A DNA stretch of 45,686 bases from positions 1 through 45,686 of the forward strand of contig DATJQV010000015.1 in assembly GCA_035505375.1 (NCBI GenBank). Reading direction: 5' to 3'. The stretch is from a bacterium. GTDB lineage: Bacteria > Hydrothermota > Tepidihabitantia > Tepidihabitantales > Tepidihabitantaceae. Positions 1 through 45,686 of the stretch are shown here, in pieces; positions within the stretch are counted from its first letter, which is position 1; the number at the start of each line of letters is the position of its first letter. A program made the position numbers and the translations under genes. The notes beneath the pieces are model-generated. The model ran no database searches. It was not told the origin of the DNA and saw only the letters and a list, made by a program, of their open reading frames with translations.

Positions 1-348
1 GCCTTTGTCAAAGAGGAGCCAATCAAACCCACCGGGCATCGAGTACCGCTTACCGCCGACAATCGCGATCAAGTACGGGTACTCTGCCCCATAGCATTTG
101 ATGCGCTCGATCCCTTGGTAGAACCGAACTCCCGGCAAGACACGTCCAAGCGGAGTCGCAATCACTTCGCTGAGACCGTATTTGCTTGAAAGCGTATCAC
201 CCTGCGGCAGCGCCCGTAGTGTGACTTTGACTGTCTCTTCCTTCGGCGGCTTGCGGAGACATGCCGGTGCCGGAGAGAAGGCGAGCAGCACCAGAAACCC
301 GACGACGACAAGCCCGGCGCGGAGGTCGCGACTGGCGCGAGGGTTCAT
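1..348 (-). CDS. Exported hypothetical protein, 3' end beyond window
   Basis: The ATG at 348 opens a reading frame that stays open for 116 codons to the left edge, so the C-terminus is missing. The N-terminus (MNPRASRDLRAG, then a hydrophobic stretch ending near SPAPAC) looks like a signal sequence, followed by RKPPKEETVKVTLR. It is a paralog of the protein at 1120-1815. Both share the LLAFS signal core, the RKPPKEE-VKVTLR block, and a later 'FY.G...YL.AI.GGKRY.MP' block, but this copy lacks about 30 residues between the two blocks. I do not recognise the family. Export to the periplasm or envelope is inferred from the signal sequence only. Confidence 0.7.
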   Translation of the reverse strand, partial: MNPRASRDLRAGLVVVGFLVLLAFSPAPACLRKPPKEETVKVTLRALPQGDTLSSKYGLSEVIATPLGRVLPGVRFYQGIERIKCYGAEYPYLIAIVGGKRYSMPGGFDWLLFDKG

Positions 349-435
349 TTTACTGAACCGCGTGACTTGGGATTCATGGATAGGGGAGATGGAAAGTTAC
401 GCACGCGGATGTAGACCAGGTCTGGTCGGAGGGCA

Positions 436-1032
436 TCAATACCCAAATTCGGGCTCCTCGTGGTGCGGACCGAAGATGTACGAACCGCCTACTTCGAGGC
501 CAAGGAGCAGTGTCGGCGAAGCAAGATGCCACGGATCGAGCAACTCGGCCCTGACTGTGACTGCGTACCATGTGTAGGTGGCACCGACAGCACAAAGGAC
601 GTAAGGGTGAGGTGGAAGCTCGTCCGGAATCCAGTTGTTGTGAAAGTAGGTTGCCGAGACATACGCCGTGCCTCGATTCCAAAGCTCGTTCGGAGTGAAG
701 TCCCAATATACCCTTGCCGAAAGGGGCCAGGTGGATACCTCGTAGTACGCCCACGTCTGCGCCCAGGTGACGCCGGCGGTGACACCGATGTTATCTGTGA
801 CTTCTGCCCCTAGCTCGAGCCGTGCTCTCTGTTGCTCCGCATGCCAGTCGAACCCCACCTGCCCGCCCTCGAAGTACGCACCCGCGGACCACTCTATGAG
901 CCCAACGTCGGCGGCTGCTCTCACGTTCGCCAGTGCGGTTGAAGCAACACACGAGAGCGCCAGGATGGCCACGGCAGCGACGCGGCCGCTGGAACGCCCG
1001 GGCCATCTGGACGTCATGCTGGACCTTGCCAC
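436..1032 (-). CDS. Small outer-membrane beta-barrel-like protein, hypothetical
   Basis: This 198-residue protein starts at a GTG (1032). It has an unusual basic N-terminus containing SSMTSRWPGRSSGR, then a hydrophobic signal core ending near STALA. The mature part alternates aromatic and polar residues (GAYFEGGQVGFDW, TAYVSATYFHNNW, VTVRAELLDPW) and ends GLEVGGSYIFG, which is typical of small outer-membrane barrels, but no specific family is recognised. The first 17 residues and the DNA around the start are almost the same as those of the gene at 1894-3159, although the mature proteins are unrelated. This supports the far-upstream GTG start. Confidence 0.6.
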   Translation of the reverse strand: MARSSMTSRWPGRSSGRVAAVAILALSCVASTALANVRAAADVGLIEWSAGAYFEGGQVGFDWHAEQQRARLELGAEVTDNIGVTAGVTWAQTWAYYEVSTWPLSARVYWDFTPNELWNRGTAYVSATYFHNNWIPDELPPHPYVLCAVGATYTWYAVTVRAELLDPWHLASPTLLLGLEVGGSYIFGPHHEEPEFGY

Positions 1033-1119
1033 GGCAGGATTACTTCCGCAGCGGGAAGCCGCATCAGTGAAGGGAGAGCCTCCTGCACGCGGGCGGGGAT
1101 GAGGCGGTTGGGACAGCGG

Positions 1120-1815
1120 TCACCGCTTCGGAAGAGATTCGACGATGTTCACATCATACTCCTTGATGAGTCCCTTCGCACCCTTCCTGTACACAAGGTC
1201 GAACTGGCCGGTCCTGATATGGGAAGAAAAGTACCATTCCTCTTGTAGTCCGTTGATGACCACGTTGAGCTCAGCGTCGTATCGTACGGTGTTTATCACC
1301 TGCATTGTCCGCACTGCATCCAGGAAGGTGACGGAGTCTTCAACCGTCAGAACGACGAAGGCCTTCGCAAGCGCCATGGTATTCCTGTCGTCAACCCTCC
1401 GACCGGTGTCGAAGAGCAGCTGGTTGAAGTGGTAGGGCATCATGTAGCGCTTGCCGCCGGCAATCGCCATCAGATAGGGAGATGAAGGCAGTCTCCCGAA
1501 GTTAAGTCCTTCGTAGAATCGGGCAGCCGGGAAGGCACGTTCCAGCGAGGCCGATGTCACCTCGCTAAACGGGAACAAGTCCTTGAGAAACCCCGTGTCG
1601 TTCTTCTGGGCAGCAAAGTAGCTGGGCACCATCTCGGGAAACTTGTGAAGGACGTCCATGACCTCGCTCGCCGACAGCGGCCGTAGCGTTACCTTGACCT
1701 CTTCCTCCTTCGGCGGCTTCCGGCCCCAGGCCGCGGCAAGCGAAAAGGCGAGCAGCACCAGAAGCCCAGCAATGGCCAGTCTGGCGCGGATGTCTCTCGG
1801 ACCCGACTCATTCAT
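1120..1815 (-). CDS. Exported hypothetical protein, paralog of the gene at 1-348
   Basis: A 231-residue protein starting at ATG 1815. Residues 12-29 form a hydrophobic signal segment (LAIAGLLVLLAFSLAAAW), followed by the block RKPPKEEEVKVTLRPLS shared with the paralog at the left edge. The C-terminal half is soluble-looking, with an IAGGKRYMMP motif also present in the paralog. There are no cysteines or catalytic motifs I can name. A TGGAAT sequence (minus strand, 1827-1822) sits six bases before the ATG, where other leaderless genes here have their -10 box, but no convincing -35 is seen. Function unknown; probably periplasmic. Confidence 0.7.
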   Translation of the reverse strand: MNESGPRDIRARLAIAGLLVLLAFSLAAAWGRKPPKEEEVKVTLRPLSASEVMDVLHKFPEMVPSYFAAQKNDTGFLKDLFPFSEVTSASLERAFPAARFYEGLNFGRLPSSPYLMAIAGGKRYMMPYHFNQLLFDTGRRVDDRNTMALAKAFVVLTVEDSVTFLDAVRTMQVINTVRYDAELNVVINGLQEEWYFSSHIRTGQFDLVYRKGAKGLIKEYDVNIVESLPKR

Positions 1816-1893
1816 GGCTGGATTCCAGAACCCGCGAACGGGAGTTTGAATGGGGGAGACGTGTCAAATCGACGTGCGGAGTCGGACCAGTAG

Positions 1894-3159
1894 CTACCCA
1901 TGACTCGGTCCGAGCACGGTCACGGCGTTCCCGTTGGGAACATAGATACGACTGCCGTCAGGCAGTACGGAAGGTGCGCCAGCCGTACCGAGAGGTAGCT
2001 GTCTAAGCGTGAAGTTGTCGTTCCGGCGGATGATGCTGACGGTCCCTCCGCTCATATCGTAGAGGCACCTGTTCCCGGGCAGCATCAGCAGGTACCGCGA
2101 GTCCAAGGCGATTGAGTCGATCTTGGCGAAGTCCGAGCATCGGTACAATTCCACTCGCCTGGCGTCATTGCACGCGACGTACGCAGTCTCACCGGTCGGG
2201 CTGAACAGGATGGACGTCGGACGGTCTCCGGTCATGAAGGTCTTCTCTACGGTGCGGTCGAGCGTGCTGATGACTGCTATCTTGTTTCTGCGCAGGCAGG
2301 CCACGTAGACGTGGCGCCCGTCGGGCGAGCAGGTCACCGCGCAGGGGCTGTCGCTCACCGCGATGCGCGCCACGGCTGAGCCATCACTCAATCGGGCAAT
2401 TGAGACTTCGTTCTCGGTCTTGTGCGAAATACAGAACAGCGTGTCACCCGGAAGCAGGGCCATTCCGTCGGCAGCCGACGATAGCCGAAGCGTATCCATA
2501 GCCGAGTTGTCCGACGTTCGGATTACGGAAATCGACTTGCTGCCGTGGTTGCCAACGTACACTTTGTCGCCCGCGGCAGACGCGATGCAGAAGGACGGGT
2601 CGGACTGCACGCGTATGCTATTGGTGATGGAGTTAGTGCCGGGGTCCAGCACATAGACCGAGCTATCGTCACCGCTCGTCACGTAGACCGCACTCCCGTT
2701 CGGAAGAACGCAGGACCAAGTCGGGGTGTGGCCGAGTTGCAGCGCCGCATAGATGCTGTCAGGATGCATCAGCGTCTCGGGGACAACGTGCACAGTGCAG
2801 GGATTGGACCAATTGCCCCACCGTGCCGTGCCAAAATCGGGATCGTTCAGTTCCCGGCACTTAACTATGTAGGTTCCCTGCGCAGTGTAGACGTGTGCGT
2901 ACTTCGTGTCTATGCCGGTCCACTCTTCCTTTGGGTTGTCGCCCCAGTCAAAGACGACATTAGTGGCGTTTATGTCCGTCGCCCTGAAGACGGTTCGGGT
3001 GTTTGTCCAACCCGAGTCGGGACCAACAAGAGTGGGCGTTGGCGGCTTGGGGGTGATGCAGCCCGGCAGCGCCATCAGCGCAGCCAACAGAACGAGCGTC
3101 GCAGGGATGCGGCCGCCGGAACGTCCGGGCCATCTGGACGTCATGCTGGACCTTGTCAC
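1894..3159 (-). CDS. Lipoprotein with PKD-like domain and YVTN-type beta-propeller
   Basis: A 421-residue protein starting at GTG 3159, six bases after a -10 box. The N-terminal basic cassette SSMTSRWPGRSGGR precedes a hydrophobic core ending ALPGC, a plausible lipobox. Residues about 40-130 resemble a PKD-like Ig fold (VFDWGDNPKEEWTG, HVYTAQGTYIVKCRE). Residues 135-415 are repeated blades of the YncE/YVTN kind (NGSAVYVTSGDDSSVYVLDPGT, GDKVYVGNHGSKSISVIRTSD, DGRHVYVACLRRNKIAVIS). Such proteins are surface-anchored in related lineages; a binding or adhesion role is inference. The propeller assignment is strong and the ligand is unknown. Confidence 0.85.
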   Translation of the reverse strand: MTRSSMTSRWPGRSGGRIPATLVLLAALMALPGCITPKPPTPTLVGPDSGWTNTRTVFRATDINATNVVFDWGDNPKEEWTGIDTKYAHVYTAQGTYIVKCRELNDPDFGTARWGNWSNPCTVHVVPETLMHPDSIYAALQLGHTPTWSCVLPNGSAVYVTSGDDSSVYVLDPGTNSITNSIRVQSDPSFCIASAAGDKVYVGNHGSKSISVIRTSDNSAMDTLRLSSAADGMALLPGDTLFCISHKTENEVSIARLSDGSAVARIAVSDSPCAVTCSPDGRHVYVACLRRNKIAVISTLDRTVEKTFMTGDRPTSILFSPTGETAYVACNDARRVELYRCSDFAKIDSIALDSRYLLMLPGNRCLYDMSGGTVSIIRRNDNFTLRQLPLGTAGAPSVLPDGSRIYVPNGNAVTVLGPSHG

Positions 3160-3165
3160 GGCTGG

Positions 3166-3194
3166 ATTCTAGAACTCGGCAACGTGGATGTCAA
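3166..3194 (-). promoter_or_regulatory. Sigma-70-type promoter for the propeller lipoprotein
   Basis: On the minus strand TTGACA (3194-3189), a 17-base spacer and TAGAAT (3171-3166). Transcription would begin at about 3159, the GTG start codon itself, so the mRNA is probably leaderless. Confidence 0.6.
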
Positions 3195-3210
3195 ATGGCC
3201 GAGGGTCCGG

Positions 3211-3287
3211 TCAATCCCCAATCTACAATCCTCAATCCGCAGTCCACAATCCTCAATCTACAATCCAAAATCTAAAATCCTAAATCA
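3211..3287. repeat. Degenerate AATC-type low-complexity repeat
   Basis: About ten imperfect copies of short words such as AATCCTC, AATCTAC and AATCCAAA run through this intergenic stretch between the PorV-like gene and the lipoprotein promoter. It is not a perfect microsatellite, since each word differs by one or two bases. Similar degenerate word repeats occur at 14.0, 19.4, 28.1, 28.6 and 31.2 kb. Confidence 0.6.
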
Positions 3288-3306
3288 CCGTTCTGTTCGT
3301 GCCGGG

Positions 3307-4350
3307 CTAGTGCCCGAGCAGGGTTCCGTTCCGCAGCAGCAGTTCGTTGAGGTTCAGGGCGAAGGAAAAGCGGTAGTTCTTGTGCATGTTGAGGTAGAAG
3401 AGGGTGTTGTCCTGACAGAAGTCCACCCTGAAATAACGCAGGTCCAGACCGAGCCCCCACGTCAGCCCCTCGCGCTTGTCGCTGGTGTCCGCGCTGTTCG
3501 AGTAGAACCAGCCCCCGCGCGCGGCCAGGAACGGCAGCGGCCTGACTTCGATGCCGACCGAGTGCGTGGGATAGGTATCGAGGAACACTTTGCGAAGGTC
3601 GTAGAAGACCGACGCGCCCCAGTTGTCCATCAACCAGTCATGGGGGAAGTAGCGCTCGGGCACCGAGAAAGGGAAGTCCTTGAGCCCGAAGTCCTGCGCC
3701 GTCACGGTCCAGCCGACTCCGGCGTCCACCAGCGCGGGCAGAGCGTCGGTTGCGCTCAGGTCGCTGTACTTGATCCTCGTACCGACGTTGCTCACTGCGA
3801 CGCCGATGCTCGGTGAGCCCAAGCAGGTCTGCGGCCGGGCGAGCACGCCTACGTCGCCCGCGAATGCGCTGGTGGTAAAGACAATCGACGTGTCGTAGAT
3901 TCCGGGCTCGACGGCCCAGACGTGGTGCGACCCGTCGTATTCAAGGTCCAGCCCGAATCCAAGCCAGTCGGAAACCATCGTTGATGCTGTTACGCCGGCA
4001 TCCCATTCATAATCGGACGAATAGCGGTCGCCGTAGTGAACGCCGCTCGTGAATACACCGACATTGACGGTATTGAGGAGCGGGATGATCCCGACCGCGC
4101 TCCAATAGTCGGTCGGCTCACCCCACGGCATTCCGTTAACCTCGGCGCCGGCTTCAGCGGACTTAAGGAACGCCGGCCCGGCCGGATTGTAGAACACGCC
4201 GTCCGCAGTCCCGGGCAAAGCCGCGCCAATGCCGGCCATCGCGCTCTGCCTCGCACCACGGTAAACGGTCAAAAAGGAAGCGCCGTAGTCATAATCAGCC
4301 GACGCAGTTGCGACGATCAACAAAAGACCGGTCAGAATGATGGACTTCAT
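3307..4350 (-). CDS. PorV/PorQ-like outer-membrane protein (UPF0164-like)
   Basis: A 347-residue protein with a clear signal peptide (MKSIILTGLLLIVATASA). The mature start 'ASFLTVYRGARQSAMAGIGAALPGTADGVFYNPAG' motif region is the hallmark of the PorV/PorQ family: a first strand with an AR.AAMGG-like element and a YNPAGPAF box at about residues 55-60. The rest alternates short amphipathic strands, as in FadL-like barrels of about 340-400 residues. In Bacteroidetes, PorV shuttles type IX secretion cargo; a similar role for the many C-terminal-domain proteins in this window is inference. AGGAGG lies six bases before the ATG. A GC-rich hairpin (4361-4376) sits directly upstream of that ribosome site. 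Confidence 0.85.
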   Translation of the reverse strand: MKSIILTGLLLIVATASADYDYGASFLTVYRGARQSAMAGIGAALPGTADGVFYNPAGPAFLKSAEAGAEVNGMPWGEPTDYWSAVGIIPLLNTVNVGVFTSGVHYGDRYSSDYEWDAGVTASTMVSDWLGFGLDLEYDGSHHVWAVEPGIYDTSIVFTTSAFAGDVGVLARPQTCLGSPSIGVAVSNVGTRIKYSDLSATDALPALVDAGVGWTVTAQDFGLKDFPFSVPERYFPHDWLMDNWGASVFYDLRKVFLDTYPTHSVGIEVRPLPFLAARGGWFYSNSADTSDKREGLTWGLGLDLRYFRVDFCQDNTLFYLNMHKNYRFSFALNLNELLLRNGTLLGH

Positions 4351-4360
4351 GATTCCTCCT

Positions 4361-4376
4361 GCCCCGCGGCCGGGGC
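4361..4376 (-). other. GC-rich hairpin just upstream of the PorV-like ribosome site
   Basis: GCCCCG/CGGGGC form a short perfect stem immediately 5' of the AGGAGG of the PorV-like gene. It could shape translation initiation. There is no T-run, so it is not a convincing terminator. Confidence 0.35.
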
Positions 4377-4467
4377 TGTCAAACCGGCGGGCCGAATCTG
4401 CCTAGATGTCCCGAAGCTTCACGAAACAGGGTGCCTGTCCCTGGCTTCCCGCAAGACTAGCCACCGT

Positions 4468-5610
4468 CTATGGCTTGGCTGGAACGGCGGGCAGTTTGAC
4501 GTCAGCCCGAGTCATCGTACCGTCCTCCGCGAACTGCGGGCTGATCCTTATTCGTTCCGTCCGGACAAGTCTATCCTCTTCTTGAACCTCGAATGAAACC
4601 CACGGCTGGGTGTACACCCTGAATATGGAGCCATTCTGTAGTGCGTCGTCCGGCTTCTCCGCGACTCTCTTTGCCAGCGTGTCGCGAATGTCCTCGGATA
4701 CCACAGTGATGTTAGCGTCCTTCTCCTTATACACGATATGCTTCTGTCTGGCGACGAAGTTATCTACGACCAAGGCGATGTCGTACTTCGCGCCTCTGTC
4801 GAAGTCGAACACGCTCTGCTGCAGAAGGGTCACCAGCCTGCATTCTATTTTGGTGAGGTTGAGCGCCCCCCATTGGTAGCGAAGTTGTTTGAACGCGGCC
4901 TTATCGAGATCGACCTCCACATCGCTCAGCACAGCCAGGCGCGCGCCGTCGCGGCCATCCTCGAGGAGTGGTATGCTGTCGCCAATCCGAGGCGTGACCT
5001 CGCGCTGAAGTGCTAGCAGCACCGCCGTCAGGTTGAGACCTTTCCGTCCATCCTTGGTTGAGTAGAGGTCATAGACCGGGTCGGGTCGTACGTCCTTGCC
5101 TATTGTGATGCCCAGTTCTAACGTGCGAGGGAACACATCGACTAGCGGAATCGCCATTGCGCCAGGCATCCGCAGATTCGTCATCTTCGATGCGAAGACG
5201 TGCAAGTAGAAGTGGATGGCCCGACCCGGCAGTCCCCATTCCTCGGAGGTCAGTTCACGCACCACGAATATGTCGATGCCCTTGGACTTGGCGTAGTCCT
5301 TTGCGCCTTCCTCATAGCCCGAGGTGGTGAACATGACGCCTTTGGATGCGTTCACGTCCTCGACCGTTGCGAACAGGATGTCGATTCTGCTTCTGTCCAC
5401 CCTGTCTTTCCATCGCTTGCACTCGACGACAGTCATGTACGAGTGCAGTTTCGTGCGGACCGTGATCAAGACATCGATCTGACGTGACGCCCCGGATTTA
5501 CCTTGAAGCATCACGTCGTGTTGAACAACGAGATTGGGGTCCTCGGCATATAGATCCCTCACGAAGAACTCGAAGTCCTTCCAGTCTATCAGCTTGTCAA
5601 GGTAGGGCAT
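4468..5610 (-). CDS. Mrr-like restriction endonuclease-fold protein
   Basis: A 380-residue protein. The first 135 residues form a PD-(D/E)XK nuclease domain of the Mrr/restriction-endonuclease type: FEFFVRDLY near the start, QIDVLI with D46, then VVECKRW with E63 and K65, followed by a TTSGYEEGAKDYAKSKGI strand-helix typical of Mrr_cat. The C-terminal 240 residues are not recognised and could recognise DNA or a partner. It is the last gene of a three-gene operon and its ATG abuts the upstream stop with no gap, implying translational coupling. Together with the methyltransferase fusion it suggests DNA restriction or phage defence; the substrate (modified or unmodified DNA) cannot be told from sequence. 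Confidence 0.8.
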   Translation of the reverse strand: MPYLDKLIDWKDFEFFVRDLYAEDPNLVVQHDVMLQGKSGASRQIDVLITVRTKLHSYMTVVECKRWKDRVDRSRIDILFATVEDVNASKGVMFTTSGYEEGAKDYAKSKGIDIFVVRELTSEEWGLPGRAIHFYLHVFASKMTNLRMPGAMAIPLVDVFPRTLELGITIGKDVRPDPVYDLYSTKDGRKGLNLTAVLLALQREVTPRIGDSIPLLEDGRDGARLAVLSDVEVDLDKAAFKQLRYQWGALNLTKIECRLVTLLQQSVFDFDRGAKYDIALVVDNFVARQKHIVYKEKDANITVVSEDIRDTLAKRVAEKPDDALQNGSIFRVYTQPWVSFEVQEEDRLVRTERIRISPQFAEDGTMTRADVKLPAVPAKP

Positions 5611-6576
5611 CTATCGCCCCGATTCGAGCAGCCGTCCGACATAGGATACAAGGGTCGTCGTTAGTTGCATGACGCAGTCTGCGTCTATACGGCTGAATGT
5701 TGTGTGCGAGGCATGGTGGGGCTTGCTCGTAAGCGCCCACAGGGTACCTGCCATTTCGCTGACAGCAGCGCGCTTCGCCTTGTCCAGGACGCCGGACAGA
5801 TGCTGCTCGACGTAAGCAGCCGTTCTGTCCTTGAACGACGGTTTCTGCGGAAGTCCCTTGAGCTTCGTGGACTTTGGGATTATCTCGATTGCCTTGCGGC
5901 ATTCCGCCACGCAGAGGTCATAGAGGCCGTTCGTGTAGTGGGCCATTGCGGTGGCCAGATGTGTAGTCGACCTTGAGAGACTATCACCGGTCAAACTCGG
6001 TCGAGCAATCTCAACCAGCCAACTGCTTCCATACCCGACATGCGGAAGCACGCGCTCCACCCATACGGATCTCGGTATGCTGAACCGGAATTCCAGCCTG
6101 CCAGTTGTGAGAGACACGATCGGGGGTTCCTCCCGGAGGTCCGGCTCAGGACTTGTCGGCACGGGCAGGTGCTTGGCTACCAATGTGGTAAGCCGGGCCG
6201 ATATGTGCATGTCGCCGTCGCGCGCCGCCTCAAGGGCGTGGAGTCTTTCTGCGTCTAGCTGGACTTTGATGTACTCATAGCTTTCATGACTGCGTAGCGT
6301 CGAGACAAGAAGAGGCGGCGACTGGACGTGGGCAAACGCCCTTTCTTGGTTCTGTTGCCCTGCCGCCACGTCACCCCACACGGATATCAGCGTGTAGTGT
6401 CGGGTCAGCCTCGGTCCGGCAGCATCGTCAGTCCTCGATTGGACGCTCTGCATTGTCCATATGGCCGGTATTTCCAGTAAGGGCAGCGTGCGGCCGCCGG
6501 AACCGCGAACTGCCGCTGCCTCAATGTTCACCTTGCCGATATGATAGTTGTCCACCTGTATGGAGAAGTCTGGCAT
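5611..6576 (-). CDS. Hypothetical middle gene of restriction-like operon
   Basis: A 321-residue protein, three bases after the methyltransferase stop and directly abutting the nuclease start. No family is recognised with confidence. The N-terminal half is beta-rich (YTLISVWGDVAAGQQ, LEFRFSIP). The C-terminal 110 residues are helical (HYTNGLYDLCVAECRKAIEII, then LWALTSKPHHASHTTFSRID). That helical part, with a histidine-rich turn before the last helix, resembles HEPN or abortive-infection C-terminal domains, but the canonical R-x4-6-H motif is not clear. Its position makes it a likely specificity, effector or structural partner of the two nucleases. Confidence 0.75.
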   Translation of the reverse strand: MPDFSIQVDNYHIGKVNIEAAAVRGSGGRTLPLLEIPAIWTMQSVQSRTDDAAGPRLTRHYTLISVWGDVAAGQQNQERAFAHVQSPPLLVSTLRSHESYEYIKVQLDAERLHALEAARDGDMHISARLTTLVAKHLPVPTSPEPDLREEPPIVSLTTGRLEFRFSIPRSVWVERVLPHVGYGSSWLVEIARPSLTGDSLSRSTTHLATAMAHYTNGLYDLCVAECRKAIEIIPKSTKLKGLPQKPSFKDRTAAYVEQHLSGVLDKAKRAAVSEMAGTLWALTSKPHHASHTTFSRIDADCVMQLTTTLVSYVGRLLESGR

Positions 6577-6579
6577 GAG

Positions 6580-8307
6580 CTAGGTCTCCCTTTTCTGGGT
6601 CGATCGTCGCGCTGCGCCTCGGCGGGCCCGAGACGGCGACCGGTCGCTGACGGCAATGGGCTCGGTGTCCGACGTGGCATTGGTGAGTTCGAGTTGAGCG
6701 TGGCCGTTGTGGACGTGCTTGGGCGCTTCCTTGAACGTAGCCTGAAGGGGTGGGACATCAAGGCCTTTGCCGGCGAGCAGTTCGGCAATCGTGCGGAGTT
6801 GTATGCGCGGGTAGTCGCCGTTCCAGCCCGGCGAGTGATAGAAACCAGCGTCAGCGGCTTCAGTACGCATGGGCTGTGACGGCTCTTCCATCGTAATCAA
6901 AACGCCGATTGCAGCCTGCTCCCGGTCGAGCACACCGCGGAGGTCGCGTACATGCGCCACGCCCGTATGCCCGGCCTTGACAGAGAGAATCACTTGCTTG
7001 GTTTTACCTTCGTCCTGCTCGTCATGGAAGTAGATGCGGCCGTCAATGCCTTTGTCCGCGCCTTTCTTGCTTTCGGCCGGGCGGGCGTCCACCAATCCGA
7101 GCGCCCACCACTGGAACTGGTATGGGTCCTGTTTTGCCAGCGCCTCAGCTCCGGCCACGTCGGTAGGCTCACCGACTACCTGAAACTGCGCGTCCTTCCC
7201 GAACGTGTCGAAGAGACGTTTCTTCATCAGTGTGATGGCCAGATGCGTGACGTCGATGCCTATCCAGCGGCGGCCGAGCCGCTGGGCTGCAATGATGGCA
7301 GTGCCGCAGCCACCGAAAGGGTCGAGCACCACACCGTCTTTGGGGCTGCTCGTCTTGATGATTCGCTCGAGCAGCGCCTCCGGCTTCTGGGTCGGGTAGC
7401 CCAGCCGTTCGCCGGTTCTGATGCCGCGCAGCATTTCGATGTCGCCCCACCAGTCCTGCACAGGAACGCCTTTGCTCTCGTCGAGATAGCGTTTCTCGTA
7501 CGGCATCCCAGACTTGGAGTAGACCAGCTTGCCCGCTGCGTCGAGCTGGGCCATCCTTTCCTTACTGTAGCGCCAGTAGCGGGTCACGCCCTTCCACTCA
7601 TAGTGCGGGTTGCCCTTCGCGGCTCCGCCCGGCCCGGTGACGTCAGCCTTGTTGAACAGCCGCCCCGTCACCGGTTCGACGTTGCGATACCAGTTCTTGA
7701 CCGTGCTTTCAGGCAGCGGGAGGTGAATCGCGTTGAACGTCGCCGTTTCGGTCTTGGTGTAAAACAGGATGACATCGTGGATTCGGCCAAGGTGAGTAGC
7801 GCCCTGCTTGGCGTCGCTGTGGGCGTCTGATCGCTTCCACACTATCTCATTCACGAAGCGCTGCGGACCGAACACGGCGTCCATGAGAATCTTCAGATAG
7901 TGGCTGGCGGTAGGGTCGCAGTGCAGGTAGATGCTACCAGTCGGCTTCAGGACGCGTCGGAGTTCGACAAGACGTGGGGCCATCATCGCAAGGTAGGCGA
8001 GCATGTCGTTGGGGCCAAGGTAGGTGCGGAAGGCCTGCATCGCCTGGCTCACCTTGCCGCCTGCCTCCACGATTTCCTTGTACGCGTGCGCCGCGGCTTC
8101 ATCCCACTGCCAAGTGTCTTCAAAAGCGTGAATCTGCGCCGCAGACTGCGAGCCGTTGCGTTCCTTGAAGAGGACGTTGTAGTCTTGATTGCTCTTGAAC
8201 GGCGGATCGAGATAGATGAGGTCAACCGACTCATCCTTGACGTAACGACGCAGGATGTCAAGGTTATCCCCGTAGTACAGCAGGTTAGGCTGATTCCCGT
8301 CTGGCAT
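6580..8307 (-). CDS. DNA adenine/cytosine-N4 methyltransferase fused to Mrr-like nuclease domain
   Basis: A 575-residue protein. Residues 9-370 are an amino-methyltransferase of the beta class: catalytic DPPF at 34-37 comes before the SAM-binding FGGCGT at 331-336, and GYPTQKP (303-309) is the usual motif before it. Residues about 400-535 form a second domain with GIDG at 420-423, then an ILSVKAG strand (SVK 442-444) and GVLITMEEP. This matches the Mrr-like fold found at the C-terminus of many such methyltransferases; the usual acidic residue of the D/E-x-K pair is Ser here. It is the first gene of the operon, starting eight bases after a -10 box. Target sequence unknown. Confidence 0.85.
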   Translation of the reverse strand: MPDGNQPNLLYYGDNLDILRRYVKDESVDLIYLDPPFKSNQDYNVLFKERNGSQSAAQIHAFEDTWQWDEAAAHAYKEIVEAGGKVSQAMQAFRTYLGPNDMLAYLAMMAPRLVELRRVLKPTGSIYLHCDPTASHYLKILMDAVFGPQRFVNEIVWKRSDAHSDAKQGATHLGRIHDVILFYTKTETATFNAIHLPLPESTVKNWYRNVEPVTGRLFNKADVTGPGGAAKGNPHYEWKGVTRYWRYSKERMAQLDAAGKLVYSKSGMPYEKRYLDESKGVPVQDWWGDIEMLRGIRTGERLGYPTQKPEALLERIIKTSSPKDGVVLDPFGGCGTAIIAAQRLGRRWIGIDVTHLAITLMKKRLFDTFGKDAQFQVVGEPTDVAGAEALAKQDPYQFQWWALGLVDARPAESKKGADKGIDGRIYFHDEQDEGKTKQVILSVKAGHTGVAHVRDLRGVLDREQAAIGVLITMEEPSQPMRTEAADAGFYHSPGWNGDYPRIQLRTIAELLAGKGLDVPPLQATFKEAPKHVHNGHAQLELTNATSDTEPIAVSDRSPSRARRGAARRSTQKRET

Positions 8308-8315
8308 CGTTGGTG

Positions 8316-8343
8316 AGGATAATCGGTATTACCTCGCAGTCAA
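8316..8343 (-). promoter_or_regulatory. Promoter of the restriction-like operon
   Basis: On the minus strand TTGACT (8343-8338), a 16-base spacer and TATCCT (8321-8316). The ATG at 8307 follows eight bases later with no room for a ribosome site, so the transcript would be leaderless or nearly so. Confidence 0.55.
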
Positions 8344-8382
8344 GCCGAGAGCCGCAGAGCCGTTGTGGCTGAAACTCAGCAC

Positions 8383-8622
8383 CGGGATAGGAGCCGTCAT
8401 AAGCGTCGGGATAAGAGCCCTCATAAGCGCCGGGATAAGAACCCTCATAAGCGCCGGGATAAGAACCCTCACAAGAGCCGGGATAAACGCCGTCACAAGA
8501 GTCGGGCTAGACGCCGGCATAAGAGCCGGGATAGACGCCGGCATAAGGGTCGGGATAAACGCCGGCATAAGAGCCGGGATAAGAACCCTCATAAGAGCCG
8601 GGATAAGCGCCCTCATAAGCGT
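8383..8622. repeat. 24-bp tandem repeat array, ten units
   Basis: Ten head-to-tail 24-base units, each beginning CGGGATAAGANC and continuing with a second ATAAG-containing half. The unit is itself two related 12-base halves (ATAAG recurs about every 12 bases). Units differ by one to six bases, and an eroded partial copy follows at 8623-8646. There are no unique spacers, so this is not CRISPR. Because 24 is a multiple of three, several frames stay open on both strands (for example an LIPALMRV-like octapeptide on minus and GIRTLISA-like on plus), but none has a convincing ribosome site. It sits between the restriction-like operon and the small-paralog island. Confidence 0.9.
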
Positions 8623-8695
8623 CTGGATAAAGTCCGGGGTAGACCTCCCCCCAACGACGGGGGGGCGGGAAATCAGCACTTAGCTCAACTTTCTC

Positions 8696-8733
8696 TTGTA
8701 CAAAAACGCGGAAACCGGGTTATTACTATATGA
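8696..8733 (+). promoter_or_regulatory. Bipartite motif, copy 1 (candidate alternative promoter)
   Basis: TTGTACAAAA (8696-8705), nine variable bases, then CCGGGTTATTACTATATGA (8715-8733). It ends 34 bases before the first small-paralog gene. The identical two halves at identical spacing recur at 10644-10681 with unrelated flanks. It does not fit the TTGACA-N16-TATAAT class seen elsewhere in the window. The sigma-like protein encoded between the copies is the obvious candidate to read it; that is inference. Confidence 0.65.
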
Positions 8734-8767
8734 GGACGGTCAATCGAATGCGGAATAGGAGCGAATC

Positions 8768-9175
8768 ATGAGCCAGTTTGTGCTTGACGAACGGACGCGG
8801 GCAGTGCTGGACCGCGTAAGGAACAGCACGGCCACGCTGTCGGTGTACGACATGCCGTCGGACCTGGCCGAGGCCGCGGTGTGGGAGATAGGTAAGATAG
8901 TGCTGGAGGACCGGCATCTTCCGCTCGTGCAATACAATACGTACCGATGGTATCTGCGCGAGCTGTCGAAGCTGCTCAGGACCAAAGCCGATTGGGAACT
9001 CGCCCTGGAGCTTGAGGTCTGCCTGCGCAAGTGGGTCGGGTACAAGTTGGACCTTGGCCTGCTGCAGGTGCTGTTGTGTGAGTGCTGCGACCGTATTGCG
9101 GCGATGACTCCCGAGCAAGTGGAGGATAAGGCTGAGACAAAGGTCGAGGCCGGACATGGGGGGACGTGTGAGTAG
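8768..9175 (+). CDS. Small hypothetical protein, paralog 1 of the RE-L/KW family
   Basis: 135 residues, starting at an ATG with AGGAG upstream, 34 bases after the bipartite motif. It is helical and soluble, with no signal peptide. The core (residues about 55-100: YNTYRWYLRELSKLL...LRKWVGYKLDLGLLQVLL) aligns with three neighbouring proteins through the pattern Y-x3-[YF]-x2-RE[LM]-x2-L-x-R, about 15 residues, KW-x2-[RK]-x-L, x3, [LV]L. It has two extra cysteines (CECC) near the end. No known family is recognised. Tandem arrangement with a sigma factor suggests a regulated accessory cassette. Confidence 0.75.
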   Translation: MSQFVLDERTRAVLDRVRNSTATLSVYDMPSDLAEAAVWEIGKIVLEDRHLPLVQYNTYRWYLRELSKLLRTKADWELALELEVCLRKWVGYKLDLGLLQVLLCECCDRIAAMTPEQVEDKAETKVEAGHGGTCE

Positions 9176-9518
9176 CCGGATGCCGAAGCAGCCGGGGCAC
9201 CGGCACTCGAGCAAGTTGCTGCGGGAGGTTGTGGCGGCGGTGGTGCCGGCGGATGCCTGCGAGCGGTACATGCCGTTTGCACGCGAGTTGTACGTCTCGT
9301 TTCACGGTAGCCGAAAACAGGGGACAGTCCCACGGCGCGCCTGCGTCCGACTCGGCGCGGTACAGTCCCCGTTTTCGCCCGACTTTTCCCGACGTACCAA
9401 ACTGGTCGTGCAGAAGTGGTTTGTCCGGGGACTTTCCGGACATCTGATGTGGCTGATTGGGGAGCGCATGCTGGGTCGGATGTATCCTGAGGCGCGCCCC
9501 TATTATCGCCCAAACTGA
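9156..9518 (+). CDS. Small hypothetical protein, paralog 2, interrupted in frame by a hairpin element
   Basis: 120 residues. The ATG at 9156 lies inside the end of paralog 1; an in-frame GTG at 9168 or ATG at 9180 are alternatives. The family core is visible in two pieces, CERYMPFARELYVSF and KLVVQKWFVRGLSGHLMWLI. Between them lie about 18 more residues than in the paralogs, encoded by a 64-base palindromic element (9313-9376). The reading frame survives, but the insertion falls in the middle of the conserved helical core, so the product may be inactive. Followed 12 bases later by paralog 3. Confidence 0.65.
   Translation: MGGRVSSRMPKQPGHRHSSKLLREVVAAVVPADACERYMPFARELYVSFHGSRKQGTVPRRACVRLGAVQSPFSPDFSRRTKLVVQKWFVRGLSGHLMWLIGERMLGRMYPEARPYYRPN
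9313..9376. repeat. Palindromic GGGGACAGTCCC-type hairpin element
   Basis: The left arm starts GAAAACAGGGGACAGTCCC and the right arm ends TACAGTCCCCGTTTTC, the reverse complement of the left with one base missing. An inner pair CGCGCC/GGCGCG extends the cruciform. It resembles REP-like palindromes with a GGGGACAGTCCCC core that are scattered in many environmental genomes and are often moved by Y1 (RAYT) transposases; no transposase is present here. It interrupts paralog 2. Confidence 0.7.
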
Positions 9519-9530
9519 AGGAGGAAGACA

Positions 9531-9938
9531 ATGAGTAACGATCCTATCCGACAGGCCGAGAACTATGAGGTCAGTCTGCGCCTTGGTGTGAACGGTCAGC
9601 TTTCCGAGGACCAAATACGGACGCGGGTTCTGAGCTTTAGCAGGGCCGCCGCGGAACAGGCCGGGCTGGTCTCGGCCGTGCGGCAGATACTCTGCAGCGC
9701 AGGCATCGTGCCGATGATGTTTGCGTACTACTACAGTTTCTCTCGCGAGCTGGCCAAGTTGACGCGGCGAGAAACGTCGACCGAGTTGCAGCAAATCGAG
9801 ATGATGTCCCTCGTGACGAAATGGTCGATGCGCGGTCTTGACCGGCCGGTGTTGCTGGCGATAGCAGCGGACATATACAACATCCCGGCCGCCGCGCCGG
9901 ACGCCACACGTCAGGATGAGTCCGGCCGGCATGAATGA
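9531..9938 (+). CDS. Small hypothetical protein, paralog 3 of the RE-L/KW family
   Basis: 135 residues, ATG with AAGGAGG seven bases upstream. The core (residues about 60-123) reads IVPMMFAYYYSFSRELAKL, then ...SLVTKWSMRGLDRPVLLAI and ends DIYNIP. It is closest to paralog 4 (10740-11111), sharing VKQ/VRQ, the FxRE block, KW-x2-RGL-x2-PVL-x-AI and D-[IV]-[YF]-N-[IV]. No signal peptide or membrane segment. Function unknown; the aromatic-rich YYYSF segment may be a packed helix face. Confidence 0.8.
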   Translation: MSNDPIRQAENYEVSLRLGVNGQLSEDQIRTRVLSFSRAAAEQAGLVSAVRQILCSAGIVPMMFAYYYSFSRELAKLTRRETSTELQQIEMMSLVTKWSMRGLDRPVLLAIAADIYNIPAAAPDATRQDESGRHE

Positions 9939-9940
9939 TA

Positions 9941-9969
9941 TTGACTGTTGACTGTTCGTTGGGCATACT
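9941..9969 (+). promoter_or_regulatory. Candidate promoter of the sigma-like gene
   Basis: TTGACT (9941-9946), 17 bases, CATACT (9964-9969). The -10 is weak and the -35 lies in a short TTGACTG duplication, so confidence is modest. Confidence 0.4.
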
Positions 9970-10047
9970 GACGCACAAGGTTGGTACGGTTCGCGATGGT
10001 CCGGCCGGGCGATAAGGCCCGTTCTGCCGGCATAATACGAGGTTGGA

Positions 10048-10737
10048 ATGGAGACGATCATGTCAGTATCCGCAAAGGCCCGGGACCGGGCCGCCGAAAA
10101 CGAAAGCGACCTCGCCCTCGTGCTGAGGGCGCAGGCCGAAGACCCATCCGCAAAAGCCGAACTCTGGCTCCGCTACCGGGACGAGTTTGTTCACTGGGTA
10201 CGGCGCTGGAATCATCTCAACCAGTGGGAGGACATATTCGTCGATAGCGCCGCCTCCCAGCTCATTGAGGTCCTGGACAAGTACCGGCCCGGCGGGTCGG
10301 CCTTCAGCTCCTGGGCGTACACCGTCGCGCGCACCAGTGTGCTGAAGCAGGTCCGCGACCTCTCCGTCAATCACCCGGATGTTTCTCTCGATACCGTCAT
10401 GGGCGAGTCACTGGCCGTTTTCTTCGGGCCGGAGACCGCTTTCGTGGTACGCCGCATCCGGGAAGAGGCATATCGCCTGTTAGGTCTGAAAGGGGCGGCG
10501 GTACGCGGGCGCTTCTATGAGGACAAGACCGACGACCAGATTGCGGCCGAATACGGAACGACCCGCCGGGTAGTCGGCTACCGTCGCCGGCAGGGTCTGG
10601 CCGAGATGGCCGAGCATCTCCGTGACGTTTCCTGCATGTTGGATTGTACAAAATCCCTCTTTCCGGGTTATTACTATATGACAACCGATGAGCAGGAAAA
10701 CGAAGATGCCCAACCGGGCGGAAAGGAAGGTGAGTAG
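10048..10737 (+). CDS. Sigma-70 family (ECF-like) RNA polymerase sigma factor
   Basis: 229 residues. Residues about 20-105 look like sigma region 2 (LVLRAQAEDPSAKAELWLRY at the front, FSSWAYTVARTSVLKQVRDL at the end). Residues 150-200 look like region 4 (RGRFYEDKTDDQIAAEYGTT then RRVVGYRRRQGLAEM, a helix-turn-helix). This is the size and layout of ECF-type factors, which direct RNA polymerase to a small promoter set. The last 40 residues include a PGYYYMTT segment encoded by copy 2 of the bipartite motif, so the coding end and the motif overlap. The start could also be ATG 10060. It lies among the four small paralogs and probably controls them. Confidence 0.8.
   Translation: METIMSVSAKARDRAAENESDLALVLRAQAEDPSAKAELWLRYRDEFVHWVRRWNHLNQWEDIFVDSAASQLIEVLDKYRPGGSAFSSWAYTVARTSVLKQVRDLSVNHPDVSLDTVMGESLAVFFGPETAFVVRRIREEAYRLLGLKGAAVRGRFYEDKTDDQIAAEYGTTRRVVGYRRRQGLAEMAEHLRDVSCMLDCTKSLFPGYYYMTTDEQENEDAQPGGKEGE
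10644..10681 (+). promoter_or_regulatory. Bipartite motif, copy 2, inside the sigma-like gene
   Basis: TTGTACAAAA (10644-10653), nine bases (different from copy 1), CCGGGTTATTACTATATGA (10663-10681). Both halves and the spacing match copy 1 exactly. It ends 58 bases before the GTG of paralog 4, so it would allow that gene to be transcribed separately from the sigma gene. Confidence 0.65.
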
Positions 10738-10739
10738 CT

Positions 10740-11111
10740 GTGATAGATCCCTCAAGAAGGATCGAGAACTGGGACGCCGGGTTCGATACGACCGCGATCA
10801 AGGCCAAGACCGACAAGAAGCGGCCGAAGATGCTCGAACACGTCAGCTCGGTGCAGCCAATGCTGGCCGCGATGGAGCTGCAGGTGAAGCAGGTCTGCGA
10901 CGGAGCCGGGTGTTCGATTATCCAGTACCCGTTCTATCTGTGCTTCGGGCGCGAGATGTGGAGCCTGACGCGGAAGGACGTGTCGGGCGAGTCGATGGCG
11001 CAGGAAGCGGCAACGCTGATCGCCAAGTGGGTGGCGCGTGGGCTGGCATCTCCGGTGCTGCAGGCCATACGCAGCGACGTGTTCAACGTGGGCGCGCCGA
11101 TCAGCCCGTGA
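10740..11111 (+). CDS. Small hypothetical protein, paralog 4 of the RE-L/KW family
   Basis: 123 residues, GTG start two bases after the sigma-gene stop, with AAGGAAGGTGAG upstream. The core (residues 55-120) reads IIQYPFYLCFGREMWSLTRK, then ...LIAKWVARGLASPVLQAIRS and ends DVFNV, closely parallel to paralog 3. The N-terminal 25 residues are polar and basic (KAKTDKKRPK). No known domain. It may be co-transcribed with the sigma gene or driven by motif copy 2. Confidence 0.8.
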   Translation: MIDPSRRIENWDAGFDTTAIKAKTDKKRPKMLEHVSSVQPMLAAMELQVKQVCDGAGCSIIQYPFYLCFGREMWSLTRKDVSGESMAQEAATLIAKWVARGLASPVLQAIRSDVFNVGAPISP

Positions 11112-11211
11112 CGGCGTGCCACTGTGCGGGCGGAGCGCCGCAGCCGGGCTCCGCCCGCGACGCTGAATTCGGATGGGGGAGACCTAATCGTTTATCGGGG
11201 AGGTGATGAAC

Positions 11212-11433
11212 ATGCTCTACATAGTCCGAGCGCTGGTCTTCCTGCTGCAGACCGCTCTGAACGCGTCCGGCATGACCATGACGCTCGCGGCGGCGGACAA
11301 CGCACCGCAGGGCGGCACTGCGCTGGGCACGGCACCGGCCCTGTCCAAGCCGGTGCGTACGCTGGTGATAACCAGGGGTCAGGGCGAGACGCTTACGACC
11401 TTCTGGACCGGCTACTGGACGCTGGCGACCTAG
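11212..11433 (+). CDS. Small exported or membrane peptide, hypothetical
   Basis: 73 residues from ATG 11212, chosen because GGGGAGGTG ends six bases upstream. A GTG at 11203 and an ATG at 11206 in the same frame overlap that ribosome site. The N-terminal 30 residues are hydrophobic (MLYIVRALVFLLQTAL...), a signal peptide or single membrane anchor, followed by a polar tail rich in Gly, Thr and Ala. No family recognised. It follows the four-paralog island. Confidence 0.55.
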   Translation: MLYIVRALVFLLQTALNASGMTMTLAAADNAPQGGTALGTAPALSKPVRTLVITRGQGETLTTFWTGYWTLAT

Positions 11434-11505
11434 CCTTCGGGTGCAGTCGGGGCCGCGCCGATGAAGCGCGGCCCCCGCGTTGAAGTATGAGACAAGGCTG
11501 ACAGC

Positions 11506-11533
11506 TTGACTTGAGATGGTGCACCACTATAAT
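11506..11533 (+). promoter_or_regulatory. Strong sigma-70-type promoter before the DUF4870-like genes
   Basis: TTGACT (11506-11511), 16 bases, perfect TATAAT (11528-11533). The longest possible ORF start (ATG 11516) lies inside the spacer and therefore cannot be used from this promoter. An in-frame TTG at 11540 sits at the expected transcription start. Confidence 0.65.
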
Positions 11534-11539
11534 CGGGCG

Positions 11540-11959
11540 TTGACGGATACGACCACAAAGGAAAGTGAATCGAGTGCCGGCGAACGGGCGAGTTCGGATG
11601 CTATCCTGTATGCAACGCTGGGGTACATCCCGCTGCTCTTCTTTCTGCCTTTGTTCGTGGGGTCGAGAGAGCCGTTCGCCAGATTCCACGGCCGGCAGAG
11701 CCTGGTCATGTTCGCGTTCGTGTTGTTGTTCAACCTGCTGGTGAGCATCACCGACCTGGTGCTCGGTGCGATACTCGGCAGGATGTTCCTGATCGGGTTC
11801 TTCTTCAAGGCCGTGGCCTGGCTGATTCACTATCCGGCCGGGTTGGTCGTGGCGTTGGCATACGTGACGCTGGTCATCATGGGTATCGTGAATGCCGCCA
11901 CCGGCGAATACTGGCGTATTCCGGTAGTGGGCGCGTACGCCGAGCGGCTGAGGTTGTAA
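11540..11959 (+). CDS. DUF4870-like integral membrane protein 1
   Basis: 139 residues from the TTG at 11540 (residue 9 of the longer ORF starting at 11516). I prefer the TTG because the promoter's -10 box ends six bases before it. Hydrophilic N-terminus (TTTKESESSAGERASSD), then three hydrophobic segments. The signature FARFHGRQSLVMFAFVLLFN at the second segment matches the FAKFHxxQ element of DUF4870/DUF4389-like proteins, and it ends with MGIVNAATGEYWRIP. Small membrane proteins of unknown role; first of three tandem paralogs. Confidence 0.75.
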   Translation: MTDTTTKESESSAGERASSDAILYATLGYIPLLFFLPLFVGSREPFARFHGRQSLVMFAFVLLFNLLVSITDLVLGAILGRMFLIGFFFKAVAWLIHYPAGLVVALAYVTLVIMGIVNAATGEYWRIPVVGAYAERLRL

Positions 11960-11992
11960 GGCCTGGGCCGACATGAAATGAAGGAGTTGTAA

Positions 11993-12364
11993 ATGGACGA
12001 GACACCGAAACCCGAACAGTCCGTGACGCCGCCGCCCGCAGGCGGTGACGAGGTAGCACAGGCCAAAGGGACAGCCTGGCTGTCTTACCTGTGGATACTC
12101 TGGCTGATCCCGCTGCTGACCATGAAGGAGAACGCCTTTGCGAAGTTCCATGTGAAGCAGGGCATCATACTCACCATCTATGGTTTTGCGGTGGGCATAG
12201 TCGGCGGCGCGATACCGTTCCTCGGGTGGTTCATCATCGCGCCGGTCGGCTCGGTCATCCTGCTTGTGCTCATGATCATGGGCATCGTCAATTCGCTCAA
12301 CGGCAAGTACTGGAAGTGCCCGCTGGGCGTGGCAGTTCTGGCCGAGAAGTGGTTTAAGTTCTAG
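11993..12364 (+). CDS. DUF4870-like integral membrane protein 2
   Basis: 123 residues, ATG with AAGGAG nine bases upstream. Proline-rich hydrophilic N-terminus, then the membrane core with NAFAKFHVKQGIILTIYGF and the terminal block MGIVNSLNGKYWKCPLGVA and EKWFKF. It is closest to the third paralog (12410-12820): the two share WLSYLWILWL, FAKFHVKQGIILT and KYWKCPLGV. Role unknown; probably one operon with its neighbours. Confidence 0.85.
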   Translation: MDETPKPEQSVTPPPAGGDEVAQAKGTAWLSYLWILWLIPLLTMKENAFAKFHVKQGIILTIYGFAVGIVGGAIPFLGWFIIAPVGSVILLVLMIMGIVNSLNGKYWKCPLGVAVLAEKWFKF

Positions 12365-12409
12365 AAGCGCTGCACGCAGGCCAGGATCATCGTTATCTGA
12401 GGCTGTACG

Positions 12410-12820
12410 ATGGTTGAGGCGGCGAAATACGACCAGCCGGTAACTGCGCTGCCCGCGGTCACGGACGTCAAACAAGCCAAGTGGCTAGCTTGGCTGTCCT
12501 ACCTGTGGATTCTGTGGTTGGTTCCGCTGTTCACGATGAAGAATAACGCTTTTGCCAAGTTCCACGTGAAGCAGGGCATCATACTCACCTTCTACGGGAT
12601 TGTGTTGAGCGTGGTCGGCGGAGCAATAGCGCTTCACTATGAGCGGTGGCCGCTCGGTTGGTTCATGCTGTATCGAATCGGTTCGCTAATCATCGTGCCG
12701 GTAGGCTTCATCATCCTGCTGATTCTCGCAATCATGGGCATGATCAACTCGGTCAGCGGCAAGTATTGGAAGTGCCCGCTTGGAGTCGGGGTCCTGGCCG
12801 GGAAGTGGTTTAAGTTCTAG
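12410..12820 (+). CDS. DUF4870-like integral membrane protein 3
   Basis: 136 residues, ATG 46 bases after the second paralog. It has the same core as paralog 2 (LAWLSYLWILWLVPLFTMKN, NAFAKFHVKQGIILTFYG, SGKYWKCPLGVGVLAGKWFKF) but with about 12 extra residues (LHYERWPLGWFMLYRIG) between two membrane segments. A strong terminator follows at 12846-12870, closing the cluster. Confidence 0.85.
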   Translation: MVEAAKYDQPVTALPAVTDVKQAKWLAWLSYLWILWLVPLFTMKNNAFAKFHVKQGIILTFYGIVLSVVGGAIALHYERWPLGWFMLYRIGSLIIVPVGFIILLILAIMGMINSVSGKYWKCPLGVGVLAGKWFKF

Positions 12821-12845
12821 ATTCAGCTTTCACCGTCGAGGAGAG

Positions 12846-12870
12846 ACGCCGCCTTTGGGCGGCGTTTCCT
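12846..12870 (+). terminator. Rho-independent terminator after the DUF4870 cluster
   Basis: ACGCCGCC (12846-12853), TTTG loop, GGCGGCGT (12858-12865), then TTCCTTA. Eight perfect pairs and a pyrimidine-rich tail. Confidence 0.75.
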
Positions 12871-12975
12871 TAGTCTGAGCAATCCACATTTCTATCCACC
12901 CCTGCTTCCGATAATATAGATTATGTAAACTAGACGTGGAGAACTCCTTGGGTCGCCGAACCAAGCGTATGACGT

Positions 12976-14007
12976 TTAGGAGTTGGTGGCGGACCGGTAA
13001 ATCTGCGCGAGTGTCTCCCCCGCACGGGGCCAGAGGTAGTTCTTCATGATGCGTTCGCGCAGGGCGGAGTCTTTCTTGCGGGCGAGAGTCTGTTCTATCG
13101 CGTTCCGAATCGATTCTTCCGACGCCGGTTCGAGGTAGGCGGCAAGGTCGGCGAAATACTCCTGCGTCCCACCGTAGCGGGTTATGCAGACTTTCGCGCC
13201 GGCCAGCCCGGCTTCGAGCGCGGCGAGTCCCGGGGTTTCGTATAGCGACGGCAGGATAAAAGTGTCGCAGGCCGCGTACGCAGATTCGAGCAATGGCGAG
13301 TCAGGGGCAAGCCCGGGTATGACCTTGATGTTGGGCGAATCGGCCACCAGCTTCATACACTGGTTGGCATACCCGGTCTCGGATACCGGGCCGATGAGCA
13401 CGGTCGGGACGTTCAGGGCTTTGGCCGCCTTGAGCATGGGGAAGACGTTCTTGCGTGCCGGGCCGACGTGGCCCACGTAGAGGACGAAGTCGCGCAGGCC
13501 GTACTCCTTTACGAACAGGTCCGGGGTGGCATTCGCAAACCTCTCCTCCACGCCGTTCGGCAGTTCGTGCATCTTCGTTTGTGGCACACCGAAGCCTTTG
13601 GCCAGCATGTCCATCTCGTCCATGGTGTCAGGCAGCACCAGTTCAGCCATGTCGCAGAGTTCTTTGCAGAACATGTGCTCGGTCCAGAACCCGCCGCGTT
13701 GTCTGACTTTGCCGGCAAGCCCGATCGCGGTCGCGACTCGTGCCGGACTGTGGCGGGAGTAGAACACCGGCGTAACCACAAGCTTCATGCCCAGGCCGTG
13801 CATTGAGCGGCCAAGGTGGTACGTGCCGACGTGCGAGCCGAACAGGTGGAAGAAAGCGAAATCTTTGAGGTCGTAGCGCTTCCAGGGATCGAACAGTTCG
13901 ACCTCGACCCCGAGCTTTGCCAGTTCGCGCGCCAGCGAGCGCATTTGCACTTCTACGCCGCCGCCAAGCACGGTAATCGCGGAGAACGAACCGAAAAGAA
14001 CCCTCAT
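12976..14007 (-). CDS. Glycosyltransferase, GT4-like
   Basis: 343 residues from ATG 14007 (MRVLFGSFSAI). The longer ORF to 14043 only adds a poorly supported leader overlapping a repeat. The fold is GT-B: an N-terminal Rossmann start with GGGVEVQMRSLARELAKLGVEVELFDP, a donor-site half with LYVGHVGPARKN and PTVLIGP, and the EX7E-type segment PSLYETPGLAALEAGLAG near residues 265-282, typical of GT4 retaining transferases. It probably adds a sugar to a surface glycan with the genes at 14.1-18.3 kb, from which it is separated by a repeat-filled 124-base gap. Confidence 0.85.
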   Translation of the reverse strand: MRVLFGSFSAITVLGGGVEVQMRSLARELAKLGVEVELFDPWKRYDLKDFAFFHLFGSHVGTYHLGRSMHGLGMKLVVTPVFYSRHSPARVATAIGLAGKVRQRGGFWTEHMFCKELCDMAELVLPDTMDEMDMLAKGFGVPQTKMHELPNGVEERFANATPDLFVKEYGLRDFVLYVGHVGPARKNVFPMLKAAKALNVPTVLIGPVSETGYANQCMKLVADSPNIKVIPGLAPDSPLLESAYAACDTFILPSLYETPGLAALEAGLAGAKVCITRYGGTQEYFADLAAYLEPASEESIRNAIEQTLARKKDSALRERIMKNYLWPRAGETLAQIYRSATNS

Positions 14008-14019
14008 AGCGCAGGACGC

Positions 14020-14108
14020 AATTCCCAAGTCCCGAATTCCCAATTCCTACTTGCGGACTCAGGCTTTGGCATTTGGTATTTCGTCATTGATTAGGAATTA
14101 GGAATTGG
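14020..14108. repeat. Inverted low-complexity AATTCC repeat element
   Basis: The left arm (14021-14050) repeats AATTCCCAA/AATTCC words. The right arm (14089-14108) is GATTAGGAATTAGGAATTGG, the inverse of the left. The middle (14070-14085) has TTTGGCATTTGGTATTTCG words. It fills the gap between a glycosyltransferase start and the deacetylase stop. Confidence 0.6.
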
Positions 14109-14131
14109 TCATTCTCGTTCGGAACTATACC

Positions 14132-15751
14132 CTAGCCGCGATGGCCCTGCAAGTTCTTCTGTGCGCGACGCCTCAGGCTGCGCGCATGCAACAGGAGGCT
14201 GGGTTTGCGGGTAGTGAGTTGCTTGCGGTCGAACGGGATCGGTTCAGGCAGCGCGTGCCATTTGAGCCCGGCAAGGTCGTGTTTGCCCGAAGCAGCCGGC
14301 AGCGTGGCAAAACGCTCGCCCTGCTCCACAACAATCGGGACGTCGCTATCTTCCGTGTTTACAGTTGCTTCCAAGACATTCTCGGAAACGCTGGCGCTCC
14401 AATGCAGCCGCTCGCGACGCTGCCACCACCGCGCAAACTGGGTCATGGTCGTCGTCGCGCCGCACCGTTCCTTGGCGTAGTGAAGTACTTCTGCCAGCAG
14501 GTCGCTGAACTGGGCGATACGCTCGGGGTGGTCGTAGAGGATGCAGGGTTCACGGCGGGCGACCTGCAGGTCTATCACTGAGCGGAAGTAGGCTGCCATC
14601 TGTTTCTCGTCGGCGCGGGCAGCAACCAGCCTGCCGAGGCAAATCGGATGGACCGGCACCTGCAGGACGCGGCTGAGACGAGGAGCCAGAAGCGAGGCGT
14701 GAGGAGTTTGGTCAGAGCGGTGCTTCACCCTTCTCGATTCACTCTCGACGACCGGCCGGAAGGGAAGGTCGTCGTAGGCAAGACAGAACTCGGAGGAGTA
14801 TTCGAAGCCGAGTTCCTCAAATGCCCGGTTGAGGTTTGGGTTCCATTCGCCAAACGGCGCTACTACGCCGCAGGGCTTGAGGCCGGCGTCGGCCATCGCC
14901 TCCTTTGCCGCGCGGAAGTTGTCGAGGTTGTGCTCATGGTCGGGGTAGACCGTGTGGCGCATGCAGTGCAACTGGATGTCGTGGCCCTGGCGAGCCAGGT
15001 CAGCGAACAGGTCGAGATGCGCGCGGTGCTTGCCCACGTTCACGAACCAACTGAACTTCATGCCGACCCGCTCGGCAAGCCGGGCGACTGCCTCAAGGTC
15101 GCGCCGCGGACCGAAGTCAGTGTCAACCCGGAATGCGAAGACGCTTGAGGTCCGGCCGGGGTGTGTGGCCAGGTGGACGTAGGGCAGGCCCCGGTGTGCC
15201 AGCAGCGCTCTGAGGCAGTTGCCGACGAGCCTGCGCACCTCTCCCCTGCTCGCGCGCGCCACCGTGTCGTAGGGCAGCCGTGGAGTACGAGCGTAGAACT
15301 GCTTGGGCCCGTAAGCAACCGTGCTGAGCACATCGAGCACACGGAATGGCAGTATTATGCAGAAGCCACGGCCAACCGGCGCCGTGCGGATTGCCATGTC
15401 GCCTGAGTCCGCAGTTCCGACGTTCGCGCCGGAGAGTATCGTACCGGCAGTGTCGGTATCGACGATTCCCACGTTGCGGAAAAGTGCAGACTCACCCTCG
15501 GGCGCTATCCAGCGCAGACGCCTGTTCTCGGGCGTGAACTCGAGCCAGACACCGGCGGCATTGATACCCGGAGCAAGGAGGCCGCCGCCTGATTCGATGT
15601 GTTGCCATATCCTCTGCGCATGCAGGGCGCCCGGTTCCTCGTTGAGTATGACCACTGTCCGGCCGCCGATCCGCGAACCGGTGTGGAAGCAGACGCCCTC
15701 CTGGCGCAGGAGTTCCACCCAATGGATGTCATCTTTCCAGAGCGTAATCAT
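14132..15751 (-). CDS. NodB-like polysaccharide deacetylase family protein
   Basis: 539 residues from ATG 15751, which overlaps the flippase stop as ATGA. An N-terminal region of about 195 residues precedes the NodB domain: FAFRVDTDFG (D210, D212), then LHCMRHTVYP with the metal-binding H262-x3-H266, and an APFGEWN motif. These residues fit the zinc-dependent carbohydrate de-N-acetylase family. The C-terminal 100 residues look beta-rich and unassigned. A basic stretch around residues 345-370 is encoded by a degenerate repeat (14677-14751) and looks inserted. It probably deacetylates or trims the exported glycan. Confidence 0.8.
   Translation of the reverse strand: MITLWKDDIHWVELLRQEGVCFHTGSRIGGRTVVILNEEPGALHAQRIWQHIESGGGLLAPGINAAGVWLEFTPENRRLRWIAPEGESALFRNVGIVDTDTAGTILSGANVGTADSGDMAIRTAPVGRGFCIILPFRVLDVLSTVAYGPKQFYARTPRLPYDTVARASRGEVRRLVGNCLRALLAHRGLPYVHLATHPGRTSSVFAFRVDTDFGPRRDLEAVARLAERVGMKFSWFVNVGKHRAHLDLFADLARQGHDIQLHCMRHTVYPDHEHNLDNFRAAKEAMADAGLKPCGVVAPFGEWNPNLNRAFEELGFEYSSEFCLAYDDLPFRPVVESESRRVKHRSDQTPHASLLAPRLSRVLQVPVHPICLGRLVAARADEKQMAAYFRSVIDLQVARREPCILYDHPERIAQFSDLLAEVLHYAKERCGATTTMTQFARWWQRRERLHWSASVSENVLEATVNTEDSDVPIVVEQGERFATLPAASGKHDLAGLKWHALPEPIPFDRKQLTTRKPSLLLHARSLRRRAQKNLQGHRG
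14677..14751. repeat. Degenerate repeat inserted in the deacetylase gene
   Basis: GAGGAGCCAGAAGCGAGGCG-type purine words on the left and a CTTCTCGATTCACTCTCGACG-like inverse on the right. It encodes a basic, non-conserved-looking segment just before the conserved RVLQVPVHPICLG stretch, and the frame is kept. Confidence 0.45.
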
Positions 15752-17145
15752 CCGTTCCCCGCCAGTCCTATGTCCTCGGCAGTAATGCCCCGCAGCAGCA
15801 GGATGAACACGGAATAGGTTAGAGCCCCGAAACCGATGCACCCGACCAGGTTCATGTGGCGCAGGAGGTAGATGACGACCGTCATGGGCACAACCGCCGC
15901 TACCGGCGCGAGGGCCCTCAGGTCGAAACTGGGCTTCGTCAGCTTCAGCAGGTCTCGCCCCATCAGGCCGAGCAGGACCACCTCGCCGGCGACGATGGCC
16001 AGGGCCGCGCCCATGGAACCCGAAAGCGGAATCGCGACCAGGTTGAAGACGACCGCGGCTCCCACTCCGATCGCCGTGTTTCTCAGGAACCGGCGTTCGC
16101 CGCCGGCGGCGAGAAGCGTGTACCCGGCGAGACTGCTGAACATGCTGAGCGGCAGGAACCAGACCATGATACGCAGGACCGCGAAGGCCGCCACGTACTC
16201 GGAGCTGAATACGGCCCCCAGAATCGGCCGGGCAAGGACGACCGCGCCGACACAGAATGGGGTGCTGACCGCGAGAATCAACCGCGCTGCCGTGCCGATG
16301 AGCTCGGGCAGGCGGCCGGGTTGGTCCTTGATGAACCGGGCGACTACCGGGAAGAACGCTGTGTAAAAGATGCGGTCCAGGGTCATGAGAAAGAACACCA
16401 GGCGGTAGGCGCTGTTGTAGATTCCGGTTTGCTGAAAGGTCGCGATGAGGCCGAGCAAGATCAGGCCGAGGTTGACGTGCACCTGAGTGAGGATCGATGA
16501 AGCCCCGATGGGCCAGGCCGACTTCAGCAGTTCCCGCCAGCGGTACGAGACTATCCGGAACCGAGGCAGGCCGAAACGCGGCACGTAACTCAGGAACAGC
16601 ACGAGCCCGCCCAGAAATGTGGCCAGGCCGAACGCGACCGGCACGAGCAGCAGGTCGGAGGAATTCCGGACCAGGACAAGCGCAATGCCGAAGTAGGCGC
16701 AGTCAGTGACCACACGAGAGACCGAAACAAAGCCCATCTTCTCCGCGCCGATGAATACCCACTCAAACAGCAGGCTCTGGATGATCACTCCCGCGGCAAA
16801 GAGAACGAGCAGCCATCTCACGCTTGCCGGCTTGGGCAGGACCAGAGCAACAAGCCCCATCACCGCGGCCGCAATGACGCTGAGCAGCAGCCGCAATGGC
16901 ACCACGCTGCCGACCAGTTCACCTGCCGTGGACCGGTCCTGCGCCACCGAACGGGTTCCGACCGTTGCCAGCCCGAGGTCGGAGAACACGGCACCGTAGG
17001 CCATGACCGCAGCGGCAAAGCCGACCTGGCCGAATCCATCGGCCCCGAGCCGGCGCGCCAGTAGCGCGACCGCAAGAAAACCGAAGATGCGCGACGCGGC
17101 CTCGCCGGCAAGAAGGTATCCCGCGTTCCTGACCGGTGTCCTCAT
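15748..17145 (-). CDS. Polysaccharide flippase, MOP/Wzx family
   Basis: 465 residues from ATG 17145. The longer upstream ORF lies inside the glycosyltransferase gene and is rejected. About 12-14 hydrophobic segments begin with NAGYLLAGEAASRIFGFLAVALLARRLGADGFG, the typical start of Wzx/polysaccharide biosynthesis flippases, with the matching YNSAYRLVFFLMTLDRIFYTAFFPV segment mid-protein. It would move lipid-linked glycans across the inner membrane. The start overlaps the upstream glycosyltransferase stop (ATGA), and its own stop overlaps the deacetylase start in the same way, so the genes are translationally coupled. Confidence 0.9.
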   Translation of the reverse strand: MRTPVRNAGYLLAGEAASRIFGFLAVALLARRLGADGFGQVGFAAAVMAYGAVFSDLGLATVGTRSVAQDRSTAGELVGSVVPLRLLLSVIAAAVMGLVALVLPKPASVRWLLVLFAAGVIIQSLLFEWVFIGAEKMGFVSVSRVVTDCAYFGIALVLVRNSSDLLLVPVAFGLATFLGGLVLFLSYVPRFGLPRFRIVSYRWRELLKSAWPIGASSILTQVHVNLGLILLGLIATFQQTGIYNSAYRLVFFLMTLDRIFYTAFFPVVARFIKDQPGRLPELIGTAARLILAVSTPFCVGAVVLARPILGAVFSSEYVAAFAVLRIMVWFLPLSMFSSLAGYTLLAAGGERRFLRNTAIGVGAAVVFNLVAIPLSGSMGAALAIVAGEVVLLGLMGRDLLKLTKPSFDLRALAPVAAVVPMTVVIYLLRHMNLVGCIGFGALTYSVFILLLRGITAEDIGLAGNG

Positions 17146-18281
17146 CCGGCCAGCCCCGCGTACAGGTCGAGCAGCGCCTTCTCGGCGATTCCCCAATGGT
17201 AGCGTGCCAGCACCGCTCTCCTTCCTGCCGTTCCCTTTGTCCGGCACAAGCCGGGGTCGGAAAGCGCCTCGACCATGGCCGCGGCTATGCTCTCGGGCTT
17301 CTTCGGTTCGACGAGCCAACCTGAGTCGGCGTCCCTGACTACGGGGCCGATCTCCGGAAAGTCGCTCGCTATGACCGCAAGCCCGGAGCCCATGAACTCG
17401 AAGAGCTTGTTCGGCTGGCCCGTGTAGTCGTTGCCGCGTTCCGGCTGAAACAGAATCAGGCCGGCCAGGCAGGGCCGAATCGCATCGAACATGTCCCGGT
17501 AAGCAAGAGAGCCAAGGAACTCCACGTTGGATTGAATTCCCTGCGAGCGAATGAACTCCCGCGACCACGTCTCGATGTCGTCGCGCGGGTCGAATTCACC
17601 GATGACCCGCAGCCTCACATCGGGAAACCGCTGCACGACCGGCACGAGCGCCTCAAGCAGCTTGTGAAATCCGCGCGGGCGGCTGACAAGTCCGGTCCAG
17701 GCGAACCAGGGCTTGCGCTCGGCCGCTGGTTCAGGCAGCAGGTCAAGCGGCGGGTAGTTCGGCACAAGCACGGGGACGCAGCCCTGCTTCTTGAAACGTT
17801 CGGCCCGGGTCAGGTTGGTTTCGATAACGGCGTCTGCGTCGCGGCAGGCCCTTGTCTCAAGCCGTGTCACCGCGAGCCAGCCGAGCCAGCGGACCGCCAG
17901 CGATTGGTCCTTGCGGTCGAGCCGCATCCGCGGGAACCACTCGCTTGATTCGTACACGACCCTGATCTCAGTTCGGCGACGTTTGAGTGCGAGCCCGGCC
18001 CTGAGCGTCCACGGGTCAAGGCACTGATAGATGTCGCACGACTCTTCTCTTGCCGCGCGGGCCACCGCATTGATGAGCTCGGGTTTGGGCCGGCGCGCTT
18101 TGATGACCAGCCTGACTCCTGATTCCGACCGAGTCTCATCTTCATCTCCCAGGCCGACCAGCCGTACGTCGTAGCCCGCGCGCGCCAGCGAGACCGCCTC
18201 CCGGTCAAAGAAACGGCTGTATCGGGCTGGGTGTGAGGTCGTCGACAGGCAGACCCGCAGCGGTTGCCCGGGCTGGCTCAA
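17142..18281 (-). CDS. Glycosyltransferase, GT4-like
   Basis: 379 residues. GT-B fold: the N-terminal half starts RVCLSTTSHPARYSRFFDREAVSLARAGYDVRLVG, and the donor-binding half contains AWTGLVSRPRGFHKLLEAL, LRVIGEF and the GQPNKLFEFMGSGLAVIAS segment, which corresponds to the EX7E region of GT4 enzymes. It probably transfers a sugar during surface-glycan assembly. The ATG overlaps the HDAC-like gene's stop by four bases (ATGA) and its stop overlaps the flippase start, placing it second in a four-gene operon. Confidence 0.9.
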   Translation of the reverse strand: MSQPGQPLRVCLSTTSHPARYSRFFDREAVSLARAGYDVRLVGLGDEDETRSESGVRLVIKARRPKPELINAVARAAREESCDIYQCLDPWTLRAGLALKRRRTEIRVVYESSEWFPRMRLDRKDQSLAVRWLGWLAVTRLETRACRDADAVIETNLTRAERFKKQGCVPVLVPNYPPLDLLPEPAAERKPWFAWTGLVSRPRGFHKLLEALVPVVQRFPDVRLRVIGEFDPRDDIETWSREFIRSQGIQSNVEFLGSLAYRDMFDAIRPCLAGLILFQPERGNDYTGQPNKLFEFMGSGLAVIASDFPEIGPVVRDADSGWLVEPKKPESIAAAMVEALSDPGLCRTKGTAGRRAVLARYHWGIAEKALLDLYAGLAG

Positions 18282-19243
18282 GACGGCTGTTGCTCTGGCT
18301 GGGAAGGCGCCGGCTGCTCGCCTGATTCAGGAGGCTTCACTGCCGGCTTCAACTGTCCCAGCACGCGCAGACATTCCCGCGCGGTGTTGGTGTGGATTTC
18401 AGCCGTGTCCGTCGGGTCATGCGCGTAGCCGCCGGCAGTGACCGGCACGACCGGGATTCCCCGTTTGTAGCAACCATCGATGACTATCCGGTCACGGAAG
18501 GCCAGACCGCGCTTGGTCAGGCGCAGGGCCCCGAGCTGGTCGAACTTGAACGGGTCGGCTCCGGCCACGTAGACCACGAGCTCGGGTTTGTGCTGTGCGA
18601 GTATCTTGCCCACGACGCCCTGCAACTGCTCGTTGTAGAGTTCGTCGCCCGTTTCTTCGTCCAGCCCGATGTCGTAGTCGGAACGTTCCTTGACCGGGTA
18701 GAGACGTTCCTGGTGAATCGAGAAGGTGAAGACTTTGGTGTCGCCCTGGAATATCTTGGCGGTGCCGTTGCCCTGATGCAGGTCGCAGTCGATGACGGCG
18801 GCCCGCTCGATGCGCTTCTCCTGCTGCATCTTGCGGATGCCGACGGCGATGTCGTTGATGTAGCAGAATCCCTCGCCGTGGTCGGCGTACGCATGGTGAA
18901 ACCCGCCGCCGAGGTGCATCGCGATCTTGTCCTCGAGCGCAAACCGGCAGGCCGTCACGGTCCCGGATGCGAAAAGCATGAAGCCCTGAACTACCTCTGA
19001 GTTCAACGGGAGCTCGGAGTGTACGGTTCGCTGACTCCAGCGGAGGTTGAGCAGGTCGTCAACATACTCCGGCGTGTGCACGAGCCGGATGTCGTCAAGG
19101 TTGGGCTCCGGCGGTTCGATGAAGTCGGTCGGCTCTGCCTGACCGGCGGTCAGCAGGTTATCCCGCACCATCGCATACTTCTCCATCTGGAAAACATGCG
19201 CGCCGATGTCCAACTTGTAGCGGTCGGAATAGACGAATCTCAT
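18278..19243 (-). CDS. HDAC-like (AcuC/histone deacetylase superfamily) zinc amidohydrolase
   Basis: 321 residues from ATG 19243, preferred over an upstream GTG at 19258 because AAAGGA lies upstream. Active-site motifs of the arginase/deacetylase fold are all present: GGGFHHA (H116, H117), DCDLHQGNG (zinc ligands D154 and H156), GADPFKFDQLG (D230) and TAGGY (catalytic Tyr, about 273). The enzyme removes acyl groups from amides such as acetyl-lysine or acetylated small amines. It is the first gene of an operon with two glycan genes and a NodB-type deacetylase, so an aminosugar or polyamine substrate is worth considering. A proline-rich tail follows the domain. Confidence 0.9.
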   Translation of the reverse strand: MRFVYSDRYKLDIGAHVFQMEKYAMVRDNLLTAGQAEPTDFIEPPEPNLDDIRLVHTPEYVDDLLNLRWSQRTVHSELPLNSEVVQGFMLFASGTVTACRFALEDKIAMHLGGGFHHAYADHGEGFCYINDIAVGIRKMQQEKRIERAAVIDCDLHQGNGTAKIFQGDTKVFTFSIHQERLYPVKERSDYDIGLDEETGDELYNEQLQGVVGKILAQHKPELVVYVAGADPFKFDQLGALRLTKRGLAFRDRIVIDGCYKRGIPVVPVTAGGYAHDPTDTAEIHTNTARECLRVLGQLKPAVKPPESGEQPAPSQPEQQPS

Positions 19244-19290
19244 CACGGGTCCTTTCACTTCGCGGTTGCGCCCCGAATTCGAGGCGCAGA

Positions 19291-19318
19291 ATTATAGGCC
19301 TTTCCCTCCGGCTGTCAA
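19291..19318 (-). promoter_or_regulatory. Perfect-consensus promoter for the HDAC-glycan operon
   Basis: On the minus strand TTGACA (19318-19313), 16 bases, TATAAT (19296-19291): both boxes are perfect. Start near 19284 gives a leader of about 40 bases that includes AAAGGA. Confidence 0.85.
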
Positions 19319-19350
19319 ACCGGATGTCCGCCCCTGAATCCGAGATAGAT

Positions 19351-19434
19351 GGCCACGAAGACACGAAAACGGACTGAAACGGACTCGTGGGCTCCTGCAC
19401 CCGATCGTTTCGTGTCTTTCGTGTTTTCGTGGCT
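19351..19434. repeat. Inverted CACGAAGACACGAAA repeat element
   Basis: The left arm GGCCACGAAGACACGAAAAC is mirrored by the right-hand words TTTCGTGTCTTTCGTG and TTTTCGTGGC (19408-19433). The whole unit is about 84 bases and ends at the stop codon of the DUF2229-like gene. No ORF of its own. It could fold into a long imperfect hairpin. Confidence 0.65.
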
Positions 19435-20526
19435 TCAATATCGGCTCTGGGGTCCGCGCCGACGCTTCTCTAACAAGGAGACGAAAGCCTCCAGCCTGGT
19501 CAGGATTCCGGTTTCGCTCGAGTGCTCGTCGAGCGAGAGCGGCAGGTAGGCGATGTCCGCCTCGCGCGCCGCCTTGGCCATCGTCGGCTGGACCACGGTC
19601 CCGGGCATGCAGCCGAACGGGTGGAGGTGAATGACCCCGTCGAATCCGTCCTGAGCGGCGAGCAGCAGTTGCCCGACCGAGTTCTGGTCCTCACCGCCCA
19701 CGCAGTAGCGCCAGTACGGCGCGCTCAGCTTGCGCATCCGCTTCACTTCGCTCTTGCCCAGCCTGAAACCGTGGAATCCCAGCCAGCGATGGGCGGTCAG
19801 GAACGGGTCTACCAGCACGCCCATCTCCCCGAGCCGGGCGACGATGTCGAAGTTGATGAAGGGCTCGACTACGCAGTAGCTCTCCCCTACCAGCTTGACG
19901 CGCAGTGTCCGTGTTCGACCGTTCCGGGGCAGCGCGGCAAAGCTCCGCCGGGCCGAACTCCTGACGCGCCGAATGGCGGCCGGGCCGTCTGCGGTTCGCA
20001 GTTCGTCGAGCACCGAGTCGAACAATCGGCGGCAGGCCCCGGGGTCCAGCGCGCTTGGCATGGACCGCCTGAATCGGGTTTCGACTTCGTCGACGGCGGT
20101 CGACTTCAGCCAGCCGATCCTGAAAGCTCGCAGTCCATTGATGACGGCGAGCGACATGCGGCCGCGGTTCAGCGAGCGTACTTCACCAACGATGGCCGGG
20201 ATCCGGTCATGGCGCAGCTCCAGCAGCCGGAACTGGAAGCCTTCGTCGCGCAGTATCTGCGATTGCAGACGACCGTAGTAGCCGAAGCGGCACGACCACG
20301 AGCCGGTTACATAGACCAGCGTGTCGGCGCCGGCTTCGAGGCACCGGACCATGTTGCCCAGTGTCACCTTGAATGGCACGCAGATCGTCTCCGGCGCCAG
20401 TCGAGCGCCCAGTTCCAGGGTCGCCCGGGTGGGTTTCGGCGGCAGCACGACGTCGGCTCCAATCGCGCGGACCAGCGCATCGAGCGCAATCGGGGCCGTG
20501 CCCATGTAGGGAAACGCTATCTTCAC
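19435..20526 (-). CDS. DUF2229-like protein (2-hydroxyacyl-CoA dehydratase related)
   Basis: 363 residues. It matches the acyl-CoA dehydratase activase-related/DUF2229 type: PYMGTAPIALDALVRAIG at the start, APETICVPFKVTLGNM, SWSCRFGYYG, HPFGCMPGTVVQP, and a final PLSLDEHSSETGILTRLEAF box. The three conserved cysteines (in CVPFK, SCRFG, FGCMPG) could bind an iron-sulfur cluster, as in HgdB/BcrB-related subunits. The exact reaction is unknown for this stand-alone form, and no activase (HgdC-like ATPase) is in the window. Its ATG overlaps the stop of the related upstream gene. Confidence 0.8.
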   Translation of the reverse strand: MKIAFPYMGTAPIALDALVRAIGADVVLPPKPTRATLELGARLAPETICVPFKVTLGNMVRCLEAGADTLVYVTGSWSCRFGYYGRLQSQILRDEGFQFRLLELRHDRIPAIVGEVRSLNRGRMSLAVINGLRAFRIGWLKSTAVDEVETRFRRSMPSALDPGACRRLFDSVLDELRTADGPAAIRRVRSSARRSFAALPRNGRTRTLRVKLVGESYCVVEPFINFDIVARLGEMGVLVDPFLTAHRWLGFHGFRLGKSEVKRMRKLSAPYWRYCVGGEDQNSVGQLLLAAQDGFDGVIHLHPFGCMPGTVVQPTMAKAAREADIAYLPLSLDEHSSETGILTRLEAFVSLLEKRRRGPQSRY

Positions 20527-21473
20527 CGTTTCCTCAATCTCAGCAGGTCGACGAACGACTCAACTCGCGTGACCAGCCCGGCCTCGCCCGTATGCTCGTC
20601 CAGCAACAACAGAACCGTTGGAACACGATGCTGATGTACGGCGATGCGCTGAATGAGCTCATTCGTCACCGCTCCGGTTCCACATGCGAAGCTGGCCACC
20701 AGCAGCAATCCGTCTACCTTCTCGACCTCAAGCAGCCGCCGGGCCGCGGCCAGCAGCTCCAGTTCGTAGTACCAGTTGAGCGCCCAGTCCTGCCGCGACT
20801 CGGCCTCAAGCTCGGCATCGGTCGGAAAGACGACCACGGTGCGCGCGCCGGCCTTCCTGACCTTGCCCAGCAGATCAAGCCCGAGGCCCGAGTCAAACAG
20901 CAGATAGGGATGGCCTACAACACCAACCTTGATGGCTCCGCTTTCAGGCATCAGACCGTCTCGGTTGCAACCGAACATGTGCAACGGCGAACTCTCTTCG
21001 CGCGTCCTCCTGGCAGCGGCCTGCGCGGCCGCCCGGGCGTTGCTAAAGGCGCTCCGGAGGCGCGGTCCCTGGTCGAAACGGGAGACCGCGGCGCAGAAGG
21101 CCTGCTCTTCGGTTTGGAGATTACCATCCAAGACAGGCTCGACGACTGTCGGCAGTGATTCGAATACGGCCCGTGTCAGGTCGGGCAACGCGATTGCCTT
21201 GGGACAGCCGAAGTACCAGTCGCCCGCGAGCCTGGTGCAGACGATTCTGGGCAGGAAGAGCGCATCGACCTTGTCCATTGACACGGCAACGTGTCCCAGG
21301 AATGCCTTGACCGGCAGACAGAGTTCTGAAGGTGATAATCTCACGCCCTGGTCAATCACGGGTCGACTGGTGGGGTCAGAAAGCACGACCTCCCACCCGA
21401 GCTCGGCGAAGAACGTACGCCACATGGCATAGTGGTGGTAGGTATGGAGCGCGCGACAGATGCCGATTCTCAT
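20523..21473 (-). CDS. DUF2229-like protein, companion subunit
   Basis: 316 residues, related to the next gene downstream. It shares RLSPSELCLPVKAFLGH (compare APETICVPFKVTLGN), FLPRIVCT, YFGCPKA, the ASFACGTGAVTNE segment, and a matching LLDEHTGEAGLVTRVESFVDLL end. This pairing of two homologous subunits resembles the alpha/beta pair of 2-hydroxyacyl-CoA dehydratase-type enzymes. Which substrate they act on is not clear. The ATG is 14 bases after a -10 box with no ribosome-site-like sequence. Confidence 0.75.
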   Translation of the reverse strand: MRIGICRALHTYHHYAMWRTFFAELGWEVVLSDPTSRPVIDQGVRLSPSELCLPVKAFLGHVAVSMDKVDALFLPRIVCTRLAGDWYFGCPKAIALPDLTRAVFESLPTVVEPVLDGNLQTEEQAFCAAVSRFDQGPRLRSAFSNARAAAQAAARRTREESSPLHMFGCNRDGLMPESGAIKVGVVGHPYLLFDSGLGLDLLGKVRKAGARTVVVFPTDAELEAESRQDWALNWYYELELLAAARRLLEVEKVDGLLLVASFACGTGAVTNELIQRIAVHQHRVPTVLLLLDEHTGEAGLVTRVESFVDLLRLRKR

Positions 21474-21487
21474 GGCCAGGGGGGAAC

Positions 21488-21515
21488 ATCATAGGGAACG
21501 GAGTAGCGCAATCAA
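21488..21515 (-). promoter_or_regulatory. Promoter of the DUF2229-like pair
   Basis: On the minus strand TTGATT (21515-21510), 16 bases, TATGAT (21493-21488). The leader would be only about 7-8 bases. It lies back to back with a plus-strand promoter starting at 21537. Confidence 0.55.
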
Positions 21516-21536
21516 ACCGGGCAGGTGCGCTCGTGA

Positions 21537-21564
21537 TTGACACCGGCGGCCCTGCATTTACACT
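21537..21564 (+). promoter_or_regulatory. Promoter of the small lipoprotein at 21572
   Basis: TTGACA (21537-21542), 16 bases, TACACT (21559-21564). The GTG start follows after seven bases, so the mRNA is probably leaderless. Confidence 0.6.
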
Positions 21565-21571
21565 CACATTC

Positions 21572-22018
21572 GTGCACCGCCTGGCGTTTGTGTTCGCGTT
21601 CCTCGCACTTGCCGGATGTCACCACTGCCTGAGAAGCAGCGGCGCTGATGGTCAATCGATTGTGAGATTCACTGCCGCGGACGCCCCGCCGGTGGACAGC
21701 GGGTCATACCCCGGTCCGCTTCAGATCCTGCCAAATGGCGACCCCCTTGCAGTCAGGGCGGCTCCGCTGCAGGCCGACGTGGCGGCCCACGAGAAGATTC
21801 TACGCCAGCTCGTGCGGGAGCGCATCTCCGTGAAGTCCCCGCTCGAATTCCAGCCCATGTTCGTCGCGCAGGACTCCCGCAACCAGAAACTGATACTCCG
21901 CTACTTCTCACGCGCCGCCGACCAGACCGTGGTTGCCGGGTGGCAGGCGCAAATCGTCTACTCCCTGCCGTTCCTGCGGCTGGAACACGCTTACGTGCAA
22001 GCTGTGCCGCTCGAGTAG
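21572..22018 (+). CDS. Small lipoprotein, hypothetical
   Basis: 148 residues from the GTG at 21572. The longer ORF back to 21332 crosses a promoter and a neighbouring gene. The new N-terminus reads as a lipoprotein signal (MHRLAFVFAFLALAGC, lipobox LAGC with Cys16). The mature part (LQADVAAHEKILRQLVRERI, QKLILRYFSRAADQTVVAGW, QIVYSLPFLRLEHAYVQAVPL) has no family I recognise. It probably faces the periplasm from a lipid anchor. Confidence 0.7.
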   Translation: MHRLAFVFAFLALAGCHHCLRSSGADGQSIVRFTAADAPPVDSGSYPGPLQILPNGDPLAVRAAPLQADVAAHEKILRQLVRERISVKSPLEFQPMFVAQDSRNQKLILRYFSRAADQTVVAGWQAQIVYSLPFLRLEHAYVQAVPLE

Positions 22019-22051
22019 CTGACTGAGCTTGCAGCATCGCCAGCCTGTGGC

Positions 22052-22080
22052 TTGACTTGCCGCGCGGTGTCGGTTACGAT
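22052..22080 (+). promoter_or_regulatory. tRNA-Pro promoter
   Basis: TTGACT (22052-22057), 17 bases, TACGAT (22075-22080), ending nine bases before the mature tRNA. Confidence 0.65.
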
Positions 22081-22089
22081 TGCCTCGTT

Positions 22090-22163
22090 CGGGGCGTGGC
22101 GCAGTTGGCTAGCGCACCAGCTTGGGGTGCTGGGGGTCGCCCGTTCAAATCGGGTCGCCCCGA
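22090..22163 (+). tRNA. tRNA-Pro(GGG)
   Basis: Acceptor CGGGGCG pairs with CGCCCCG. The anticodon stem CCAGC/GCTGG holds the loop TTGGGGT, giving anticodon GGG, which reads proline codons. The T arm contains GTTCAAAT. CCA is not encoded. It has its own promoter and is followed by a strong terminator. Confidence 0.95.
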
Positions 22164-22170
22164 CTGATGG

Positions 22171-22205
22171 CGAGGCCCTGCCCCAGAAGGCAGGGCCTCG
22201 TCTTG
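22171..22205 (+). terminator. Terminator after tRNA-Pro
   Basis: CGAGGCCCTGCC (22171-22182), six-base loop, GGCAGGGCCTCG (22189-22200), then TCTTG: a 12-bp perfect stem. Confidence 0.8.
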
Positions 22206-22264
22206 CCGAACGACCTGCCGCCGTCCGCTCACTCCATCAGCCGTCGCCCGTCTTCCCGCTCAAG

Positions 22265-22292
22265 TTGACACAACATTCGGCCAGCGTAACAT
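22265..22292 (+). promoter_or_regulatory. Promoter of the PKD lipoprotein
   Basis: TTGACA (22265-22270), 16 bases, TAACAT (22287-22292). The leader of about 107 bases ends in GAGGAGAAGCG before the ATG at 22406. Confidence 0.6.
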
Positions 22293-22405
22293 CTCTTGGA
22301 GGCGTTGGATTCGCGCGTGCCGCGCAGGCAAGGCCCCGACGCGGGCAACCTGAACTGCCGGCGCCGATGGTTGAATGTGAGCTGACGAGTAGATGAGGAG
22401 AAGCG

Positions 22406-23842
22406 ATGTTCAAGTCGTTGCGACTTAGCGCGGTGATTGCAGTTGTGGTACTACTGGTCGGAGCAGGATGTAAGAAGAACTCTCCGCCCAATCCCCCTGA
22501 CATTCAGGGCCCGGCTTCGGCAAGGCCGGCCGTGGCCCTAAGCTACGGGTTCACGAGCACCGACCCTGACGGCGACAGCGTGTCGTATTCCGTCTCGTGG
22601 GGCGACGGCACTCCTGCCTCGTGGTCGCCGGGTAACCCGAGCGGCGCAGAGTATTTCGAGAGTCACACCTATGCCGACTCCGGAAAGTATTTCATCAAGG
22701 CCATGGCCAAGGACATGAAGAACAGCGAGTCGGCCTGGTCGGATTCCGTCCAGATAACGATTGGCTCGTTCCCGCCGAACACGCCCGTCCGTCCGCAGGG
22801 CAAGGCCGCGTGTACGACCGGGGTCGCGTACACCTACACCACGAAGGCCTCGCACCCGTTGAAGGACAGCGTCAAGCTGCAGTTCTACTGGGGCGGCGCT
22901 GCCGGCGATACCTCGGCGTGGGGCGCGCTGGTCGCCAGCGACCAGAACTATTCGACCGTGCACACGTTCACGACTAGAGGGACCTACAAAGTGGCGGCGA
23001 GGGCTATGGATGCATACGGCCTCAGGTCGGCCTGGTCGGACTCGCTGGTAGTCACGGTCGACTCTCCGGTACACGCCAATCCCGGTGAGCAGCCGCACAG
23101 TCTGGTGCTCAGCGCCGCAAGTGACAGTACGGTCAACATAGCATGGGCTGCCCCGACCGATTCGGCGCCCAGCCGGTACGTCATCTCGTTCAAGCAAACC
23201 CGGACCACGACATTCGATTCGGTCGGCTACACGACCACGGCACTGAGCTTTGTTCACAACCCGTCCTACAAGACCGGCACCTATCAGGTGACCGCGGTGT
23301 TCGCCGGCGGACTGAGGAACCCCTCGGCTGAGACTCCGACCACGACCCCGGCATACAACGTCACGCCGATAATTCCGGAGCTGAGCGACACGGCCTACGG
23401 CAACGCCGGCTATGGTTGGGACCGGGCCGGCTCAGGGGCAGAGTTGCACGACATGACCAATACCGACACGGCGGCCCTGGTTGACTTCTACGTCACCGAC
23501 TTCAAGGCGGGTTACGCCGGGCCCTTGTACTACACGGCCAGTCCGCAACTGGCGCCGACCGACCCGGGCGGCATCGGCATTCCGGCATCGCCCTACTGGC
23601 ACAACACCGGGTTCACACTTCTCGACAGCGGTGCGACCGAGGACGACCCGCTTCCCCGCTACGCCTCATATCGCTATCGGGACAGCGCGGCCCTCGACAC
23701 ATTCCCCATGTTCACCGCGTTCTATACCTACGACAGCTTCTTTGGCCTGGTGAAAACAAACAGCATCGACTTGAACGCCGGGACCGCCAACATCGAGACC
23801 TGGTTCCAGCGCGTCAAGAACCTTCGCCTGATACAGCACTGA
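22406..23842 (+). CDS. PKD-domain and Fn3-like surface lipoprotein
   Basis: 478 residues with a lipoprotein signal (MFKSLRLSAVIAVVVLLVGAGC, lipobox VGAGC). Residues about 30-115 and 120-215 are two PKD-like Ig domains (FTSTDPDGDSVSYSVSWGDG with HTYADSGKYFIKAMAKD; then LQFYWGG with HTFTTRGTYKVAARAMDAYG). Residues about 225-310 look like an Fn3 domain (VNIAWAAPTDSAPSRYVISF). The last 160 residues are an unassigned acidic and aromatic domain (YGNAGYGWDRAGSGAE, YYTASPQLAP). Such proteins sit on the cell surface or bind polymers. GAGGAG precedes the ATG. Confidence 0.85.
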   Translation: MFKSLRLSAVIAVVVLLVGAGCKKNSPPNPPDIQGPASARPAVALSYGFTSTDPDGDSVSYSVSWGDGTPASWSPGNPSGAEYFESHTYADSGKYFIKAMAKDMKNSESAWSDSVQITIGSFPPNTPVRPQGKAACTTGVAYTYTTKASHPLKDSVKLQFYWGGAAGDTSAWGALVASDQNYSTVHTFTTRGTYKVAARAMDAYGLRSAWSDSLVVTVDSPVHANPGEQPHSLVLSAASDSTVNIAWAAPTDSAPSRYVISFKQTRTTTFDSVGYTTTALSFVHNPSYKTGTYQVTAVFAGGLRNPSAETPTTTPAYNVTPIIPELSDTAYGNAGYGWDRAGSGAELHDMTNTDTAALVDFYVTDFKAGYAGPLYYTASPQLAPTDPGGIGIPASPYWHNTGFTLLDSGATEDDPLPRYASYRYRDSAALDTFPMFTAFYTYDSFFGLVKTNSIDLNAGTANIETWFQRVKNLRLIQH

Positions 23843-23866
23843 GAACGCAGCCGGAGTACTAAATCA

Positions 23867-23898
23867 CAGCCGGCAGGGGCTATCGCTCCTGCCGGCTG
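23867..23898. terminator. Hairpin between convergent genes
   Basis: CAGCCGGCAGG (23867-23877) pairs perfectly with CCTGCCGGCTG (23888-23898) across a ten-base loop. It lies between the lipoprotein stop (plus strand) and the HtrA stop (minus strand) and may end both transcripts, although the T-runs are weak. Confidence 0.55.
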
Positions 23899-23928
23899 AA
23901 TGCTATCCGGCTTCGGTCTAGTCGCCGG

Positions 23929-25251
23929 CTAGGGCTTCACCGCAGCGTAGAAGGCCTCGCGCCCTCTGAAGACGCGGAACAGCAACGGACGCTTCGAACC
24001 GGCCATCACCTTCTGTATCTTCTCAAAATCGGCCGCGCTGCGCACCGGTGCGAGGTTGATTTCGTTGATGACGTCGCCGGACCGAAGGCCTGCCTCCGCG
24101 CCGGTGCCCCCCTCGACGTCCGTGACCTCAATACCATAGTCAGGTTCGCCGGACCGTGGCTCTGCGGCGTGGTAATCCTTCACCACGATTCCAAGCCAGT
24201 GTTTGGTCGTGAAAACTCTAGGCATCGGCGGCGCTGGCGTGACCCATGACCCGAGGATGACAATCAAGATCCTCTCGGGGCCACCGCTTCGTCCCCTGAG
24301 GACGCCAAGCCCGACTGTCTCGCCTGGGCTGCGACTGGCCACCTCGCTCTGGAACCAGCGTACATCCGGAATCGATCTGCTATCGAGGTCTATTATCACA
24401 TCACCAGGTCTGATTCCCGCCCTGTCTGCAGGCTGGCCCGGGTCAACCGATGCGACCAGTGCTCCACATCCCGGGCTCGCGCCAATTGCTTGACCGATTG
24501 CCTCAGTTATCGCCTGGGTCGTCATGCCGATGTAGCCTCGTGTCACCTTACCGTTTCTTATGAGCTGCTCCGCGACCGATTTCGCCAGGTCGATGGGCGT
24601 GGCGAACCCGATGCCGGTCGGCCCACTGCGTGGCGTGCGAATGAAGCTGCTCACGCCTACGACCCGCCCCTGCACGTCGACCAGAGGGCCGCCGGAGTTG
24701 CCGGGGTTGATGAGCGCGTCGGTCTGGATGAAATCCTGGAAATCAGGGCCGGTTGACTTGGCCAGCCCCCACCGCGACAGGCCGCTGACGATGCCGGCCG
24801 TCGCCGTACCTTCGAGGCCGAACGGGCTGCCCATGGCCATGACCGGCTGTCCAACCTCCAGCCCGTCCGAGTTGCCGAGCACTGCCGGTGTGAACCGGCG
24901 CTTCGCCCTTACCTGAACGACCGCGAGGTCGGTGACCGGGTCCACGCCCACCACGACGACATCGTTCCCGCCATAGGTCTTGTCGTCCGAGAATCTGACC
25001 GTCACGTCCTCGTAGTCAGCCACGACGTGGTTGCAGGTCAGAATGTGGCCCAGCGTGTCGATGACAAACCCGCTGCCCAATTCCTGCGACTGGGTGGGCC
25101 CCCGGGTACCCGAGTCGCCTGCCCCGGCTACCGCCTTTTCGGTCACAATGCTCACAAGCGACGGCCGCACCGCATTCGCCGCGGAAGAGAAACTGACCTG
25201 CGCCAGCGCCGCACCGGCAATCATGACAATACAGGCAAGCGCTTGCTTCAT
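23929..25251 (-). CDS. htrA: HtrA/DegP-type periplasmic serine protease with two PDZ domains
   Basis: 440 residues with a signal peptide (MKQALACIVMIAGAALA). The trypsin-like domain has the full triad: H75 (TCNHVV), D108 (DPVTDLAVV) and S186 (NPGNSGGPL). Two PDZ domains follow, around residues 225-320 (GYIGMTTQAI, AGIRPGDVIIDLD) and 335-435 (LGIVVKDYHA, AGLRSGDVINEI). This is the S1C family, which degrades or refolds damaged envelope proteins. It lies 48 bases after korC on the same strand and may be read through from the kor operon. Length and domain order are ordinary for the family. Confidence 0.95.
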   Translation of the reverse strand: MKQALACIVMIAGAALAQVSFSSAANAVRPSLVSIVTEKAVAGAGDSGTRGPTQSQELGSGFVIDTLGHILTCNHVVADYEDVTVRFSDDKTYGGNDVVVVGVDPVTDLAVVQVRAKRRFTPAVLGNSDGLEVGQPVMAMGSPFGLEGTATAGIVSGLSRWGLAKSTGPDFQDFIQTDALINPGNSGGPLVDVQGRVVGVSSFIRTPRSGPTGIGFATPIDLAKSVAEQLIRNGKVTRGYIGMTTQAITEAIGQAIGASPGCGALVASVDPGQPADRAGIRPGDVIIDLDSRSIPDVRWFQSEVASRSPGETVGLGVLRGRSGGPERILIVILGSWVTPAPPMPRVFTTKHWLGIVVKDYHAAEPRSGEPDYGIEVTDVEGGTGAEAGLRSGDVINEINLAPVRSAADFEKIQKVMAGSKRPLLFRVFRGREAFYAAVKP

Positions 25252-25299
25252 CGTGCGTCCTCCCCTATTCCCTCGGCCCCGGACCTGCGCGCCTGACAG

Positions 25300-25834
25300 C
25301 TATGCCCTTCCGGCCCGGCCCAGCTTGTAGCCTTCCTCAAGGCACTTTACGTTCAGCGGAATCAGCTTCGCCTTCCGGACGAACTCGTGCTTGGTCATTT
25401 CGACCACGGCGTCAAACGGCACCAGCCCGGTTGCACCGACGTAGGCGCCGAGCATGACCATATTCGCCGCTTTGCCGGAGCCCGCGTCAATGGCGATCTG
25501 GTTGGCCGGCACTTCGACCACGACCAGGTCCTTCCGGTCCGGCCTCACCGTGATGAGCGACGTGTTCACTATCGAGAACCCGTCCGGCTGCTGGCTCGGG
25601 CAGAACCGCTCAAGCGAGGGCCGGTTCATTACGACCGTGTCGCGCGGGTTCGAGACGATCGGTGATGCAATCGGCTCGTCGCCGATGATCACCGTGCAGT
25701 TGGCCGTGCCGCCCCGCATCTCCGGTCCGTACGACGGCAGCCAGACCACTTCCTTGCCCAGTTCCATGCCGACCTCCGCGAACAGCTTGCCCGCGAGCAT
25801 CACTCCCTGTCCGCCGAATCCGGCGAACACTGTC

Positions 25835-25845
<11 letters not shown>
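25300..25845 (-). CDS. korC: 2-oxoacid:ferredoxin oxidoreductase, gamma subunit
   Basis: 181 residues from ATG 25845, with GGAAGGGGGAG upstream. The ORF opens at 25905, but that part is inside korB. VFAGFGGQGVMLAGKLFAEVG followed by LPSYGPEMRGGTANCTVIIG is the hallmark of the gamma domain, which binds the CoA part of the substrate complex. Together with the other three subunits it oxidatively decarboxylates a 2-oxoacid (2-oxoglutarate or a branched-chain oxoacid) to an acyl-CoA, reducing ferredoxin. It overlaps the end of korB by 11 bases. Confidence 0.9.
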
Positions 25846-26634
<789 letters not shown>

Positions 26635-26638
<4 letters not shown>

Positions 26639-27753
26639 GATTTGCCTCCTTTGGAGGTTCGGGCTCCCTCATTCGTCAGTCGTCGTTCGGCACTCGACGT
26701 TCCACTGAGCCGGGACTTGACTGCGTGGACTACTTCCTCCGGGGACGGCACCATGCCGCCCGACCGGCCGAAGAAGTACACCGGTTTCTCGTGCCCCATC
26801 GCGCAGTGCACGTCCTCGACCATCTGGCCCATCGACATCTCAACCGACAGCAGGAACTCGGCTTTGTGTCCCAACTCCAGCACCTTTGCGTCCGGGAACG
26901 GGAAGAGTGATATCGGCCGCAACAGGGCCGCCGTGATTCCCTGAGACGCCAGTTGCGCGATGGCAGTCTTGCAGATGCGGGCGGTCGTACCGTAGGCCAC
27001 CAGCAAGACCCGGTACGGTTTGTCGGTGTTAAACTCCTCGAAACGTACTTCCTCGCGCCGCATCATCTCATACTTCTCGGCGAGCACGTTGTTGAGCCTC
27101 TCCTCGGCTACCGGGTCGAGGTACAGCGAATTCACCACGTTGGGTTTGCGGCCCTTGGCGCCCGTCGTGGCCCAGTCCTTGGGCGGCAGGGGCGGGAACT
27201 TCGGTTCCTTGAACTCAACCGGCTCCATCATCTGGCCGATCATGCCGTCGCCGATGACGATGACCGGGTTGCGATAACGGTCCGCCCGGTCGAACGCAAG
27301 CGGCATCAGGTCGACTGCCTCCTGCACCGAGGACGGGGCCAGCACCAGGCACCGGTAGTCGCCGTGTCCGCCGCCCTTCACGGCCTGAAAGTAGTCGCCC
27401 TGCGACGGTAGAATGCCACCGAGGCCCGGTCCGGTCCGGACAATGTTCACAAACACCGCCGGCAGCTCGGCCGCGGCGATGTAGCTGATTCCCTCCATCA
27501 TCAGGCTGATGCCCGGGCTGGACGACGTCGTCCACGCCCGCGCGCTGGCGCCGGCCGCGCCGTAGACCATGTTCGCGACCGCCACTTCGCTCTCAGCCTG
27601 CAGGAACGCGCCGCCGACCTCAGGCATCCGACGCGAAAGATACTCGGCCACCTCCGACTGCGGGGTCAGCGGGTAGCAGAAATAGACCAGCCCGCCGGCC
27701 CGAATCGCGGATTCGGCAATCGCCTCATTGCCCTTCATCAGCACCTTAGCCAT
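26635..27753 (-). CDS. korA: 2-oxoacid:ferredoxin oxidoreductase, alpha subunit
   Basis: 372 residues. The N-terminal pyrimidine-binding domain has GNEAIAESAIRAGGLVYFCYPLTPQSEVAEYL and AWTTSSSPGISLMMEGISYI, and domain II contains VLLVAYGTTARICKTAI; both are typical of KorA/VorA of the family with a separate ferredoxin subunit. The substrate cannot be fixed from sequence alone. The C-terminal 25 residues (SGTSSAERRLTNEGARTSKG) are encoded by a CATTCGTCAGTCG-like degenerate repeat and look like a later addition. It overlaps the ferredoxin gene by eight bases. Confidence 0.92.
26657..26703. repeat. Degenerate TTCG-word repeat in the 3' end of korA
   Basis: Words such as TTCGGG, CATTCGTCAG, TCGTCGTTCGG and CACTCGACG run through the last codons of korA. 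They match in style the repeat inside the P-loop gene at 28536-28628. Confidence 0.4.
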
Positions 27754-27991
27754 TGACTTGCTCCTTCTGTGCCGTTTCTTCCTGTTCGATGGTTATTGCC
27801 ACGTCCGGGCACATGAACGCGCAGAAACGGCAGCCGATGCAGGCCTGCGGGTTTGCGGCGCTGGCATAGAAATAGCCCTTGTCGTTTATCTCCTTGGACA
27901 TCGCCAGCACCTGTTTAGGACAGGTGTTGACGCAGAGCGCGCAACCCTTGCATCGGTTCTTCTCGATTGTCACCCTGTTAACCTTGGCCAT
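27746..27991 (-). CDS. korD: 2-oxoacid:ferredoxin oxidoreductase, 2[4Fe-4S] ferredoxin (delta) subunit
   Basis: 81 residues with two cluster-binding motifs, CKGCALCVNTCP (from residue 14) and CIGCRFCAFMCP (from about residue 51), which together bind two 4Fe-4S clusters. It passes electrons from the korAB active site to external ferredoxin. GGAG lies six bases before the ATG. It is the first gene of korDABC, with an eight-base overlap into korA. Confidence 0.92.
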   Translation of the reverse strand: MAKVNRVTIEKNRCKGCALCVNTCPKQVLAMSKEINDKGYFYASAANPQACIGCRFCAFMCPDVAITIEQEETAQKEQVNG

Positions 27992-28050
27992 AATACTCCA
28001 ATCTGCGAATGAAAGTCATCATCCGGCGTCTGCTGGTCCTTCTTTCGGGA

Positions 28051-28100
28051 CTTCTGCATTCTGGTTTCTGGATTCTGAATTCTGCATTGTCTGGATTCTT
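28051..28100. repeat. ATTCTG-word repeat upstream of korD
   Basis: Imperfect direct repeats of TTCTGCATTCTG and TTCTGGATTCTG fill the gap between the P-loop gene's stop and the kor leader. Confidence 0.55.
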
Positions 28101-28977
28101 ACTGGACCCGGTATTTCCCTATCCAGTTCGTCGGTTCCCACGGCTTCAGCATTAGACGGTCGAGGACCATGACCGTGTATCCGCATTTATCTGCGTCAAA
28201 CCGTTCGAGCATGGTGCGCTGGACCGCCACGAAAGCGATGCGGGCGCCGGTCTTCTGCGCAAGCGCCTCAGCCAGGGTAATCCCTTCTTCAATCACCGCC
28301 GGCGTGGTTTCATCCACCAGGTGTGAGTTCACGACGATGCGGTCAACATTGATGTGGGACGCAGCACCGATGCCGGCCATCATCTGCTCTGCCGTCTCGA
28401 CCGTGGCGGTGAACGGCCGACGCGAGTTCAACACAAAGAGAGCCGAGTAATCCTCGGGTCGCATCCCTTCGGCAACCGAGGCCATCACCCTCGCTCCTGC
28501 CGGGTCTCCGCCAAGGTCGAGAACGACCAAGGGTGTCGTTCGTTCGTCCTTCGTCCATCGTCCTTCGTCATTCGGACTTCGAGTTTCAATCGTCATTCGG
28601 GTTTCGGGCTTCGAGCTTGGCCCTTCGATCGCTCCTTTGACCTCGGGCACAATGATGGGCAGGTCGGCGTTCACCAGCGCGCCGGCCGGGATGAGCACCT
28701 CAATGCCCTGACTCCGAAGCTGGTCCCTCACCTCGCGGCTGCGGAAATACAGGTTCACGATGTCGAGGTCGGCGACCGACACCCTACGCCCCAGCCCGCG
28801 CATCCGCAGTGAGAAATTGACCGCGACCTCGGTCTTACCCGACCCGAATCCGCCGCAAAAGACGTTCACACGTCGCAGCTCATTCAGGAACTTGTCCGGG
28901 TGGAACCAATCCGCGCCAGATTGGCGCAAACAAACGGCCTCGCCGGCGTCAGCAACCCGCGAACATGGTGAATTCAT
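28099..28977 (-). CDS. P-loop NTPase (CobQ/MinD-like nucleotide-binding fold)
   Basis: 292 residues. Walker A is GGFGSGKTEVAVNFSLRMRG (about residues 41-60), followed by VSVADLDIVNLYFRSREV, as in SIMIBI-class ATPases, and a Walker B-like VVLDLGGDPAG. Between these, residues about 117-147 (EGPSSKPETRMTIETRSPND and on) are encoded by a degenerate TTCG-word repeat and look like an in-frame insertion in a surface loop. The gene lies directly upstream of korDABC in the same direction; a link to metal-cluster assembly or oxidoreductase maturation is inference. The ATG is nine bases after a -10 box (leaderless). Confidence 0.8.
   Translation of the reverse strand: MNSPCSRVADAGEAVCLRQSGADWFHPDKFLNELRRVNVFCGGFGSGKTEVAVNFSLRMRGLGRRVSVADLDIVNLYFRSREVRDQLRSQGIEVLIPAGALVNADLPIIVPEVKGAIEGPSSKPETRMTIETRSPNDEGRWTKDERTTPLVVLDLGGDPAGARVMASVAEGMRPEDYSALFVLNSRRPFTATVETAEQMMAGIGAASHINVDRIVVNSHLVDETTPAVIEEGITLAEALAQKTGARIAFVAVQRTMLERFDADKCGYTVMVLDRLMLKPWEPTNWIGKYRVQ
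28536..28628. repeat. Degenerate TTCG-word repeat inside the P-loop gene
   Basis: Runs of CGTTCGTTCGTCCTTCGTCC-type and CATTCGGACTTCGAG-type words, about 8-12 bases each, entirely within coding sequence and keeping the frame open. Base and amino-acid composition differ sharply from the flanking ATPase core. Confidence 0.65.
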
Positions 28978-28986
28978 GGAGCTAAG

Positions 28987-29015
28987 AGGATACAGCCATT
29001 AGAGGCTGTGGTCAA
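28987..29015 (-). promoter_or_regulatory. Promoter of the P-loop gene and perhaps the kor operon
   Basis: On the minus strand TTGACC (29015-29010), 17 bases, TATCCT (28992-28987). The only ATG is nine bases downstream, at the expected transcription start. Confidence 0.5.
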
Positions 29016-29082
29016 TTCTGCCGGGCGTCTCTGCGTCACGCGCCCAGCAGATGTGGAATTCCCGTTCGGTCGGGTACAGTTC

Positions 29083-29110
29083 TTGACATCCCTGCGCGCT
29101 TGCGTAGCAT
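29083..29110 (+). promoter_or_regulatory. Promoter of the small anchored protein at 29142
   Basis: TTGACA (29083-29088), 16 bases, TAGCAT (29105-29110). The leader is about 25 bases and includes GGGAGG. Confidence 0.6.
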
Positions 29111-29141
29111 TCCGGCAAACAACACCGAATGGGAGGCCCAC

Positions 29142-29444
29142 ATGCCACGAAAGGGACGGACCTCTATCAACTGGACCGTCGTACTGACGACGCTCATCAC
29201 CGTGACCGGAACGGTCGCAGTTGCGCTCATCAATACCCGTCAGACGCGAGCACAGGAGTCCAGCGCACTCAAGAGCTACAATTCTGCGGCAAGCGCGAAT
29301 CCGGGCCAGCCTCCGGACTCCGCGCTCGACACCACCACGGTTGCGGTCCAGCCATCACCCATCGGCAGGGTCTTCGGGGGCAAGGTCCGACTGATCAAGG
29401 TGGCGGACTTGAGGAGCAGACTAGGGGTTGTGAAGACACCCTAA
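29142..29444 (+). CDS. Small single-pass membrane protein, hypothetical
   Basis: 100 residues from ATG 29142, chosen because GGGAGG ends six bases upstream. After a basic start (MPRKGRTSIN) comes one hydrophobic segment (WTVVLTTLITVTGTVAVALI), then a polar linker rich in Ser, Ala and Pro and a basic end (GGKVRLIKVADLRSRLG). It is probably anchored in the inner membrane with the tail in the periplasm. No family recognised. The following 268 bases (29445-29712) hold a promoter and a possible short ORF. Confidence 0.65.
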   Translation: MPRKGRTSINWTVVLTTLITVTGTVAVALINTRQTRAQESSALKSYNSAASANPGQPPDSALDTTTVAVQPSPIGRVFGGKVRLIKVADLRSRLGVVKTP

Positions 29445-29578
29445 CCACCTTCTGTTCCTGCACGCAGCGACGACCCAAGGCATCCGCCCCAAGTACGCGT
29501 CGCGGGCTGACAGTTGGTGTCAGTCGGCCTGCGTCCCTCCCTGGACCCCTAACTCTCGTCCCTCATCCCTCTCCTCGG

Positions 29579-29606
29579 TTGACTCGACGCCCGGAAGTTC
29601 TAAAAT
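29579..29606 (+). promoter_or_regulatory. Promoter upstream of the DUF4342 gene
   Basis: TTGACT (29579-29584), 16 bases, TAAAAT (29601-29606). Transcription would start at about 29613. Confidence 0.6.
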
Positions 29607-29612
29607 CGGTTC

Positions 29613-29720
29613 GTGGACGAGTTTGGCCTGAGTCTCACGGGCCGCCATCAGAGTTGCCTCCGAATGGAGTCCGGCCGGGGGCTGGCTAAACGCGACCCGA
29701 CAGGAGGAAATCGTGAATGA
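29613..29720 (+). CDS. Possible leaderless 35-codon upstream ORF
   Basis: A GTG six bases after the -10 box opens 35 codons. The ORF ends in a TGA at 29718-29720, overlapping the GTG start of the DUF4342 gene by eight bases. The product would be basic and unremarkable. If translated, it could couple ribosomes to the next gene. The overlap and promoter position are seen directly; translation is inference. Confidence 0.3.
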   Translation: MDEFGLSLTGRHQSCLRMESGRGLAKRDPTGGNRE

Positions 29721-30003
29721 CAATACCGGTAAGAACGAGCGCACGTGGACCGAGCATGTTGAAGTCGCTGGCTCCGAACTGGTCGACCGAGTCAAGGAGC
29801 TGGTGAAGGCCGGCAACGTCCGGAAAGTGATTCTGAGAACGCCCGACAACAAGTTGCTGCTGGAGATACCGCTTACCGCCGGCGCGGTCGCCGGCGGAGT
29901 CGTCGTGCTGGTTGCGCCGGTGCTAGCAGCGCTGGGAGCGATGGCCGCGCTGCTGGCCAAGGTGAAGGTCGAAGTAGTCAGGACCGACCGAGTCGACGAC
30001 TAG
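29713..30003 (+). CDS. DUF4342-like small membrane-associated protein
   Basis: 96 residues, GTG start five bases after AGGAGG. The first 55 residues (WTEHVEVAGSELVDRVKELVKAGNVRKVIL, then LLLEIPL) match the DUF4342 pattern of a UBA-like helical region followed by a strand. A hydrophobic segment (TAGAVAGGVVVLVAPVLAALGAMAALLA) and a basic end follow, consistent with one membrane anchor. Biochemical role unknown in the whole family. Confidence 0.85.
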   Translation: MNDNTGKNERTWTEHVEVAGSELVDRVKELVKAGNVRKVILRTPDNKLLLEIPLTAGAVAGGVVVLVAPVLAALGAMAALLAKVKVEVVRTDRVDD

Positions 30004-30075
30004 CAACTCGCCGCCAGCGACCCTGACCCACCGGCTGCCGAAGAGCTTACCGCCGGCTCACGCCTAGTCGCCCGG

Positions 30076-30978
30076 ATGAACTCCGGTCAGAACGACGCCA
30101 GGCATTACCTGCTTGATGCGACGTGTTTCTACGCTCTCAGCACGGATTCGGAGAAGCGACTGGCGCTGGGGCGAGCTGCGAGCAGCATGACGACCACCAT
30201 CCTGGCGGTGGCCGAGCTGGCGTGTGTCGGTGATACCGCTGACGATTTCATGCGCCGGAAGGCGGCCATGCGGGCACTGACCGCAGTCTGCCCGAGCGTC
30301 ATCGCCGAGTCACCCGACGACATCGTTGCCGGAGCATTCGGAAGGCCGAACCTCTACCGCCTCCCTTTCGCGCCACTGGATATCGACCGGGTGTTCGAGC
30401 TTGCCTCTTCGCGCGACGAGGCCATCCGTGGCGTGAAGGATCCGATGAGCGGCAAGCGCCTTCGGCTGAATCCAGCCGGCTGCCGGGCATGGAAGTCCGA
30501 AATCGCCGACCGCTACCGAAAGGCGCTCATGCTCGGCAACAGGTATGCCAGCGACTTCCTGCGCAACGACAACCCCGAGGCAGTGGCGCCCGCTACGCCC
30601 GACGCCATTGATGTCCAGGCTCAAGACCGGTTCATGAGTCTCTTCTGCGTCGCGATCCGGTCCGGTCTTCTGGCGGAGTGCGAAGTCAAGTTCAGAAGCA
30701 GTCTTGTTGCGCTCGCCGCCGAGTTCGTCCCGCTCCTGTCCGAGCGGTACAACGGGAAGCTGGAGCCGTACATCAGCATGGACATTGCCTACAGGCGGTC
30801 GCTGGCAGCCGGGCAGGAACCCGAAACAGACGCGGTGTTTGGCCTGGAGAACTTCCTGTACCTGGATGCGCTTGATGACAGCTACACGTTCGTGACCGCA
30901 GAGGATAGGTGGCTTGAGCCGGGACACGGCGCCTTGCCCGGCAGAGTGAAGTCGCTCGACGAAGTTACCTCGTCTTGA
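30076..30978 (+). CDS. PIN-like domain protein, hypothetical
   Basis: 300 residues. The N-terminus LLDATCFYAL (D14) and the C-terminal ENFLYLDALDDSYTFVTAEDRW resemble the first and last acidic strands of PIN-like nucleases (an N-terminal Asp, and D-x-Y-FVT-x-D at the end). The helical middle (residues 40-260) is longer than in toxin-type PIN proteins, and no antitoxin is adjacent. Without a search I would call it a PIN-fold candidate rather than a nuclease. No ribosome site is obvious before the ATG. Confidence 0.6.
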   Translation: MNSGQNDARHYLLDATCFYALSTDSEKRLALGRAASSMTTTILAVAELACVGDTADDFMRRKAAMRALTAVCPSVIAESPDDIVAGAFGRPNLYRLPFAPLDIDRVFELASSRDEAIRGVKDPMSGKRLRLNPAGCRAWKSEIADRYRKALMLGNRYASDFLRNDNPEAVAPATPDAIDVQAQDRFMSLFCVAIRSGLLAECEVKFRSSLVALAAEFVPLLSERYNGKLEPYISMDIAYRRSLAAGQEPETDAVFGLENFLYLDALDDSYTFVTAEDRWLEPGHGALPGRVKSLDEVTSS

Positions 30979-31142
30979 CCTCCGTCCCGCGAGACCCAAA
31001 ATTCCGCCATACGAGATTCTGCGCACTGCCATGAAAGGACTTGAGCCGAACCGAAGGCGGGTTGCCTGATGACCATTCGCCGGACACTTGAGCTTCCGAC
31101 CGGCGTCTGCCGGGCCTTCGCGTTCACGGTGTTTCTGCCGGC

Positions 31143-31170
31143 TTGACGCGGCAGCGGCTTTGGCTAGACT
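31143..31170 (+). promoter_or_regulatory. Promoter of the FG-GAP gene
   Basis: TTGACG (31143-31148), 16 bases, TAGACT (31165-31170). The ATG at 31180 follows after nine bases, again leaderless. The same TAGACT -10 precedes both Kelch genes. Confidence 0.6.
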
Positions 31171-31179
31171 GGCCTCACG

Positions 31180-32979
31180 ATGAGAGCGTCCCGCGCGAAG
31201 TTCAAGATGCAGGTGGCAAGAAGCAAGATTCAAGATGGTGGACGACGGACCTCTGTGGGGCCGCACCTTGCGTCTTGCATTTTGCCCCCTGCACAGACTT
31301 TCGTTGTGCTTCTGGCCATTTCAGTATTCATACCTCTGCCCTTGTTTGCCGCAGTTCCTCTCCCCTCTTCGCCGTCGTGGACATCCAGCGACAATGACTA
31401 TTCAACCGGTGGCGCGTTTGCGGACCTGAACGGGGACGGGTGGATTGACTTCATCACATCGAACGGCAACGACGAGGCTGTGGACCACAACGGCGTATAC
31501 ATGAACAACCACGGGACGATTGAGGCAGTCGCATCCTGGCGCTCTGCCGATAGCGGCTACTTCGGGCACTGCTACGTGGGAGACGTGAACAATGACGGTC
31601 TGCCGGACCTCGCGGTCGCCTTCCTGGGTAAGAGCGACACCGGGGAATTGACTGCTCGCATCTATCGCAACGATGGCGGCACCCTGGGACCTGCACCGTG
31701 GTGGAAGGCACATGACAAGCACTCTTCTTTCGACTGCTGTCTGGGTGACGTTGACCTCGACGGACGGCTGGACCTTGCCATCAGCGCCGGCGACGCCTAC
31801 ACGAGCGAGACCGACTCGGTCCGTATCTACCACAACAACGGCACGACTTTCGACACGCTGCCGTTCTGGACCGCGCACGATGGTACTCCATCCGACGCGG
31901 TTCGGTTCTGCGATATCGACAACGACGGCGACCTTGACCTTTTCGTGGGTCAGCACGGCAAGGTTTCCATGTACCGGAACAACGCGGGCACGCTGAGCCA
32001 GACTCCCACCTGGGTGGCTCACAGCGGCGTCGGCTGGGTCCTGCGTCTTGCCCTGGCCGACTACGACAATGATGGTTATCCCGACCTTGCCGTGGCCTGC
32101 AATGGCCAAATCGGTGACTCGAACTGCATCAAGGTGTTCCACAACAACTCCGGCACGCTCGACACCATTGCTTCGTTCACGATGCTCCGGGCGAACACGT
32201 ATTCATCCTGCGTGGCGTGGGCCGACGTGAACGGCGACCAGTACCTCGACCTAACGGGCGGCGGCTGGTGGGAACCGGCGGTCGTGTTTGAGAATCACGC
32301 CGGGGAGCTGGACACGACGCCGACATGGTCTTGGGCGCCCGCGAACCACAGCGATCTCGTGTGTGAGGCAGAGGCATGGGGCGACGTGACTAACCGACAC
32401 CTCGCCTCGGTCGCAGAATCATTCGACGGTGACGGGCAGCGGAAGCTGTTCAATCTGCATCGCCGTCCCATCCAGTTCATCGATAGCGTCAGCGTCGGCG
32501 CCGTGCGCTTACCTGCGGCCGGGTTCTGTTCAGACCCGCTGCTTGGCTATGTCAGCATCGCCTCGGCACCGCCCTCGGGCTCAGCCAATGTTGTCTGCTT
32601 CTACCGCTTCTCGAACTACCCCGACCTTGCAGTGACGAACTGGGACCAGACCCACGGCAACTACGTGTTCCTGAATACAGCGTCGGGCGGAGTCGCAAAC
32701 CAGCCGACGCCGCTTGCCGCCTCGCGATTCAAAGCATGGCCCAACCCCGCTTCAGGTATCATGAGGATTGCGGCTATCGGAACGTCGCCCACATCCGGCA
32801 GCATGGTGACAGTGTGCGACGCGGCAGGACGCATCCGATGTGTCCTCAGTGACCGTGAAGGCGTGTGGTCGTGGGATGGCCGGGACAGCAAAGGCAGGCC
32901 GGTCGAACCCGGCGTCTACTTCGCGAAGCCAGGCCCGGCCGGCCCGACACTGAAACTCGTCCGGGTTTCACAGCGCTGA
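31180..32979 (+). CDS. FG-GAP/VCBS-repeat surface protein with FlgD-like C-terminal domain
   Basis: 599 residues. Several FG-GAP/VCBS repeats of the type D-x-N-x-DG-x-x-D (FADLNGDGWIDFITSNGND, VGDVNNDGLPDLAVAF, GDVDLDGRLDLAIS, CDIDNDGDLDLFVG, ADYDNDGYPDLAVA, ADVNGDQYLDL) build a calcium-binding propeller at about residues 70-490. The last 90 residues (KAWPNPASGIMRIA, then WDGRDSKGRPVEPGVYFAK) form a FlgD-like/T9SS-type sorting domain. The signal peptide is odd: the hydrophobic core (FVVLLAISVFIPLPLFA) is preceded by about 40 residues encoded by an inverted low-complexity repeat (31199-31292). Confidence 0.88.
   Translation: MRASRAKFKMQVARSKIQDGGRRTSVGPHLASCILPPAQTFVVLLAISVFIPLPLFAAVPLPSSPSWTSSDNDYSTGGAFADLNGDGWIDFITSNGNDEAVDHNGVYMNNHGTIEAVASWRSADSGYFGHCYVGDVNNDGLPDLAVAFLGKSDTGELTARIYRNDGGTLGPAPWWKAHDKHSSFDCCLGDVDLDGRLDLAISAGDAYTSETDSVRIYHNNGTTFDTLPFWTAHDGTPSDAVRFCDIDNDGDLDLFVGQHGKVSMYRNNAGTLSQTPTWVAHSGVGWVLRLALADYDNDGYPDLAVACNGQIGDSNCIKVFHNNSGTLDTIASFTMLRANTYSSCVAWADVNGDQYLDLTGGGWWEPAVVFENHAGELDTTPTWSWAPANHSDLVCEAEAWGDVTNRHLASVAESFDGDGQRKLFNLHRRPIQFIDSVSVGAVRLPAAGFCSDPLLGYVSIASAPPSGSANVVCFYRFSNYPDLAVTNWDQTHGNYVFLNTASGGVANQPTPLAASRFKAWPNPASGIMRIAAIGTSPTSGSMVTVCDAAGRIRCVLSDREGVWSWDGRDSKGRPVEPGVYFAKPGPAGPTLKLVRVSQR
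31199..31292. repeat. Inverted low-complexity repeat inside a signal-peptide region
   Basis: Left arm words GCAAGAAGCAAGATTCAAGA and right arm CCTTGCGTCTTGCATTTTGC are inverse of each other, about 27-40 bases each. The element lies between the ATG and the hydrophobic signal core of the FG-GAP protein and keeps the frame. Confidence 0.6.
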
Positions 32980-32994
32980 GGCCCTGAGTAGTAG

Positions 32995-33750
32995 GTGGCA
33001 GCCACAAGAGTGTCCGGAGAACAACTCTCCAGGCTTGCGAGCTATGGCAGCCTGCACTTGCTGGACGAGGTCGGCTCGACCAATGACTACGCGCTGGCGC
33101 TGCCGGACGAGCACGTCACCGCGGTCGTCGTGGCCAGCCGGCAGAACAAGGGCAAGGGCCGGTTCAGAAGACAATGGTTCTCGGACGACTCAAGTCTTAC
33201 TGCATCGGTACGCCTCTTCACCGGCGCGCCCGACTTCGCTACTCCCCCGTTCCTGCCGCAACTGGCCGGGCTGGCGCTGACCCGCGCCGTCGCGGTGGAG
33301 TCGGGACTGGCTGCACATCTACGCTGGCCCAACGACCTTATTTACCGGGAGCAGAAGCTGGCCGGCGTCCTGTGCGAACGCAGGCGGAACGTGATCGCAA
33401 TCGGCGTCGGACTGAACGTCAATCAGGAATCGTTCCCGCCTGACCTGCCGGACGCCGCGTCCCTGAGGATGAACACGAACTGCCAGTGGGACAGGTTCAT
33501 CCTGCTTGAGGGTTTTCTCCGCGAGTTGTTCGCAGGTCTTGAGCGGGCACGCAAGGGCGAGTCAGCTCAGCTGCTGGCAGAGATCAAGGAACGCTCATCT
33601 GTCATGCACCGCCGCGTGGAAATCCAGACCCTCTTGCGCAAGCACGTCGGAACCGTGATTGACCTCGATTCCGACGGCAGAATAGTGCTGCGAACCGATT
33701 CTGGAAGGCTGGTAGTGATCGGGGCCGGGGACGCGCGCCGGGTTAGATGA
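32995..33750 (+). CDS. birA: Biotin--protein ligase (no DNA-binding domain)
   Basis: 251 residues, GTG start. Catalytic BirA motifs: GSTNDYAL, the biotinyl-AMP loop KGKGRFRRQW (a variant of GRGRxxRxW), RWPNDLIYREQKLAGVLCE and IGVGLNVNQ, and a C-terminal domain ending IDLDSDGRIVLRTDSGRLVVIGAGDARRV. It activates biotin with ATP and attaches it to carboxylase carrier proteins. The N-terminal winged helix of bifunctional BirA repressors is absent, so it is a group I enzyme without a repressor role. Its stop overlaps the coaX start (ATGA). Confidence 0.93.
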   Translation: MAATRVSGEQLSRLASYGSLHLLDEVGSTNDYALALPDEHVTAVVVASRQNKGKGRFRRQWFSDDSSLTASVRLFTGAPDFATPPFLPQLAGLALTRAVAVESGLAAHLRWPNDLIYREQKLAGVLCERRRNVIAIGVGLNVNQESFPPDLPDAASLRMNTNCQWDRFILLEGFLRELFAGLERARKGESAQLLAEIKERSSVMHRRVEIQTLLRKHVGTVIDLDSDGRIVLRTDSGRLVVIGAGDARRVR

Positions 33751-34478
33751 TTCTCACTAGTCTGGTCGGTAATTCCAACACGCGGTTCGTCTGGTTCCGC
33801 GGCAGTCGTGTCGCACGCATGCTCGTCATGCCGACGTCGGCGGTGCGCCGGGGCCTGCTGCCGAGGACCGGCCCGGTATCCGGGGTGGCGCTGGCATCCG
33901 TCGTGCCATCAGTGACGCGACGCGTCTGGAGCAACCTGCGCGCGGCAACCGGAATGGAACCGTTTGTCGTCGGCTCAAGAACCAGGACCGGGCTTACGTT
34001 CCACTACCGCCGGGACCAGCTTGGTGCCGACCGCGTGTGTGCATGTGTCGGAGCGCACGGCCGCTTTCCGCGCCAGGATCTGATTGTCTTCGACTTCGGC
34101 ACCGCGACGACGGTAAACGTGGTGATGCGTGAAGGCACGTTTGCCGGAGGTGCGATATTGCCCGGCATACGCATGAGTCTCGATGCCCTGGCCGCCGGTA
34201 CTGCCGGACTCCCCAGTCTGACGCCGGGCAGAAGCACCAACCCGGTTCAACACAATACAAGAGCTGCGGTTCAGGCCGGCGTCGGCGCTCTCTTCGTCGG
34301 TGGCGTAGAGAACATCATCGACCGCGCAGAGCGCGACCTCAAGCGCTCTTTCCTGGTCGTATCGACCGGAGGCGCGGCCGCTGTCGCTCGGCGCTACACG
34401 ACGCGGATCGGAACTATCAGACCAAACCTGGCCAGCGAAGGGTTGGCTGGAATCTGGTATCTCAACCGTGGTACCTGA
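33747..34478 (+). CDS. coaX: Type III pantothenate kinase-like protein, lacking the first Asp
   Basis: 243 residues, ATGA overlap with birA, a common birA-coaX arrangement. ASKHA-fold motifs are present: DQLGADRVCACVGA, VFDFGTATTVNVV, AGGAILPGIRMSLDAL and VSTGGAAAVA. CoaX phosphorylates pantothenate in CoA synthesis. However, the N-terminal phosphate-loop motif, normally D-x-G-N-[ST] near residue 6, reads S-L-V-G-N-S here, so the catalytic Asp is replaced by Leu. Either the gene is a divergent or non-kinase member, or another residue takes over. Confidence 0.82.
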   Translation: MILTSLVGNSNTRFVWFRGSRVARMLVMPTSAVRRGLLPRTGPVSGVALASVVPSVTRRVWSNLRAATGMEPFVVGSRTRTGLTFHYRRDQLGADRVCACVGAHGRFPRQDLIVFDFGTATTVNVVMREGTFAGGAILPGIRMSLDALAAGTAGLPSLTPGRSTNPVQHNTRAAVQAGVGALFVGGVENIIDRAERDLKRSFLVVSTGGAAAVARRYTTRIGTIRPNLASEGLAGIWYLNRGT

Positions 34479-34485
34479 GTAAGTC

Positions 34486-35196
34486 ATGATGCAGAAGAGC
34501 CTGGTCCTTGGCATCGAAACCAGCGGCACCGCGACCGGCGTTGCGCTGGCTTCAGGCGGCAAGGTGCTGGCGGAATTGACAGAAGGTTCAGGTTGCGGTC
34601 ACAACGAAGTGCTGCTGCCGCTGCTTGACCGGTTGTTCAAGAGTACTGCAACCGACGTGAGAGAGCTGTCCGGAGTCGGCGTTGACACGGGCCCCGGCAT
34701 GTTCACGTCCCTGCGGGTCGGCACGAGTACGGCCAAGGGTCTCGCGGTGGCGCTCCGGGTTCCAACCGCGGGTGTCAGTTCACTCTGGGCGCTGGCCCGC
34801 ACGGCTCGACCGGGCTCGGAAGAGGTACTGTCGCTGATTGATGCCCGCAAGCACCAATTCTATGCGGCACTGTATCTGCGGGGCCAGCCGGCAATTCCTC
34901 CGTCACTACGGAGCGCAGAACAGCTCGTCGCGGAGTTGAGTTCGAAGCGAACGGGAGATTCCGACCTTGTCGTCGCCGGGAACGGCGCGGGCATATGCGC
35001 GGAGCTGCTTGAGGCCGGCGGTGTTCACGTCAGATTGGCTGGCATTGAGTATCCATCGCCGGGAGTGATTGCGCTGGAAGCCGGGGAGCGTATCCGGAAG
35101 GGGTTGGCCGATGACGCGACGGCAATCGAACCGGTCTATCTGCGCCGCACCGACGCCGAGTTGATCCGGGAAAAGAAACTCAGTCCCGGCCGCTAG
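34486..35196 (+). CDS. tsaB: tRNA threonylcarbamoyladenosine biosynthesis protein TsaB
   Basis: 236 residues, seven bases after coaX. The TsaB fold is clear: LVLGIETSGTATGVALASGG, HNEVLLPLLDRL, GVGVDTGPGMFTSLRVGTSTAKGLA and LIDARKHQFYAALY. With TsaC, TsaD and TsaE it makes t6A37 in ANN-decoding tRNAs; TsaB is the non-catalytic partner of TsaD. The N-terminal half is typical and the C-terminal half is short but within the family range. The partner genes are not in the window. Confidence 0.93.
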   Translation: MMQKSLVLGIETSGTATGVALASGGKVLAELTEGSGCGHNEVLLPLLDRLFKSTATDVRELSGVGVDTGPGMFTSLRVGTSTAKGLAVALRVPTAGVSSLWALARTARPGSEEVLSLIDARKHQFYAALYLRGQPAIPPSLRSAEQLVAELSSKRTGDSDLVVAGNGAGICAELLEAGGVHVRLAGIEYPSPGVIALEAGERIRKGLADDATAIEPVYLRRTDAELIREKKLSPGR

Positions 35197-35237
35197 CCTT
35201 CGCTTCGGCCGCGGAGGCGCCGCCTGCTGGAAAATGG

Positions 35238-35329
35238 CGGAGGCGTGTAGGAATCGAACCTACCGGTCCACTTGTCGCAGACCATACGGATTTGAAGTCC
35301 GCCAGGCACACCAGCGCCCATACACCTCC
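35238..35329 (-). tRNA. selC: tRNA-Sec(TCA), selenocysteine tRNA
   Basis: On the minus strand the acceptor GGAGGTGT pairs over eight bases with ACGCCTCC. The anticodon loop within GGACTTCAAATCC carries TCA, reading UGA. A long extra arm (GGTCTGCGACAAGTGGACC) and the T arm with GGTTCGATTCC follow. The 92-base length, the long acceptor stem and the long variable arm are the hallmarks of bacterial selenocysteine tRNA. It implies that selA, selB, selD and selenoproteins exist elsewhere in the genome. Confidence 0.95.
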
Positions 35330-35345
35330 GTCAATTGCTGCCCCC

Positions 35346-35374
35346 ACGATACTCAAACCTCACCGTTCTGTCAA
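35346..35374 (-). promoter_or_regulatory. selC promoter
   Basis: On the minus strand TTGACA (35374-35369), 17 bases, TATCGT (35351-35346), about 16 bases before the mature tRNA. Confidence 0.65.
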
Positions 35375-35396
35375 ACCAACCAGGACCAGCCGCGGA

Positions 35397-36089
35397 CTAC
35401 ACCAGCCGCGCGCCGTTTATCACCAGTTCGAACCGGCACTTGAGGAAAGCCGCGGCCCGACGGGAGATGATCATTCGTGAGAGGAAGATCTCGAAATACT
35501 CCATCACTGATGAGACACTAGTGTCGACGGTGAGGTTGAATGTTATGCTGCGCTCATCGCTGCGGACGGTCAGGGCAGAATGTTTCGCCGCATAGTTTAC
35601 GCGGTCGTGGATGTCGAACTTGACGAACGCCGGGTTGCGCACGCGGCTCTTATGCACATCGGCCTTGTCCGCCAGTATCAGCGCGGCGGAAACATCCGAT
35701 ACGGGGTTGCCGCTCTTCTCGTCGTGGTTCCCGACCGCCACCATGATCTGTGCGACTTCCCGGTAGTCCATGCCGCGCCGGAGGAGAATGTCCCTCGCCA
35801 GCAGAGCGCTGGTCCGCTCATGCCATTCACGGTTGACCACGTTGCCGATGTCGTGGAGGTAGCCGGCAACCGCGGCGAGTTCGGCTGACCGCCCATCGGC
35901 CCCGAGCGCCACCAGTATCGCGCGCGCGTTCTTGGCGACAAGACGCGCGTGCCGGGGACCGTGCTCCGTGTAACCGAGTACCGCGAGCTGCTGATCGGCC
36001 TCAGCCACGAGCACAACCACCTCCGGGTCCTTTACTATGTCCTTGAAATTCAGCACGGCCTGTCCGGTCACGTCAGGGATGACATCCAA
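35397..36089 (-). CDS. HD-domain phosphohydrolase
   Basis: 230 residues with a TTG start. No ATG or GTG is in frame before the upstream TGA. HD-domain metal site: HGPRHARLVAKNA (H43 and H47), GYLHDIGN (HD), then WHERTSALLARDILLRRG and VGNHDE, with a later D in LILADKADVH. HD enzymes hydrolyse phosphate esters, often nucleotides or signalling molecules. The C-terminal 70 residues (beta-rich, ITFNLTVDTSVSSVMEYFEIFLSR) are unassigned. A hairpin at 36109-36148 separates it from the gene upstream. Confidence 0.85.
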   Translation of the reverse strand: MDVIPDVTGQAVLNFKDIVKDPEVVVLVAEADQQLAVLGYTEHGPRHARLVAKNARAILVALGADGRSAELAAVAGYLHDIGNVVNREWHERTSALLARDILLRRGMDYREVAQIMVAVGNHDEKSGNPVSDVSAALILADKADVHKSRVRNPAFVKFDIHDRVNYAAKHSALTVRSDERSITFNLTVDTSVSSVMEYFEIFLSRMIISRRAAAFLKCRFELVINGARLV

Positions 36090-36108
36090 CTCGGACGCTT
36101 GAACGTGA

Positions 36109-36148
36109 AATCACCCGCAGTGCCTGACAAAGCACGGAGCGGGTGATT
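36109..36148 (-). terminator. Hairpin after the gene at 36162-36641
   Basis: AATCACCCGC (36109-36118) pairs perfectly with GCGGGTGATT (36139-36148), with an inner GTGC/GCAC pair. On the minus strand it is followed by TTC. It lies directly after the hypothetical gene and just before the TTG start of the HD gene. Confidence 0.5.
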
Positions 36149-36161
36149 CCGAGATTCTGGC

Positions 36162-36641
36162 TCAGACCTTGTCGGGCGCAAGATCGCCGGCAACCAACGC
36201 CTGCTTGAGGTACTCCATGTAGTCCTTCAGCAGAAACTCGTCACCGACCATGCCGTTCTTCCAGCCGACGGCTATCTCGTTGGCGCCGAAGGTCTTGTCG
36301 AGTACAATCCAGAGTTTTGAGCCGCCCTCGTAGTTCTTGTCGAAAACGACGACGCCGCTGGTAGTTGGGTTGTCGCCACAGACGGAATACATCTCTCCTG
36401 CCTTGTCGCCGTCATAGTCCCAGACCTCCGGTCCTTTGACCGGGCGCTTGTACATCAAATACTCAATCAGGTTATTACATAACTGTATCACCAGCGCGTG
36501 GTCTTCACCTTGGGCGCCACCAGCGACGTGGTTCGTCAGGGGGATGTGCAGGCATGTTCCGGTCTCGCCTCGACCCTCTCCGTAGAAGATGCGACCGCCA
36601 TCGAGGACTCGGCTCAGGTCTCGTTTATAATGGTACAGCAC
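36162..36641 (-). CDS. Hypothetical soluble protein
   Basis: 159 residues from GTG 36641, nine bases after a -10 box with no ribosome site. No family recognised. It is acidic, with a HIPLTNHVAGGAQGEDHALVIQLCNNLIEYL stretch, a WDYDGDKAG motif and VVVFDKNYEGGSKLWIVLDKTFG. No signal peptide, so cytoplasmic. A monocistronic unit: its own promoter lies upstream and a hairpin follows. Confidence 0.7.
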   Translation of the reverse strand: MLYHYKRDLSRVLDGGRIFYGEGRGETGTCLHIPLTNHVAGGAQGEDHALVIQLCNNLIEYLMYKRPVKGPEVWDYDGDKAGEMYSVCGDNPTTSGVVVFDKNYEGGSKLWIVLDKTFGANEIAVGWKNGMVGDEFLLKDYMEYLKQALVAGDLAPDKV

Positions 36642-36650
36642 TCTCGTATC

Positions 36651-36678
36651 ATTCTAGGCGTTTGGAGCTCTCTGTCAA
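36651..36678 (-). promoter_or_regulatory. Promoter of the hypothetical gene at 36641
   Basis: On the minus strand TTGACA (36678-36673), 16 bases, TAGAAT (36656-36651). The GTG start is nine bases downstream (leaderless). Confidence 0.65.
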
Positions 36679-36689
36679 GCAGCACCCAC

Positions 36690-37667
36690 TCACAGCTTTC
36701 CTTCACTGTGCCGACGGCCAAGAACGTCAAGCATGTCGCGCGTCATGGCCTCCAGGTCGTAGGCGGGCCTCCAGCCCCACTCCTCCCGAGCCGCGGTGTC
36801 ATCGAGTGACATCGGCCAGGAATCGGCAATCTGCTGCCGGAAATCCGGCTGGTACGTGCACGTGAACTCCGGAATGTGCTTTTTGATGGCTGCCGCCAGC
36901 TCGCCTGCCGAAAAACTCATGGCACCGACGTTGAAGTCGCAGTGGTGCTTCAGCTTCTCCCCATCGGCCTCAGCCAAATCAATGGTCGACTTGATGCAGT
37001 CCGGCATGTACATCATCGGCAAACGGGTATCTTCGCGCACGAAGCAGGTGTAGCGCTTGTTCTTTACGGCCTCATAGTAAATCGCGACTGCGTAGTCGGT
37101 CGTCCCGCCACCCGGCAACGTCTCGTGCGATATTATGCCCGGGTAGCGGAGCCCGCGGCAGTCAAGCCCGTACTTGCGGAAGTAGTAGTCGCCGAGCAGT
37201 TCACCCGCAACCTTGGTTACGCCGTACATTGTCCTCGGTTTGAGAATTGTGTCATTGGGTGTCCGGTCTCTGGGGGTTTCCGGACCGAATGCGGCGATTG
37301 AGCTGGGGACGATTACCCGAGCCATGCTGAATTCGCGCGCCACCTCCAGTACCGTATACAGACCTTCCATGTTCACGTACCACGCCATTTGCGGGTTCTG
37401 TTCGCCGGCCACGGAGAGGACGGCAGCCATGTGGTAGATAGTGTCGATGTTGTGCTTCTTCACAACCTCGGCGACGGTCTCACGTTTGTTGACGTCGATG
37501 AAGTAGAAAGGGCCGGAGTTCTTCAGGGCGTCCGAAGGCGGGGTCTTGCGTCCGGTCGCCACCACGTTATCCGCACCGTATTTCTTGCGCAGTTCAAGCG
37601 TCAACTCCGAGCCGATCTGGCCGACCGCGCCGGTCACGAGGATGCGCTTCATCTCTTTGGTCTTCAT
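36690..37667 (-). CDS. SDR-type L-threonine 3-dehydrogenase-like NAD-dependent enzyme
   Basis: 325 residues from ATG 37667 (AAAGGAG upstream). Rossmann start RILVTGAVGQIGSELTLELRKKYG, the catalytic YGVTK motif (about residues 144-148), and segments seen in SDR threonine dehydrogenases: RGLRYPGIISHETLPGGGTTDYAV and YTCFVREDTRLPMMYMPDCI. The reaction oxidises L-threonine to 2-amino-3-oxobutanoate with NAD+, which then yields glycine and acetyl-CoA. It has its own promoter. A general NAD-dependent epimerase role is the alternative but less likely given these motifs. Confidence 0.9.
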   Translation of the reverse strand: MKTKEMKRILVTGAVGQIGSELTLELRKKYGADNVVATGRKTPPSDALKNSGPFYFIDVNKRETVAEVVKKHNIDTIYHMAAVLSVAGEQNPQMAWYVNMEGLYTVLEVAREFSMARVIVPSSIAAFGPETPRDRTPNDTILKPRTMYGVTKVAGELLGDYYFRKYGLDCRGLRYPGIISHETLPGGGTTDYAVAIYYEAVKNKRYTCFVREDTRLPMMYMPDCIKSTIDLAEADGEKLKHHCDFNVGAMSFSAGELAAAIKKHIPEFTCTYQPDFRQQIADSWPMSLDDTAAREEWGWRPAYDLEAMTRDMLDVLGRRHSEGKL

Positions 37668-37711
37668 GCAGGAAACTCCTTTGTGCTCTTTGCGGCTTTC
37701 GTCGGGTTGCC

Positions 37712-37739
37712 AATATAGCGTCGAGGACGACAAAGTCAA
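37712..37739 (-). promoter_or_regulatory. Promoter of the threonine dehydrogenase-like gene
   Basis: On the minus strand TTGACT (37739-37734), 16 bases, TATATT (37717-37712). The leader is about 38 bases with AGGAG. Confidence 0.7.
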
Positions 37740-37779
37740 ATCAGAGCCAAATCAGAGCCGTCGCTGCCGCCTGTCGGTC

Positions 37780-37807
37780 TGGACATCGGCGAGTCCACAG
37801 CTATACT
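37780..37807 (+). promoter_or_regulatory. tRNA-His promoter
   Basis: TGGACA (37780-37785), 16 bases, TATACT (37802-37807). Confidence 0.65.
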
Positions 37808-37825
37808 GGGCCAGTCGGGAACAAT

Positions 37826-37901
37826 GGTGAGTGTAGCTCAATTGGTCAGAGTACCTGACTGTGGCTCAGGATGTTGTGGGTTCGATTCCCATCACTCACC
37901 C
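37826..37901 (+). tRNA. tRNA-His(GTG)
   Basis: The extra 5' G of histidine tRNAs (37826) faces C73. Acceptor GTGAGTG/CACTCAC. Anticodon stem CCTGA/TCAGG with loop CTGTGGC, giving GTG. The T arm has GGTTCGATTCC. Confidence 0.95.
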
Positions 37902-37928
37902 TTGATGCATCCGGCACGCAGGCAACGA

Positions 37929-37956
37929 TTGCACTCGCGCTGGAATCTGCTAAACT
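37929..37956 (+). promoter_or_regulatory. tRNA-Arg/tRNA-Lys promoter
   Basis: TTGCAC (37929-37934), 16 bases, TAAACT (37951-37956), 30 bases before tRNA-Arg. tRNA-Lys has no clear promoter of its own. Confidence 0.55.
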
Positions 37957-37986
37957 GCAGCCGGAACTTAAGGCGAGCCAGCGCGT

Positions 37987-38060
37987 GCGCCCGTAGCTCA
38001 ACTGGACAGAGCGCCGGGCTTCGAACCCGTAGGTTGCGCGTTCGAGTCGCGCCGGGCGCG
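37987..38060 (+). tRNA. tRNA-Arg(TCG)
   Basis: Acceptor GCGCCCG/CGGGCGC. Anticodon stem CGGG/CCCG with loop CTTCGAA, anticodon TCG, reading CGN arginine codons. T arm with GTTCGAGTC. Confidence 0.92.
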
Positions 38061-38121
38061 GTGACAATTGTATTCCAGGCACGTCATGAGAGCTTGGGGC
38101 GTGGCCTGGCGTGAGATGTGT

Positions 38122-38195
38122 GCCCCGCTAGCTCAACCTGGCAGAGCAACGGATTCTTAATCCGTGGGTTGCAAGTTCAATTCTTGCGCGGGGTA
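38122..38195 (+). tRNA. tRNA-Lys(CTT)
   Basis: Acceptor GCCCCGC pairs with GCGGGGT (one G-T pair). Anticodon stem ACGGA/TCCGT with loop TTCTTAA, anticodon CTT. T arm GTTCAATTC. Confidence 0.92.
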
Positions 38196-38233
38196 CTTGT
38201 CTTTTGTCCCGACTCAAACAGGAAGGTTCCTCG

Positions 38234-38539
38234 ATGGATGAAGCAACGCCGAGGCAGTTTGACATTGACCCGCGACTGACGGCACGGTGGCAGTCTCTTG
38301 TGGACATCTTGTACGTTAGCCAGGTCACCTTCCTCTACATATTCTCCGCCATCTACCCAATCGTAGGGATTGTCTTCGGCGCACTGTTCCTGGCGGGCAG
38401 CCTCTCCGCCGGCGGCAAGAAGGTAGGCAGGGTGTGCCTAATCCTCGGCATCATCAATACCGTCCTGGTGATCGTCTTCCTTTCCGTGTTCATGGCACTG
38501 GGGCTGGCCGGGGCACTGTCGGGAATCGGCAAAGGCTAA
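38234..38539 (+). CDS. Small membrane protein, hypothetical
   Basis: 101 residues from ATG 38234, with AGGAAGG upstream; the start at 38204 overlaps the tRNA end and is rejected. A soluble N-terminus (DEATPRQFDIDPRLTARWQ) is followed by two hydrophobic segments (YIFSAIYPIVGIVFGALFLAG and VCLILGIINTVLVIVFLSVFMALGLAG), giving a two-pass membrane protein. No family recognised. It lies four bases before the subtilase gene and may be co-transcribed with it. Confidence 0.7.
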   Translation: MDEATPRQFDIDPRLTARWQSLVDILYVSQVTFLYIFSAIYPIVGIVFGALFLAGSLSAGGKKVGRVCLILGIINTVLVIVFLSVFMALGLAGALSGIGKG

Positions 38540-38543
38540 AAGT

Positions 38544-41423
38544 ATGCCAGCTATCATCTGTCTGCTCATAGCAGTGGGCGCTTCTTACGTTCGTGTCGCC
38601 ACCAAGGCAGTCTCACCGACCATCGAATCGCAACAAGTCTGGGTCTTCTTCACCGACAAGGGCGTCTACAACGAGACCCAGTATGACGCGGCCCTCAGTG
38701 CCGTTTCCCGCTCCGCCGCTGGGCAGTCCCCTGCCGGCGCGCATGCGCGACCCGACTTCAACGACATCCCGGTACGCGAGTACTACATCCGCGAGATTGA
38801 AAACCTGGGTGGCCGCCTGCGCACGGTCTCCAATTGGCTGGACGCGGCCAGCTTCGACATGACGCCTGATCTTGCGCAACAGGTCTATGCCCTGCCCTTC
38901 GTCTACGACATCAAGCCGGTCATTTCACGGACCACTACCGACGCCGGCCCCTTTCCACTTGGGCGAGTCTCGAGCACAAGCAAGTACCGGTCGACCGACA
39001 CCGCCGATGCCCGTCGTTTCTACGGACCATCCTACGACCAGGCTCAATTGATGGGCGTACCGGACCTGTTCTTCCGCGGCTACTTCGGCTCGAATGTGAA
39101 ACTGGCGCTGTTCGATACCGGTATCAAGCTCACCAACCGAGCGATAGCTCACGCCCACATCTATAAGCAGCATGATTTCATATCCGGAGACAACTGCTAC
39201 GTCGCCCGTGCCACTAGCTCGTGGCAGCCTGCCGCGGTCGACAGTGTCCGTTTTCTCGGGTTCGCCCGCGGGTTGACCATGAGCACGGTTCACGCCCAAT
39301 CGGGCTCCCGGGATACGCTGGTTGCAGCCTTCTGCTCTGACAGCTTCGCCTACGGCTACAATCCGCCGAGCCGGGCGCTTTTTGCCGACTTCTCGATCGA
39401 CGGCGGAGTTACCTGGAGCAAGCCTTCAGCGATCGTCACGTCCGCGCCCTTCAACACGACCTTTGAGAACCTGACCATGGCCGGCCGTGGCCAGGTCACC
39501 TATCTTGCCTACAACGACCTGAACGCTGCCGCGCCCAGTCCCTCGGTCACGCGCGTCTATCTCGGCTACTTTATTGGCACCAACTGGCACGGAACGCCCG
39601 TGCTGGTCGATTCCGGCCGGTATCCGGTTGCGACGGTGGGGTCGGATACTCTCTACGTCGCGTACGTCAGGTCCGATTCCTACGTCGTGCTCCAGAGGGC
39701 GTTGGTTGTGCAGCCGGAACCGGATTCGATGCAAACTACGACGTTCGGAGCCGGAGAAGTGCTGGCCGGGCTTCAACTGGAGGTCGGTGCGACCGGCGAT
39801 GTCGACATCTTCGCTACCGGCTTGAAGAGTGGGCGTGTGTCCCAGTATCGGTCCACCGATGGTGGCAGGAGCTTCTCGAAGCTGGCCGACCTGGTTACGG
39901 CAAGTGCCGCCGGTACGAGATTGCTGAGAACCGGCCAGCGGAGCCTGCTTATGTATGAAGACCAGTCGGGCAACCCATTCGCTCGACTGGCAACGTTACT
40001 TTCCAGCGACAACGGTCTGCATTGGACCACCGGTGGAACCGTGGCCGACTCCGTGTTTTCAATTGGGAGCTTTGACGCCGTCAGTGACACGGACTCGTCG
40101 GTGACGGTCATCTACGAGACCGGGGGATTACTGTACCGGACCAAGTCATCCGATTTCGGCGCGAACTGGTCAGGAACAACACTGATTGATACGACCGGCT
40201 TCAACTCGACTCCGACCTTGACTCAGGCCGAGGGAGGCCCGCTGGTGCTCTGGTTCAAGAACGGTGACGACAGCGCGGTCTGGCAGGCCGGAGATACAGC
40301 CAAGTTCTCGAAGGAACAGCCCTACCACGGCACGCAAATGGCCTCGCTCATCACGGGGTTCCAGCAGGGTGGCGTAATCGGCGTTGCCCCGGGCGTTCAG
40401 TTGCTTCTAGCCAAGACCGAGCTGTACAAGGTCAGCAGCGGCCGTCTCTACGAGTATACCATGGAAGAAGACGCCTACGTCCAGGCACTGGAGTGGGCCG
40501 ACCGGATGGGCGCGGACGTCATCTCAACGTCACTTGGATACCGCGGTTGGTACGCAGACAATCAGTTCGATGGCAAGACTGCCCCGATTTCGATTGCCGC
40601 CTCGATTGCTGCGAAACGCGGCCTGCTCATCGTCACGGCCATGGGGAACCGCACCATCGATTCGACCGACTATCCTTGGCCGGTACCGTTCATAACCGCA
40701 CCCGGCGATGCCGACGGCGTGATTACCGCGGGTGGAATTGAGAAGAATCTGCTTCCCTGGCGAGGCACGGGCACCGGGCCGACCTCAGACGGCAGAGTCA
40801 AACCCGATCTCGTCGCGCTTTCTGATACGGTAGCGGTCGTCTCGGTCGACTCCGAAGACTATCTCGAAGGCGCCGCCGGTACCTCCTGCGCCACGGCGCT
40901 GATTGCCGGCGCATGCGCTCTGCTCAAGGAAGCCCATCCCCGATGGACCGCCGACTCAGTCAAAGCGGTGCTGTTTGCCACCGCCACGCACCTGGCCTCG
41001 GCGAAGAGCGATACCTTCGGATACGGAGTTCCGCGCGTCGATTCGGCATACAGGCTCTTCCCGCCTGAGAGCATAGCTGACGTCCCTAACGACCAGATCG
41101 GCACGGTCTTTCCCAATCCATTTGTGCCGGCGTCTCAGCCAAAGGTCTACTTCGAACTCGACCTCACTCGACCCGCAACGGAGGCCCGGATCCGCATCTT
41201 CTCCGCGTCGGGTGTTCTGGTCGACACCATCACGCTGAACACGGCTGTCATGACTCGTCCGGGAAGGTACGGTGAGAAAGGCGATGTCGCCACACTTGAG
41301 CAGATCGGCTCATTTTGGGACGGAAAGAACCAGGCGGGCAAGCCTGCCGCCGCAGGCCTGTACCTGGCAGTGCTGGAGACTACGTTCGGCCGCGGGGTCG
41401 CGAAGTTCGCGCTCGTCCGTTAG
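38544..41423 (+). CDS. Subtilisin-like (S8) surface protease with a domain inserted in the catalytic domain
   Basis: 959 residues with an N-terminal signal (IICLLIAVGASYVRV). A propeptide-like region (residues 30-130, QQVWVFFTDKGVYNE, LPFVYDIKPV) precedes the S8 domain. The catalytic residues are D191 (ALFDTGI), H595 (YHGTQMASLI), N702 (TAMGN) and S781 (GTSCATALIAG). D and H are 404 residues apart instead of a few tens. The intervening 380 residues contain repeated sialidase/BNR-like elements (FSIDGGVTWSKPSAI, STDGGRSFSKLADL, SSDNGLHWTTGG). The C-terminal 95 residues (PNPFVPASQPKVYFEL, FWDGKNQAGKPAAAGLYLAV) are a FlgD-like sorting domain. Confidence 0.9.
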   Translation: MPAIICLLIAVGASYVRVATKAVSPTIESQQVWVFFTDKGVYNETQYDAALSAVSRSAAGQSPAGAHARPDFNDIPVREYYIREIENLGGRLRTVSNWLDAASFDMTPDLAQQVYALPFVYDIKPVISRTTTDAGPFPLGRVSSTSKYRSTDTADARRFYGPSYDQAQLMGVPDLFFRGYFGSNVKLALFDTGIKLTNRAIAHAHIYKQHDFISGDNCYVARATSSWQPAAVDSVRFLGFARGLTMSTVHAQSGSRDTLVAAFCSDSFAYGYNPPSRALFADFSIDGGVTWSKPSAIVTSAPFNTTFENLTMAGRGQVTYLAYNDLNAAAPSPSVTRVYLGYFIGTNWHGTPVLVDSGRYPVATVGSDTLYVAYVRSDSYVVLQRALVVQPEPDSMQTTTFGAGEVLAGLQLEVGATGDVDIFATGLKSGRVSQYRSTDGGRSFSKLADLVTASAAGTRLLRTGQRSLLMYEDQSGNPFARLATLLSSDNGLHWTTGGTVADSVFSIGSFDAVSDTDSSVTVIYETGGLLYRTKSSDFGANWSGTTLIDTTGFNSTPTLTQAEGGPLVLWFKNGDDSAVWQAGDTAKFSKEQPYHGTQMASLITGFQQGGVIGVAPGVQLLLAKTELYKVSSGRLYEYTMEEDAYVQALEWADRMGADVISTSLGYRGWYADNQFDGKTAPISIAASIAAKRGLLIVTAMGNRTIDSTDYPWPVPFITAPGDADGVITAGGIEKNLLPWRGTGTGPTSDGRVKPDLVALSDTVAVVSVDSEDYLEGAAGTSCATALIAGACALLKEAHPRWTADSVKAVLFATATHLASAKSDTFGYGVPRVDSAYRLFPPESIADVPNDQIGTVFPNPFVPASQPKVYFELDLTRPATEARIRIFSASGVLVDTITLNTAVMTRPGRYGEKGDVATLEQIGSFWDGKNQAGKPAAAGLYLAVLETTFGRGVAKFALVR

Positions 41424-41425
41424 CC

Positions 41426-41453
41426 TTGACTTAGCGGCGAACAGGGATAACAT
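41426..41453 (+). promoter_or_regulatory. tRNA-Asn promoter
   Basis: TTGACT (41426-41431), 16 bases, TAACAT (41448-41453), 15 bases before the tRNA. Confidence 0.65.
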
Positions 41454-41468
41454 ACCACCTAGCCCAAT

Positions 41469-41541
41469 TCCAGCGTAGCTCAACTGGTAGAGCATCCGGC
41501 TGTTAACCGGAGGGTCACAGGTTCGAGTCCTGTCGCTGGAG
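41469..41541 (+). tRNA. tRNA-Asn(GTT)
   Basis: Acceptor TCCAGCG/CGCTGGA. Anticodon stem TCCGG/CCGGA with loop CTGTTAA, anticodon GTT. T arm GGTTCGAGTCC. A strong terminator follows. Confidence 0.95.
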
Positions 41542-41546
41542 CTTAG

Positions 41547-41578
41547 AGCAGAACCGGCCGCGAGGCCGGTTCTGCTTT
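41547..41578 (+). terminator. Terminator after tRNA-Asn
   Basis: AGCAGAACCGGCC (41547-41559), GCGA loop, GGCCGGTTCTGCT (41564-41576), then TT. The 13-bp perfect stem nearly equals the hairpin at 43505-43538, at the end of the second Kelch gene. Confidence 0.8.
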
Positions 41579-41593
41579 AGAGACGCGTTCCGA

Positions 41594-43339
41594 CTAGTTG
41601 ATCACGACTGCCTTGCTCGACACCGACCTGCCATCCGCGGTCAGGCGGTAGAAATAGGTGCCCTTCGCGACCGTCCGGCCCGCATTGTTAGTGCGATCCC
41701 AGACTGCGATCCGGTCACCCGGCGCGACCTGACCATTCACGAGTGTCCTAGCCAGCATCCCGGCAGCATCGTACACGCCCAGAGTCACGTGGCCGGGGCC
41801 AGCAACCGCATAGCTGATGCGCGCTTGTCCGCGGACGAGGCTCGGGCTTGCTCCGTACAAGATGAATGTCGGTTTCGTTGATTCCTGTACGCCGGGGCCG
41901 GTTATCGTAACGTTGGCCCGCATGGTATCATTGGCGCGGTTCGAGTCGTTGCTGAGCGCGGTAAACATCGTTACCGTGTATTGCGCGCCCGAGGGGCCGC
42001 TGGTCCACGAGGTAACGAAGGTGTGCTTGACGGAAGCGTAGGGCGCAAGAGGGCCAGGCACCGTTTCGGTCGCAGAGTAAACTCTGGTGCCTGACGAGTC
42101 AATCCAGCAGGTCATGGGGATGTTTGACTCGGCATTGAGGCCGACGTTCCTGACGGTTCCGGCCGGCTTGACCGAGCCCCGGTTCATGTTGGCTGGCGGC
42201 TCGCTAATCGCGGTCAATGTCACATCGTGGGACAAAGGCGGCACCCATGATGCTACGTTGAGTTCGGTGAGGTAAGTCGGGGCCTGGCAGTCGGAGCCGT
42301 AGGCGACATAGACGACACCGTGGTCTACGTTCGTCATGTGCCACCCGCTTGACGTCGGCCTCGACGCCGCCGTGGTCCACGCGTTTGCCGTAATGTGGTA
42401 GGTGTAGACCAGGCTGTCGGCAGCGGTCGTGCCGTCAGCCGAGCCACCGATAACGTATATGACGCTGTCGCCATATGCGGTCGCAGTCGAATAAGTGCGC
42501 GCGCCGGGCATAGCCGCCTTCTGGGTCCACGAGTTCGCGGTGGGGTCGAAGCACCAGCAGTCACTCATGGCCGTACCGCTCGCATCTGACCCGCCCATCA
42601 CGTAGACGAGTCCGTTCGCACCCGCGGCGCACGCCCACCCCCGACCGACCGAAAGCGTCGCTTTCGTGTACCATGAATCAACGGCCGGGTTGTATTCGTA
42701 GGTCGAGCCGGTCGAACCTTCATTCCCGATTATGTACAGCTTGTTCCCGGCCACGGCGCTGGCGACTGCCCAGTACGCCGCCGGCATGTTCGCCTTCGCG
42801 GCAAAGGTCTTGGCGTCCAGGTCAAACGCTTCACAGGTGTTCAGGATGTTGCTCGACGAGTCCTTTCCGCCGGCGACGTAAATCTTGTTGCCGATCAGGC
42901 CGCCGCCGCCGGTGCGTCTCGGGGTCGTCAGCGATGGGAGACCGGTTGTGATCCATTGATCGTTGACGATGTCATAGGCAGTCATCGACCGCGTCGCCGC
43001 CTGCGCCGACATTCTGCCGCCAAGGAACCAGATCGTGTCTCGGTAGACACCCGAGCCCGGGCACCAGTACCGCCCTGGTGACGGAGCTGCCGTCGAATCC
43101 ACCCACACCAGGTCCAGGACTGCGGCCATGCTTGGCCCGGAGTTGGCATGGTCCGAGCTCGGTACGCCGTCCGATAGGTTGCTGCTGGCCGGAGCGCGGT
43201 CGCTGGCCGCGACCAGTGCTGGACGCGTCAGAGTGCCGGGACGGCAGGTACCCAACGACACGCCTACGGCCGCGGTCTGCGTCGCTAAGGAGAGCCCGAC
43301 GATAATCACCAGGCTCAGTATCGTAGCAATGATTCTCAC
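41594..43339 (-). CDS. Kelch-repeat protein with CARDB and FlgD-like C-terminal domains (copy 1)
   Basis: 581 residues from GTG 43339, with GAGGAGGAAAAT just upstream; the longer ORF to 43474 is rejected. The signal peptide (RIIATILSLVIIVGLSLATQTAA) is followed by Kelch blades at about residues 85-340 (NKIYVAGGKDSSSNILNTCEAFDLDAKTF, GLVYVMGGSDASGTAMSDCWCFDP, SVIYVIGGSADGTTAADSLV). A CARDB-like domain comes next (HDVTLTAISEPPANMNRGSVKP, TVRNVGLNAES). The last 90 residues (PSLVRGQARISYAVAG, GTYFYRLTADGRSVSSKAVV) are a FlgD-like sorting domain. Probably secreted or surface-attached; the Kelch ligand is unknown. Confidence 0.87.
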   Translation of the reverse strand: MRIIATILSLVIIVGLSLATQTAAVGVSLGTCRPGTLTRPALVAASDRAPASSNLSDGVPSSDHANSGPSMAAVLDLVWVDSTAAPSPGRYWCPGSGVYRDTIWFLGGRMSAQAATRSMTAYDIVNDQWITTGLPSLTTPRRTGGGGLIGNKIYVAGGKDSSSNILNTCEAFDLDAKTFAAKANMPAAYWAVASAVAGNKLYIIGNEGSTGSTYEYNPAVDSWYTKATLSVGRGWACAAGANGLVYVMGGSDASGTAMSDCWCFDPTANSWTQKAAMPGARTYSTATAYGDSVIYVIGGSADGTTAADSLVYTYHITANAWTTAASRPTSSGWHMTNVDHGVVYVAYGSDCQAPTYLTELNVASWVPPLSHDVTLTAISEPPANMNRGSVKPAGTVRNVGLNAESNIPMTCWIDSSGTRVYSATETVPGPLAPYASVKHTFVTSWTSGPSGAQYTVTMFTALSNDSNRANDTMRANVTITGPGVQESTKPTFILYGASPSLVRGQARISYAVAGPGHVTLGVYDAAGMLARTLVNGQVAPGDRIAVWDRTNNAGRTVAKGTYFYRLTADGRSVSSKAVVIN

Positions 43340-43418
43340 ATTTTCCTCCTCGGTTCTCTGGACCGCCTGAGTAGACGGGATGCAGTATCGTACATCCCTG
43401 ATGGTTCTACGTTGCGTC

Positions 43419-43446
43419 AGTCTACCGCTCGCGTCCGGCAAGTCAA
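43419..43446 (-). promoter_or_regulatory. Promoter of Kelch copy 1
   Basis: On the minus strand TTGACT (43446-43441), 16 bases, TAGACT (43424-43419). The -10 plus the next four bases (TAGACTGACG) nearly match the promoter of copy 2. Leader about 73 bases. Confidence 0.7.
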
Positions 43447-43504
43447 GCGAACATAGCCCTTGACTCGGATCCACGCAGGCGGAACCAGATCCCGGCGCCC
43501 CACG

Positions 43505-43538
43505 TAAGCAGAACCGGCCCGAGGGCCGGTTCTGCTTA
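43505..43538 (-). terminator. Hairpin after Kelch copy 2
   Basis: TAAGCAGAACCGGCC and GGCCGGTTCTGCTTA form a perfect 15-bp stem around a CGAG loop. It is near-identical in sequence to the hairpin at 41547-41578, suggesting they were duplicated with the gene. Confidence 0.7.
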
Positions 43539-43552
43539 AGAGACGCGTCCGT

Positions 43553-45313
43553 CTAGTTGATCACGACCGCCTTGCTCGACACCGACCTGCCGCCAACGGT
43601 GAGACGATAGAAGTAGGTGCCTTTCGCAACTGTACGGCCTGAGTTGTCGGCACGATTCCAGACGGCGCTTCGCTCACCCGGCGCGACCTCGCTATTCACA
43701 AGCATCCGAACGAGCCTGCCGGTCGCATCATACACACCAAGACTTACGTAGCCGGGTCCGCTCACGGAATAGCTGATGCGCGACTGGCCACGGATGAGGC
43801 TCGGGCTTGCTCCATACAGGATGAACGTCGGCTTTGTTGATTCCTGTACGCCGGGGCCGGTTATTGTCACGCTCCGCCACATGGTGTCGTTGGCCTGATT
43901 CGAGTCGTTGCTGAGCGCAGTGAACATCGTTACCGTGTAGTGTGCTCCCGAAGGACCGCTGGTCCAACTGGTGGGGAATGTGTCGTTAGCGGAAGCGCCG
44001 GAAGCAACCGGCCCGGCTAACGTATCGACCGCGGAGTAGACTCGGGTCCCGGCTGAGTCAATCCAGCAAGTCACCGGAATGCTCGACTCGGGGTTGAGGC
44101 CCAGATTCTTGACTACGCCGATGGGCTTGACCGAACCATGATTCATGCTGGCCTGTGGCGCGATCATTCCGGACAGCTTGACGTCGTGTGACACCGGCGG
44201 GGCGAATGATATGCGGTAGTAGAGCTCGTTCGGCGTGTACCAGTCACCGTACTCGTCACCTGCCATCACATAGAGCTCCTCGGTCGACGGGCGGGCGACC
44301 ATGAAGTTGCAGCGGGCCAGGGCCGCGGGGTAGTTGGGTGTGACTGCGGTAATGCTCTCCGTTGACGTGCTGTACTTCCAGAGATGGTTGGTCACGCTCG
44401 TCGCACTGACGAAGCCGCCCAGCCAGTACACGTTGCCGTTCATCGCGGCAGTCGCGCCGTTGAAGACGACTTCGGTTGGAGTCGGACCCGCTGTCCAAGT
44501 GATCTTGGTCGGGTCAGAGTCATTGATGACGCCCCGGTAAAGGTTGGGCCAGCAGTTGGGGTAAACTGAAAGGCCTTGGACCATGAAGATAGTATCGCCG
44601 ACTATCGCGGCGCTACCCATGGAGGACACCAGTGGGAGGGCCGTGCCGGTCTTCCATGAATCGGTGGCCACGTCGTAGATGTCAACGTAGGCAAAACCCG
44701 ACGTTCCATCGCTACCACCCATTACGTAGATTAGAGAGTCGCGCCACACGACCTCCTGGTCAGCAAGACCAATGCGAGGCCGAGCGGCATTCGTGCTCCA
44801 GGAGTTCGCGACCGGGTCGAAACACTCATTAGTGGCGATGGCCGCGCTTGAGTTGTCGTGGCCACCAATCACGTAGATCTTGTCCCTGCAGTAACAGGCA
44901 TTGATCCAACCTCGCGCAGTCGGCATCGGGGCCTTTGTGGCCCAAGTGTCAGCATGCGGGTCAAACTCCTGACAGAGAGTCAGATATGTGCCGGTGTTGC
45001 CGGCGGGGTTGCCGCCAATCATGTAGATCTTGTCGTTGGATGGGTCATAGACGATGGCATGTGCCAGGCGATCGACCGAATCCGGCGGCTTCGGGATCGA
45101 CTCCCATGTCGACGAGGGAAGATAATCCCCGAGTCGCGTGTCGCCGTGCAGGTCAATGGACAGTGAAGACCTGAGGCCGTCGAAAACCTCAGACTGGCGA
45201 AGCGTAGGACTGAAGGCGCCGGTATTGGACGGCGCGTTCAGGGCAACGGTCTGCGCCGCCAAGGAGAGCCCGGCGACAAGCATCAGGCTCAAGATCGTAG
45301 AACCTACTCTCAC
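43553..45313 (-). CDS. Kelch-repeat protein with CARDB and FlgD-like C-terminal domains (copy 2)
   Basis: 586 residues from GTG 45313 (AAGGAGTTACAT upstream). The layout is the same as copy 1: signal peptide (STILSLMLVAGLSLAAQTVA), Kelch blades (DKIYMIGGNPAGNTGTYLTL, DKIYVIGGHDNSSAAIATNE, SLIYVMGGSDGTSGFAYVDI), CARDB (HDVKLSGMIAPQASMNHGSVKP) and FlgD-like end. The last 190 residues are nearly the same as copy 1 (SGPSGAHYTVTMFTALSNDS, ESTKPTFILYGASPSL, GRSVSSKAVVIN), while the Kelch part has diverged, so the ligand-binding part evolves faster than the sorting part. Confidence 0.87.
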   Translation of the reverse strand: MRVGSTILSLMLVAGLSLAAQTVALNAPSNTGAFSPTLRQSEVFDGLRSSLSIDLHGDTRLGDYLPSSTWESIPKPPDSVDRLAHAIVYDPSNDKIYMIGGNPAGNTGTYLTLCQEFDPHADTWATKAPMPTARGWINACYCRDKIYVIGGHDNSSAAIATNECFDPVANSWSTNAARPRIGLADQEVVWRDSLIYVMGGSDGTSGFAYVDIYDVATDSWKTGTALPLVSSMGSAAIVGDTIFMVQGLSVYPNCWPNLYRGVINDSDPTKITWTAGPTPTEVVFNGATAAMNGNVYWLGGFVSATSVTNHLWKYSTSTESITAVTPNYPAALARCNFMVARPSTEELYVMAGDEYGDWYTPNELYYRISFAPPVSHDVKLSGMIAPQASMNHGSVKPIGVVKNLGLNPESSIPVTCWIDSAGTRVYSAVDTLAGPVASGASANDTFPTSWTSGPSGAHYTVTMFTALSNDSNQANDTMWRSVTITGPGVQESTKPTFILYGASPSLIRGQSRISYSVSGPGYVSLGVYDATGRLVRMLVNSEVAPGERSAVWNRADNSGRTVAKGTYFYRLTVGGRSVSSKAVVIN

Positions 45314-45383
45314 ATGTAACTCCTTCGTTTGGTGACTACTTGAGTACGTTGGGAATGTGAAATCATGCATCTCTAACACGGTC

Positions 45384-45411
45384 AGTCTAGCTTTCGAGCT
45401 CAGTATGTCAA
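45384..45411 (-). promoter_or_regulatory. Promoter of Kelch copy 2
   Basis: On the minus strand TTGACA (45411-45406), 16 bases, TAGACT (45389-45384). Leader about 64 bases with AAGGAG. Confidence 0.7.
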
Positions 45412-45686
45412 GCACACGGCATCAGGAACGACCGGTGCCATGTCAGCGTCGGGCATGGCTCCCAAGCCTCCGGCCAAGGTTGTTGACTATCGGAGAACCA
45501 TCGGTTCTCTTGCTCATGATCTCAACCCCGAATATGTAGCATAGAGGGAGCGTGGCATCAATGCTGTTGAAAATCGGGGCTATTGCAGGTGAAAGGTGCA
45601 TGCAGACGGACGTAAGCTGTCATCCGGCGTTGGATCGCGTCGACGGTGCTGAGTCCGGAGACGACTTCCCGTAGGCTTCCGTGCAT
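45412..45686. other. Intergenic stretch to the right edge, no supported gene
   Basis: Nothing convincing is seen on either strand. A minus-strand frame is open from the edge to about 45558, but it is short, has no ribosome site and its composition is unremarkable. It could be the end of a gene beginning outside the window. Confidence 0.4.

Follow-up and report, generated by a model that had tools for sequence, protein, structure and literature searches.

Degenerate heptad arrays as probable in-frame insertions in enzyme loops of a WOR-3 genus

A compact P-loop ATPase carries a hydrophilic loop between its Walker A and Walker B motifs, and the DNA beneath this loop consists of TTCG-type words recurring every seven bases. 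Is the loop a functional part of the protein, or is it translated repeat DNA? A preliminary description of the sequence had proposed that such repeats may be spreading into coding DNA in frame. The window, a stretch of 45,686 nucleotides, is contig C15 of the draft genome G000 (3.6 Mb, 90 contigs), which we compared within a set of six congeneric WOR-3 species (G000-G005, all draft assemblies); the ATPase ortholog is alignable in 16 genomes, G000 included. The tree was computed with FastTree on four genes, ORFs were called with a simple codon-usage model, and the census of arrays covered 578 kb of G000 (contigs C81, C75 and C15). Family scans covered VorB, NodB and the ATPase, and the remaining proteins were named by alignment and recognition of conserved motifs.

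The ATPase and its insert

The Walker A motif, the Walker B strand and the SIMIBI fold place the host protein among the SIMIBI-class P-loop NTPases (Table 1), and its model fold resembles SRP GTPases and MinD/Mrp-like proteins (TM about 0.45). Pfam and NCBIfam scans of the ATPase return no match. Its nearest named relatives come from genomes of candidate division WOR-3, among them UBA2258 and LacPavin_0920. In nearly every homologous locus with sufficient flank (window 25300-28977; loci L079-L106), the gene directly precedes a VorB-VorA-VorC-type operon, and loci combining the ATPase with a Vor-type operon occur in Riflebacteria, Tissierellia, Acidobacteria, Carboxydocella and others. The protein may serve the Vor-type oxidoreductase as an accessory or maturation ATPase.

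Table 1. Positions in the window of the ATPase gene, its motifs and insert, and other repeat features
Feature	Position	Strand	Remarks
P-loop ATPase gene, insert host, 292 aa, SIMIBI class	28099..28977	minus	
Walker A GGFGSGKT, residues 42-49	28831..28854	minus	G42, G45, G47, K48 invariant in 22 homologs
Walker B-type strand VVLDLGGDP, residues 151-159	28501..28527	minus	D154, G156, G157 invariant; model strand 150-155
In-frame insert spanning residues ~119-149, net gain of 27 residues vs insert-free orthologs	28531..28623	minus	residues 123-143 pLDDT <50
Period-7 TTCGNNN array under the ATPase insert	28527..28632	plus	lag-7 identity 28/35; TRF period 7 at 28543-28574
Copy of the ~45-bp dispersed element inside the ATPase array	28577..28618	plus	
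Core TTTCAATCGTCATTCG of the dispersed element	28584..28599	plus	
Intergenic array of TTCTGNN (= CAGAANN) words, immediately downstream of the ATPase gene	28041..28103	plus	
VorB 18-residue C-terminal insert (gene 26635-27753)	26647..26702	minus	in G000, G003; absent in G001, G004, family
NodB-like insert, about 20 residues (gene 14132-15841)	14677..14751	minus	only G000, G003; absent in eight other genomes
Two adjacent inverted heptad arrays, CAATTCC + GGAATTG type	14003..14114		
CAATCNN-type period-7 array	3206..3296	plus	

The loop, EGPSSKPETRMTIETRSPNDEGRWTKDERTT, comprises about 31 residues and separates Walker A (G42-K48) from the VVLDLGGD strand (D154); both its DNA and its peptide are as the preliminary description gave them. 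The best lag-7 self-identity of the array is 28/35, whereas five shuffled copies contain no window reaching 24. Aligning orthologs, the check proposed at the outset, does recover insertion-free versions, both within the genus (G004) and in 12 genomes of the same family, where a short turn, such as GAMESGGGVTVLD, occupies the site. Relative to the family ortholog the insert amounts to a net 27 residues, or 81 nt. When mapped on an AlphaFold2 model (pTM 0.79), as had also been proposed, the loop falls in a low-confidence stretch between helix 111-118 and strand 150-155, with residues 123-143 below a pLDDT of 50.

Three congeners carry net inserts at this one site, of 27 residues in G000, 35 in G001 and 57 in G003. 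The loops of G000 and G003 have both junctions and part of the sequence in common, and a middle block, GCTTTGCCCTCTT..., is common to the inserts of G001 and G003. Judged from the alignments, the pattern fits a single gain before the split of G000, G001 and G003, followed by turnover. The preliminary description had held that orthologs sharing the loop with conserved residues would speak against insertion. Such sharing is found in part: G000 and G003 have SPNDEGR-TKDE-TTP in common, which makes about 14 of 16 residues alike over one section of the loop, and this conservation counts against our preferred reading of the loop as insertion DNA and in favour of a conserved functional extension. One inherited insertion, however, predicts residues common to these two genomes, and more distant relatives have no loop at all. 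We regard a functional extension as very improbable, given that the loop is absent from G004 and the family, that its three carriers differ by 30 residues in length, and that its peptide is also found in an unrelated protein. Still harder to credit is an assembly artefact of metagenome-assembled genomes. Every genus member is a draft assembly, and repeats are difficult to assemble, but separately assembled genomes, including the public UBA2258 record, have homologous inserts at the same codon, and reading frames remain open in housekeeping genes.

Arrays and a dispersed element across the genus

A 181-bp query finds 28 places in G000, most of them matching over positions 28577-28619 of the window, the part of the ATPase array that contains a copy of a ~45-bp dispersed element. 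Alignment of the surroundings of 63 core matches gives the architecture TTCGRRY, TTCAATCGTCATTCG, NRYTTCGRRYTTCGRRYTTG, and information content drops to background on either side of it. The core (at most one mismatch) is present in 8-34 copies per genome in the six congeners and in 0-1 copies in four other family genomes; the lone match in G012 lacks the flanking heptads and was taken as chance. In G003 an in-frame copy of the element sits in the gene for a 626-aa relative of 2-oxoacid oxidoreductase alpha subunits, a protein unrelated to the ATPase, and G001, G002, G004 and G005 are without this segment. The element encodes ARMTIETRNSND in this protein and TRMTIETRSPND in the ATPase, with RMTIETR in both. 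An inverted pair of element copies, facing each other, overlaps the start of a 626-aa ORF in G000 (C81:42844-42958), a start that may be miscalled. RNA folds of four element copies are mixed, with z from -0.2 to -4.2.

The census yielded 104 period-7 arrays in 578 kb of G000. Shuffled sequence gave none, and 1.15 Mb of G012 a single array. Of the 104, 50 are intergenic, 40 have at least 90% of their length within called ORFs, and 14 are partial; arrays make up 27 bp per kb of intergenic DNA and 5.8 bp per kb of gene sequence, so that their density is about five times lower in genes. Arrays at N-termini may represent start-site errors, because the ORFs were called with a simple codon-usage model. 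For 12 coding arrays, a G012 protein could be aligned over the whole array. Nine of these are net insertions of 8 residues or more, compared with 4.3% of control segments (Fisher p=6e-10), and 11 are net insertions of 4 residues or more, compared with 6.8%. The proposed in-frame spread into coding DNA thus draws support from empty-site orthologs, from the element in a second, unrelated protein and from genome-wide arrays that are partly coding; we infer the spreading itself from presence and absence between species.

Hairpin formation was considered as a general property of the arrays and holds for a minority of intergenic arrays only: inverted doublets or imperfect hairpins account for 12 of 76 intergenic arrays versus 5% of controls, and none of 60 coding arrays has an inverted partner within 120 bp. 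A small number of distant WOR-3 families (genomes G131, G132, G134, G135, G139) have CAGAANN arrays as well, a patchy distribution with most of the phylum lacking them.

Inserts in other enzymes

The preliminary description had pointed to similar inserts in a NodB-like gene and in a gene called korA, which we identify as VorB (NF005507). Both are indeed lineage-specific insertions (Table 1), the NodB insert being absent from the congeners G001, G002, G004 and G005; its heptad character, on the other hand, is weak, and its DNA falls below the pass level in the period-7 scan. Filled and empty sites are likewise found in other enzymes: PheS and PyrF are without the insert in G004 and G005, PheT in G001 and G004, and SelA in G001, G002, G004 and G005, the SelA insert containing four CGCCCCT units identical in G000 and G003. 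Insert gains are nested on the four-gene tree, SelA and NodB excepted. The patterns of these two require a loss in G002 or another placement of G002 in the tree, and they count against our preferred explanation. On the evidence of sequence comparison, heptad inserts have entered loops of ordinary enzymes repeatedly in one WOR-3 genus, protein-synthesis enzymes included, and close relatives retain versions of these enzymes that are free of the repeats.

At the loop where PheS of G000 has heptads, PheS of G003 (L197) and G001 (L204) has an in-frame palindromic GGGGACAGTCCC...GGTACAGTCCCC element similar to the GGGAC-type ends that RAYT genes have in this genus. Since this GGGAC-type repeat is also in frame, at least two kinds of repeats enter genes here. 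At one codon position of a glycosyltransferase, G003 and G004 have CTAACTN heptads, G000 has GTCCCTN and G001 has AAGCTTC (L214, L218, L219; G000 C81:116783-116836). Three heptad families at a single site suggest that word families replace one another where a site is already occupied.

Origin of the inserts and relation to known repeats

The ATPase loop is probably translated insertion DNA that came from dispersing heptad arrays and was kept in a tolerant site. Short degenerate arrays with fixed anchors (e.g. TTCG or CAGAA) and free 2-3-nt spacers would disperse to new chromosomal sites and mostly end up in intergenic DNA. Within genes, those copies would survive that leave the frame intact and fall in tolerant loops or at protein ends, and they would then be inherited with the gene. 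The ATPase insert, with its copy of the ~45-bp element, would have been gained before the three carriers split and would have changed in length since; selection would merely filter insertions, and the loop would have no essential function. Comparison among the genomes establishes the insertion relative to empty-site orthologs, the dispersal of one element to unrelated sites and the in-frame retention of inserts in core enzymes.

Replication slippage from a chance seed at each site would involve no movement between sites, the likeness of arrays reflecting a common mutational vocabulary. The idea has been published for heptamer abundance (PMC4692102), and it agrees with the homogeneity of certain arrays (SelA 4x CGCCCCT, PheT 3x GGGACGA) and with the CAATC family, where identical neighbouring spacers are in excess (26% vs 11%, p=0.004). 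In the TTCG family, however, neighbouring spacers are identical in 23 of 295 pairs, 7.8% compared with 9.2% for random words, and in the CAGAA family in 15.6% compared with 13.6%. Because neighbours in these main families match no more than random words do, slippage alone does not explain them, and the phase-broken core with fixed flanks at many unrelated sites also stands against it; we consider slippage unlikely as the general account. The arrays are not near-perfect tandem copies of one unit: anchors are fixed, and spacers are independent of their neighbours in the two main families.

Movement of REPIN-like heptad arrays by the genomes' own RAYT (Y1) transposases is less plausible still. 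The six congeners have 4-7 RAYT genes per genome and three repeat-poor relatives have none, and the inverted doublets among intergenic arrays would suit such a mechanism. Most of 20 RAYT loci, however, end in GGGAC-type inverted repeats, with heptads seldom near (one directly behind the stop codon, three at 290-860 bp), coding arrays lack inverted partners, and G007 has five RAYTs but no TTCG or CAGAA arrays. A role of RAYT as the heptad mobiliser is thus unsupported, the RAYT genes being flanked by a different repeat. We identified neither target-site duplications nor a mobilising enzyme, and the congeners are too diverged for duplications to be read. A MITE would be expected to have terminal inverted repeats as well as target-site duplications; the inverted doublets among some intergenic arrays are what we observed in this respect. 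With considerable reservation, the arrays could be viewed as mobile DNA of a class of its own, in which anchors are fixed and spacers vary freely; a putative enzyme would copy them, and they would be able to replace one another at an occupied site.

In-frame repeat DNA in core enzymes is known mainly from Rickettsia and Wolbachia. Rickettsia palindromic elements (RPE; PMC10969869, PMC3767692) are characterised above all by in-frame insertion into metabolic genes, and the arrays described here are likewise small dispersed repeats that sit in frame in many metabolic genes unrelated to one another and are absent from orthologs. Unlike RPE, which are palindromes of ~100-150 bp, coding arrays here mostly measure 40-110 bp, have 7-bp units and lack an inverted partner. 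The heptameric repeats of Xanthomonas and Nostoc (GGGAATC, GGGGAYT) occur in hundreds of copies, mostly intergenic and some in inverted pairs, with 7-11% intragenic in Xanthomonas (PMC4692102). The WOR-3 arrays resemble them in period, high copy number, mostly intergenic location and occasional inverted pairs, but differ in having several coexisting word families, free spacers and many internal in-frame insertions in conserved enzymes. The heptad inserts are therefore RPE-like in effect and bacterial heptamer-like in form, and fit neither cleanly.

TAACTGA direct repeats of Beggiatoaceae and Cyanobacteria also have period 7 and, like the WOR-3 arrays, are mainly intergenic with some in ORFs (PMC4679880); they differ in that coding copies lie mostly at ORF ends, one fixed heptamer is dominant and forward copies contain stops in every frame. 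Tandem repeats of archaeal Borgs similarly create disordered protein regions from repeat DNA (PMC9879509), but in Borgs, which are extrachromosomal, the coding repeats are perfect at the amino-acid level, whereas the WOR-3 units are degenerate and seven is not a multiple of three. REPINs and RAYTs (PMC3116915) are comparable in the small dispersed elements, some inverted doublets and the presence of RAYTs in the genome, and differ in that the RAYT genes here are flanked by another repeat and not by heptad arrays.

Our literature search found no description of such insertion in WOR-3, although other papers may exist, and the WOR-3 phylum paper does not mention repeats. In-frame entry of repeats is extended here to an unrelated uncultured phylum and to a large scale, with about 40 coding arrays in 578 kb and perhaps 200-250 genome-wide, provided that the sample is representative and the gene calls hold. 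The filled and empty sites of the same enzymes across six species make the route from non-protein DNA to protein loop directly testable, and as a caution, such loops in WOR-3 proteins are not conserved domains. Longer periods are present as well: positions 8382-8631 of the window hold a 250-bp array of the CCGGGATAAGAG type with a 12/24-bp period, and 23 period-12 arrays are found in 578 kb of G000 versus none in shuffles.
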